Shown here piece after piece: positions 1 through 40,303 of a DNA stretch of 40,303 nt. Both the position numbers and the translations under genes were made by a program. The stretch spans positions 1 to 40,303 of the forward strand of contig NZ_NKXO01000032.1 in assembly GCF_002843425.1 (NCBI RefSeq), given 5' to 3'. The stretch's first letter is position 1; every line of letters starts with the position of its first letter. Source of the stretch: Raineya orbicola. Lineage in GTDB: Bacteria; Bacteroidota; Bacteroidia; Cytophagales; Thermonemataceae. Below the pieces are notes generated by a model. That model was given only the letters and a program-made list of their open reading frames with translations, did no database searches and was not told the origin of the DNA.

Positions 1-1
1 C

Positions 2-118
2 AATTTGTGGTCTGGAATTATTGCCTACAAATTCCTAGATAAAAAGCCCACTATTAGAGATTTTCAAGAAAAAAATCTACTTACAAATTTTGAACTTTTT
101 CAAGATATTGCCGCTTAA
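2..118 (+). CDS. C-terminal end of an unidentified protein (partial at left edge)
   Basis: An open frame runs in from the left edge and stops at TAA 116-118, giving 38 residues that end in FELFQDIAA. The composition is that of a normal soluble protein (Lys, Asp, Phe rich), and the frame is followed after 42 bases by pncB on the same strand, so the two may be cotranscribed. I do not recognise the family from this tail. It could also be a chance open frame, but its uninterrupted run and position directly before pncB favour a real gene. Confidence 0.45.
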   Translation, partial: NLWSGIIAYKFLDKKPTIRDFQEKNLLTNFELFQDIAA

Positions 119-160
119 CTCACGTAAATTACTAAGCGCCTGTATAGTTCTTCACTTTCA

Positions 161-1591
161 TTGCTGACCGATTTATACCAGCTTACAATGGCATATGGTT
201 ATTGGAAATCGGGCAGAGGCGAACAAGAAGTGGTTTTCAATTTATTTTTTCGCCGTAATCCTTTCAAAGGGGGCTATGCCATAGCTTGCGGATTAGAGTA
301 TATTTTGGATTATCTGCAAAATTTTCGTTTAGATAGTTCTGATATTTCTTATTTGGCTTCGCTCAAAGGTAATGACGGCAAAGTTCTTTTTGAAGCCGAT
401 TTTTTGGATTACCTATCAAATCTTAAATTTTCTTGCACCGTAGATGCTATTCCCGAAGGTACAGTCGTTTTCCCTCACGAGCCTCTCTTGCGAGTGCGGG
501 GTCCTATTATTCAGTGCCAACTTATAGAAACACCTTTGCTAAATATTATCAATTTTCAAACGCTAATTGCTACCAAAGCCTCACGGGTAGTTTGGGCAAG
601 CAAGGGCGAGAGTGTGTTGGAATTTGGCTTGCGGAGAGCTCAAGGCATTGACGGCGGACTTGCCGCCAGCCGTGCCGCTTACATTGGCGGTTGTGATGCT
701 ACTTCCAATGTACTGGCAGGCAAACTTTTTGGTATTCCTGTGCGTGGCACACACGCCCATAGCTGGGTGATGTCTTTTGAAAGTGAATTAGAGGCTTTTG
801 AGACTTATGCAGAAATAATGCCTAACAATTGTGTTTTTTTGGTAGATACCTACGACACCATAGAAGGAGTAAAAAACGCCGTAAAAGTAGGACAAAAACT
901 GCGTGAAAAAGGCTACAAACTTGCAGGCATACGTTTAGATTCAGGTGATTTGGCATATTTGAGCATTCAAGCTCGTAAAATACTTGATGAAGCAGGTTTT
1001 TCTGATACCGTGATTGTAGCCAGTAATGATTTAGACGAGGAAATTATTGAAAGTCTGAAAAATCAAGAAGCTCAAATTTCCGTTTGGGGGGTAGGTACGA
1101 AGCTCGTTACTGCCTATGACCAGCCTGCTTTGGGGGGCGTGTATAAAATTTCGGCTATTCGCCGTAAAGATGGCTCTTGGGACTATAAAATGAAACTTTC
1201 TGAACAATCCATCAAAATTTCAAATCCGGGCATACAGCAAGTAAAACGCTTCGAAAAAAATGGCGAATTTATTGGGGATATGATTTTTAATGAAGAAAAC
1301 TTTACTGAAAGCCATTCTTACACAATGATAGACCCCGCCGATAGCACGCGTTTCAAGACTTTTTCTGATGAGAAAAATGAAAACTTATTGGTAAGAGTTT
1401 TTGAAAATGGCAAAATAACCTTTCAAAATCCTAATATTCAGCAGATAAGAAACAGAGTAAAGGAACAACTTTCTAAGTTTCACGCAGGTATTAAGCGTTT
1501 TGTCAATCCACACAGCTACCCTGTGGGTTTGGAAGAAAATCTTTGGTCGCTCAAACACGAGCTTGTGAGGAGATTGCGTAAGAAGATGTAA
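161..1591 (+). CDS. pncB: Nicotinate phosphoribosyltransferase
   Basis: This cytoplasmic enzyme makes nicotinate mononucleotide from nicotinate and PRPP in NAD salvage. The 476-residue product begins LLTDLYQLTMAYGYW, the usual N-terminus of the family, and keeps the RGTHAHSW segment near residue 195, RLDSGDL near 258 and GVGTKL near 310, all around the PRPP and nicotinate pocket. The length fits the family's long form. The start is a TTG. The only upstream in-frame alternatives before the stop at 125-127 are the unlikely ATT at 128 and CTG at 140, and the TTG start puts LTDLYQ at the N-terminus as expected. No promoter of the usual form was found in front, so it may be transcribed with the partial gene at the left edge. 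A hairpin follows the stop at 1605-1629. Confidence 0.95.
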   Translation: MLTDLYQLTMAYGYWKSGRGEQEVVFNLFFRRNPFKGGYAIACGLEYILDYLQNFRLDSSDISYLASLKGNDGKVLFEADFLDYLSNLKFSCTVDAIPEGTVVFPHEPLLRVRGPIIQCQLIETPLLNIINFQTLIATKASRVVWASKGESVLEFGLRRAQGIDGGLAASRAAYIGGCDATSNVLAGKLFGIPVRGTHAHSWVMSFESELEAFETYAEIMPNNCVFLVDTYDTIEGVKNAVKVGQKLREKGYKLAGIRLDSGDLAYLSIQARKILDEAGFSDTVIVASNDLDEEIIESLKNQEAQISVWGVGTKLVTAYDQPALGGVYKISAIRRKDGSWDYKMKLSEQSIKISNPGIQQVKRFEKNGEFIGDMIFNEENFTESHSYTMIDPADSTRFKTFSDEKNENLLVRVFENGKITFQNPNIQQIRNRVKEQLSKFHAGIKRFVNPHSYPVGLEENLWSLKHELVRRLRKKM

Positions 1592-1604
1592 CTTGTTCAA
1601 AACA

Positions 1605-1629
1605 AACCCTTACCAAATAAGTAAGGGTT
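1605..1629. terminator. Bidirectional hairpin between pncB and metF
   Basis: The arms AACCCTTAC (1605-1613) and GTAAGGGTT (1621-1629) are perfectly complementary around a 7-base loop. The hairpin lies between the convergent 3' ends of pncB and metF and probably ends transcripts from both sides. A T-run follows on the plus strand after about 10 bases. Confidence 0.65.
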
Positions 1630-1648
1630 GTATTGAGTATTTTTTTGT

Positions 1649-2602
1649 CTAAAAAACTGCTTCTGCAATTTGCCGTACGGCATCAGATTTACTCATAGAA
1701 TAGTAGTGCAAGACAGGCACTCCAAACTGAATTAACTCTTTGGACTGCTGAATTGCCCATTCAATTCCTACCTGTTTGACCTGTTCGGGTGTTTTACAAC
1801 TTTCTACTGCTTTTACAAGTTCATCAGGAATATCTATGTGGAAAATAGCGGGTAAAATAGTCAGTTGTTTTTGGGTTGTAATGGGCTTTAGCCCGGGAAT
1901 AATAGGAATAGTAATGCCCATTTCTCGGCATTTGGATACAAAATCAAAATATTTTTGATTATCAAAAAACATTTGTGTTACGATATAATCTGCCCCTAAA
2001 TCTTGTTTGAGTTTTAGGTATTTGAGGTCTGTTTGGAGATTGGGGGCTTCAAAATGTTTTTCAGGATAGCCCGCTACTCCTATGCAAAAATCAGTAGCAG
2101 AGGCTTGCAAACCTTCGTCAAGGTATTTACCTTTGTTCATATTGACAACCTGCTGTAAAAGCTCGCTTGCGTAGGCGTGTCCATCGGGTTCGGGAATAAA
2201 AGTGCCTTCGCTCTTGATTGCATCGCCACGCAATACGAGTACGTTATCAATGCCCAAGAAGTGCAAATCTATCAAAGCGTTTTCGGTTTCCTCTTTGCTA
2301 AATCCACCACAGATAATATGCGGAACGGCATCAACCTTAAAGTGGTTCATAATAGCGGCACAAATGCCCACCGTACCCGGACGCTTGCGTATGCGTTGGC
2401 GTTCCAGTAGTCCGTTTTCACGTTTTTTATAGACGTACTCTTCACGATGATAAGTAACATCTATAAATTTAGGTTTGAACTCCATTAGCGGCTCAATCGC
2501 CTTGAAAAGTTGCTGTATGCTCTCGCCTTTGAGCGGAGGCAATATTTCAAAAGAAAACAAAGTTTCTTTGCTTTCACGAATGTATTGGGTAACTTTGGTC
2601 AT
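1649..2602 (-). CDS. metF: 5,10-methylenetetrahydrofolate reductase
   Basis: MetF reduces methylene-THF to methyl-THF with FAD, supplying the methyl group for methionine synthesis. The 317-residue protein shows the FSFEILPP motif at residues 16-23, with the catalytic Glu at 19, and the LRGD motif ending at Asp127, both hallmarks of the MTHFR TIM barrel. The length is close to that of bacterial MetF (about 300), and there is no eukaryote-like regulatory extension. It follows secA on the same strand after 89 bases that hold a hairpin but no clear promoter, so the mode of its transcription is unclear. It converges on pncB. Confidence 0.95.
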   Translation of the reverse strand: MTKVTQYIRESKETLFSFEILPPLKGESIQQLFKAIEPLMEFKPKFIDVTYHREEYVYKKRENGLLERQRIRKRPGTVGICAAIMNHFKVDAVPHIICGGFSKEETENALIDLHFLGIDNVLVLRGDAIKSEGTFIPEPDGHAYASELLQQVVNMNKGKYLDEGLQASATDFCIGVAGYPEKHFEAPNLQTDLKYLKLKQDLGADYIVTQMFFDNQKYFDFVSKCREMGITIPIIPGLKPITTQKQLTILPAIFHIDIPDELVKAVESCKTPEQVKQVGIEWAIQQSKELIQFGVPVLHYYSMSKSDAVRQIAEAVF

Positions 2603-2643
2603 AGCTGATACATTTTGCCTTGTTGGCTAAAAATTCCTTTATC

Positions 2644-2684
2644 AGAAGGCTACCACACCCTTAAAATTGATGCGGTAGCTTTTT
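2644..2684 (+). terminator. Possible hairpin terminator in the secA-metF gap
   Basis: GCTACC (2649-2654) pairs with GGTAGC (2674-2679), and the stem can extend through A-T and G-T pairs into the following T-run on the plus strand. It lies between two minus-strand genes, where the T-run is on the wrong side to end secA. It may still work as a weak bidirectional hairpin or be accidental. Confidence 0.3.
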
Positions 2685-2691
2685 TCTTGGT

Positions 2692-5600
2692 CTAATCAAT
2701 CAAAACACATCTATTAGCAAGCAAGTCAGCTTCAATTTTTTTGAATTTCACATCTCTGACAATTTTGCCATCAGTATACATTACATTTACTTTTTGATTT
2801 CTATCCGCAATTTTCTGAGAGCGAATAGGTTGTGTTTTGGTGGTGGTAGTAGCCGAAGGGTCGTGGTACTCGCCGCTCATTGAAGAAATAAACTGCTCTT
2901 TGTTTTGTTGTAGATTTTTGTTGTTACTTGGTTTTTTAATTTCTTGTTGGAGCGTTGGAGTTTGCTCTTGTGGTACAAATACTTCGGCTTTGATAAGAAA
3001 AGAAATAATATCTTTATTTACTCTTGTGATGAAGGTTTTGAAAAGCTCAAAAGCCTCAAATTTGTAAATAAGAAGCGGGTCTTTTTGCTCATAAGAAGCC
3101 ATTTGCACCGATTGCTTCAAATCGTCCATATCTCGGAGATGCTCTTTCCATTCTTGGTCAATGATAGCAAGCGTAGCATTTTTCTCCAGCTCACGAATTA
3201 CTTCCCAAGCATTACTTTCAACAGCTTTGGTAAAATTTACTTCAAAATAGATGTTCTTTCTGCCATCGGTAAAGGGAATAGCAATATTTTGGAACTTGCC
3301 TTGTGTTTGCTCATATTGAATTTTAAGATTAGGAGCAAGATTTTCTTCTGCGAGTTGTTTCATTCTACTCTGATAATGCTCTACTACTTGGTTGTAAAGT
3401 TTACGAATCAGGTTAGTAGCATTTTTGGAGTGAAATTCGTTGGGCTCTATGTTGGGCGTAAAGCCAAAGGTAGAAATAAATGACATTTCAAAATTCTCAA
3501 AATTATCGGGGGAAAGCATACTTTCTACCATTTGCTTACAAACCTCAAACATCATTGTGTAGAGGTCAAGTTGTAATCTTTCGCCAAAGAGAGCATTTCG
3601 GCGGCGTTTGTAAATTTGTTCCCGCTGAACATTCATTACATCATCATACTCTAAAAGTCTTTTACGGATACCGAAATTGTTTTCTTCAACCTTCTTTTGA
3701 GCTCTTTCAATGGATTTGGTTACCCAAGAATGTTGAATTACCTCGCCTTCTTTCAACCCTATTCTATCCATAATTTTGGCGATACGGTCAGAGCCGAAAA
3801 GACGCATCAGGTTATCTTCTAAACTTACAAAGAATTGCGAGCTACCAGGGTCTCCTTGTCTGCCTGAGCGTCCGCGTAACTGTCTATCTACTCGGCGGGA
3901 TTCGTGGCGTTCTGTGCCAATAATAGCCAAACCGCCTGCGGCACGTGATTCGGGGGTAAGTTTGATGTCTGTACCGCGTCCTGCCATATTGGTAGCAATG
4001 GTAACAGTTCCCGAAATCCCTGCTTGTGCAACAATTTCAGCCTCTTTCTGATGTTGTTTAGCGTTCAGAACTTGATGAGGAATTTTGCGTTGGTTGAGCA
4101 TACGGCTCAATAGCTCGGAAGTTTCCACCGAAGTAGTACCTACCAGTACAGGTCTGCCTTGCTCACGCAGTTTTACAATTTCTTCAATAACGGCATTGAA
4201 TTTTTCACGCATTGTTTTATAGACCAAATCTTCGTGGTCTTTGCGAATTACGGGCTTATTGGTAGGAATTACCACTACATCAAGTTTGTAGATTTGCCAG
4301 AACTCACCTGCTTCGGTTTCGGCAGTACCCGTCATACCTGCGAGTTTGTGGTACATTCGGAAGTAGTTTTGAAGCGTAATGGTAGCGTAAGTTTGTGTAG
4401 CTTGTTCTACTTTAACATTTTCTTTTGCCTCCAAAGCCTGATGCAAGCCATCGGAATAGCGTCTGCCTTCCATTATACGCCCTGTTTGCTCATCAACAAT
4501 TTTTACTTCTCCTTCCAAAACCACATATTCTACATCTTTTTCAAAAAGGCAATACGCTTTCAAAAGCTGATTGACTACGTGAATACGCTCCGATTTAATC
4601 GTATAATCGCTGATGAGTTTCTCTTTCAATTTAGCTTTCTCCTCTAAACTTTGTGATGAGTTTTCAATTTTAGCAATTTCAGAACCTATATCAGGAAGGA
4701 CAAAAAAGTTAGGGTCTTCGCCTGCGGTAGTGATAAAGTCAATCCCTTTTTGAGTGAGTTCTATCAGGTTATTTTTCTCATCAATAGTAAAATATAGCGG
4801 GGCATCGGCTTCGGGCATCAGCTTTTGGTTATCAGCTAAATAAATAGCTTCTGTTTTTTGCAAGATGGTTTTGATACCTGCTTCGCTCAAATATTTAATC
4901 AGCGGGCGATTTTTGGGCAAGCCTCTAAATGCTCTGAAAAGAGCCAGTCCTCCTTCTTTGGTTTCTCCAGCCTGAATTTTTTTGCGAGCTTCGTTCAAAA
5001 ATTCATTAACAATTTGCTTTTGAGCATTGACAAGTTTTTCGACACGAGGTTTCAGGGCGTAAAACATTTCTTCTTGTCCTGTACGGCTTACAGGACCCGC
5101 AATAATGAGTGGAGTACGAGCATCATCAATCAACACGGAATCTACCTCATCAACCATTGCATAATGCAATTTGCGTTGTACGAGTTCATCAGGCGAACTG
5201 ACCATATTATCCCGCAGGTAGTCAAAGCCGAACTCATTATTTGTGCCGTAGGTAATATCTGCCAAGTAGGCATTTCGGCGAGCTTGCGAGTTGGGGCGGT
5301 GCTTATCAATGCAATCAACGCGTAAGCCGTGAAACTCAAAAAGTGGTCCCATCCACTCACTATCACGGCGAGCAAGATAATCGTTCACGGTTACAATATG
5401 TACCCCTTTTCCCGCCAAAGCATTCAAGAAAGCGGGGAAAGTAGCTACCAGGGTTTTTCCTTCGCCTGTCGCCATCTCAGCGATTTTACCTTTGTGTAAA
5501 ACAACTCCTCCAATAATCTGAACATCATAATGCACCATATCCCAAGTGATACGATTACCTGCGGCAACCCAAGAGTTGTACCAAAGGGCTTTTTCACCCT

Positions 5601-6057
5601 CAATTTTTACATTATCTTTTTTAGCGGCAAGCTCTCTATCGTAGTTGGTAGCGGTAACTTCCAAAACTTCGTTTTCTTTGAAACGGCGTGCAGTTTCTTT
5701 GACTATAGCAAAGGCTTGGGGCAGAATTTCTTCTAAAACCTTTTCAAGTTCTTTGTCGTGTTCTTTTTCTAATTCGTCTATCTTATTGAAAATCTTTTCC
5801 TGCTCCAAAATATTCATTTGTGGATTTTCAGCAATTTGTTTTCGTAAAGCGGCAATTTGCTCATCAAGCGGTAATAGTTGCTGACGAATGTAAGTTTTCA
5901 AATCTTGCGTTTTCTGACGCAGTTCATCATTGCTAATTTCGCGAAGTTTGGCAAACTCCAAATTCACTTTTCCAATGTAAGGTTGCAACTCTTTGCGGTC
6001 TTTTTCAACCTTTGAACCCACCAGTTTTGCCAAAGCATTTACAATAAAATTTGCCAT
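2692..6057 (-). CDS. secA: Preprotein translocase ATPase SecA, long Bacteroidota form
   Basis: SecA is the ATP-driven motor that pushes preproteins through SecYEG. The product has 1121 residues, much longer than the roughly 850-900 of E. coli-type SecA. Walker A is MATGEGKT at about 195-202 and the DEVD box is at about 303-306. The helicase motifs around TGTAETE, ATNMAGRGTDI and QLRGRSGRQGD are all intact. Extra length lies in the helical segment before Walker A (about residues 50-120) and in an insertion after the DEVD box. The C-terminus lacks the Cys-rich SecB/zinc motif and ends in NRCVLID, as is usual in this phylum. I place the start at ATG 6057 (MANFIVNALA). An in-frame ATG at 6093 lies inside the promoter spacer, upstream of the expected transcription start. 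Confidence 0.97.
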   Translation of the reverse strand: MANFIVNALAKLVGSKVEKDRKELQPYIGKVNLEFAKLREISNDELRQKTQDLKTYIRQQLLPLDEQIAALRKQIAENPQMNILEQEKIFNKIDELEKEHDKELEKVLEEILPQAFAIVKETARRFKENEVLEVTATNYDRELAAKKDNVKIEGEKALWYNSWVAAGNRITWDMVHYDVQIIGGVVLHKGKIAEMATGEGKTLVATFPAFLNALAGKGVHIVTVNDYLARRDSEWMGPLFEFHGLRVDCIDKHRPNSQARRNAYLADITYGTNNEFGFDYLRDNMVSSPDELVQRKLHYAMVDEVDSVLIDDARTPLIIAGPVSRTGQEEMFYALKPRVEKLVNAQKQIVNEFLNEARKKIQAGETKEGGLALFRAFRGLPKNRPLIKYLSEAGIKTILQKTEAIYLADNQKLMPEADAPLYFTIDEKNNLIELTQKGIDFITTAGEDPNFFVLPDIGSEIAKIENSSQSLEEKAKLKEKLISDYTIKSERIHVVNQLLKAYCLFEKDVEYVVLEGEVKIVDEQTGRIMEGRRYSDGLHQALEAKENVKVEQATQTYATITLQNYFRMYHKLAGMTGTAETEAGEFWQIYKLDVVVIPTNKPVIRKDHEDLVYKTMREKFNAVIEEIVKLREQGRPVLVGTTSVETSELLSRMLNQRKIPHQVLNAKQHQKEAEIVAQAGISGTVTIATNMAGRGTDIKLTPESRAAGGLAIIGTERHESRRVDRQLRGRSGRQGDPGSSQFFVSLEDNLMRLFGSDRIAKIMDRIGLKEGEVIQHSWVTKSIERAQKKVEENNFGIRKRLLEYDDVMNVQREQIYKRRRNALFGERLQLDLYTMMFEVCKQMVESMLSPDNFENFEMSFISTFGFTPNIEPNEFHSKNATNLIRKLYNQVVEHYQSRMKQLAEENLAPNLKIQYEQTQGKFQNIAIPFTDGRKNIYFEVNFTKAVESNAWEVIRELEKNATLAIIDQEWKEHLRDMDDLKQSVQMASYEQKDPLLIYKFEAFELFKTFITRVNKDIISFLIKAEVFVPQEQTPTLQQEIKKPSNNKNLQQNKEQFISSMSGEYHDPSATTTTKTQPIRSQKIADRNQKVNVMYTDGKIVRDVKFKKIEADLLANRCVLID

Positions 6058-6080
6058 TGTGATTACATTTTTTTGAACTG

Positions 6081-6111
6081 CAAAGTTAAACATTTTTGCT
6101 TGTGCTTCAAA
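6081..6111 (-). promoter_or_regulatory. Bacteroidota-type promoter of secA
   Basis: On the minus strand, TTTTG is followed by 19 bases and then TAACTTTG (plus-strand CAAAGTTA at 6081-6088 and CAAA at 6108-6111). This matches the -33/-7 consensus of the phylum. The predicted transcript start near 6075 leaves a leader of about 18 bases before ATG 6057. Confidence 0.75.
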
Positions 6112-6155
6112 ACGTGTGCCAAAAGAAAGTTATGCCAAATGTTCATAAAAAATAG

Positions 6156-6163
6156 TAATTTTG
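6156..6163 (+). promoter_or_regulatory. -7 element of the tatD promoter
   Basis: TAATTTTG fits TAnnTTTG and would start transcription near 6169, about 15 bases before the tatD ATG. No good -33 TTTG is seen at the right spacing, so this call rests on the -7 box and its position. Confidence 0.4.
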
Positions 6164-6183
6164 CAGTCAATTTGCCTGAAACT

Positions 6184-6951
6184 ATGATAGACACACACGC
6201 ACACTTGTATTTAGAGGAGTTTTCAAAAGACCAGCCCGAAGTAATAGCCAAAGCCCAAGACATAGGAGTAGAAAAAATTTACTTGCCTAACATAGATAGC
6301 CGTAGCATAGAGGCTATGCTGGAACTTGAGTTTCGCTATCCTGATTTTTGTGTAGCGACTATGGGTTTGCACCCTTGCTCGGTAAAAAAAGATTTTGAAA
6401 AAGAATTGTACATAGTAGAGGAATGGCTGGGTAAGCGAAAGTTTGCGGCAATTGGCGAAATGGGTACAGACCTATATTGGGACAAAACTTTTTGGCAAGA
6501 GCAACAAGAAGCCTTCAAGATACAAGCCGAATGGGCAAAAAAATACGAACTGCCTCTTATCATTCATTGTCGCAATTCTATTGATGAAACTATCTCTTTG
6601 CTGGAAAATTTGCAAGAAAATGAACGCCCTTTGAAAGGTATTTTTCACTGCTTTACGGGTAATTTGGAGCAGGCTCAAAAAATTATAGATTTAGGTTTTT
6701 ATTTAGGAATTGGTGGAGTAGTTACTTTCAAAAATGGAGGTTTGGATAAAGTTTTGCCGCATATTGATTTAGAGCATTTGGTTTTAGAAACAGATAGCCC
6801 TTATTTAGCTCCTGTTCCACACCGAGGCAAACGCAACGAAAGCAGTTATCTTTTGCTAATTGCTCAAAAAATAGCTGAAATGAAGTCAGTTTCTTTGGAC
6901 GAAATAAAATCAAAAACTACGCAAAATGCCCAAAAAATTTTTGCTTTTTAG
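6184..6951 (+). CDS. tatD: TatD family metal-dependent hydrolase (DNase)
   Basis: This is a TIM-barrel amidohydrolase-like metal enzyme; TatD proteins act as 3'-5' DNases and have been linked to DNA repair. The 255-residue product opens with MIDTHAHL (metal ligands His5 and His7). It also has Glu92 in IGEMGTD, His128 in IIHCR, His155 in FHCFTG and Asp204 in ETDSPYL, the complete metal-site set. The start at 6184 places the HxH motif directly after the N-terminus as in all family members. The frame is open further upstream to 6073, but that part runs back through the promoters. The 3' end overlaps the next gene by 26 bases. Confidence 0.95.
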   Translation: MIDTHAHLYLEEFSKDQPEVIAKAQDIGVEKIYLPNIDSRSIEAMLELEFRYPDFCVATMGLHPCSVKKDFEKELYIVEEWLGKRKFAAIGEMGTDLYWDKTFWQEQQEAFKIQAEWAKKYELPLIIHCRNSIDETISLLENLQENERPLKGIFHCFTGNLEQAQKIIDLGFYLGIGGVVTFKNGGLDKVLPHIDLEHLVLETDSPYLAPVPHRGKRNESSYLLLIAQKIAEMKSVSLDEIKSKTTQNAQKIFAF

Positions 6952-7657
6952 TTTTGCTTTGTTATTTCCTGTTTGCGTTCAGGCACAAGGTTTCAATGAA
7001 TTAGGTTCTTGGAATATTCTGAATGTAGGTTATGCTCTAAATGACAAATGGAGTTTGAATGCAGAGGCTCAATTGCGAAGTTTAGGTTTTTATGGACGTT
7101 TCCATTATTATGAGGTAAAAGCAGGGGCATCTTTTCGTTTGAATAGGCAGTTTTCTGTTTCAGCTTTTGGGGGGACCTACCAAACCTATGCAGATTTAGG
7201 TGGAAACTTTGATACCCCTAAAATCAATGATGAAGAAAGGCTTTGGGTACAGGCTAACTTGCACAACGAATGGGGAAGGGTATTCATTGAACATCGCTAT
7301 CGCTATGAAGCCCGTTGGACTTTGCGAGGATATCGGAATCGGTTTCGGTATCGCTTGCAACTGCAAGTTCCTTTGAATAAGCCTCGTTTTGAACCGCAAA
7401 CTTTTTTTGCTACAATTTCTAATGAACTTTTCCTTACGGATAGGGCTACCTACTTTGAACGCAATCGTTTTTTTGTAGGCTTTGGCTATCAGTGGAGCAA
7501 AACTCTTACACAACAAGTTGGCTGGCTTTATCAGTTTGATTACTTTGTAAATGACGAAATCGGGAAAAATTTTTTACAAATTTCTCTGGCTTTTCGCTTG
7601 AAAAAAACTGAAAAAGACCTTACCTCACCTGAAAATATCAACAACGAAAATCAATAA
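6926..7657 (+). CDS. DUF2490 family outer-membrane beta-barrel protein
   Basis: The 243-residue product has a clear signal peptide (cleavage after about residue 21, VQAQ-GF). It then shows alternating aromatic and polar strands such as WSLNAEAQLRSLGFY, RYRYEARW and RFRYRLQLQ, typical of the DUF2490 barrel family found mainly in Bacteroidota. Its function is unknown. It overlaps tatD by 26 bases, so it depends on tatD transcription and probably on translational coupling. Its stop codon directly abuts the stop codon of the convergent nfeD-type gene, with no spacer at all. Confidence 0.85.
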   Translation: MPKKFLLFSFALLFPVCVQAQGFNELGSWNILNVGYALNDKWSLNAEAQLRSLGFYGRFHYYEVKAGASFRLNRQFSVSAFGGTYQTYADLGGNFDTPKINDEERLWVQANLHNEWGRVFIEHRYRYEARWTLRGYRNRFRYRLQLQVPLNKPRFEPQTFFATISNELFLTDRATYFERNRFFVGFGYQWSKTLTQQVGWLYQFDYFVNDEIGKNFLQISLAFRLKKTEKDLTSPENINNENQ

Positions 7658-8977
7658 TCAAACCCGCTTTACAATCAGTTCTGCACCTTCCTGCCCAATA
7701 ACCTCAATTGGTGTGCCTTGTTCAATAAAATCACCTCTTGTGAAAGCATCATAAATATGATTATCAATCAGCACCTTTCCCGAAGGACGAAGCACGGTAT
7801 AAGCTGTACCTTGTTTGCCTATCATTGTAGGAATAATAGCAGAGACAAAGCCTTCTTTACTATCAAGAGAGGTTTGCAAGGCAATATGCTTAAATTTTTT
7901 GCTTGTAGCAATTTTGGGTGCAAGAAGGGCTATCATTATTACTGCTCCTATTAGTCCTATGCTGGTAGTTATCAAAGATTCATATAAGGATTTTTTTGAA
8001 ACTCCTTCCAAGCTAAACCCAACATTGCCAATCATCATAAGCCCCAGAGACCCGAACATTACAATTAGACCTGCTATCAAGAGGACTTTAACGCCCGGTA
8101 ATAGAAAAATCTCCATAGCTATCAGCCCCAAACCTGCAAAAAAGAGCAGAAGCTCCCAGTTTTGGGCAAGTCCTTGTACGTAATGTGGTACAAAATACAA
8201 TGCCAAACCCACCAAAGCGGCGATAAGCGGAAAACCTACCCCCGGAGTTTGTAGCTCAAAATAGATGCCCCCAATAATGAGCAAGACCAAAAGAGAGCGG
8301 ATAACAGGATTTAGGAAAAAACCTATAATTTTATCCACAAAAGTGGGTGTATAGCGTATAATTTGAGCTTTTTCCATTTTATAGTGTTTCAAAATTTCCT
8401 CAATGCTATTGAACTTCCCTTCGCAATAGCCGTTTTTAATCGCTTCGGAGGTAGTATAAACAATTAGTTTGCCCGGTGTTATCAGGCTATCATATTCTAG
8501 GGTTTCATCTACCATAGCCTCGGCGATTTTAGGGTTACGGCGGTTGGCTTCGGCAGAGGCTCGCATTTTGGCTCGTATGGCGGCTCGGTATTTTTCGGGA
8601 GCATATTTGCCTTCGGCATCTACGGGGGTTACAGCTCCCATATTTGCTCCTTCCGACATATAAATGCTATCGCAAGCAATGGCTATCAAAGCCCCCCCTG
8701 AATAGGCATTGTTGTTGATAAATGCCCATACAGGGATAGGGAAGTCTAAAATCTGCTGATTGATATGGTCAGCGGCACTCACCAACCCACCGGGCGTGTT
8801 AATTTCTACAATCACATAATCTACCTTTTTTCTTTTGGCTTCTGCCAAGGCAGAGTCCGCCATTACACTGATAGGGTCTGCGATTTCGCCTTCTATTTTG
8901 AAATAGTAAATTTTTTGGGCTGAGGCTTGCAACCATAAGGAAAAAAGCAATAAAGAAACTCGTAATGCCACTTTCAT
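7658..8977 (-). CDS. NfeD-type membrane-bound serine protease (ClpP-class)
   Basis: The 439-residue protein has a signal peptide (MKVALRV to ASAQ, about 20 residues) and a periplasmic ClpP/SDH-like protease domain. The likely nucleophile is Ser93 in NAYSGGALIA and the likely general base Lys137 in RAKMRASAE, matching the Ser-Lys dyad of archaeal 1510-N. About four to five membrane segments follow (about residues 218-345), then a C-terminal NfeD OB-fold ending in GAELIVKRV. Such proteases are thought to work with stomatin-like proteins in membrane quality control; no stomatin gene is in view. I chose ATG 8977 over an in-frame ATG at 9004 because the -7 box at 9002-9009 places the transcript start between them. 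Confidence 0.88.
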   Translation of the reverse strand: MKVALRVSLLLFSLWLQASAQKIYYFKIEGEIADPISVMADSALAEAKRKKVDYVIVEINTPGGLVSAADHINQQILDFPIPVWAFINNNAYSGGALIAIACDSIYMSEGANMGAVTPVDAEGKYAPEKYRAAIRAKMRASAEANRRNPKIAEAMVDETLEYDSLITPGKLIVYTTSEAIKNGYCEGKFNSIEEILKHYKMEKAQIIRYTPTFVDKIIGFFLNPVIRSLLVLLIIGGIYFELQTPGVGFPLIAALVGLALYFVPHYVQGLAQNWELLLFFAGLGLIAMEIFLLPGVKVLLIAGLIVMFGSLGLMMIGNVGFSLEGVSKKSLYESLITTSIGLIGAVIMIALLAPKIATSKKFKHIALQTSLDSKEGFVSAIIPTMIGKQGTAYTVLRPSGKVLIDNHIYDAFTRGDFIEQGTPIEVIGQEGAELIVKRV

Positions 8978-9001
8978 CTGAACAGCTTTTTGTTTTGTAG
9001 C

Positions 9002-9009
9002 CAAAGTTA
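9002..9009 (-). promoter_or_regulatory. -7 element before the nfeD-type gene
   Basis: Minus-strand TAACTTTG (plus CAAAGTTA) gives a predicted transcript start near 8996 and a leader of about 19 bases to ATG 8977. The -33 element is not convincing. Confidence 0.45.
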
Positions 9010-9030
9010 AAAAAGATTTTCAAATTTATC

Positions 9031-10575
9031 TCACAACCCCCAATTCTCTTTATCCAAGTCGCGGTAGCGAATGGCTTCGGCGAGGTGTTCTATAAGGATT
9101 TTTTCACTTCCCGCAAGGTCGGCAATGGTACGAGCAACTTTCAGAATTCTATCGTAAGCTCTTGCAGAAAGCCCCTTTTTTTCCATTGCGGCTTTAAGCA
9201 AAATTTTGCCTGCTTCATCAATTATACAGATTTCCTTGACAAGTTGCGAGGGTATCATTGCATTGGAATAGATGTGTTTCATTCCGAGTTTTTCAAAGCG
9301 TTCGGTTTGCCTTTCACGAGCTTTGATAACTCTTTCACGAATAGTGGCACTACTTTCAGTTTTATTGTTAGAGCTTAATTCATCAAAAGAAACAGGGGTA
9401 ACCTCAACGTGTAAATCAATTCTATCCAAAAGAGGACCGCTTACTTTATTGAGATATTTTTGAACGCTACCCGGAGGGCACACACATTCCTTTTCAGGGT
9501 GATTGTAGTAGCCACAAGGACAAGGGTTCATAGCCGCAATAAGCATAAAATTAGCGGGAAACTCAATAGATACCTTGGCTCTTGCAATGCTAACTTTACG
9601 CTCCTCCAAAGGCTGACGCATTACTTCCAGCACAGTTCGCTTAAATTCGGGTAGCTCGTCCAGAAATAAAACGCCATTGTGAGCTAAAGAAATTTCCCCT
9701 GGTTGAGGAATAGCCCCACCTCCTACAAGTGCTACATCGCTAATGGTATGATGTGGGGAGCGAAAAGGACGTGTGGAAATCAGTGAGGCGTTGCTATCCA
9801 ATTTACCCGCGACTGAATGGATTTTGGTAGTTTCAAGGGCTTCTTGAAGGGTAAGCGGTGGCAAAATAGTTGCTATGCGTTTGGCAAGCATAGTTTTACC
9901 TGCCCCAGGCGGACCTATCATAATTACATTATGCCCCCCTGCGGCGGCTATTTCCAAGGCACGCTTCATACTTTCTTGTCCTTGCACATCAGCAAAATCT
10001 ACATCATATTTATCCAAATTCTCAGAGAAAATTTTACGGGTATCTTTGCGTAAAGGCTCAATGCTTTTTGCACCTGTGAGAAAATCAATAGCTTCTTGTA
10101 AATTTTCTACCCCAATAATATCTAAATTATTCACAATAGCGGCTTCGGAAGCGTTGGCTTTGGGCAAAATAAAGCCTTTGAAACCTTTTTTACGGGCTTC
10201 CACAGCGATTGGCAAAACTCCTTTAATAGGACGTAAAACACCATCTAAAGCCAATTCGCCCATAATGACGTATTTTTCTGCCTCTTGCGAAACTATCTGC
10301 TCAGAAGCGAGCAAAATGCCAATAGCTATGGTAAGGTCGTAGGCGGCACCTTCTTTACGAATATCCGCAGGAGCAAGATTAACTACTACTTTCTGACGAG
10401 GGAAAAAATATCCTATGTATTTGAGTGCCGATTCTACTCTTTGGGTGGCTTCTTTGACAGCACTATCGGGCAAACCTACCATAAAAAGTCCTTGTCCTTG
10501 TCCTACATTTACTTCTATGGTTATCGGGAAAGCACTTACCCCATACACAGCATATCCATATACTTTGGCTAACAT
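9031..10575 (-). CDS. comM: YifB/ComM family Mg-chelatase-like AAA ATPase
   Basis: The 514-residue protein has the N-terminal S5-like/ChlI domain (residues 1-170), an AAA core with Walker A GPPGAGKT (221-228) and Walker B VLFLDELPEF (302-311). A Cys cluster NPCPCG...CVC (Cys352, 354, 364, 366) is typical of the family. In Haemophilus and Vibrio, ComM is a hexameric helicase that extends heteroduplex during natural transformation. In Bacteroidota the same role is plausible but not shown by this sequence. It starts 3 bases after the stop of the holin-like gene, so the two are surely cotranscribed, and ends 53 bases before the nfeD-type gene. Confidence 0.92.
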   Translation of the reverse strand: MLAKVYGYAVYGVSAFPITIEVNVGQGQGLFMVGLPDSAVKEATQRVESALKYIGYFFPRQKVVVNLAPADIRKEGAAYDLTIAIGILLASEQIVSQEAEKYVIMGELALDGVLRPIKGVLPIAVEARKKGFKGFILPKANASEAAIVNNLDIIGVENLQEAIDFLTGAKSIEPLRKDTRKIFSENLDKYDVDFADVQGQESMKRALEIAAAGGHNVIMIGPPGAGKTMLAKRIATILPPLTLQEALETTKIHSVAGKLDSNASLISTRPFRSPHHTISDVALVGGGAIPQPGEISLAHNGVLFLDELPEFKRTVLEVMRQPLEERKVSIARAKVSIEFPANFMLIAAMNPCPCGYYNHPEKECVCPPGSVQKYLNKVSGPLLDRIDLHVEVTPVSFDELSSNNKTESSATIRERVIKARERQTERFEKLGMKHIYSNAMIPSQLVKEICIIDEAGKILLKAAMEKKGLSARAYDRILKVARTIADLAGSEKILIEHLAEAIRYRDLDKENWGL

Positions 10576-10578
10576 TGC

Positions 10579-10902
10579 TCAATGCTTTTTTGAAATGAAA
10601 TAATCGGAAACTTTATCAAATATTTTCTTGCGAGAAGTAGGCAAAACCGCAATAATTAGCATCAGGATAAACAAAATTCCTACTATCAGAAAGCCCCAGA
10701 AATGACTTTCTAAAATCTCATTGAGGGCATATGCCAAAGCAAAACACAAGAATAGTAAGCCCGCTGAACCTAAAAAAAGCCAAAAAAGAGCAATAATAGC
10801 TTTGGTAAAAAGTTGATACAACTCGTCTTGAAGTTGGTTTTCTATGAGTTGCAGGCGTACTTCTATGTAGCGTCGTAAAAGTTGGTAAAGATTTTCAAAC
10901 AT
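10579..10902 (-). CDS. Small holin-like membrane protein (phage holin III/DUF-type family)
   Basis: The 107-residue protein has an amphipathic N-terminal helix (MFENLYQLLRRYIEVRLQLIENQ). Two strongly hydrophobic segments follow, at about 37-62 and 67-87, and then a basic tail ending SKKH. This layout matches the Holin-X/holin superfamily III proteins that are common as chromosomal genes and are not signs of a prophage; no other phage gene is near. Its role is unknown. It lies 69 bases after the DUF2256 gene and 3 bases before comM on the same strand. Confidence 0.7.
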   Translation of the reverse strand: MFENLYQLLRRYIEVRLQLIENQLQDELYQLFTKAIIALFWLFLGSAGLLFLCFALAYALNEILESHFWGFLIVGILFILMLIIAVLPTSRKKIFDKVSDYFISKKH

Positions 10903-10971
10903 TTTGCCTTGCCAATTGAAGGCTTAAAAATAATATTCTTTGTTGGAAAGAAAAAATCTGCTTGTGGAAAA

Positions 10972-11121
10972 TCAAGCAGACTTGGACTTATTCATTCGGC
11001 ATTTATCGCTACAATATTTGACTTCACTCCAAACCTTTTCCCACTTTTTTCGCCAAGAAAAAGGTCTGCCACAACTTATGCAAATTTTTTCAGGCAAATG
11101 TTGCTTTTTGACTTTATGCAT
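10972..11121 (-). CDS. DUF2256 family small zinc-ribbon protein
   Basis: This gene of 49 codons encodes a protein starting [13 protein letters not shown] and carrying [18 protein letters not shown] followed by YCSDKCR. The CxxCxRPFxWRKKW...YCSxxC pattern (Cys14, Cys17, Cys38, Cys42) is the DUF2256 signature and predicts one bound zinc. The stop is TGA at 10972-10974. Function is unknown; family members are scattered in bacteria, often beside photolyase or cryptochrome-like genes, but none is present here. It sits at the head of the leftward holin-comM run, 50 bases after the stop of the ppk2 gene. The plus-strand frames over the same DNA are shadows of it. Confidence 0.88.
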
Positions 11122-11171
11122 AAAAACACTTAAAATTTCGCATAAAAATACTTTTTAGACATCATTAGTTG

Positions 11172-12095
11172 CTATTTTTTATTTTTCTTATCTTTCTTTT
11201 CGTCTTCAGCAAGCAATATTTTGCGGGCTTCTTCTAATGCGGCTTTTTGTTTAGCACTTACCGTAGGATAGCTCAAATTTAATTTTTCAAACTGCTGATA
11301 AATAATAGTAGCAATGGCAAGCCGAGCAAACCATTTGTTATCGGCAGGAATGATAAACCAAGGAGCATAATCGGTAGAAGTTTCAGAAAAGGCTTCTTCA
11401 AAAGCCTTTTGATATTCGTCCCAAAAGGCACGTTCTTTTACATCGGAAGCGGAAAATTTCCAATTTTTTTCAGGGTTTTCTATTCGTTCCAGAAAACGCT
11501 TTTTTTGCTCATCTTTGGAAACGTGTAAAAAGAATTTCAGGATAATCATTCCATTTTCGGTAAGATTTTTTTCAAAACGGCGAATTTGCTCATAGCGAAT
11601 TTGCCAGAATTTTTTATCAATTTTATCAATGCTATCAATACCGGGCAAATTTTCGTTTAAGATATATTCGGGATGTACTTTGGTAACCAGCACATTTTCG
11701 TAGTGCGAGCGGTTGTGAATAGCAATTTCGCCTCGTGGTGGTAGGGCTTGCATATGTCTCCAAAAATAGTCGTGGTCAAGTTCGTGAGCCGTAGGAGCTT
11801 TGAAACTATACACGCGTACCCCCAAAGGATTCAAGCCCGACATTACATGCTTGACAGCCCCATCTTTGCCTGCCGCATCCATTGCCTGAAAAATAATCAG
11901 AACACTATATTGGTTATGGGCATACAGCTTATCTTGCATTATCGCCAGTTGCTTTCTACCTTCTTCTAAAAGCATTTCTGCATCTTTTTTGCTAAGTTCT
12001 TTACCTTCGTATTTGGTGGCAAAATCTTTCAAGGAAACTTTTTTACCCGCAGGAGCTATAAATTTGTTGCTGTTGATTAGCTTTTCAATAAGCAT
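11172..12095 (-). CDS. Polyphosphate kinase 2 family phosphotransferase (class III-like)
   Basis: PPK2 enzymes transfer phosphate between inorganic polyphosphate and nucleotides. The 307-residue protein has the Walker A-like AMDAAGKDG (71-79), the Walker B region IHNRSHYENVLV (about 126-137) and the RRFEKNLTENG and APWFIIPADNKWFAR segments of the family. It is a single-domain form of about 300 residues resembling class III enzymes, which can phosphorylate both AMP and ADP. The substrate class is inferred, not shown. It stands alone between a terminator hairpin (12130-12151) and the DUF2256 gene, with no obvious consensus promoter. Confidence 0.9.
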   Translation of the reverse strand: MLIEKLINSNKFIAPAGKKVSLKDFATKYEGKELSKKDAEMLLEEGRKQLAIMQDKLYAHNQYSVLIIFQAMDAAGKDGAVKHVMSGLNPLGVRVYSFKAPTAHELDHDYFWRHMQALPPRGEIAIHNRSHYENVLVTKVHPEYILNENLPGIDSIDKIDKKFWQIRYEQIRRFEKNLTENGMIILKFFLHVSKDEQKKRFLERIENPEKNWKFSASDVKERAFWDEYQKAFEEAFSETSTDYAPWFIIPADNKWFARLAIATIIYQQFEKLNLSYPTVSAKQKAALEEARKILLAEDEKKDKKNKK

Positions 12096-12129
12096 AGGAG
12101 TGCATTTTAAGTGAAAATGAAGAAAAAAT

Positions 12130-12151
12130 TAACTTGCTATGAAGCAAGTTA
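12130..12151 (-). terminator. Terminator of the TPR histidine kinase gene
   Basis: TAACTTGCT and AGCAAGTTA form a 9-bp stem with a 4-base loop. On the minus strand it is followed by AATTTTTTC, a good uridine tract, 52 bases after the kinase stop codon. Confidence 0.75.
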
Positions 12152-12202
12152 GAAAAAATGCTGATAAGTACAAAAAAAGATAGAAGTTTATTTTCTAAAA
12201 TT

Positions 12203-14239
12203 TCAAGCAATGGCTTCTTTATTAGGAATAAACACACAAATTCGGGTGTATTCGTTTTCTATACTTTCTACACTGATTTTACCTTTCAAACGTTCTACAG
12301 CTTTTTTGACAATATACAATCCTAAACCATTGCCTTGAGAAGTTTCTGATGAGCGAACAAACATATTGAACATTTCTTTTTGCCTTTCTTTGGCAATGCC
12401 GATACCATTATCTTCCACGGTAATTTTGGCAAAATCTTTTTGTAAATCCAGACTTACAATTACAGAGTGTCCGTGTGTATTTTCGGGTTTATGAAACTCA
12501 AAAGCATTTTCCAAAAGGTTCAGCAGTATGATATGCAGGAGTTCTTTATCGGCGAGTAAGTACTCTTCTACAAAGAATATTTGTGTATTGGTAGTTGTAA
12601 ATCCGTTGCTTACCTTTGGTAAAATACTTTCTACAATTTGCTTAAAGGAAACACGTTCAAATTCAGGGGTTCGGTGGCTGATAACATTTACCATTACAAG
12701 TTTATCAAGCATTTTCCCCATTTTTTGTGTAATTCGCTCGGTTTTTTCAAATAAATCTATGACTTTGCTATCTTCGTTTTCCAATTTGCCGAGCATAGCT
12801 ATACCCGAAAGTGTAGCCAAAGGTCCGCGGAAATCGTGAGAAATACGATACATAAAAAGTTCTAGTTCTTCTTTGGCAGTACGCAAAGCATCAGAAGCAA
12901 TACGTATTTTTTCGGTACGCTCTTCAATAAGTTTCTCTAATTTTTGGTTAAATGTGTGCAATTCTGCATTTTTTGCCTCTATTTGATGCTTGGCATTAGC
13001 AAGCTCTTGATGTTGCAAAAGGAGCTGATGATGTTGGCTTTCTATTTCTGATTTTTTGAGAGCAAGTTCTTGGGCAATACGCTGGTTTTTCCGTAGCGAA
13101 AGTAACAAAAAAGCGGCAAGCAAAAGTGTAATCGTTCCATTGATAACAGCAGAGACACTAATATTTTTCTGTGTAGAAGCATATTTATCTTGAGCTTCTT
13201 TACTTTTTTTGAGCCAAGCATTTTCTCTTTGCTGTTTTTCAATAATATTATTTTGAAATTTGGTGAGCGTTAGGTCAGCTTGTCGGCTTACTTCTACATT
13301 GTACAAACTATCATTGATTTGTAGATACTTTTTTTGCATTGCGTAGGCTTGTGATAGAAAATTCTGCTTTTCGTAGTATTCGGCAAAGTATTGATAAGCC
13401 TTGGCTTCTAATTCTTTGGCTTTATTAAGTTTAGCAAGAGCAAGCCCTTCGTCTAAATAAGCGTAAGCCTCTGTGTATCTTCCTTTTTGGACAAGAGCTT
13501 TGGCAAGTTCTAGATCAGTTTCGGCAACGATAAATTTGTTATTGAGATTTTTACGCATTTGCAGAGCTTCTTGATAAAAATTGATTGCATCATCTACATT
13601 GCCAATTTCGTAATAAATATTTCCCAAGCTATGCAGAGAGTAATGCCTACCCACAGGATTGATTTTTTGCTCAATTTCTAATGATTTCTGGTGGTAAGTA
13701 ATAGCCCTGTGGTACTCTCTTTTTTTCTGATAAATATCCCCTAAGTTAGTGTAGCAGATAGCCACACCCAAAGAATCTTTCAGACGATAACGAAAAGCCA
13801 AAGATTTTTCAAAAAATTCAATACCTTTGTCATAATCCTTCATTTTTACGAATACAGCCCCGATGCCGCTCATTGTTTTGGCGGTTTCTCTATCATCACC
13901 CAAACTTTCATCTATTTCCAGAGCTTTGAAAAAATACTCCAAAGCCTTCAAGTAATCACCTTGCACACGAGCCACAATACCTAAATTGTTGTAGGCTTTG
14001 GAAATACCTCTGGGGTAATTGCTTTTTTCTGCAATATACAGGGCTTGCATAGCATATTTCATACTTTCTTCAGGCTTTTCGCCTGAAAGGCGAAAGCTGA
14101 TTTGTGAAAGAATTTTCACTTTGAGCGTATCCACTGATGTAGAAGCAAGCAAATGCTTCAAGCTATCAACGGGGTCTTTGAAACGCCCCCAAACAGCATA
14201 AGGTAAAAGAATAAGAAATATGATTTGAGAAACTTTCAT
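12203..14239 (-). CDS. TPR-repeat sensor histidine kinase
   Basis: The 678-residue protein has a signal peptide (MKVSQIIFLILLPYAVWG). A periplasmic array of about six TPR units spans roughly residues 30-300, with Nx(N/L)GxxY and xALEYFFKALEI patterns. One membrane helix lies at about 365-385, followed by a long coiled coil. The HisKA helix SHDFRGPL has the phospho-accepting His near 468. The catalytic domain has an N box (LLNLLENAFEF), VEDNGIGI and GNGLGLY. This is a common Bacteroidota TPR-kinase layout. No response regulator is adjacent, so the partner is encoded elsewhere. ATG 14239 is chosen because it begins the signal peptide; an upstream frame to 14296 adds unrelated residues. Confidence 0.9.
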   Translation of the reverse strand: MKVSQIIFLILLPYAVWGRFKDPVDSLKHLLASTSVDTLKVKILSQISFRLSGEKPEESMKYAMQALYIAEKSNYPRGISKAYNNLGIVARVQGDYLKALEYFFKALEIDESLGDDRETAKTMSGIGAVFVKMKDYDKGIEFFEKSLAFRYRLKDSLGVAICYTNLGDIYQKKREYHRAITYHQKSLEIEQKINPVGRHYSLHSLGNIYYEIGNVDDAINFYQEALQMRKNLNNKFIVAETDLELAKALVQKGRYTEAYAYLDEGLALAKLNKAKELEAKAYQYFAEYYEKQNFLSQAYAMQKKYLQINDSLYNVEVSRQADLTLTKFQNNIIEKQQRENAWLKKSKEAQDKYASTQKNISVSAVINGTITLLLAAFLLLSLRKNQRIAQELALKKSEIESQHHQLLLQHQELANAKHQIEAKNAELHTFNQKLEKLIEERTEKIRIASDALRTAKEELELFMYRISHDFRGPLATLSGIAMLGKLENEDSKVIDLFEKTERITQKMGKMLDKLVMVNVISHRTPEFERVSFKQIVESILPKVSNGFTTTNTQIFFVEEYLLADKELLHIILLNLLENAFEFHKPENTHGHSVIVSLDLQKDFAKITVEDNGIGIAKERQKEMFNMFVRSSETSQGNGLGLYIVKKAVERLKGKISVESIENEYTRICVFIPNKEAIA

Positions 14240-14269
14240 ATTACAAATAATGTGAAAATTTGAGAAAAT

Positions 14270-14287
14270 ATTTGCATATTTGCAAAT
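14270..14287. promoter_or_regulatory. 7-4-7 palindrome upstream of the TPR kinase gene
   Basis: ATTTGCA and TGCAAAT are exact inverted repeats separated by TATT, 31-48 bases upstream of the kinase ATG. It could be an operator overlapping the promoter. AT-rich palindromes of this size also arise by chance. Confidence 0.3.
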
Positions 14288-14388
14288 TAAAACCAATTTT
14301 TATTTCATAAATTTTCATAGAACACTCATTTTATCAGAGAAACTTATCATTTTCTCTTTCAAATTTATGCAGAAGTTTTACCAAATTT

Positions 14389-14410
14389 ATCCCCCGAAAG
14401 GGGGATTTTT
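14389..14410 (+). terminator. Strong intrinsic-terminator-like hairpin upstream of sdaAA
   Basis: ATCCCCC and GGGGGAT form a 7-bp stem closed by a GAAA tetraloop, followed by TTTT on the plus strand. No plus-strand gene precedes it, and the sdaAA -7 box lies downstream at 14454, so the transcript it would end is unknown. Confidence 0.6.
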
Positions 14411-14453
14411 AACTTTGTTTTGCCAAGAATGAATTTTCAATTCAAAAAAATTG

Positions 14454-14461
14454 TATATTTG
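14454..14461 (+). promoter_or_regulatory. -7 element of the sdaAA promoter
   Basis: TATATTTG fits TAnnTTTG, with a predicted start near 14467 and a leader of about 21 bases to ATG 14488. The -33 box is weak. Confidence 0.5.
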
Positions 14462-14487
14462 CCTTACGCACCAAACGCAAACTGCTT

Positions 14488-15390
14488 ATGAGTATTTTGT
14501 TTGATGATTTTCGGAGTTGGAAAGTTTATTGTGAAGAGAATAAAATACCTCTATATCAACCTGTTTTGGAATATGAAATGGAACAAAAAGGTCGTACAGA
14601 AGCCGAAATTTGGCAACATATACAAAAGGCTTATCAGGTAATGACTGAAGCTATACAGACGGGTCTTACTGAAGATATGACCTCGCGTTCGGGTATGGTA
14701 AATAATGGAGCAAAAAAAGTGTTCAAAACACCGATAGTGGTACTTTCCAAAGAGTTTCAAGAACTTATAGCTCGGGCTATGGCGGCAAAAGAAGTAAATT
14801 CTTGTATGGGAAGAATAGTAGCCGCACCTACGGCGGGGGCTTCAGGTATTTTGCCCGGTATTTTATACACACTTCAGCAAATACATCGCTTAGAAGACCG
14901 CAAAATTTGGGAAGCTCTGCTCGTAGCGGCAGGTATTGCCCTGATTATAGAAAGAAACGCAGGTATTGCAGGAGCAGTAGGAGGCTGTCAAGCCGAGACA
15001 GGCTCGGCGGCGGCTATGGGAGCGGGAGCTATTGTGTATTGTTTAGGGGGAACTACTCAGCAGGTTTTCAATGCAGTAGCTATTACTATTCAATGCACTT
15101 TGGGACTTGTATGCGACCCCGTAGCAGGGCTTGTTGAAGTGCCTTGTATTGTACGAAATGCCAGTGGAGTAGCTATTGCTTACTCCTCTGCTCAAATCGC
15201 CTTGGCTGACGTAGATGCCGTAATTCCCGTTGATGAGTGCGTACAAGCTATGGGTGAAATAGGGCAAAGTATGGAAACTCGCTACAAAGAAACAGCTCTC
15301 GGTGGGCTTGCCGCTACACTTACAGGCAAAGCAATCGCTCAAAAAGTTTTGGTTCAAGATGTGGAAATTTTACCTGACGAAACAGCCTAA
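14488..15390 (+). CDS. sdaAA: L-serine dehydratase, iron-sulfur type, alpha subunit
   Basis: The enzyme deaminates L-serine to pyruvate and ammonia with a 4Fe-4S cluster. The 300-residue product shows the alpha-subunit core: NSCMGRIVAAPTAGASG (about 102-118), GGCQAETGSAAAMGAGA (about 167-183) and CDPVAGLVEVPC (about 209-220). These include the three Cys that would ligate the cluster. It is the two-subunit form, since there is no beta domain with the SSHT motif and no sdaAB neighbour in view; the partner must be elsewhere. The sensor kinase that follows overlaps or nearly touches its 3' end. Confidence 0.93.
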   Translation: MSILFDDFRSWKVYCEENKIPLYQPVLEYEMEQKGRTEAEIWQHIQKAYQVMTEAIQTGLTEDMTSRSGMVNNGAKKVFKTPIVVLSKEFQELIARAMAAKEVNSCMGRIVAAPTAGASGILPGILYTLQQIHRLEDRKIWEALLVAAGIALIIERNAGIAGAVGGCQAETGSAAAMGAGAIVYCLGGTTQQVFNAVAITIQCTLGLVCDPVAGLVEVPCIVRNASGVAIAYSSAQIALADVDAVIPVDECVQAMGEIGQSMETRYKETALGGLAATLTGKAIAQKVLVQDVEILPDETA

Positions 15391-17329
15391 TCTATTGAAA
15401 ACAAGATTTTTATATTTTTTGAAGGCAAGTTTAGTATCTATTTTGCTATGGATTTTGAGTTTGTCAATTTTTGCCCAAGATACGCTCAAAATTCCTGCCG
15501 CTTCAAATAGTTGGAAAGAGATACTCACCAAAAAAAGAGGTAAGGTAGTTGTTCTATGGACAAGATTAGAGCCTTTCATCTACAAAGAAATTAAGGGTAA
15601 AGATACCTTGATTAGTGGCATTGAAGCCGATTTGCTCAAAGAATTTTTCAAACTCGTAAGTAAAGAATATCAGGTAAAAATTGATTTAATTTGGCAAGAA
15701 GTACCTTATTTTAGTCTGGTACTTACGCTTATTAGCCAAAAGAAAGGCTGTTATGTAGGTGCGGCGGCTTTTTCTATTACAGAAGAACGCAGAAAAAGTG
15801 TAGATTTTTTCCTAAATTACTTACCTGATATTACCGTTATGATTTGTAACGAGGCTGTCCCTCTTTACTTAGACACGAATGATTTTTACAAGAATGCCCA
15901 TAAATATGTCGCTTACACTGCCACAGGAAGCACTTATGAAAAAGATTTATTGAGTTTGCAGAGTAAAATTAAAAAGTTTTATCCCCAAATTCCACCTTTT
16001 GAAATCAGATATGCCCAAGAAGCAGAAAATTTAATAGACCTTATCAGTAATAATAGCAAAGCCTTTGGCTATATAGACTTACCTATTTATTTGCAATATT
16101 ACCAAAAGAAGTACAATATCAAAAGGCAATTTTTGTTCAAAAGTATTCGCGAAGGAAACGCTTTTATGTTACCCAAAAACCACGATTGGCACGAACCCAT
16201 AAAAAGAATTACTAACACAGCTCAATTTACCGTAATCAAAAATAAGATTTTGAAAAATTATATGGGACAAAAAAATTTGGAAGTGGTCTATGATATTTAT
16301 GGTGGTAGGGGCGAACAAAATATTATTCAAAAGGAAAAAGCTATTCAAGACCAGCTTTTGCTTGAAAAACAACTTGAAAATGAAAAACAACAAAGACTTT
16401 GGCTTACTTCTGTAATTATTGCTATTTCTATCATATTTGTAATTTTGGTAGTTTTGGGTATTTATTATTACCGATATTATATCAGAGAACGAGATAATCA
16501 GATTTTACGTATAAAAAATGAAGAAATTGAACAGAAAAAAGCTGAAATTGAAGCCCAAAGAGATGAAATTGAAGAGAAAAACAAGAAAATTAGCGAGGCT
16601 CTATGGCAAATTCAGGAACAGAAAAAGCAATTAGAAGAACTGAATGAAAGCAAAGATAAATTCTTTTCGATTATTGCTCACGACTTGCGTAGCCCTATCA
16701 ATTCGCTTTTGGGTTTTACAAACTTACTTTCCAATTATGCCGACGCAATGACCAAAGAGGAAGTTAAGAAAATTTCCAACGACCTTAACCATTCTCTAAA
16801 AAATGTGCTTCAACTTATAGAAGACCTACTCACTTGGGCAAGAAGCCAAATGGGGCGTGTAGAATTTAACCCCAAAGTGATTGTTCTCAATGAGGTAATA
16901 CGCGAAGAATTGGAGCTTTCTGTAATTCTTTTTGAAAAAAAAGAAATTTCACTGAAATATGAAGTTCAGCCTTTGCTAATGACCTATGCAGACCCTAACC
17001 ACATAAAGTTTGTTTTAAGAAACCTGCTCACCAATGCCTTAAAATTTACAAGCAGAAAAGGTAATGTTTGGGTAAGAGCTTACGAGCAAAATAACAAGAT
17101 TTGGGTAGAGGTGGAAGATAATGGGGTGGGTATGCCTGAGAGTCTGAAAGCAAAACTATTTCAGATTGGAGGAGTAAAAAGTTCCAAAGGTACAGATAAC
17201 GAACAAGGTACAGGACTCGGATTGCTGTTGTGTAAAGAGTTTATCCGAAAAAATAATGGAGAAATTTGGGTGGAAAGCGAGGAAGGTAAAGGTAGCAAAT
17301 TTATTTTTACCCTAAATAAAGCAGAATAA
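15359..17329 (+). CDS. Sensor histidine kinase with periplasmic amino-acid-binding-type domain
   Basis: The protein has a signal peptide (about LKTRFLYFLKAS to IFAQ), a solute-binding family 3-like periplasmic domain (about residues 55-330) and one membrane helix (about 346-372). A coiled coil follows, then HisKA FFSIIAHDLRSPI with His near 441, and an ATPase domain (LLTNALKFTS, VEDNGVGM, GTGLGLLL). The ATG at 15359 gives 656 residues and overlaps sdaAA by 32 bases. A TTG at 15395, 5 bases after the sdaAA stop, would give 644 residues and a cleaner signal peptide (MKTRFLYF...), and may be the true start. Either way it is cotranscribed with serine dehydratase. No response regulator is adjacent. 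The ligand is not known. Confidence 0.88.
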   Translation: MWKFYLTKQPNLLKTRFLYFLKASLVSILLWILSLSIFAQDTLKIPAASNSWKEILTKKRGKVVVLWTRLEPFIYKEIKGKDTLISGIEADLLKEFFKLVSKEYQVKIDLIWQEVPYFSLVLTLISQKKGCYVGAAAFSITEERRKSVDFFLNYLPDITVMICNEAVPLYLDTNDFYKNAHKYVAYTATGSTYEKDLLSLQSKIKKFYPQIPPFEIRYAQEAENLIDLISNNSKAFGYIDLPIYLQYYQKKYNIKRQFLFKSIREGNAFMLPKNHDWHEPIKRITNTAQFTVIKNKILKNYMGQKNLEVVYDIYGGRGEQNIIQKEKAIQDQLLLEKQLENEKQQRLWLTSVIIAISIIFVILVVLGIYYYRYYIRERDNQILRIKNEEIEQKKAEIEAQRDEIEEKNKKISEALWQIQEQKKQLEELNESKDKFFSIIAHDLRSPINSLLGFTNLLSNYADAMTKEEVKKISNDLNHSLKNVLQLIEDLLTWARSQMGRVEFNPKVIVLNEVIREELELSVILFEKKEISLKYEVQPLLMTYADPNHIKFVLRNLLTNALKFTSRKGNVWVRAYEQNNKIWVEVEDNGVGMPESLKAKLFQIGGVKSSKGTDNEQGTGLGLLLCKEFIRKNNGEIWVESEEGKGSKFIFTLNKAE

Positions 17330-17389
17330 CAAAATTTATCCCAAATTTGCCTTCCAAATACTTTCAAACCTTCAAATCTGCTTTGTAGA

Positions 17390-18286
17390 ATGTTTTTTTT
17401 AGTTGCTTTGGCTCTTTCGGCAAGTCTTTTTCTGATTTTTAGGAGTTTTCAGAAGTTTCGTATTCATACCTTTCAGGCGATTGTTTTTAATTATTGGACT
17501 TGCGTGCTTACTGCCCTTGTGTATTTGGGCGATTTTTCGGTTTTACAAAATATCACTTGGGAACATCTATGGGTGAAAGTGCCTTTGGGATTGGGTTTGC
17601 TATTCATCAGCACTTTTTACTTAATGGGCTATGTGGCTCAAAATATCAGTGTGGCGGCTTCTTCGGTGGCTTCTAAAATTTCTCTGATTATTCCTGTAAT
17701 CGTAAATTTAATCTTTTTCAAGCACAAAGAAACCTTTGATTGGCTCAATTATACGGGTCTGATTTTGGTATTTTTGGCAATATTTCTTACTTCTTATCGC
17801 TCAAAAAACGTTCAGAGTGCAAGCAATACGCATTTCTTGAAAAGTTTTATGCTAATTGTGGCAATTTTTTTGATGAGTGGAGCCATTGATACCAGTATCA
17901 ATTGGGTAAGCAGTGTCTCTGCTACTGATAAGACCTCACAAGCCTTGTTTTCTATGCTTATTTTTGCTATTGCAGGAATAGTTGGGGCGTTGATTTTAGC
18001 CAAACAAGTAATAGCCAAGAAAACTAAAATCACCTTGCCTAATATACTTGCAGGTGTGATATTGGGCGTTTTCAATTACTTTTCTGTGATTTTTATGATG
18101 CTTTCTTTGCAAAAAGAATTTGCGGGCAATGGGGCTTTTTTCTTTCCACTTTTCAACATTGCCATTATTGTCTTTTCTACTTTTCTTGCAATATTGCTTT
18201 TCAAAGAAAAACTCAATACCGCCAATCGCTTGGGAATTTTAGTAGCGGTGCTGGCTATTCTTGCAATGGCTCATCAGCATTTATGA
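17390..18286 (+). CDS. EamA/DMT family transporter
   Basis: The 298-residue protein is nearly all membrane helices, about ten by eye, arranged as two repeats of five. The boundary is near residue 145 after FLAIFLTSYRSK. This is the EamA drug/metabolite transporter pattern, including the acidic/aromatic end LAILLFKEKLNTANRLGILVAVLAI. Substrates of this superfamily range from amino acids and nucleotides to sugars; nothing in the sequence fixes one. It follows the sensor kinase by 60 bases on the same strand with no terminator in between, so a serine or amino-acid exporter role is an attractive but unproven guess. It converges on the beta-barrel gene with a 12-base gap. Confidence 0.8.
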   Translation: MFFLVALALSASLFLIFRSFQKFRIHTFQAIVFNYWTCVLTALVYLGDFSVLQNITWEHLWVKVPLGLGLLFISTFYLMGYVAQNISVAASSVASKISLIIPVIVNLIFFKHKETFDWLNYTGLILVFLAIFLTSYRSKNVQSASNTHFLKSFMLIVAIFLMSGAIDTSINWVSSVSATDKTSQALFSMLIFAIAGIVGALILAKQVIAKKTKITLPNILAGVILGVFNYFSVIFMMLSLQKEFAGNGAFFFPLFNIAIIVFSTFLAILLFKEKLNTANRLGILVAVLAILAMAHQHL

Positions 18287-18298
18287 TGCAATCGCAAG

Positions 18299-19450
18299 CT
18301 AAAAACTCATAGGATAGCTTGCCATAAGCAGAATACTTGCTACACGCATTTTGTCGTCGCCAAAGGTTGGGTTACTGCCCTCAAAAAAATCTTGATACAT
18401 ACGAATCTCAAATTTCATCGGTTTGGAAGCAGTTTCTACATATGCCCCCAAACCGCCCATTACTCCAAAACTTACAGGAGAAAGATTGATAGGACGCAAA
18501 ATCTGAAAAGAAGGCGGCACATTAAATTTGTATTTAGCGGCAATCGCAACAAGAGCATTGGCCCCAAAATTGATAAATGGACGCACTCTTTTGTCTTGCA
18601 AGAACTGAAACTCTCCATAAATGGGTATGTTCAGTCCGCTGTATCCTATTTCAATGACCCCATCTTCTGAAATAGCATTTCGGTACATATAAGTTAGGTC
18701 AGCAAAAAGGCTGAAATTTTTACTATAATTGATGCCCCCATACACGCCCCCTACGAAACTGGCTTGCCAATTAAAAATTGCTGAGCCATATAGAAAGGCA
18801 TTTGCATCAGTGGCAAAGCTACGATAGGCATACTCTTGCAAACCTGCCCCCGCCTTAAAACCCCAAGTTAAATTATCACGTTTTTTAGGCTTTTCGGGTT
18901 CGTAATAGCGGAAATAAGGCACTTTTTCATCAACACAATGATTGTAATGCGAAACTAAATCCATTAGGTAATCTTGGCGATAAAGTTTATTTTCTGCGGG
19001 CAAATAGCGTTCCCTATTAAAATTAGGACAATCTGTAAAATACGTTTCTACAAAATTGTTCAGATTATCACGGCTCACAGCTATATTTTTACCTTCCTTG
19101 CTAATGAAAAAGCCAGGATTGCCTTCGGTATCTACTCCTTTGTAGAGTTTAATTTTACCATTTACCAAGATTTCCTGTAAAAGGAGTTGCTCTGCTCCTT
19201 CCTCTTTTTCTACGGAAAGCGAAACATACTGGTTACCAATGAAAAATGAGCGAATTTGATGAGGCTTCAGAACAATTTCATCTGTGCTTTCAGGGGCGAG
19301 CTTATAGGTAAGTTGGTAAGCATTCGTATTTTTGAAGGCTTTGCGTATGTGTATGCGAAGTGTGTCGCCACTGGCAAGTACCAAAATATCTTGGGCAAAG
19401 TTTTTCAGAGAAAAAAGCATCAAAACGAGTAAAAAAGTATTTCTATTCAT
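18299..19450 (-). CDS. Outer-membrane beta-barrel protein of unknown function
   Basis: The 383-residue protein has a signal peptide (MNRNTFLLVLMLFSLKNFAQ). An N-terminal region of about 170 residues is rich in short beta strands (QDILVLASGDTLRIHIRK, KIKLYKGVDTEG). The C-terminal half has barrel-like strands such as FVGGVYGGINYSKNFSLFADLTYMY (read in pieces) and ends in a Phe after SYPMSF, the usual barrel-end signature. This two-part form is common in Bacteroidota hypothetical proteins. The function is unknown. It begins 14 bases after the metallo-beta-lactamase stop and is surely cotranscribed with it. Confidence 0.7.
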   Translation of the reverse strand: MNRNTFLLVLMLFSLKNFAQDILVLASGDTLRIHIRKAFKNTNAYQLTYKLAPESTDEIVLKPHQIRSFFIGNQYVSLSVEKEEGAEQLLLQEILVNGKIKLYKGVDTEGNPGFFISKEGKNIAVSRDNLNNFVETYFTDCPNFNRERYLPAENKLYRQDYLMDLVSHYNHCVDEKVPYFRYYEPEKPKKRDNLTWGFKAGAGLQEYAYRSFATDANAFLYGSAIFNWQASFVGGVYGGINYSKNFSLFADLTYMYRNAISEDGVIEIGYSGLNIPIYGEFQFLQDKRVRPFINFGANALVAIAAKYKFNVPPSFQILRPINLSPVSFGVMGGLGAYVETASKPMKFEIRMYQDFFEGSNPTFGDDKMRVASILLMASYPMSF

Positions 19451-19464
19451 AGCATTAAGGTTTT

Positions 19465-20880
19465 TTAGAGTTCAAAACTATCTCCTTTATTAGGAATAAT
19501 TGCTTGTGGGTAGCCATTTTGAGCTAAAAAATCTTTGAAATCAATCATTGATTGTTCTTCGCCGTGAATGAGAAAAATTTTTTGAAGTTTATGGCTATCT
19601 TGGGTTTGCACAAACTCCAAAAGATCTTTTTGGTCGCCGTGTCCGCTAAATGTATCAATAGAGCAAATATTGGCATAAACAGGCAGTTTTTTTTCGCCGA
19701 TTTCCAAAGTTTTATCGCCGTGTAAAAGTTTGTAGCCCAATGTGCCTTCGGCGGCAAAACCTACCAAAAGAATGGTAGCATAAGGATTTTGAATATTTGC
19801 CTTGACGTGGTGTTCTATTCTACCTCCTTGCACCATTCCCGATGAGGAAATAATGATGCAAGGCTCGGTATAATTGGAAATTTGTTTGCTGGTGCGTAAA
19901 TCTTCTACAAAAATCAAGTTTTCAAAGTCAAAAAGGCTTTTATGTTCGGTATAAAACTTTTGAACTTCCTCGTTGAGCAAACTTAAATAATGTTCATAGG
20001 CTTTTGTACTCTGATGAGCCAAAGGGCTGTCGGAAAAAATCTTAATGGGTGGCAGACGTTTCTGCACGCTCAATTTGTGTAGGGTATAAAGCAAAGCCTG
20101 TGTTCTACCCACGCTGAACGCAGGAATAATCAACCTGCCCGGAATTTCTACGCAAGTTTTTTGAATGATTTGAAAAAGTTCCTCTTCGGGGGGCAGATGT
20201 CTTTGGTGTAAGCGGTTGCCATAGGTGGTTTCGCATATGAGGTAATCGGCTTGGGGTGGAATTTCGGGGTCGGGGAGTAGAGGATAATTTTTTCTGCCAA
20301 TATCGCCCGAAAATAAAATCTTTTTCCACGTGCCATTTTCTTTTACCTCTAAAAATACATTTGCCGCTCCCAGCAAATGCCCCGTAGGAATAAGCGTAAC
20401 GTAAATATCTCGGGTAATAGCAAAGCGTCTGTTGAACTGCAAAGGGAAAAAATGCTCATCGGTATCTTCTACGTGTTTGGGTAAAAACCATTCAGATTTG
20501 ACCGAAGGGGAAGCATATTTGTTGTTTTTCTTATGCGTCTTTTTGATTTTTTTTTGATACAGCGTTGCCGAATCGTGCAGAAGCAAATACGTAAGTTTTT
20601 GTGTAGCCGAAGTGGCAATGATTTGTCCTTCAAAGCCTTCTCGTACCAAATTGGGTAAATTGCCCGAATGGTCTATGTGAGCGTGTGTAAGCACTACGGC
20701 ATTGATAAGCGAAGGTTCAAAAGGAAAAAGACTTTGGTAGTATAAATTTTCGTTTTCCGAAGTGTTTTTATCTTTTTCAAAATCCAGTCCGCAATCTATA
20801 AGAAGTTTGTAATCATCAATTTCAAGCAAGTACATACTGCCCGTAACTTGTCGAGTAGCCCCCCAAAAAGTAAGTTTCAT
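19465..20880 (-). CDS. Beta-CASP metallo-beta-lactamase fold hydrolase (RNA-processing type)
   Basis: The 471-residue protein has the MBL signature LTHAHIDH (His66, His68, Asp70, His71), the third-His motif TGHLLGAANV and the metal-bridging Asp in FSGDIGRKNYP. It continues with the beta-CASP module (CETTYGNRLH, PAFSVGRTQALL, SSSGMVQGGRIEHH) and a C-terminal RNA-specificity (RMMBL) segment with SGHGDQKDLLEF and KIFLIHGE. This is the CPSF-73/Ysh1-like bacterial group, expected to be a zinc-dependent RNase in the cytoplasm. Its RNA targets are unknown. It is divergent from panC across 129 bases. Confidence 0.9.
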   Translation of the reverse strand: MKLTFWGATRQVTGSMYLLEIDDYKLLIDCGLDFEKDKNTSENENLYYQSLFPFEPSLINAVVLTHAHIDHSGNLPNLVREGFEGQIIATSATQKLTYLLLHDSATLYQKKIKKTHKKNNKYASPSVKSEWFLPKHVEDTDEHFFPLQFNRRFAITRDIYVTLIPTGHLLGAANVFLEVKENGTWKKILFSGDIGRKNYPLLPDPEIPPQADYLICETTYGNRLHQRHLPPEEELFQIIQKTCVEIPGRLIIPAFSVGRTQALLYTLHKLSVQKRLPPIKIFSDSPLAHQSTKAYEHYLSLLNEEVQKFYTEHKSLFDFENLIFVEDLRTSKQISNYTEPCIIISSSGMVQGGRIEHHVKANIQNPYATILLVGFAAEGTLGYKLLHGDKTLEIGEKKLPVYANICSIDTFSGHGDQKDLLEFVQTQDSHKLQKIFLIHGEEQSMIDFKDFLAQNGYPQAIIPNKGDSFEL

Positions 20881-20959
20881 TCTTACAAAAAAATTGTTAA
20901 ATTAAATAAGACCGCAAGCAAATAAAATTCACCGAATTTTGCAAAAGAAAGAAGCAAAT

Positions 20960-20990
20960 TTTGAAACTGAAAGTCTTTTGCTTACTTTTG
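20960..20990 (+). promoter_or_regulatory. Bacteroidota-type promoter of panC
   Basis: TTTG (20960-20963), 19 bases, then TACTTTTG (20983-20990) match both consensus boxes. The predicted start near 20996 leaves only about 14 bases before ATG 21010, in keeping with the short leaders seen elsewhere in the window. Confidence 0.75.
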
Positions 20991-21009
20991 CAGAGCAACC
21001 TACAACTCT

Positions 21010-21870
21010 ATGCGTAAGTTTCAGGAGATTTCGGCTTTGCAAAATTTTCTTTGGCAAGAACAAAAAGCAGGTAAAAAAATAGGCTTTGTACCTACGATGG
21101 GAGCTTTACACGAAGGGCATCTTTCGCTTGTGCGTATTGCAAAGCAAGAAAATGATATAGTTGTTTGCAGTGTTTTCGTGAATCCTACCCAGTTTAATAA
21201 TCCCGAAGATTTGGCAAAATATCCCCGTACTTTGGAAAAAGACGTTCAAATGCTTGAAAGCGTGGGCTGTAACGTACTTTTTTTTCCAACCGAAACTACA
21301 ATGTATCCTGAAAAAAGCACCTTACAATTTCACTTCGGATATTTAGAAAGTGTAATGGAAGGTAAATTTCGCAAAGGGCATTTCAACGGAGTGGCACTCG
21401 TAGTTTCTAAACTTTTTCATATCGTACAACCTCATAAGGCATATTTCGGGCAAAAAGATTTGCAACAATTTGTTATCATACGAACTTTGGTGCAAGATTT
21501 GATGTTCCCTTTGGAACTAGTACGTTGCCCGATAGTCAGAGAGGCAAACGGCTTGGCAATGTCCTCTCGCAATCAAAGGCTCAATTTGCAAGAGCAAGAA
21601 ACAGCTTCACATCTTTACAAGGTTCTGAAAAAAGCTGAAAGTATGCTTATGAGTCATTCTGTAAAGCAAATTCAAAAAGCTGTCAAAGAATACTTGCTCA
21701 ATATCAGGGGTATAGAGCTGGAATATTTTGAGATTGCGGACGCAAATACTCTGCAAATTATTGAAGATTTGAGTAATTTTCGCGGTGATGTAGCCTTGTG
21801 TATTGCCGCTTATGTTTCGGGGGTACGGCTGATTGATAACCTTATCATTGAAAATTTTGGCAAAAAGTGA
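21010..21870 (+). CDS. panC: Pantothenate synthetase
   Basis: PanC joins pantoate and beta-alanine with ATP to make pantothenate, the coenzyme A precursor. The 286-residue protein carries PTMGALHEGHLSLV with the HxGH site (His34-His37), the pantoate-site segments FVNPTQFNNPEDL and FGQKDLQQ, and the KMSKS-like loop VREANGLAMSSRNQRL near 175-190. The length is normal for the family. The usual partners panB and panD are not in this window. It is the first gene of a tight run with the PAP2 phosphatase and DUF2452. Confidence 0.96.
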   Translation: MRKFQEISALQNFLWQEQKAGKKIGFVPTMGALHEGHLSLVRIAKQENDIVVCSVFVNPTQFNNPEDLAKYPRTLEKDVQMLESVGCNVLFFPTETTMYPEKSTLQFHFGYLESVMEGKFRKGHFNGVALVVSKLFHIVQPHKAYFGQKDLQQFVIIRTLVQDLMFPLELVRCPIVREANGLAMSSRNQRLNLQEQETASHLYKVLKKAESMLMSHSVKQIQKAVKEYLLNIRGIELEYFEIADANTLQIIEDLSNFRGDVALCIAAYVSGVRLIDNLIIENFGKK

Positions 21871-22427
21871 ATATCCTACAAAACATAGATAATTGGGATA
21901 AAAACGCAGTAGCTTGGATAAATGCCCATCACACGGCTTGGCTGGATAGCCTTATGGTATTTGCAAGTAAAACCAACGTTTGGATACCTTTTTATGCTAT
22001 TTTGCTGATTTTGCTTTTGCGTATTCATAAACAAAAAAGTGTTTTCTTCGTTTTAGGAATAGCCCTTGTAATAACTTTGGCAGACCAAACAACTTCCTCT
22101 TTGATGAAGCCTTTTTTTGAGCGTTTAAGACCTTGCCATTGGCAAGGCTGGCAAGTGCCTTTACATCTGCCCGATGGTTGTGGAGGGCAATATGGTTTTG
22201 CCTCTTCACACGCCGCCAATACCTTCGGGCTGGCAATGTTTTGGTGGCTTTGGCTCAAAAAATTTTACCGAATGGCTTGGCTCTTGTTTCTGTGGGCGGG
22301 GGTAGTTTCGTTTAGCAGAGTGTATTTAGCCGCTCATTATCCTACTGATGTTTTAGTAGGGGCTATGCTCGGGGCTTTTTTTGCTTGGGCAGTTTTCAAA
22401 TTTCCTGAAAAAGTTCTGAAAGTTTAG
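21867..22427 (+). CDS. PAP2 family membrane phosphatase
   Basis: The 186-residue integral membrane protein has all three parts of the acid-phosphatase motif. These are KPFFERLRP (Lys81 to Pro89), SSHA at 113-116 in place of the usual PSGH, and SRVYLAAHYPTD (Ser150, Arg151, His157, Asp161). About five helices surround them. Such proteins dephosphorylate lipid phosphates such as undecaprenyl pyrophosphate or phosphatidylglycerol phosphate; which one is not clear. The start is GTG at 21867 in a GTGA overlap with the panC stop, so the two are translationally coupled. Confidence 0.9.
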   Translation: MNILQNIDNWDKNAVAWINAHHTAWLDSLMVFASKTNVWIPFYAILLILLLRIHKQKSVFFVLGIALVITLADQTTSSLMKPFFERLRPCHWQGWQVPLHLPDGCGGQYGFASSHAANTFGLAMFWWLWLKKFYRMAWLLFLWAGVVSFSRVYLAAHYPTDVLVGAMLGAFFAWAVFKFPEKVLKV

Positions 22428-22431
22428 TGAT

Positions 22432-22893
22432 ATGCAAGAAAATAACGATTTTATCAACCCTATTGATAAAGACAAAACCACAGAAAATCCGCATTTGCTT
22501 CCTTACGCACACACACGTGGCGGTGTGGTAGTGAAGCCCGAAGATATGGGCAAAACCAAAGGGAAAGCTATTTCGGCTATGCATCAGCAAACCGAAAAGC
22601 AAATGGGGTTTTTGTATGAACAAATGCACCTGCTCGTAGAACAAGCTAAACGCATACAAGAACGCAAGGTGATTTCCGAAAAAATTTACAATGCACAAGT
22701 AGGTTTTGAGCCTATTATTGGACAAGCCTATTACTTGTACCAAAAAAATGATGGTTCTTATGTACTTTCAATGATTTCTCCCGAAGAGTGGGGAGCAAAA
22801 ATGCCTTACGATAAATATTCTGCCAAAGTTACGCTCCTTGCCGACCATACTTGGGACGTGCTGGAAAACAAAGAATATATTGAATACGAATGA
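22432..22893 (+). CDS. DUF2452 family protein
   Basis: The 153-residue soluble protein contains INPIDKDKTTENPHLLPYAH near the N-terminus, a helical middle rich in Gln/Glu/Lys, and a YYLYQKNDGSYVLSMISPEEWG segment. All fit DUF2452, a family of unknown function mostly in Bacteroidota. It starts 4 bases after the PAP2 stop. The 128 bases after it are gene-free and hold a purine-rich repeat. Confidence 0.8.
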   Translation: MQENNDFINPIDKDKTTENPHLLPYAHTRGGVVVKPEDMGKTKGKAISAMHQQTEKQMGFLYEQMHLLVEQAKRIQERKVISEKIYNAQVGFEPIIGQAYYLYQKNDGSYVLSMISPEEWGAKMPYDKYSAKVTLLADHTWDVLENKEYIEYE

Positions 22894-22917
22894 TTGATTA
22901 AAAACATAGATAAGAAG

Positions 22918-22965
22918 CAGGAGGCAGGAGACAAGAAACAAGAAACAGGAGGCAAGAAACAAGAG
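22918..22965 (+). repeat. Degenerate purine-rich direct repeat
   Basis: Two imperfect copies built on CAGGAGGC and CAAGAAACAAGA follow one another (about 22918-22944 and 22945-22965). The first copy has an extra AGGAGA. The plus strand is almost free of T here. It lies between DUF2452 and dapF and codes for nothing visible. Confidence 0.55.
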
Positions 22966-23021
22966 TTTTAAAAGAAATATTCATACATTTAAGTCTAGCA
23001 ACTTTTTGACTTTCCGTTTTT

Positions 23022-23804
23022 ATGAAAATTCCATTTGAAAAATATCAAGGAACGGGCAATGATTTTGTAATGATTGATAATCGGAATTTGTTTTTTCCGA
23101 AAGAAACTGATTTAATTGCTCATCTTTGTCATCGCCGTTTTGGCATTGGGGCAGATGGACTTATCCTGATTGAATACACTACCGCCGCCGATGTAGATTT
23201 CCGAATGGTGTATTACAACGCCAACGGAAAAGAAGGTTCAATGTGTGGCAATGGAGGCAGATGTGCCGTAGCTTTCGCCAAAAGTTTAGGACTTTTTGAA
23301 AAAGAAACACAATTTTTGGCAGTTGATGGACTTCACGAAGCTTTTTTCAGAGATGAACTGGTATATCTGAAAATGAAAGATGTAAGCGAAATTGAAAAAA
23401 ATACAGAAGGTTACTATTTTTTAGACACAGGCTCACCACATTATGTAGAGTTTGTGCAGGGTTTAGAGCAAATGAATGTTTTTGAAAAAGGCAGAGCTAT
23501 TCGCTATAATGAACGTTTTTGTGAAAAAGGAACAAACGTAAATTTTGTAGAAATTTTAGGTGAAAATCTCTTGCGTGTGCGTACCTACGAGAGAGGCGTA
23601 GAAGATGAAACCTATTCTTGCGGTACAGGCGTAACAGCCTCGGCACTGGTCTATGCACTGCAAAACCAAGATTTGAATGAGGTTCAAATCAAAACTTTGG
23701 GAGGAAATTTGTGGGTGAGTTTTCAGCAAAAAAATGGAAATTTTTACAATATCTTTTTGGCAGGTAAAGCCGAAAAAGTCTTTGAAGGGCATATAGAAGT
23801 GTAG
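23022..23804 (+). CDS. dapF: Diaminopimelate epimerase
   Basis: DapF converts LL- to meso-diaminopimelate for lysine and peptidoglycan. The 260-residue protein has the paired catalytic cysteines, Cys75 in GSMCGNGGR and Cys200 in YSCGTGVTASA, plus the N-terminal GTGNDFVMID. The length is slightly short for the family (about 270-280) but both half-domains are complete. Translation starts at ATG 23022. A T-rich upstream region contains TACATTTA, a near match to a -7 box, without a good -33. A weak terminator hairpin follows. Confidence 0.95.
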   Translation: MKIPFEKYQGTGNDFVMIDNRNLFFPKETDLIAHLCHRRFGIGADGLILIEYTTAADVDFRMVYYNANGKEGSMCGNGGRCAVAFAKSLGLFEKETQFLAVDGLHEAFFRDELVYLKMKDVSEIEKNTEGYYFLDTGSPHYVEFVQGLEQMNVFEKGRAIRYNERFCEKGTNVNFVEILGENLLRVRTYERGVEDETYSCGTGVTASALVYALQNQDLNEVQIKTLGGNLWVSFQQKNGNFYNIFLAGKAEKVFEGHIEV

Positions 23805-23830
23805 ATAGCAAGAAAACAAGAAAAAAATAA

Positions 23831-23859
23831 AAAAGGGCAACAAAATTTATTGCCCCTTT
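23831..23859 (+). terminator. Terminator after dapF
   Basis: AAAAGGGCAA and TTGCCCCTTT pair with one mismatch around a loop of about 9 bases, 27 bases after the dapF stop. The stem ends in a short T-run. Confidence 0.5.
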
Positions 23860-23984
23860 CCAGTTAAACAAAAATTGAACACTATGCATTTGTATTACGT
23901 TTGAAATCCCGTATTTGTTGCATTTCGGGTAGAAATTTTTTAATTTTTTTTTACATTTTTTTGCAAATTATTGATAATCAGTTT

Positions 23985-25175
23985 TTATTCGTTTTCGTTT
24001 TTTTCATTATAGGTGCGAATGGGGTGGCGTTTGAAGGGGCGGGTTTCATCAAAAAGTTTGCGATAAGTTATGTGTTTTTTGCAAACCGAAAACTCCAAAT
24101 TTTTCATAAGTTTGAGCATAGGTGGGTTGAAATCTCCAATCCAATTGAGTTCTAAATCAGTGTAGGGAAAATCAGCTTTGGCAGTTTCACGCTCCAAACA
24201 AACCGAAAGAGCCGCATCTAACCCTTTGGCGTGATGAGCCTTCACCACAGCAAAACCAACTCCTAATACACGCGTACAAACGCCTTTCCAACGATAATAC
24301 AAAAATTTTAGTTTTCCCAACCAATCTAATTTGCCATCTACATAACGAAAAATCTGATTCAGTTCGGGTAGAAATATGCCAAAAGCAACAGGTTCATTTT
24401 TATAATAGCCGAAAGTGATGAGCCTTTCATCAATGACGGGTTTCATTTTTTTCATCATTTTTTCGGCTTCTTGTTCGGTCATTGCGGGTATGCCTTCGGT
24501 AAGGGCAAAGCTATTGTTGTAAATCTGCCTGAAATCTTGGGCAAATTTTTTCAGTTGCTTTACCCTAATATTTTCAAAATGATAATTGCTATCAGCAAAA
24601 ATGCGATTGGCTTTGGCGTGCACTTTTTCACTTACGCCATATACTTTACGAAAAAAAGTGTACTGATTGAAATACACCTGAAAGCCATAATTTTCAAAAA
24701 ATTGTTGATAATAGGGGAAATTATAGTTTTGCTGATAGTTAGGCTCTCGGTCAAAACCTTCTACAAGCACACCCCAGAATTTATCTCTCCCGCCGAAATT
24801 GATTGAGCCGTCCATTGCTTCGCAACCTCTTTCCGAAAGCCATTGCTTGCAAGCATCAAAAAGCATAAAAGCGGCTTGTTGGTTTTCTATGCACTCAAAA
24901 AAGCCCATTCCGCCTGTGGGCTGGTCATTGTTTTTGAGTTTGGTTTTTTCGTTGATGAATACTGCCACTCTACCAAGCGTATCGCCACTTTCATTTTGCA
25001 AAATAAAACGCTCACATTCGCCGTGCTGAAAAGTAGGATTAAGATTTTTATCAAAAACACCCCTTACATCTTTTTCCAGAGGGCGAATCCATTGTTTGGT
25101 GTTGGCGTAAAGTTTTTGAGGCAGTGCAAAAAATTTTTCCTCGTCAGAGCTATTCTGAACTTTTCTGATTTGCAT
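23985..25175 (-). CDS. GNAT-like acyltransferase family protein
   Basis: The 396-residue protein resembles the conserved Bacteroidota group annotated as GNAT-family N-acetyltransferase. An N-terminal domain has FALPQKLYANTKQWIRPL and DTLGRVAVFINE. A middle segment has MDGSINFGGRDKFWGVLVEGF. A C-terminal acetyltransferase-like half contains NEPVAFGIFLPELNQI and a last part ELNWIGDFNPPMLKLMKNL. The substrate is unknown. It lies 47 bases downstream of def in the leftward pspC-def run and is probably part of that operon. Confidence 0.6.
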   Translation of the reverse strand: MQIRKVQNSSDEEKFFALPQKLYANTKQWIRPLEKDVRGVFDKNLNPTFQHGECERFILQNESGDTLGRVAVFINEKTKLKNNDQPTGGMGFFECIENQQAAFMLFDACKQWLSERGCEAMDGSINFGGRDKFWGVLVEGFDREPNYQQNYNFPYYQQFFENYGFQVYFNQYTFFRKVYGVSEKVHAKANRIFADSNYHFENIRVKQLKKFAQDFRQIYNNSFALTEGIPAMTEQEAEKMMKKMKPVIDERLITFGYYKNEPVAFGIFLPELNQIFRYVDGKLDWLGKLKFLYYRWKGVCTRVLGVGFAVVKAHHAKGLDAALSVCLERETAKADFPYTDLELNWIGDFNPPMLKLMKNLEFSVCKKHITYRKLFDETRPFKRHPIRTYNEKNENE

Positions 25176-25222
25176 AAAAATAGATTTGTGGTTGAGTAAT
25201 TGCGTAGTTTCTGCAAGTAGGT

Positions 25223-25789
25223 TTATACTCTTGCTTTGGCAGCCATTGGGAAACGCATACGATATTCTACCTCAACAATGCCTTTGCTAATATTGAGCAA
25301 TTTGTTTTTGAGCATACGTTTTTTGAGAGGGGGCAGATAATCTACAAAGAGTATACCTTCTATGTGGTCGTATTCGTGCTGAATGATACGAGCCGCCATA
25401 CCTGAATAAGTTTTTTCGTGTAAAACCCAGTTTTCGTCATAATATCGGATATGTACATTTTCTTTACGACTTACATTTTCTCTGATATTCGGAATGCTCA
25501 AACAGCCTTCTTCCATTGTCCAAATATCACCTGTTTCCTCTAAAATAATAGGATTGATGAACACTTTTTTGAAGTCTTTGAGTTCGGGTTCTTCTTCCAA
25601 AACGGTGCCATCAGTAATAAAAAGACGAATACTTTTGCCAATTTGTGGGGCGGCAAGCCCTATGCCGTGAGCATTGTACATAGTTTCGTACATATCGGCA
25701 ATGAGCTCCGAAAGAGGAGTATTTACAGGTATTTCCTCTGCTTTTTTTTTCAAAACGTTATCTCCGTAAGCAACTATTGGTAAAATCAT
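25223..25789 (-). CDS. def: Peptide deformylase
   Basis: Def removes the formyl group from new N-terminal methionines at the ribosome. The 188-residue protein shows the three metal-site motifs: GIGLAAPQIG (42-51), EGCLS with metal ligand Cys96, and QHEYDH with His138 and His142 as ligands and Glu139 as the catalytic base. The length is normal for the Gram-negative class. It starts 21 bases after the pspC-type gene on the same strand and is read from that gene's promoter. Confidence 0.96.
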   Translation of the reverse strand: MILPIVAYGDNVLKKKAEEIPVNTPLSELIADMYETMYNAHGIGLAAPQIGKSIRLFITDGTVLEEEPELKDFKKVFINPIILEETGDIWTMEEGCLSIPNIRENVSRKENVHIRYYDENWVLHEKTYSGMAARIIQHEYDHIEGILFVDYLPPLKKRMLKNKLLNISKGIVEVEYRMRFPMAAKARV

Positions 25790-25810
25790 TATTTTTATTA
25801 TTTTTGCGTG

Positions 25811-26035
25811 TCATATATCCCAGACGGTAGGGTTATTAGCTTTTCGCAAGTATCTGCGAATATTCATAATAAAGGCAAGTACGAGGTAAATAATAATAGG
25901 CGAACCCATAGTTAAAAAAGTAGCATAAATGAAAAAAAGACGAATGTGTGAAATAGACATTCCCATTTTTTCACCTAAACGAGTACAAACGCCAAAAGCG
26001 TGAAACTCTACAAAGCACTTGAACCTCTTGAACAT
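25811..26035 (-). CDS. PspC domain membrane protein
   Basis: The 74-residue protein has the PspC pattern FGVCTRLGEKMGMSISHIRLFF. It continues with a hydrophobic stretch of about 35 residues that forms one or two membrane helices, and ends NNPTVWDI, as in short Bacteroidota PspC proteins. PspC proteins belong to envelope-stress systems in Proteobacteria; the role here is unknown. It leads the pspC-def-GNAT operon, an unusual joining of a stress-type membrane protein with peptide deformylase. Confidence 0.85.
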   Translation of the reverse strand: MFKRFKCFVEFHAFGVCTRLGEKMGMSISHIRLFFIYATFLTMGSPIIIYLVLAFIMNIRRYLRKANNPTVWDI

Positions 26036-26065
26036 CGCCTACATCAAAAAAATCAAAACCAAAAG

Positions 26066-26095
26066 CAAAGATACAAATTTCTGAAAAAATGCAAA
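26066..26095 (-). promoter_or_regulatory. Bacteroidota-type promoter of the pspC-def operon
   Basis: On the minus strand, TTTG (plus CAAA 26092-26095), 18 bases, then TATCTTTG (plus 26066-26073) match both boxes. The start is predicted near 26060, about 25 bases before the pspC ATG. The -33 box lies inside the first codons of the divergent lipoprotein gene. Confidence 0.7.
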
Positions 26096-27621
26096 AATAT
26101 TTTCGTTGTATTCTGTTGCTGATACTTTTTTCTGCTTGCAAAGGCGGAAAGGAACTTTCTAAAATTAGTCAGAAACAAATAGTTATGCTACGCCCCAATC
26201 CTTTGGAAATGCACGGCGGGCAAGTACGTGGGCAGTTGCAAATCAAGCTACCTGCGGAGATGCAGAAAAAAATGCTTTCCTACGAAGCACAAGTTATTTT
26301 CAATGCTCAAAATTTTACGGGCGAAATTCTGCAAGTTTCTTTAGAGAAAAACATTTTGCAAAAAGATACTTCGTTTGCTTTTTGGTATTCGCCACAAATA
26401 GAATACGGCGAAATTTTGCTTAAAGCTAAAATCAGGCAAAAGAAAGGCAAAACGTATGAAACTCCTTATTTCACCATTGGCAGAGGGATAATTACGACTG
26501 CTTCGCTTTTTCAGCATAGTCCAGAACCTCCTTTGCATTTTTATCCTTTTGAAACAGAAAATCTGCTACAGCAGGGTATAAGTATTTTTTTTGATGCCAA
26601 TAGCTCTCATCTTTCTGAAATTGAAAAAAGAAAGTTACAATCTGTACAAGAACCAGTTAGAGTGATTGGCTTTTTTTCTCCCGAAGGGAAAGAAAACCAA
26701 AATTTTAAGTTAGCACAAAAGCGAGCCGAAGCGGTAAAAGCCTTTCTTTCAGCTCGGAAAGTCCCTGTTTATATTCAACTACTCAGTTTTGAGGAATGGA
26801 AAAAATGCTTGCAAAGTTTGCTTGATGAAAATTTACAAAAGCAAATTGAACCATTGGCAAGTATTCAGCCTATTGTAGAAGTTTTGGAAAAGAACGAAAA
26901 TCAGTCCATTTATGCCCCTATGCGAGTAGTTAAAATTGTGCCTGAAAAGGAGGAAAAAATAGCTCCAAACGATACGCTTTCGTGGCTAAATAAATGGCAA
27001 AACCAAGCAGAGCAAAGCCCTAATGCCCTTGTGCATCATCAAATAGGCACTTGGTATGCTCAAATGTTTTTCAAAAATAAAAGCCAAGAGTATTTTCAGA
27101 AGGCAGGAAATCATTTACAAACAGCCATAAACTTAGGTGCCAAAGGCGAAACCTATTACAACTATGCTTTGCTTTTACGTAAGCAAAACAAAATACAAAA
27201 ATCAGATAGCTTGCTAAAAATTGCTTCACAAAAAAACTTTACAGATACAACTCTTGTGCAATGGCTCAATGAGTGGCAAGGCTTGCAAAAGGTAAAAGAA
27301 GCTATTTCTGTAAAAGATAGCCGATACCAAGAGGCTTTACGATTTTTTCAAAAATCAGGGAAAAACCCCCAAAGCATATTTAATCAGGGGTTAATCTATT
27401 TGCTCACCTATCAATACGATAAGGCTTCTCAACTTTTTGAGCAAATACAAGATTTTTCACTTGCTTTGTATGCACGTGCTATTGTGGGTATGCGTAAAGG
27501 AAATGAGCAAGAGTGTTTGGAATGGCTTGCCAAAAGTTTTCAGAAAGATAAAAAACTTAAAAATAAAGCTCAAAAAGATATGGAATTTTGGCAAGTGAGA
27601 GAAAATGCCATTATGAAATAA
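26089..27621 (+). CDS. Lipoprotein with OmpA-like and TPR segments
   Basis: The 510-residue protein has a lipoprotein signal ending in FSAC with Cys17. A beta-rich N-terminal region follows (to about residue 155). The next segment, GISIFFDANSSHLSEIEKRKL...GFFSPEGKENQNFKLAQKRAEAVKAFL (about 163-221), resembles the OmpA/MotB peptidoglycan-binding fold. The C-terminal third is helical with TPR-like repeats (YNYALLLRKQNKIQKSDSLL, read in part, and NQGLIYLLTYQYDKASQLF). It is expected to be anchored in the outer membrane and may touch peptidoglycan. Similar two-part lipoproteins occur in Bacteroidota gliding or type IX secretion contexts, but no such gene is near and the role is unknown. Its stop is 114 bases before atpA. 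Confidence 0.75.
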   Translation: MQKYFRCILLLILFSACKGGKELSKISQKQIVMLRPNPLEMHGGQVRGQLQIKLPAEMQKKMLSYEAQVIFNAQNFTGEILQVSLEKNILQKDTSFAFWYSPQIEYGEILLKAKIRQKKGKTYETPYFTIGRGIITTASLFQHSPEPPLHFYPFETENLLQQGISIFFDANSSHLSEIEKRKLQSVQEPVRVIGFFSPEGKENQNFKLAQKRAEAVKAFLSARKVPVYIQLLSFEEWKKCLQSLLDENLQKQIEPLASIQPIVEVLEKNENQSIYAPMRVVKIVPEKEEKIAPNDTLSWLNKWQNQAEQSPNALVHHQIGTWYAQMFFKNKSQEYFQKAGNHLQTAINLGAKGETYYNYALLLRKQNKIQKSDSLLKIASQKNFTDTTLVQWLNEWQGLQKVKEAISVKDSRYQEALRFFQKSGKNPQSIFNQGLIYLLTYQYDKASQLFEQIQDFSLALYARAIVGMRKGNEQECLEWLAKSFQKDKKLKNKAQKDMEFWQVRENAIMK

Positions 27622-27682
27622 TTAGCTAATTCCTTTCTGACAAAAATCATTACAAAAAATTTTTTGCAATCAAGGAAATATG

Positions 27683-27690
27683 TATTTTTG
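27683..27690 (+). promoter_or_regulatory. -7 element of the atpA promoter
   Basis: TATTTTTG fits TAnnTTTG, with a predicted start near 27696 and a leader of about 40 bases to ATG 27736. A TTTTTTG lies 16 bases upstream, closer than the usual 19. Confidence 0.45.
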
Positions 27691-27735
27691 CGACTGATTT
27701 TCCTAATGGTTGAATTTTAAGCATATACAAAATTT

Positions 27736-29310
27736 ATGAACGTACAAATCAGACCTGATGAAATCTCTGCCATTCTGCGAGAGCAACTTTCTAATGTAAA
27801 AACCGAAGCTGAACTGGAAGAAGTCGGTACCGTTTTGCAAGTGGGTGATGGTGTAGCTCGTATTTATGGGCTTACCAAAGTGCAAGCTGGAGAGCTTTTG
27901 GAATTTGAAAATGGTATCAAGGCTTTGGCTCTAAACTTGGAAGAAGATAACGTGGGAGCCGTTCTTATGGAAGCAGGCGAAGTGAAAGAGGGAGATACCG
28001 TCAGACGTACTAAAAAAATCGCCTCTATCAAAGTAGGTGAAGCTATGCTGGGTAGAGTTGTGAATACTTTGGGAGTACCCATTGACGGCAAAGGAGATTT
28101 AGTAGGTGATTTGTATGATATGCCCTTGGAACGCAAAGCTCCGGGCGTTATTTACCGCCAACCTGTAAATGAACCCCTCCAAACAGGTATCAAAGCTATT
28201 GATGCAATGATTCCTATCGGTAGAGGACAGCGTGAGCTCATCATCGGCGACCGCCAAACAGGAAAAACGGCTATCATTATTGATACTATCATCAACCAAA
28301 AAGAATTTTACGACAGAGGCGAGCCTGTGTATTGTATTTATGTGGCTTGCGGACAAAAAGCCTCTACGGTAGCTCAAATTGTAAAGGCTCTGGAAGATGG
28401 CGGTGCAATGCCTTATACCATTGTTGTTTCGGCTACCGCCTCTGACCCTGCTCCTATGCAATTTTTTGCCCCTTTTACAGGTGCGGCAATAGGCGAATAT
28501 TTCCGCGATACAGGTCGCCCTGCTTTGGTGGTATATGATGACCTTTCCAAGCAAGCTGTTGCCTATCGCGAAGTTTCTCTGTTGCTTCGCCGCCCTCCCG
28601 GACGCGAGGCTTATCCCGGGGATATTTTCTACTTGCACTCTCGTCTTTTGGAGCGTGCCGCTAAAATCAATGCTTCTGATGAAGTAGCTCGCCAAATGAA
28701 CGATTTGCCTGAATCCTTGAAGGGTAAAGTAAAAGGAGGAGGTTCTCTTACGGCTTTGCCTATCATTGAAACCCAAGCAGGAGACGTTTCGGCTTATATC
28801 CCTACCAATGTAATTTCCATTACTGACGGACAGATTTTCTTGGAATCTAACCTGTTTAACGCAGGTATTCGTCCTGCTATCAACGTGGGTATTTCGGTGA
28901 GCCGTGTGGGGGGGAATGCTCAAATCAAATCTATGAAAAAAGTAGCAGGTACGCTTAAACTTGACCAAGCCCAGTTCCGTGAGTTGGAGGCTTTCGCTAA
29001 ATTCGGCTCCGACCTTGACCCTGCTACCAAGCTCGTTATTGAACGTGGTAGAAGAAATCTGGAAGTTTTGAAGCAACCTCAATACTCGCCTGTACCCGTA
29101 GAGGAACAAATTGCTATCATTTATGTAGCTACGAATGGCTGTTTGGATAGCGTTCCTGTGGAAAAAGTGAAAGAGTTTGAAAAGGAGTTCTTGGCAAAAA
29201 TGCGTGTAGAGCATAAAGCCATTTTAGAAAACTTGCGTAAAGGTAAATTAGAAGATGCCGATACTGCTAAAATGAAGGAAGTTGCCCTTCAAATGGCTAA
29301 AAATTATTAA
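27736..29310 (+). CDS. atpA: F1 ATP synthase subunit alpha
   Basis: This is the non-catalytic nucleotide-binding subunit of the F1 hexamer. The 524-residue protein has the P-loop GDRQTGKTA near 171-179, the family segments [19 protein letters not shown] and [23 protein letters not shown], and the C-terminal EEQIAIIY region. It is slightly longer than the 503-513 of E. coli and Bacillus, as usual in Bacteroidota. The gene before it is a lipoprotein and not atpH, so the operon is split. The codons are GC-richer and more regular than in neighbours, as expected for a highly expressed gene. A perfect hairpin separates it from atpG. Confidence 0.98.
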
Positions 29311-29317
29311 GCCTTAA

Positions 29318-29355
29318 AAAGACCTATGAAACCTTAAAAACTTTCATAGGTCTTT
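29318..29355 (+). terminator. Perfect 14-bp hairpin between atpA and atpG
   Basis: AAAGACCTATGAAA (29318-29331) and TTTCATAGGTCTTT (29342-29355) are exact complements with a 10-base loop, starting 8 bases after the atpA stop. The right arm ends in TTTCTT. It could be a partial terminator or an mRNA-stabilising or processing site that sets the alpha-to-gamma ratio (3:1 in F1). Confidence 0.7.
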
Positions 29356-29419
29356 CTTGCAATATAGTTTGTTTCACAAAATACTCATTACTCAATACTC
29401 TTATACTCCGTACTAACCT

Positions 29420-30304
29420 ATGCCTTCATTAAAAGAGATACGCAACCGCATAACCACCGTAAATTCAACACAGCAAATTACCAAAGCGATGAAGTTGGTG
29501 GCGGCATCTAAGCTCCGCAAAGCCCAAGATGCCATTACGCAGATGCGTCCGTATGCTACATCGCTGAACAAAATCTTAAATAACCTTTCGGCGGGCTATA
29601 CGGGTGAAATTGAAAGCCCATATTTGCAAGAACGTCCTGCTGAAAAGATTTTGCTTATCATCAATACTTCGGATAGGGGTTTGTGTGGCAGTTTTAATAG
29701 CGGTATTCAAAAGTTCGCTTACAATATTATTCAAACCGAGTACGCCTCCCAACTTGCAAAAGGGAACGTTCATTGTTTATGTTTGGGTAAAAAAGGAAAA
29801 GATTTTTTTGCAAAAAGAGGCTTTCAGATTGTTGGTAGCGAATTTACAGATATTTTTACACGCTTGAGCTTTGAGAATGTAAAAAAAGTAGGTGATTTTG
29901 TCTTAAAACTCTACGCCGATGCCAAGTATGATAAGGTGGTCTTGATTTACAACGAATTCAAAAATGTGGTAACACAAATTTTGAGACAAGAAACCTTTTT
30001 GCCTTTGCAAAAAAGCACAGCTCAAACCCAAACCGAAGGCGGTGATTATATTTTAGAACCTTCTGCTGAAGAAATTATCCAAGACCTCATTCCCTATTCT
30101 TTGAAAATTAAACTTTATAGGGCTATTTTAGAGTCTAATGCTTCCGAACAAGGTGCAAGAATGACCGCTATGGATAAAGCTACCGACAACGCCAGCGAAC
30201 TTCTGAAACAACTTCGTTTGGAATACAATCGCTCACGTCAGGCGGCTATTACCAAAGAAATTTTAGAAATTGTAGGTGGTGCAGAAGCCCTCAAAGAAGG
30301 TTAA
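29420..30304 (+). CDS. atpG: F1 ATP synthase subunit gamma
   Basis: The gamma subunit is the central rotating shaft. The 294-residue protein has the N-terminal coiled helix (PSLKEIRNRITTVNSTQQITKAMKLVAASKL), the Rossmann-like core (LLIINTSDRGLCGSFNSGI) and the C-terminal helix (ESNASEQGARMTAMDKATDNA), all in the expected order. It follows atpA after 109 bases containing the hairpin and is itself followed by a second hairpin. No other ATP synthase gene is in the window; subunits beta and epsilon, and the Fo genes, must be elsewhere. Confidence 0.97.
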   Translation: MPSLKEIRNRITTVNSTQQITKAMKLVAASKLRKAQDAITQMRPYATSLNKILNNLSAGYTGEIESPYLQERPAEKILLIINTSDRGLCGSFNSGIQKFAYNIIQTEYASQLAKGNVHCLCLGKKGKDFFAKRGFQIVGSEFTDIFTRLSFENVKKVGDFVLKLYADAKYDKVVLIYNEFKNVVTQILRQETFLPLQKSTAQTQTEGGDYILEPSAEEIIQDLIPYSLKIKLYRAILESNASEQGARMTAMDKATDNASELLKQLRLEYNRSRQAAITKEILEIVGGAEALKEG

Positions 30305-30314
30305 GACTTATACA

Positions 30315-30345
30315 GGCTCAATTTGTCGGTAGTGGCAATTGAGCC
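30315..30345 (+). terminator. Hairpin after atpG
   Basis: GGCTCAATT (30315-30323) and AATTGAGCC (30337-30345) are perfect arms. AAGAC and GTCTT outside them can also pair. The hairpin begins 11 bases after the atpG stop and is followed by GTCTTAAATTTT, a modest T-rich tail. Confidence 0.6.
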
Positions 30346-30363
30346 GTCTTAAATTTTACGGAA

Positions 30364-30867
30364 ATGCTTACCCAAATACTTTCTGCTAGGCAAGTACATC
30401 AGAAAATCAGGCGTTTAGCTTACCAAATTTACGAAAATCATTTTGATGAAACGGAAATAGTGCTTGTGGGCATTGAGAATATGGGGTTGCATTTGGCATA
30501 CTTATTGCAAAGAGAAATTCAGGCAGTTTCGCCGCTGAAAGTACGGCTTTGTAGTTTGAAATTAGACAAAACAGCCCCCCTTTCGCAACCTATTCAAATT
30601 TCAGAAGATATTGCCAATTTGGCTCATAAAAGCATTATCTTGATAGATGATGTGCTGAATAGCGGTAAAACAATGTTTTACGCCTTCAAACCTTTCTTTG
30701 AAATTCCTATCAAAAGTTTGCAAACACTTGTGCTTGTAAATAGAGATAACAAGTTGTTCCCTATCAATCCTGATTACGTAGGTTATTCCCTTGCTACTAC
30801 CTTACAGAATCACGTGAGTGTTATTTTGGACGATGAAAGTAAATTTGGAGTATATTTAAGCCAATAA
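30364..30867 (+). CDS. PyrR-like phosphoribosyltransferase family protein
   Basis: The 167-residue protein has the type I phosphoribosyltransferase fold. VLVGIENMGLHLA occupies the first phosphate-binding loop position and IILIDDVLNSGKTM (91-104) is the PRPP-binding motif. Overall it resembles PyrR and the Bacteroidota proteins annotated as phosphoribosyltransferase. In Gram-positives PyrR binds pyr mRNA; no pyr gene or leader is near here, so a regulatory or uracil-salvage role is undecided. It begins 60 bases after atpG. Confidence 0.8.
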   Translation: MLTQILSARQVHQKIRRLAYQIYENHFDETEIVLVGIENMGLHLAYLLQREIQAVSPLKVRLCSLKLDKTAPLSQPIQISEDIANLAHKSIILIDDVLNSGKTMFYAFKPFFEIPIKSLQTLVLVNRDNKLFPINPDYVGYSLATTLQNHVSVILDDESKFGVYLSQ

Positions 30868-30869
30868 AA

Positions 30870-30892
30870 AAGGTTAGCAAACCGCTAACCTT
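30870..30892 (-). terminator. Terminator shared by convergent genes at 30.9 kb
   Basis: AAGGTTAGC and GCTAACCTT form a 9-bp perfect stem with a 5-base loop. The minus strand continues TTTTTT, a strong uridine tract, so it ends the 103-residue gene. It may also serve the convergent phosphoribosyltransferase gene. Confidence 0.8.
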
Positions 30893-30906
30893 GGAAATTT
30901 GAGATG

Positions 30907-31218
30907 TCAAGAAGCTCTACGCCATACGTTATGATGAGAAATTTTGCCATATTCGGTGAGAATTGCCTCAATTTGTTCAGGCGTTGCTCCCAAACTGCTA
31001 AAAATATTTTTTAGCTTTTGGGTGGTTTCTTCAAATAAATTATGCCATTTAGCAGAGAACGGGTCTCCATCGGTTACCTTCAAAGAAGGTAAATTCACTT
31101 CTTGCAAGAGGGCAATTTTAAGAAGTTGTACTTTGGTTTTATGCCCTACTTTGTCCTCGGGAACGTGCTTTTGGAAACTCCAAAGCAAGTTTTCAATGTC
31201 ATTCATACTGAGGTTCAT
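30907..31218 (-). CDS. Hypothetical protein, 103 residues
   Basis: The product (MNLSMNDIENLLWSFQKHV...HHNVWRRAS) is soluble and mostly helical, with no signal peptide or known motif. An ATG at the fifth codon (31206, MNDIENLL) is an equally good start. A strong terminator lies just beyond the stop, which supports it as a real gene. I do not recognise the family. Confidence 0.6.
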   Translation of the reverse strand: MNLSMNDIENLLWSFQKHVPEDKVGHKTKVQLLKIALLQEVNLPSLKVTDGDPFSAKWHNLFEETTQKLKNIFSSLGATPEQIEAILTEYGKISHHNVWRRAS

Positions 31219-31416
31219 ACACGTAGAAGTTTTAGCTGTTGGTAATGTAAGTGGTATAGTGTCTTTTGTTTTTGTAGTACCCTTTTACTTCATTTACGAA
31301 AACATAAGGCAAAAAAGTTGCACAGATGTAAGTTTTGATGTAATAAAAACGAGGTATAACTCATAATTTTTGAATAAAGGGTATTTTCATTTCAAAAAAA
31401 TTTTTTAAGTCTTGTA

Positions 31417-31434
31417 ATAATTTTACGAAATTAT
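31417..31434. promoter_or_regulatory. 7-4-7 palindrome in the aat upstream region
   Basis: ATAATTT and AAATTAT are exact inverted repeats around TACG, about 100 bases upstream of aat. It could be an operator, but its AT-only arms make chance likely. Confidence 0.2.
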
Positions 31435-31479
31435 ATCAAATTTTGTACCAAAAATTTTCACAGAATTTTTTAAGGAAAA

Positions 31480-31511
31480 TTTGCTTTTTAGTCAAACTTG
31501 AATTAAATTAG
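31480..31511 (+). promoter_or_regulatory. Probable promoter of aat
   Basis: TTTG (31480-31483), 20 bases, then TAAATTAG (31504-31511, one mismatch to TAnnTTTG). The predicted start near 31517 leaves a leader of about 20 bases to ATG 31537. Confidence 0.45.
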
Positions 31512-31536
31512 AAATGTATTCAGCAAGTGAGCATTT

Positions 31537-32253
31537 ATGGCTTATTACTTCCTACGAGATGAGCTTTTTTTCCCTCCGGTACATATTGCCAGCCGAGAAG
31601 GTATTGTAGCTGTGGGTGGCGACCTTTCAGTGGAACGTTTGCTTTTAGCGTATCGTTCAGGAATATTTCCGTGGTTTTCGGAAGGAGAACCTATTATTTG
31701 GTGGTCGCCTGAACCTCGTTTTGTGCTGTATCCTGCTCATATCAAGATTTCCAAAAGTATGAGGCAACTTTTTAAGAAAAAGGCTTTTGAAGTAACTTTG
31801 GATAAGGATTTTGAAAAAGTAATTACAAATTGCCAAAAAATTAAACGAGAAGGGCAGTATGGTACTTGGATAACCCCTGAAATGAAAAACGCCTACATAG
31901 AACTACATCAGTTGGGTTATGCCCATTCTGTTGAAGTTTGGCAGGAAGAGAAATTAGTGGGAGGGTTGTATGGGATTTGCTTGGGAAATATTTTCTTTGG
32001 GGAGTCAATGTTTTCCAAAGTGAGTAATGCTTCTAAATACGGCTTTATTACTTTATGTAAAATTTTAGAGAAAAACAATTTTGAACTTATTGATTGTCAA
32101 GTTCATACAGAACATTTAGAAAGTTTAGGAGCGGAGTTTATACCTCGTCAGCAGTTTGTGCAAATAGTAGGAAAAAAGGCTCAAAAAGACTTTTTCAAAG
32201 GAAATTGGGGAGAGACGTTTGGTAATGATTTGTCAGAAATAGAGATGGTATGA
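31537..32253 (+). CDS. aat: Leucyl/phenylalanyl-tRNA-protein transferase
   Basis: Aat adds Leu or Phe from tRNA to proteins with N-terminal Lys or Arg, marking them for ClpS/ClpAP degradation (the N-end rule). The 238-residue protein carries the family motifs GGDLSVERLLLAYRSGIFPWF, GEPIIWWSPEPR, YGTWITPEM and GGLYGICLGNIFFGESMFS (each read in parts), the GNAT-like core of the enzyme. The length is normal. Its stop overlaps the start of the cytochrome b5-like gene in ATGA, so the two are translationally coupled. Confidence 0.96.
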   Translation: MAYYFLRDELFFPPVHIASREGIVAVGGDLSVERLLLAYRSGIFPWFSEGEPIIWWSPEPRFVLYPAHIKISKSMRQLFKKKAFEVTLDKDFEKVITNCQKIKREGQYGTWITPEMKNAYIELHQLGYAHSVEVWQEEKLVGGLYGICLGNIFFGESMFSKVSNASKYGFITLCKILEKNNFELIDCQVHTEHLESLGAEFIPRQQFVQIVGKKAQKDFFKGNWGETFGNDLSEIEMV

Positions 32254-32492
32254 GTGAAAATTTAACTATCTACACCAAACAGCAACTTGCTTTACGTAAC
32301 GGACAAGACCGCCCAGAAATATGGGTAGCCTACAATGGTTTCATCTATGATGTCTCACGCTCACGTCTTTGGCGAGAAGGCAAACACTACGAGCATTGGG
32401 CAGGACAAGACCTCACCGAAGAGCTAACAGACGCTCCTCATAGTGAAAAGGTTTTTGAAAAATTTGAGATAATTGGTAAATTAAAAGACTGA
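32250..32492 (+). CDS. Cytochrome b5-like heme/steroid-binding domain protein
   Basis: This stand-alone 80-residue domain of the cytochrome b5 superfamily carries IWVAYNGFIYDVSRSRLW, then HYEHWAGQDLTEELTDAPH. The likely heme ligands are His49 and His64, as in the group of bacterial predicted heme/steroid-binding proteins with HHAGQDLTEE-like motifs. It has no membrane segment or signal peptide, so it should be cytoplasmic. The redox partner is unknown. It starts at ATG 32250 within the last codons of aat and is followed by a strong hairpin. Confidence 0.88.
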   Translation: MSENLTIYTKQQLALRNGQDRPEIWVAYNGFIYDVSRSRLWREGKHYEHWAGQDLTEELTDAPHSEKVFEKFEIIGKLKD

Positions 32493-32506
32493 TTCTGTTT
32501 ATGAGC

Positions 32507-32539
32507 ATTGAGGGCTTCGTATTGAACGAAGCCCTCAAT
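32507..32539. terminator. Perfect 14-bp hairpin at 32.5 kb
   Basis: ATTGAGGGCTTCGT and ACGAAGCCCTCAAT pair exactly around a 5-base loop, 14 bases after the cytochrome b5-like stop and 27 bases before the end of the convergent small gene. It lacks a long T-run but fits a shared terminator. Confidence 0.7.
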
Positions 32540-32566
32540 AGTTAAATATACTATGAAAATTTCAGT

Positions 32567-32758
32567 CTATTTTTTAGTTTGCTGATTATCATTATTTTCT
32601 TTCAAAAGTTCGGGAGCTATTTCGGCAAGCTCTTTTTCTACATTGCGTAAGTCTTCGCGTACAAGCCTATGCGTATGCTCGTCTAAATCTTTGTTTTTTA
32701 GAATATTGAGCAAACGCTCTCTATCTGCTAAAAGTTTTTCTTTGTTGATGTGTATCAT
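32567..32758 (-). CDS. Small coiled-coil hypothetical protein, 63 residues
   Basis: The product MIHINKEKLLADRERLLNIL...NNDNQQTKK is highly charged. It has heptad-like Leu spacing over residues 9-52 and a polar tail, suggesting a helical hairpin. No family is recognised. The convergent terminator on its 3' side and the absence of any overlapping better frame support a real gene. The 5' region holds a 9-bp hairpin (32815-32837). Confidence 0.5.
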   Translation of the reverse strand: MIHINKEKLLADRERLLNILKNKDLDEHTHRLVREDLRNVEKELAEIAPELLKENNDNQQTKK

Positions 32759-32814
32759 ATTGCTTTTTCATTTAGGTTCTATAAACAATTGAGATTCAGA
32801 TACCTGCTTTGAGT

Positions 32815-32837
32815 GAAGGTAGTAAAAAACTATCTTC
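32815..32837. other. Hairpin upstream of the 63-residue gene
   Basis: GAAGGTAGT and ACTATCTTC form a 9-bp stem with one G-T pair (on the plus strand) and an AAAAA loop, 57-79 bases upstream of the small gene's ATG. No T-run follows in either direction. It may be a leader structure or chance. Confidence 0.25.
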
Positions 32838-32944
32838 CAATTCGTAACCCAAATTAAAGTTTTTTTTGGATATTACACCACATTTTTGCAAGATTTTTTT
32901 TCAAATAACAGACTGGCATAGGATTTGCTGAATAACCTTTTCTT

Positions 32945-32986
32945 AAAAAAGCGAGCGGCGGCATCAGCCGCAGCGATGTTGCCGCT
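32945..32986 (-). terminator. GC-rich terminator of the glutamate semialdehyde dehydrogenase gene
   Basis: AGCGGCGGCATC (32954-32965) and GATGTTGCCGCT (32975-32986) pair over 12 positions, two of them not Watson-Crick, with a 9-base loop. On the minus strand TTTTTT (plus A-run 32945-32950) follows, 60-100 bases after the gene's stop. The block is markedly GC-rich against its AT-rich surroundings. Confidence 0.7.
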
Positions 32987-33046
32987 ATTGCTCTGCTTTC
33001 CTGTGTAAATCAAGAATTTATGTTCATAAATTCGGGTTCTTTTCTG

Positions 33047-34675
33047 CTAACTTTCTGCCATAAACGGATATTTATAGTCGGTGGGTGGGACAAAAGTTTC
33101 TTTGATAGCCCGGGCGGAAGTCCAACGCAAAAGATTAAGCATAGAACCTGCTTTGTCGTTTGTACCTGATGCTCTTGCTCCGCCAAAAGGCTGTTGTCCT
33201 ACTACTGCCCCCGTGGGCTTATCGTTGATGTAAAAGTTTCCTGCTGAATGACGCAAACGCTTGCTCGCTAAATCTATGGCGTAGCGGTCTTGGGCAAAAA
33301 TAGCACCCGTAAGAGCGTAAGGCGAAGTTTTATCTACCAACGTAAGCACATCTTCAAAATTTTCGGGCTGATAAACATATACACTCAAAACAGGTCCGAA
33401 AATTTCTTCTTGCATAGTTACATACATAGGGTCTTGTACTTGCAAAATAGTAGGCTCAATAAAAAATCCTTTGGTTTTATCATAGTTACCCCCTGCAATA
33501 ATATTTACGCCATCTTTCTTTGCTTGCTCAATGTAGCCTGTGATTTTATCAAAAGATTTTTCATCAATTACCGCATTGATAAAGCAAGTAAAATCTTCTA
33601 CACTACCCATTTTGATTTCTTTCAAATCGGCAAGCATATAGTTTTTTACTTCCTCCCAGATACTTGAAGGAATGTAAGCTCTTGAAGCCGCCGAGCATTT
33701 TTGCCCTTGATATTCAAAAGCTCCGCGAATAAGTGCTGTTGCAAGGGCTTTGGTGTCTGCGGAATGATGAGCTAAAACAAAATCTTTTCCACCTGTTTCG
33801 CCTACAATACGAGGATAAGTTTTGTAAATAGCAATGTTTTCGCCAATGGTTTTCCAAATTCTTTGGAAAGTGCTTGTTCCTCCTGTAAAATGAATACCTG
33901 CAAAATCGGGGTGAGCGAAAATAACCTCGCCTGCTGTGGGTCCATCAACAAATACCAAATTGATAACCCCATCAGGAACGCCTGCCTCTCTGAAAACCTT
34001 CATTAACACGTGAGCTGAATAAATCTGTGTTTCGGCGGGTTTCCATACCACACAATTCCCCATCATTGCAGGGGACGTAGGCAAATTGCCCGCAATAGCC
34101 GTAAAATTGAACGGCGTAAGAGCAAAAACAAAACCCTCCAAAGCACGATGCTCTACCCTATTCCAAATGCCTGCCGAAGAGATAGGTTGCTCGCGATAAA
34201 TTTGCTCCATAAATTTCACATTGAAGCGAAGGAAATCAATAATTTCGCAAGCGGAGTCAATTTCGGCTTGAAAAACATTTTTAGATTGTCCTAACATCGT
34301 AGCGGCGTTGAGTTCGTAGCGATATTTGGACGAGATAAGCTCGGCGGCTTTCAGAAAAATACTTGCCCGATGCTCCCAACTCATATTTTCCCATAATTCT
34401 TTGGCATTCAGAGCGGCACGAATGGCACGTTCTACTTCCTCTCTACCTCCTTTATGATAGTATCCTAATGTATGACTTAATTCGTGAGGTGGAGCTATAC
34501 GCTTACGATTACCAGTGCGTACCTCCTCGCCACCAATAAACATTGGAATATCTAATTCTTTACTTTTCAGTTCTTGGATTGCTTTTTTCAAAAGTTCTCT
34601 TTCTTTACTACCCGGTGCATAGCCGTACACAGGTTCGTTTTTGGGCTCGGGAATAGTGAAAATGCCGTAATTCAT
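33047..34675 (-). CDS. pruA: L-glutamate gamma-semialdehyde (1-pyrroline-5-carboxylate) dehydrogenase
   Basis: This enzyme oxidises glutamate semialdehyde to glutamate with NAD in proline and arginine breakdown. The 542-residue protein matches the single-function type, with GETGGKDF (Glu near 293), the nucleophile Cys near 326 in GQKCSAASRAY, FTGGTSTF, and EEIFGPVLSVYVY in the ALDH fold. Proline dehydrogenase is not fused and not adjacent. ATG 34675 (MNYGIFTIPEPKNEP) is the start; an in-frame ATG at 34738 lies on the promoter's -33 box. A terminator at 32945-32986 follows. Confidence 0.93.
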   Translation of the reverse strand: MNYGIFTIPEPKNEPVYGYAPGSKERELLKKAIQELKSKELDIPMFIGGEEVRTGNRKRIAPPHELSHTLGYYHKGGREEVERAIRAALNAKELWENMSWEHRASIFLKAAELISSKYRYELNAATMLGQSKNVFQAEIDSACEIIDFLRFNVKFMEQIYREQPISSAGIWNRVEHRALEGFVFALTPFNFTAIAGNLPTSPAMMGNCVVWKPAETQIYSAHVLMKVFREAGVPDGVINLVFVDGPTAGEVIFAHPDFAGIHFTGGTSTFQRIWKTIGENIAIYKTYPRIVGETGGKDFVLAHHSADTKALATALIRGAFEYQGQKCSAASRAYIPSSIWEEVKNYMLADLKEIKMGSVEDFTCFINAVIDEKSFDKITGYIEQAKKDGVNIIAGGNYDKTKGFFIEPTILQVQDPMYVTMQEEIFGPVLSVYVYQPENFEDVLTLVDKTSPYALTGAIFAQDRYAIDLASKRLRHSAGNFYINDKPTGAVVGQQPFGGARASGTNDKAGSMLNLLRWTSARAIKETFVPPTDYKYPFMAES

Positions 34676-34708
34676 ACAAAAAATTGATTTTAAGGTTGTT
34701 TCAAAATG

Positions 34709-34738
34709 TAAATTTAGCAAAAAAACTTCTACTGCCAA
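34709..34738 (-). promoter_or_regulatory. Bacteroidota-type promoter of pruA
   Basis: On the minus strand, TTG, 19 bases, then TAAATTTA (34709-34716, one mismatch to TAnnTTTG). The predicted start near 34703 gives a leader of about 28 bases and excludes the upstream ATG. Confidence 0.6.
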
Positions 34739-34740
34739 TA

Positions 34741-34770
34741 GGGAAAATTATTGATGAAAAACATTTTCCC
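34741..34770 (-). terminator. Hairpin after the SerB-SerA fusion gene
   Basis: GGGAAAAT and ATTTTCCC pair perfectly with a 14-base loop, 6 bases beyond the fusion gene's stop and directly before the pruA promoter. It lacks a clear T-run, so termination may be weak. Confidence 0.45.
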
Positions 34771-34775
34771 AAAGA

Positions 34776-36662
34776 TTAGTACAAAATTCTAAATTTTATA
34801 GTGTTTTCAATGCGTTTGAGAGCAGTAATTACATCTTTGCTGTATTCTTTATCAATATCAGTAATTACGTAACCGATTTCTTCGTTTGTTTTGAGGTATT
34901 GCCCCAAGATATTGATTTGATGACTTGCGAGTACTTGGTTGATTTGAGCAAGAATCCCCGCAGTGTTTTTGTGTATATGCAAAAGCCTATGAGCATCTTT
35001 TTGTGCAGGCAATTGCAAATTAGGCATATTCACGCTGGCGTAAGTGCTACCTGTGTTGATATAGTCAATGAGTTTCTGCGGAACATACTCGCCAATATTT
35101 TCTTGTGCTTCTTCGGTGCTTCCACCGATATGAGGCGTGAGAATAACATTCGGTAAGCCTCGCAATTCACTGATAAATTCCTCCTCATTATTTTTAGGTT
35201 CATATGGGAATACATCTACTGCCGCACCCGCAATTTTGCCAGTTTTTAAGTTTTTTACTAATGCCTCAATATCTACAATATGCCCACGTGCCAAATTTAG
35301 AAAAATAACCCCTTCTTTCATCAAACCAAATTCTCTTTCACCTATCAGATGTGTATTTTCCTCTCTACCATCAACGTGCAAGCTCACAAAATCAGCCTCT
35401 CTTAAAAGTTCATCAAGCGAATTGCATTTGCGGGCATTACCCAAGGCAAGTTTATCTACAATATCGTAAAAATACACCTGCATACCCAAAGCCTCCGCTA
35501 CCACCGAAAGTTGCGAACCAATATTACCATAACCTACAATACCTAACTTCTTACCTCTGATTTCACGGCTATTTGTGGCGGATTTATCCCAAATTCCTTT
35601 GTGTGTAAGATTACTTTTTTCAAAAATTCTTCGGGTGAGCATAATCATTTCACCGATAGCAAGTTCTACAACGCTTCGGGTATTGCTGTAAGGAGCATTG
35701 AAAACTGCTATCCCTTTATGCATACAAGTTTTCAAGTCAATTTGATTAGTGCCAATACAAAAAGCACCAACAGCAATAAGTTTTTCGGCATTTTCTAATA
35801 CTTTGGCAGTAACGTTGGTTTTAGAACGAATGCCCAAAATAGAAACTTCTCGGATAGCTTCACAAAGTTCAGCTTCGTTGAGGGCAGTTTTGAGCAGTTC
35901 TACTTGGTAACCTTCTTTTTCAAAAATTGCTTTGGCTTTGGGGTGAACGTTCTCTAAAAGTAAGACCTTAATGCGATGTTTGGGATAAGAAACTTGCATA
36001 GGCAATTTGTGTATGAACAAAAACTCATCTAAATTAGGCAGAACATAGTCGGCTTTGGCTGTAACACTTTCTCGTTTGATATTTTCTGTGAAAGCATAAA
36101 AGCGATTGGCTAATCCTGCTTCACGCATTTGATAATCAGTATATCCATCGCCAATTACATAAACTTCACCTTCTAAATTTAAGGCTTTGAGTTGCAAGAC
36201 TTTACCTTCGTTTTGAGCAAGTAGATTACTGGTATCGTAACCAATAATATTTCCGTTTTCATCAAAGAGGAAAGAATTGGCAAAAACATTTTCAGGTTTT
36301 ATGCCATACTCGCTCACAATAGGTACAATAAATTCCCGAAATCCGCTGGAAATAATAAGGACATTATCGGCAAATTGCTTAAAAAATTGCTTGTTTCGCT
36401 CAATAGAAGGGGAAACTTTGGTTTTTAGAAAATCTATAAGCTCGCTGATATGGTTTTGGTGAGCAGAAAGCAATCTAACTCGCTCACGCAAAGCATCAGC
36501 GAAAGATATTTTACCTTCCATTCCTTCGTGAGTAATTTGCTGAATTTGAGCTATTCGTTCCTTTCCATCGGGGGTATTTTTTAGAGCTATGCGAGCCAGC
36601 TCGTCTAATCCTTCTACTTGCGTGAAGGTGCTATCAAAATCAATGATAATATAGCTTTTCAA
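34776..36662 (-). CDS. Phosphoserine phosphatase-phosphoglycerate dehydrogenase fusion
   Basis: The 628-residue protein joins two serine-pathway enzymes. Residues 1-215 form a HAD-IB phosphatase: IDFDST with Asp8 and Asp10, IISSGF near 105 and IGDGYTD near 170. This is the SerB-type set of motifs. Residues about 230-550 form a D-3-phosphoglycerate dehydrogenase: GIVGYGNIGS near 374 with its NAD Asp, NLARGHIVD with the catalytic Arg, and the catalytic His near 511 in TPHIGGSTEE. A C-terminal ACT-type segment (about 558-628) probably senses serine. It thus holds the first and last steps of serine synthesis; SerC is not in the window. The HAD substrate is inferred from motifs. Confidence 0.9.
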   Translation of the reverse strand: MKSYIIIDFDSTFTQVEGLDELARIALKNTPDGKERIAQIQQITHEGMEGKISFADALRERVRLLSAHQNHISELIDFLKTKVSPSIERNKQFFKQFADNVLIISSGFREFIVPIVSEYGIKPENVFANSFLFDENGNIIGYDTSNLLAQNEGKVLQLKALNLEGEVYVIGDGYTDYQMREAGLANRFYAFTENIKRESVTAKADYVLPNLDEFLFIHKLPMQVSYPKHRIKVLLLENVHPKAKAIFEKEGYQVELLKTALNEAELCEAIREVSILGIRSKTNVTAKVLENAEKLIAVGAFCIGTNQIDLKTCMHKGIAVFNAPYSNTRSVVELAIGEMIMLTRRIFEKSNLTHKGIWDKSATNSREIRGKKLGIVGYGNIGSQLSVVAEALGMQVYFYDIVDKLALGNARKCNSLDELLREADFVSLHVDGREENTHLIGEREFGLMKEGVIFLNLARGHIVDIEALVKNLKTGKIAGAAVDVFPYEPKNNEEEFISELRGLPNVILTPHIGGSTEEAQENIGEYVPQKLIDYINTGSTYASVNMPNLQLPAQKDAHRLLHIHKNTAGILAQINQVLASHQINILGQYLKTNEEIGYVITDIDKEYSKDVITALKRIENTIKFRILY

Positions 36663-36684
36663 GTTGGTTAGAGTTTTTTAGAAG

Positions 36685-36692
36685 CAAATTTA
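36685..36692 (-). promoter_or_regulatory. -7 element of the SerB-SerA fusion gene
   Basis: Minus-strand TAAATTTG is an exact TAnnTTTG. The start near 36679 gives a leader of about 17 bases to ATG 36662. The -33 box is weak. Confidence 0.5.
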
Positions 36693-36746
36693 TGAAAGAA
36701 AGATATTGGATAATAGAAAATAAGTGATTTTTTCAAAATAAAAAAA

Positions 36747-36763
36747 CCGAGCATAAAGCTCGG
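36747..36763 (-). terminator. Terminator of the phasin-like gene
   Basis: CCGAGC and GCTCGG flank ATAAA. On the minus strand the hairpin is followed by TTTTTTTATTTTG, a strong uridine tract, 30 bases after the gene's stop. A-T pairs lengthen the stem. Confidence 0.85.
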
Positions 36764-36792
36764 CTTTTTGGGTTTTCATAGCGGAGAAGCAA

Positions 36793-37215
36793 TTACTTTG
36801 CAGGTTGGCAAAGGTCAATTACTTTGAGCATAGTTTCTTTTGCGAAATCTACGTTTACGTAATCAGTAGGTTTCCACTCTGCTCCTTTTTTAGATGATTT
36901 TTTCCAGAAATCCAAGTCCATAGCAGTAGTGAAGTTCTTTTGGAAATGTTTTACTTGGGTGTTCAACACTTCGTTCAATTCTTCTACTGATTTTACCTGA
37001 GCAACACGGATAAGAGAATCAAACCAGTTGCTTGCCAAGTTTTCTTGAGCTTCTACTGCTTCTTTAATGAAGTCAGGAGCATTGTCAAGACCTACGGTCT
37101 TTTTCACGTTAGCAAAAGCTTCTTTCAAGGTGTTTTTCACTTTTACGAGAGCTTCTTGGTTTTGCTCAGCCATTTTGTTTACAGCTTCAGTAGCCGCGTT
37201 TTTTGCAGTTGCCAT
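36793..37215 (-). CDS. Phasin-like helical protein
   Basis: The 140-residue protein is almost wholly amphipathic helix, with an Ala/Lys/Asn-rich N-terminus and NAPDFIKEAVEAQENLASNWFDSL followed by VEELNEVLNTQVKHFQKNF (each read in parts). This pattern recalls the phasin family that coats polyhydroxyalkanoate granules. No PHA synthase or related gene is in the window, so the function is inferred from composition only. Its own promoter and strong terminator, with very regular codons, suggest high expression as a single gene. It could also be a general helical structural protein. Confidence 0.55.
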   Translation of the reverse strand: MATAKNAATEAVNKMAEQNQEALVKVKNTLKEAFANVKKTVGLDNAPDFIKEAVEAQENLASNWFDSLIRVAQVKSVEELNEVLNTQVKHFQKNFTTAMDLDFWKKSSKKGAEWKPTDYVNVDFAKETMLKVIDLCQPAK

Positions 37216-37263
37216 AGTAGTATGGTTTAAGGGTTCAACAATTCTTTTTCAAAATTTCTGATA

Positions 37264-37294
37264 CAAAATTACAATGCCCCCTAAAACCACACAA
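37264..37294 (-). promoter_or_regulatory. Bacteroidota-type promoter of the phasin-like gene
   Basis: On the minus strand, TTG, 20 bases, then TAATTTTG (plus CAAAATTA at 37264-37271 and CAA at 37292-37294). The predicted start near 37258 leaves a leader of about 43 bases. Confidence 0.65.
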
Positions 37295-37385
37295 GCATTT
37301 TTGATTTTTTTTTGTATTTTTTTGTAAAATTTTTGCAAAAATTGACCTTTTTCAACTATTGAATTGTACTATTTTTATACAAACC

Positions 37386-37415
37386 AAATATTATTCGGCT
37401 TGCATAATAATATTT
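37386..37415 (-). terminator. Hairpin after the MerR gene
   Basis: AAATATTATT (37386-37395) and AATAATATTT (37406-37415) are exact 10-base arms around a 10-base loop that touch the MerR stop codon. No strong T-run follows, but the position fits a terminator. Confidence 0.45.
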
Positions 37416-38296
37416 TAAGCATTTTCCTGAATAAAATCTAACAGGTCTTCAATTTTGGCTAAAATTAAGACATTTTCAGGAGTATCCAGCCCTTGCCCTA
37501 TCACTTGGCTACCTGTAAGAATGATTTTACTTTCAGGAAAGTGTCTTGAAATTTCGTAAATATACTGCTGTATTTGCTGAAAAGAGGGTGAAGAAGTTAT
37601 CACACTGAAAAGGAATTCGGGTTTATAAATTTTGTAAGCTTCTTGCAAATCGTTCAAGGGAACGGTCTGCCCGAGATAAATAGTTCTTTGCTTTCGGCTA
37701 CGTAAAAGATAATTTGTGAAAAGGAGCGAAAGTTCGTGCCATTCGCCTTCAGGCAAAAAAAGCATATATTTTTTACCTTCGGTATAATTGGGTTTGAGGC
37801 TATCAATGGCTACAATGATTTTCTGTCGTATCAAATGAGAAATGAAATGTTCTTGAGCAGGGTTGATAGTACCTGCAAGCCACAAAATACCTATTTTTTG
37901 CAAAAAGGGGAAAATTATCCGAAGCATTGTATTTTCAAAGCCTATTTGTTTGATACTTTGAGCAAGTAGATACTCAAAGCGTTCTTCGTCCAAATCCATC
38001 ATACAGAGCGTAAAGGCTTGTATTTTATCTTGGGCATCAGTAGATTTTTCTGTAAGACGGATAAGTTCGGTACGCAATTCTTCTGCCGACATTTGGGCAA
38101 TATGCGAAATTTTATGCCCGTGCTTATTGAGTACAGAAATATTCAGAATGAGTTTAAGGTCTAAATCATCATAATAGCGAATGTTGGTGTCGGTTCGTTT
38201 GGGTTTAAGAATATCGTATCGTTGTTCCCACACACGTAGGGTATGGGCTTTAATACCTGAAAGATTTTCTACATCTTTAATAGAATAGTAGCTCAT
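37415..38296 (-). CDS. MerR family regulator with cobalamin-binding-type domain
   Basis: The 293-residue protein has an N-terminal MerR helix-turn-helix (SIKDVENLSGIKAHTLRVWEQRY, about 5-27, then RYYDDLDL). A helical domain carries Trp139 and Glu149-His150 in the W-9-EH spacing of CarH-type regulators. A C-terminal Rossmann-like domain has GEWHELS (184-190) where cobalamin binders have DxHxxG. The lower-ligand His (His187) is kept, but Asp is Glu and Gly is Ser. CarH/LitR proteins sense light or B12 and repress carotenoid genes. No carotenoid gene is adjacent, and the targets are unknown. Confidence 0.85.
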   Translation of the reverse strand: MSYYSIKDVENLSGIKAHTLRVWEQRYDILKPKRTDTNIRYYDDLDLKLILNISVLNKHGHKISHIAQMSAEELRTELIRLTEKSTDAQDKIQAFTLCMMDLDEERFEYLLAQSIKQIGFENTMLRIIFPFLQKIGILWLAGTINPAQEHFISHLIRQKIIVAIDSLKPNYTEGKKYMLFLPEGEWHELSLLFTNYLLRSRKQRTIYLGQTVPLNDLQEAYKIYKPEFLFSVITSSPSFQQIQQYIYEISRHFPESKIILTGSQVIGQGLDTPENVLILAKIEDLLDFIQENA

Positions 38297-38383
38297 AATT
38301 TGGATAACTCATAATTTTCATTAAAAAAATATGATGTTGTTGTAATGAAAACTATTTGCAGAAAAAAATGTTTGTCAGAAAAT

Positions 38384-38409
38384 AAAAAAACATCAACCAA
38401 AGGTTGATG
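38384..38409 (-). terminator. Strong minus-strand terminator without an assigned gene
   Basis: CATCAACC (38391-38398) and GGTTGATG (38402-38409) form an 8-bp stem with a 3-base loop. The minus strand continues TTTTTTT (plus A-run 38384-38390). No minus-strand protein gene lies directly upstream. Confidence 0.8.
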
Positions 38410-38669
38410 CCTTTACTGCACCTGTTTAAGATACACACCTGTTTGTATGAAAAAACTACTTTTTTATGATAGCTTCTTTCTTGTATTACGCAGAAATTGG
38501 TGTAAAGTTTCACGAAAAGTATAATTTTTCTCAAAAACTTATGTAAGATTTAGAAGTTACTTTCTTGATTTTACGAAAATTTATTGCAAACAATGCAGAT
38601 AAAAAACTATTGCCTTATACAAGGCTCTTGTAATACATTCGTTCATTATACATAAAAACAAAAAATTTG

Positions 38670-38694
38670 AACCGAAATGGCTCGGTTTTTGTTT
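38670..38694 (+). terminator. Plus-strand terminator without an assigned gene
   Basis: AACCGA (38670-38675) and TCGGTT (38682-38687) flank AATGGC and are followed by TTTGTTTG on the plus strand. It lies 37 bases before the lipoprotein ATG, and no plus-strand gene precedes it. Confidence 0.6.
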
Positions 38695-38712
38695 GTTAAT
38701 TAGTAAATTAAC
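38695..38712. promoter_or_regulatory. 7-4-7 palindrome upstream of the lipoprotein gene
   Basis: GTTAATT and AATTAAC are exact inverted repeats around AGTA, ending 18 bases before ATG 38731. The position suits an operator at the transcription start. Confidence 0.35.
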
Positions 38713-38730
38713 CACCAAACTGATACGTTT

Positions 38731-39822
38731 ATGAAAAGGCATTGGGTATATTATGTTTTGCTTGCGTTTGGTGCTTTCTCTTGTGCCTCACAAGGAAGGC
38801 TCGTTTCGCAAGGTGATGAATACGACGACGTGTATTTTGTAGGAGATGATGTAAAAAAAACTGAAATTCGCCAAAATCAAAGAATTTTAGAAAATGATGG
38901 CTTAACAAGCGATGCCTACAATAGCGAATATGACCAGAAACCTATCAGTAATTTCAGCAATCCCGATGCTTTGGATTATCCTGTTACGCAAGGTGGTAGT
39001 TTGTATGTACCTATGAATAGCCGAAGTGCTAACTGGAATAATTACAACTCTTGGAATGATAATCGCTGGAATAGTTGGAATTATTGGAATAATTGCTGGA
39101 GTTGCAATAACTGGGGTGGAAACTGGAACTCTTGGAATAGTCCTTATTGGTATGGAGGTTGGAATAGCCCTTATTATTGGAACAATGGCTGGAACAATCC
39201 GTATTGGTATGGTACGGGCTGGGGCAACCCTTATTGGGGTACAGGCTGGGGAAATGGTTGGTACATAGGTTATGGTTATGGCTGGAATTCTTGGTATAGA
39301 CCTTGGGGCTGGAATAGCGGCTGGGGCAATACTTGGTCTTGGAATGATAATCGTACTCCCCAAAATATTTATGTAGGTCCGCGTGCTTCGGCGGGCAGAG
39401 GTAGCAATTTCATCAGAAACACTCCTAATCCAAGATTGCAACCTAATAACAATAATAATGATGACAACAATAATCAGGGTGGTAGAGTAATTACAGGTGG
39501 AAGAACAAGAAACTACTCATCTGATACCTATACCCCCACACAGAGCAATGAGGTTCGTACAGGTAGAGTAAAAACAGAAAGAAGTAGTATCAATTCTGAA
39601 CGTTACAACAACTCCAATTCATCAGAACGTTATAGGAATGAAGGTAATAATAGAACCTCTTGGGGTGGTAGAAGCAATTCTAATTCCAATAACTCGTCTT
39701 CTTCTTGGAGTAGTGGAAGGGAAAGAACTTCATCATCAGGTGGTTTCAGTAGTGGAAGAAGTGGAGGTTCATCAGGAGGAAGTTCTGGGGGTAGTAGAAC
39801 AGGCGGCAGAGGAGGAAGGTAA
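38731..39822 (+). CDS. Trp/Asn/Gly/Ser-rich low-complexity lipoprotein
   Basis: The 363-residue protein has a lipoprotein signal (MKRHWVYYVLLAFGAFSC, lipid Cys18) and an acidic segment DEYDDVYFVGDD. A central region (about 97-205) is built almost wholly from Trp, Asn, Gly, Tyr, Ser and Pro, with runs such as GWNNPYWYGTGWGNPYWG. A polar stretch with NNNNNDDNNN comes next, and the Ser/Gly/Arg-rich tail ends RTGGRGGR. It should sit on the outer membrane facing out or into the periplasm. Similar Bacteroidota proteins are annotated as hypothetical. The aromatic density suggests adhesion, self-assembly or carbohydrate contact, but this is a guess. The IS630 transposase ends 25 bases after its stop. 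Confidence 0.8.
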   Translation: MKRHWVYYVLLAFGAFSCASQGRLVSQGDEYDDVYFVGDDVKKTEIRQNQRILENDGLTSDAYNSEYDQKPISNFSNPDALDYPVTQGGSLYVPMNSRSANWNNYNSWNDNRWNSWNYWNNCWSCNNWGGNWNSWNSPYWYGGWNSPYYWNNGWNNPYWYGTGWGNPYWGTGWGNGWYIGYGYGWNSWYRPWGWNSGWGNTWSWNDNRTPQNIYVGPRASAGRGSNFIRNTPNPRLQPNNNNNDDNNNQGGRVITGGRTRNYSSDTYTPTQSNEVRTGRVKTERSSINSERYNNSNSSERYRNEGNNRTSWGGRSNSNSNNSSSSWSSGRERTSSSGGFSSGRSGGSSGGSSGGSRTGGRGGR

Positions 39823-39847
39823 ATTTATAGTTAAATAAATTTAAGAT

Positions 39848-40303
39848 TTATACGAAACCTACTTTCAGGTGTTTAAAGAAGTTAGCAATTTTTTTTGTAG
39901 CTTGTTGAAGTACTTGAAAAGCATTTTGAAGTTTAGTTTTGAGTTGAGTTAAGTTTTTACAGACAACATTTTTAAGCATATCACATTTGAGGGTTTTCCA
40001 GACCTGTTCATCTGCGTTCAATTCAGGGGAATAGGGGGGAATTTTAGCCAGATAAATAGTTTCATTCTTGTCTTTTCGTAAAAAATCTTTCACCTCTTTG
40101 CTGGAATGAATACGTGCCCCATCCCAAATGATGAGTAATTTTTGCTTCAAAGTGTCAAGTAATTTTTTGAGAAAATCTACCACATCTTTGCCCTTGAAAC
40201 TACTTTCTTGTATTTGATACACCAAATCACCCGCAGGACTAATGGCACTGATGGCAGAAAGGTGTTGATAACGACAGCCTTCCCGAAGCACAGGGCTATG
40301 TCC
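39848..40303 (-). CDS. IS630-type transposase, C-terminal part (partial at right edge)
   Basis: The frame enters from the right edge (GHSPVLREGCRY...) and stops at 39848. It carries the second catalytic Asp in LLIIWDGARIHSS and the third acidic residue in PPYSPELNADEQVWKTLK, the DDE core of IS630/Tc1-mariner transposases. The first Asp and the N-terminal helix-turn-helix would lie beyond the window. A GTG at 40291 is an internal codon, not a start. The visible part is not disrupted. The terminal repeat and the TA target duplication expected of IS630 elements should fall between 39823 and 39847 but could not be fixed from one end. Confidence 0.88.
   Translation of the reverse strand, partial: GHSPVLREGCRYQHLSAISAISPAGDLVYQIQESSFKGKDVVDFLKKLLDTLKQKLLIIWDGARIHSSKEVKDFLRKDKNETIYLAKIPPYSPELNADEQVWKTLKCDMLKNVVCKNLTQLKTKLQNAFQVLQQATKKIANFFKHLKVGFV

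Follow-up and report, generated by a model that had tools for sequence, protein, structure and literature searches.

The window, by which we mean the whole stretch of 40,303 nucleotides that was analysed (contig NZ_NKXO01000032.1 of Raineya orbicola, assembly GCF_002843425.1), carries on its minus strand a single gene in which a phosphoserine-phosphatase-type domain of the HAD-IB family is followed in frame by a phosphoglycerate dehydrogenase (PGDH) with a C-terminal ACT domain (Table 1). Read on the plus strand the same positions contain many stops, and the minus strand forms one intact frame of 628 codons. The TTG start stands at the same place in a relative of the same genus (G001), and an ATG occupies this position in L051, a relative with a deleted dehydrogenase. 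Pfam and NCBIfam models place the HAD-IB match at residues 4-181, the PGDH match at 222-628 and the ACT match at 560-623. An AlphaFold model of the whole fusion reached a mean pLDDT of 91.2 and a pTM of 0.80. The original prediction, which gave no strand, had described a complete HAD-IB motif set followed in frame by a complete PGDH with an ACT-type tail. Both descriptions were borne out: the motifs DFDST (residues 8-12), ISSG (104-107) and GDGYTD (171-176) are present, and the dehydrogenase half of the open frame scores 663.1 bits with NF008759, far above the equivalog cut-off of 404.

Table 1. Features of the fused gene and of its surroundings in the window
Feature	Position	Strand	Remarks
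Fused serB-serA gene	34776..36662	-	628 codons, TTG start, stop 34776-34778
HAD-IB phosphoserine-phosphatase-type domain	35997..36662	-	residues 1-222
PGDH substrate-binding domain, N-terminal part	35661..35975	-	residues 230-334, bounds approximate
PGDH nucleotide-binding domain	35118..35660	-	residues 335-515, bounds approximate; GxGxxG 377-382; R459, E488, H511
PGDH substrate-binding domain, C-terminal part	35007..35117	-	residues 516-552, bounds approximate
ACT domain	34779..34997	-	residues 556-628; serine-ligand positions H564, N566, N584
P5C dehydrogenase	33047-34738		
Short phasin-like protein	36793-37215	-	below cut-off; conserved in G001
MerR-type regulator with B12-binding domain	37415-38296	-	CarH-like, below CarH cut-off
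Low-complexity protein, rich in N/W/G/Y and S/G	38731-39822	+	by eye
Transposase-like frame	39848-40303	-	by eye; runs off the window end

The phasin-like protein lies between the regulator and the fusion. The low-complexity protein is accompanied by a long antisense frame, which is probably due to the composition of the protein. A functional link of the fusion with the P5C dehydrogenase was considered and rejected; in relatives the P5C dehydrogenase was found near the fusion only in one record (L206/L087), and the arrangement was taken to be lineage-local.

The dehydrogenase half closely resembles E. coli SerA (1psd/1yba), with which it shares the domains, the catalytic positions and the serine ligands of the ACT domain (49% identity over 401 residues, Z 47.5 and rmsd 2.3 with 1psd). 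The catalytic residues of a type II PGDH, R459, E488 and H511, are present together with the Rossmann glycines, and the single C-terminal ACT domain carries the His, Asn and Asn that characterize type II enzymes. These residues, H564, N566 and N584, are kept in every ACT-bearing protein of our residue table and align with His344, Asn346 and Asn364 of the E. coli enzyme, which bind serine (PMC6300728). The protein differs from E. coli SerA by its N-terminal phosphatase and by the Gly-Gly hinge, which is part of the E. coli serine response (PMC6300728) and no criterion of type II status: the hinge is missing from the alignment, and Asp-Ala is found in its place. Hence an E. coli-like inhibition by serine is not to be presumed.

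For the phosphatase half, the HAD-IB model TIGR01488 gave 69.5 bits (cut-off 45). The SerB equivalog model TIGR00338 gave 75.3 bits, or 78.8 with the domain alone, against a cut-off of 144.15, so that the HAD half is not filed under that SerB equivalog. Among 48 aligned proteins D8, D10, T12, S105, K154, D172 and D176 are invariant, which covers HAD motifs I to IV; alignment with human PSPH identifies S105 as the motif II serine, and residue 106 varies freely. Equally invariant are E17 and R61, whose counterparts in human PSPH are Glu and Arg, at the phosphoserine phosphatase (PSP) positions that hold the amino and carboxyl groups of the substrate. M48 and F54 are variable among relatives. In the residue table (98 rows besides that of the window) the sole row with a HAD N-terminus to depart at E17 is G137, with Asp there, a long branch in the fusion tree. 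The best PDB sequence match of the HAD half in a phmmer search was the PSP-like structure 3kd3 (1.1e-28), and human PSPH (1nnl, 1.8e-19), M. jannaschii PSP (5.2e-13) and 6iuy from Dunaliella salina (3.4e-10) were matched as well. A structure search with the whole fusion returned dehydrogenases throughout and was uninformative for this half; the HAD fold was therefore read from the model of L056, a relative with a deleted dehydrogenase (pLDDT 80.8, pTM 0.61). Its first 225 residues superimpose on human PSPH 6hyy (Z 23.7, rmsd 2.4, 209 residues) and its HAD domain on 1nnl (Z 23.2, rmsd 2.0, 195 residues). The catalytic motifs and the substrate-residue positions are those of human PSPH (1nnl) and M. 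jannaschii PSP (1f5s), and the domain differs from both by its score below the TIGR00338 cut-off and by being joined to a dehydrogenase. Taken jointly, the two assignments, a predicted PSP type for the HAD half and a predicted catalytic PGDH for the other, are very probably correct.

The score below the SerB equivalog cut-off also speaks for a rival reading, in which the HAD half has some other phosphoester as its main substrate (such as histidinol phosphate or a sugar phosphate) and an unrecognised enzyme hydrolyses phosphoserine. In keeping with such a reading, some genes annotated as PSP have been proposed to encode histidinol phosphatases (PMC5764234), and other types of serB exist, one of them in the histidine phosphatase superfamily, that are invisible to HAD searches (PMC9026213). 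The invariance of the Glu and Arg positions of PSP substrate type in all 48 proteins argues against it, as does the gene content of the genome. A separate intact serB, together with a fusion that is inactive on phosphoserine, had been named in advance as the finding that would speak against the claim. Profile searches with TIGR01488 and PF12710 among the HAD-type genes of this genome, which is 99.76% complete, detected no second serB-like HAD above cut-off. The only other HAD-IB protein above cut-off (C49:9079-9627) was rejected as serB because it is a TIGR01490 protein; its neighbour gene is UbiA-like by eye. A match on contig C7, below cut-off and with the look of a P-type ATPase by eye, was likewise rejected, and two weak PF12710 matches on contig C25 (20.1 and 12.1 bits) fall below the cut-off.

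With regard to the other steps of the pathway, the genome encodes a 2-hydroxyacid dehydrogenase of 314 aa (C1:39776-40708) that is without an ACT domain, is 29% identical and scores under the cut-off in all 25 families listed out of 41; judged by its sequence, it could have some PGDH activity. PF00266 matched 14 times, most strongly on contig C26, and three of the matches (contigs C43, C16 and C4) were scanned with curated models. The C43 protein resembles NifS-type desulfurases and the C16 protein is a kynureninase, and both were rejected as serC. The C4 protein (L043:1318-2418) is a divergent serC candidate that matches several serC models, in all cases below their cut-offs, and automatic annotation might miss this SerC type. 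Echinicola vietnamensis is another member of the order to which the window belongs. A diverged SerC has been reported for this species with GapMind, and the accessible part of that report gives no SerB gap for it (PMC7311316).

The distribution of the fusion was followed in three samples. In the order sample, 59 genomes including that of the window, 45 carry the full-length fusion and a further one (G003) has the two halves at contig ends. Four genomes (G014, G023, G032 and G047) encode adjacent separate serB and serA genes, and in G025 both genes are present on different contigs. An ACT-bearing SerA for which the HAD partner was not found occurs in G018 (88% complete). Neither the fusion nor its parts were detected in seven genomes (G008, G009, G020, G029, G039, G044 and G058); at the thresholds used, G008 and G020 are without the fusion and also without a short SerA. 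In the class sample, a HAD match at 1e-8 was obtained in 39 of 149 genomes. Among these 39, 27 have a frame of at least 600 aa, 24 of which were checked to reach the ACT domain and three (G172, G196 and G198) were assigned by frame length only. The others comprise parts on two contig ends (G167), an adjacent pair (G110), four canonical SerB proteins and six deleted forms (G095, G132, G161, G189, G071 and G111). In the phylum sample a match at 1e-15 was found in 24 of 247 genomes. Twenty named loci bear titles that include Hymenobacter, Dyadobacter, a Bernardetiaceae MAG, a Raineya sp. MAG and a KSB1 MAG. The last of these, labelled candidate division KSB1, contains a full fusion (L103) that is 63% identical to that of the window and reflects either a transfer or a binning error. 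A fused gene is also present in G383 (L272, family f72), a genome from the genus of G118 and G150, both of which have canonical SerB; in the tree the fused gene groups with the order member G056 (support 93), which suggests horizontal transfer, an uncertain reading given the long branch.

The occurrence of adjacent separate genes in four genomes invites the suspicion that an assembly error or a frameshift has artificially merged two neighbouring genes. The same join is shared by 45 of the 59 order genomes and recurs in named records of Hymenobacter and Dyadobacter, which refutes an artefact in practice and makes it exceedingly improbable.

Genomes with the fusion were also checked for a separate canonical serB. 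The TIGR00338 cut-off was not exceeded in any of the 59 order genomes, and the six of 149 class genomes in which it was exceeded have neither the fusion nor a deletion form. One genome with the fusion, G017, contains an additional SerB-like ORF that scores 101.7 bits, below the TIGR00338 cut-off. In 12 of the 44 order relatives with fetched flanks, a homologue of the divergent SerC (SerC_div) is encoded on the strand of the fusion, no more than 1.9 kb downstream of it; with the window, which has no SerC-type gene beside its fusion, the count is 12 of 45. Two Dyadobacter records (L090 and L106) likewise have this type after the fusion, and in G014, G032 and G047 it comes after the unfused serB-serA pair. 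Hence the enzyme of the middle step, which appeared to be missing from the arrangement, is often encoded by the neighbouring gene. This adjacency, together with the joining of the HAD domain to a SerA with ACT domain, further disfavours another phosphoester as the main substrate, a reading that we consider improbable. The claim that a SerB-type phosphatase is fused to SerA thus stands, on the motifs, the substrate-residue positions and the lack of a second serB-like HAD above cut-off in the genome, with additional support from the serC-type neighbours and the unfused serB-serA pairs. The assignment as a bifunctional SerB-SerA, predicted from these comparisons, is a strong one.

Another 12 genomes have a fused dehydrogenase that is deleted or has lost catalytic residues, and in these the phosphatase residues and the ACT ligand residues are kept. 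The deleted forms belong to families f59 (G095, G132, G161, G189, G322 and G395) and f35 (G071 and G111). In these proteins the HAD domain is followed by a reduced substrate-binding domain and this directly by the ACT domain; the missing stretch, from about residue 330 to 524 (f59) or 325 to 529 (f35) in the numbering of the window protein, is essentially the nucleotide-binding domain. G111 has, in addition, a frame break within its HAD part. In agreement with this layout, the L056 model after residue 225 matches the PGDH substrate-binding domain (Ser33, 8q2i; Z 19.8, rmsd 1.7, 129 residues). In the decayed forms (G171, G426, G427 and G097) the domain and its aligned glycines remain, and R459 and H511 are replaced. 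The serine-ligand side chains are intact in each of the 11 dead or deleted proteins that were aligned over their full length, and also in the C-terminal fragment available for G111.

Sequence identities between pairs of proteins were compared at similar HAD identity; G111 was left out, G034 and G080 (see below) were counted as intact, and the same sequence recurs in different pairs, which are not independent. At a HAD identity of.70-.86, intact pairs (26) had identities of.79 in the substrate domain and.80 in ACT, and dead pairs (15).43 and.70. At.45-.55 the values were.64 and.62 for intact pairs (1604) and.27 and.59 for dead-intact pairs (605), and dead pairs at.40-.55 (25) gave.21 and.55. 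After loss of the dehydrogenase the remnant drifts, and the ACT domain is somewhat looser than in intact proteins and far from drifting.

All 12 genomes with such losses contain a separate SerA-like frame (1e-45 or better) of about 320-345 aa, a length that implies the absence of an ACT domain; in G111 it is a fragment of 229 aa. PGDHs without ACT are described as free of serine regulation (PMC6300728). In G095, G132, G161 and G189 the short SerA adjoins a SerC-like frame, called by its similarity to the SerC of this genome (1e-7 to 1e-14). The search for short SerA covered 80 of 106 listed genomes, 32 of them order genomes. At 1e-45 none was detected in the 23 searched order genomes with a full fusion; G009, where the fusion is absent, is the only searched order genome that has one. 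The order member G034 carries R459T and R329Q and had no short SerA at 1e-45, so that catalytic loss does not strictly depend on a backup. R459G is found in G080, and in both G034 and G080 the substrate domain is loosened with respect to a near relative (.55 and.50).

Short SerA was present in the genomes of all 11 dead or deleted proteins and of 20 of the 47 intact ones, G034 and G080, which are without R459, being entered as intact (Fisher p 0.0004). A tree-aware count found two independent pairs on starred branches (four on all branches) and a sign test p of 1; the association is thus not significant once relatedness is considered. The presence of short SerA may permit loss of the dehydrogenase without compelling it, as indicated by its occurrence in 20 of the 47 genomes with an intact fusion. 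The best trees require four or three changes for the losses, and the starred branches force only one. In a constraint test on a tree of 58 of 83 rows (seven mostly long-branch rows dropped and 18 thinned), with groups that were named after an earlier tree had been seen, a single clade of all 11 dead rows was rejected (p-AU 0.014). A clade of f59 with G071 gave p-AU 0.044, and f59 with the decayed forms and G071 was not rejected (0.094). A branch with support 86 separates family f59 and the decayed G171, G426 and G427 from the other rows, and the losses in this group may represent one event. G111, with its broken frame, and the split proteins were excluded from both loss trees. For split versus fused genes, unrooted and weak trees gave three changes (HAD) and four (SerA), of which the starred branches force two and one.

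A bifunctional SerB-SerA with the ACT domain as a common sensor of the end product is, as a whole, the best explanation of these comparisons and in our judgement likely. The C-terminal type II PGDH would convert 3-phosphoglycerate to phosphohydroxypyruvate, the separate divergent SerC candidate on contig C4 would form phosphoserine from it, and the N-terminal HAD-IB domain would release serine, which the ACT domain at the other end of the same protein would bind. That this domain holds back both activities, the phosphatase included, is a rather probable part of the proposal. The evidence is indirect: where the dehydrogenase has been lost, the phosphatase and the ACT ligands were kept, which points to an ACT domain that serves the phosphatase too. 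The simplest reading is that it works for the phosphatase, either by sensing serine or by holding an oligomer together. Retention of ACT could reflect dimerisation instead of sensing; the conserved serine-ligand residues favour sensing.

The fusion might also set no more than stoichiometry or co-expression of two active enzymes, with an ACT domain that controls the dehydrogenase alone and elsewhere acts as an oligomerisation module. ACT domains form one of the two subunit interfaces of E. coli PGDH (PMC6300728), and the adjacent separate proteins of four of the 59 order genomes demonstrate that the covalent linkage is dispensable. What the proteins with a dead or deleted dehydrogenase (11, plus the G111 fragment) have retained, however, goes beyond the fold to the ligand side chains themselves, and in mycobacterial SerB2 a PSP does respond to serine through ACT domains: serine bound there leads to an inactive phosphatase oligomer (PMC4270767). 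We therefore view control of the dehydrogenase alone as possible and on balance doubtful. SerB2 likewise ties a PSP to serine-binding ACT domains (ACT-ACT-PSP; PMC4270767). It has two of them at the N-terminus, whereas the protein described here has a single one, derived from SerA, at the C-terminus, and the dehydrogenase or what is left of it separates this domain from the PSP.

If one ACT serine sensor throttles both ends of the pathway, the losses in relatives could be arranged in a sequence. Next to an ACT-less SerA that stands beside another SerC, the fused dehydrogenase would become redundant, decay, and finally have its nucleotide-binding domain excised. The outcome would be a serine-gated phosphatase with a regulatory domain inherited from SerA; what was once an enzyme would now serve its partner as tether and sensor, and the pathway would be controlled at its last step instead of its first. 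For the shared sensor and this scenario taken together, we see the arguments for and against as evenly balanced.

Fusions of related design are known. The algal PSP-GPDH proteins (Dunaliella salina 6iuy, Chlamydomonas) also combine an N-terminal PSP-type HAD with a C-terminal NAD dehydrogenase (PMC7468427, PMC3633914). Their dehydrogenase acts on glycerol-3-phosphate, and the two domains catalyse consecutive steps with glycerol as the product (PMC7468427, PMC3633914), whereas the C-terminal part of the protein described here is a PGDH-type 2-hydroxyacid dehydrogenase, which places it outside the PSP-GPDH type. In oomycetes a PGDH-phosphoserine aminotransferase fusion unites two serine-pathway enzymes in one protein, joining steps 1 and 2 (PMC2705460), where the present fusion joins steps 1 and 3. 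The two enzyme halves themselves are ordinary, and fusions of serine-pathway enzymes were already known. No description of a SerB-SerA fusion was found in the literature searched, which mostly did not extend to subscription papers. What appears to be new is the pairing of the first with the last step, its breadth within one order and a decay that leaves a phosphatase equipped with an ACT domain from SerA.

Since no canonical serB exceeds the cut-off in the order (0 of 59 genomes), the fusion would explain where its serB function resides. Judged from the profile scores, annotation by the single best hit would probably name such proteins phosphoglycerate dehydrogenase only. The natural series of intact, decayed, deleted and split forms represents a ready-made experiment on what the ACT domain regulates, and it makes testable whether fusion and decay can shift end-product control from one pathway enzyme to another.
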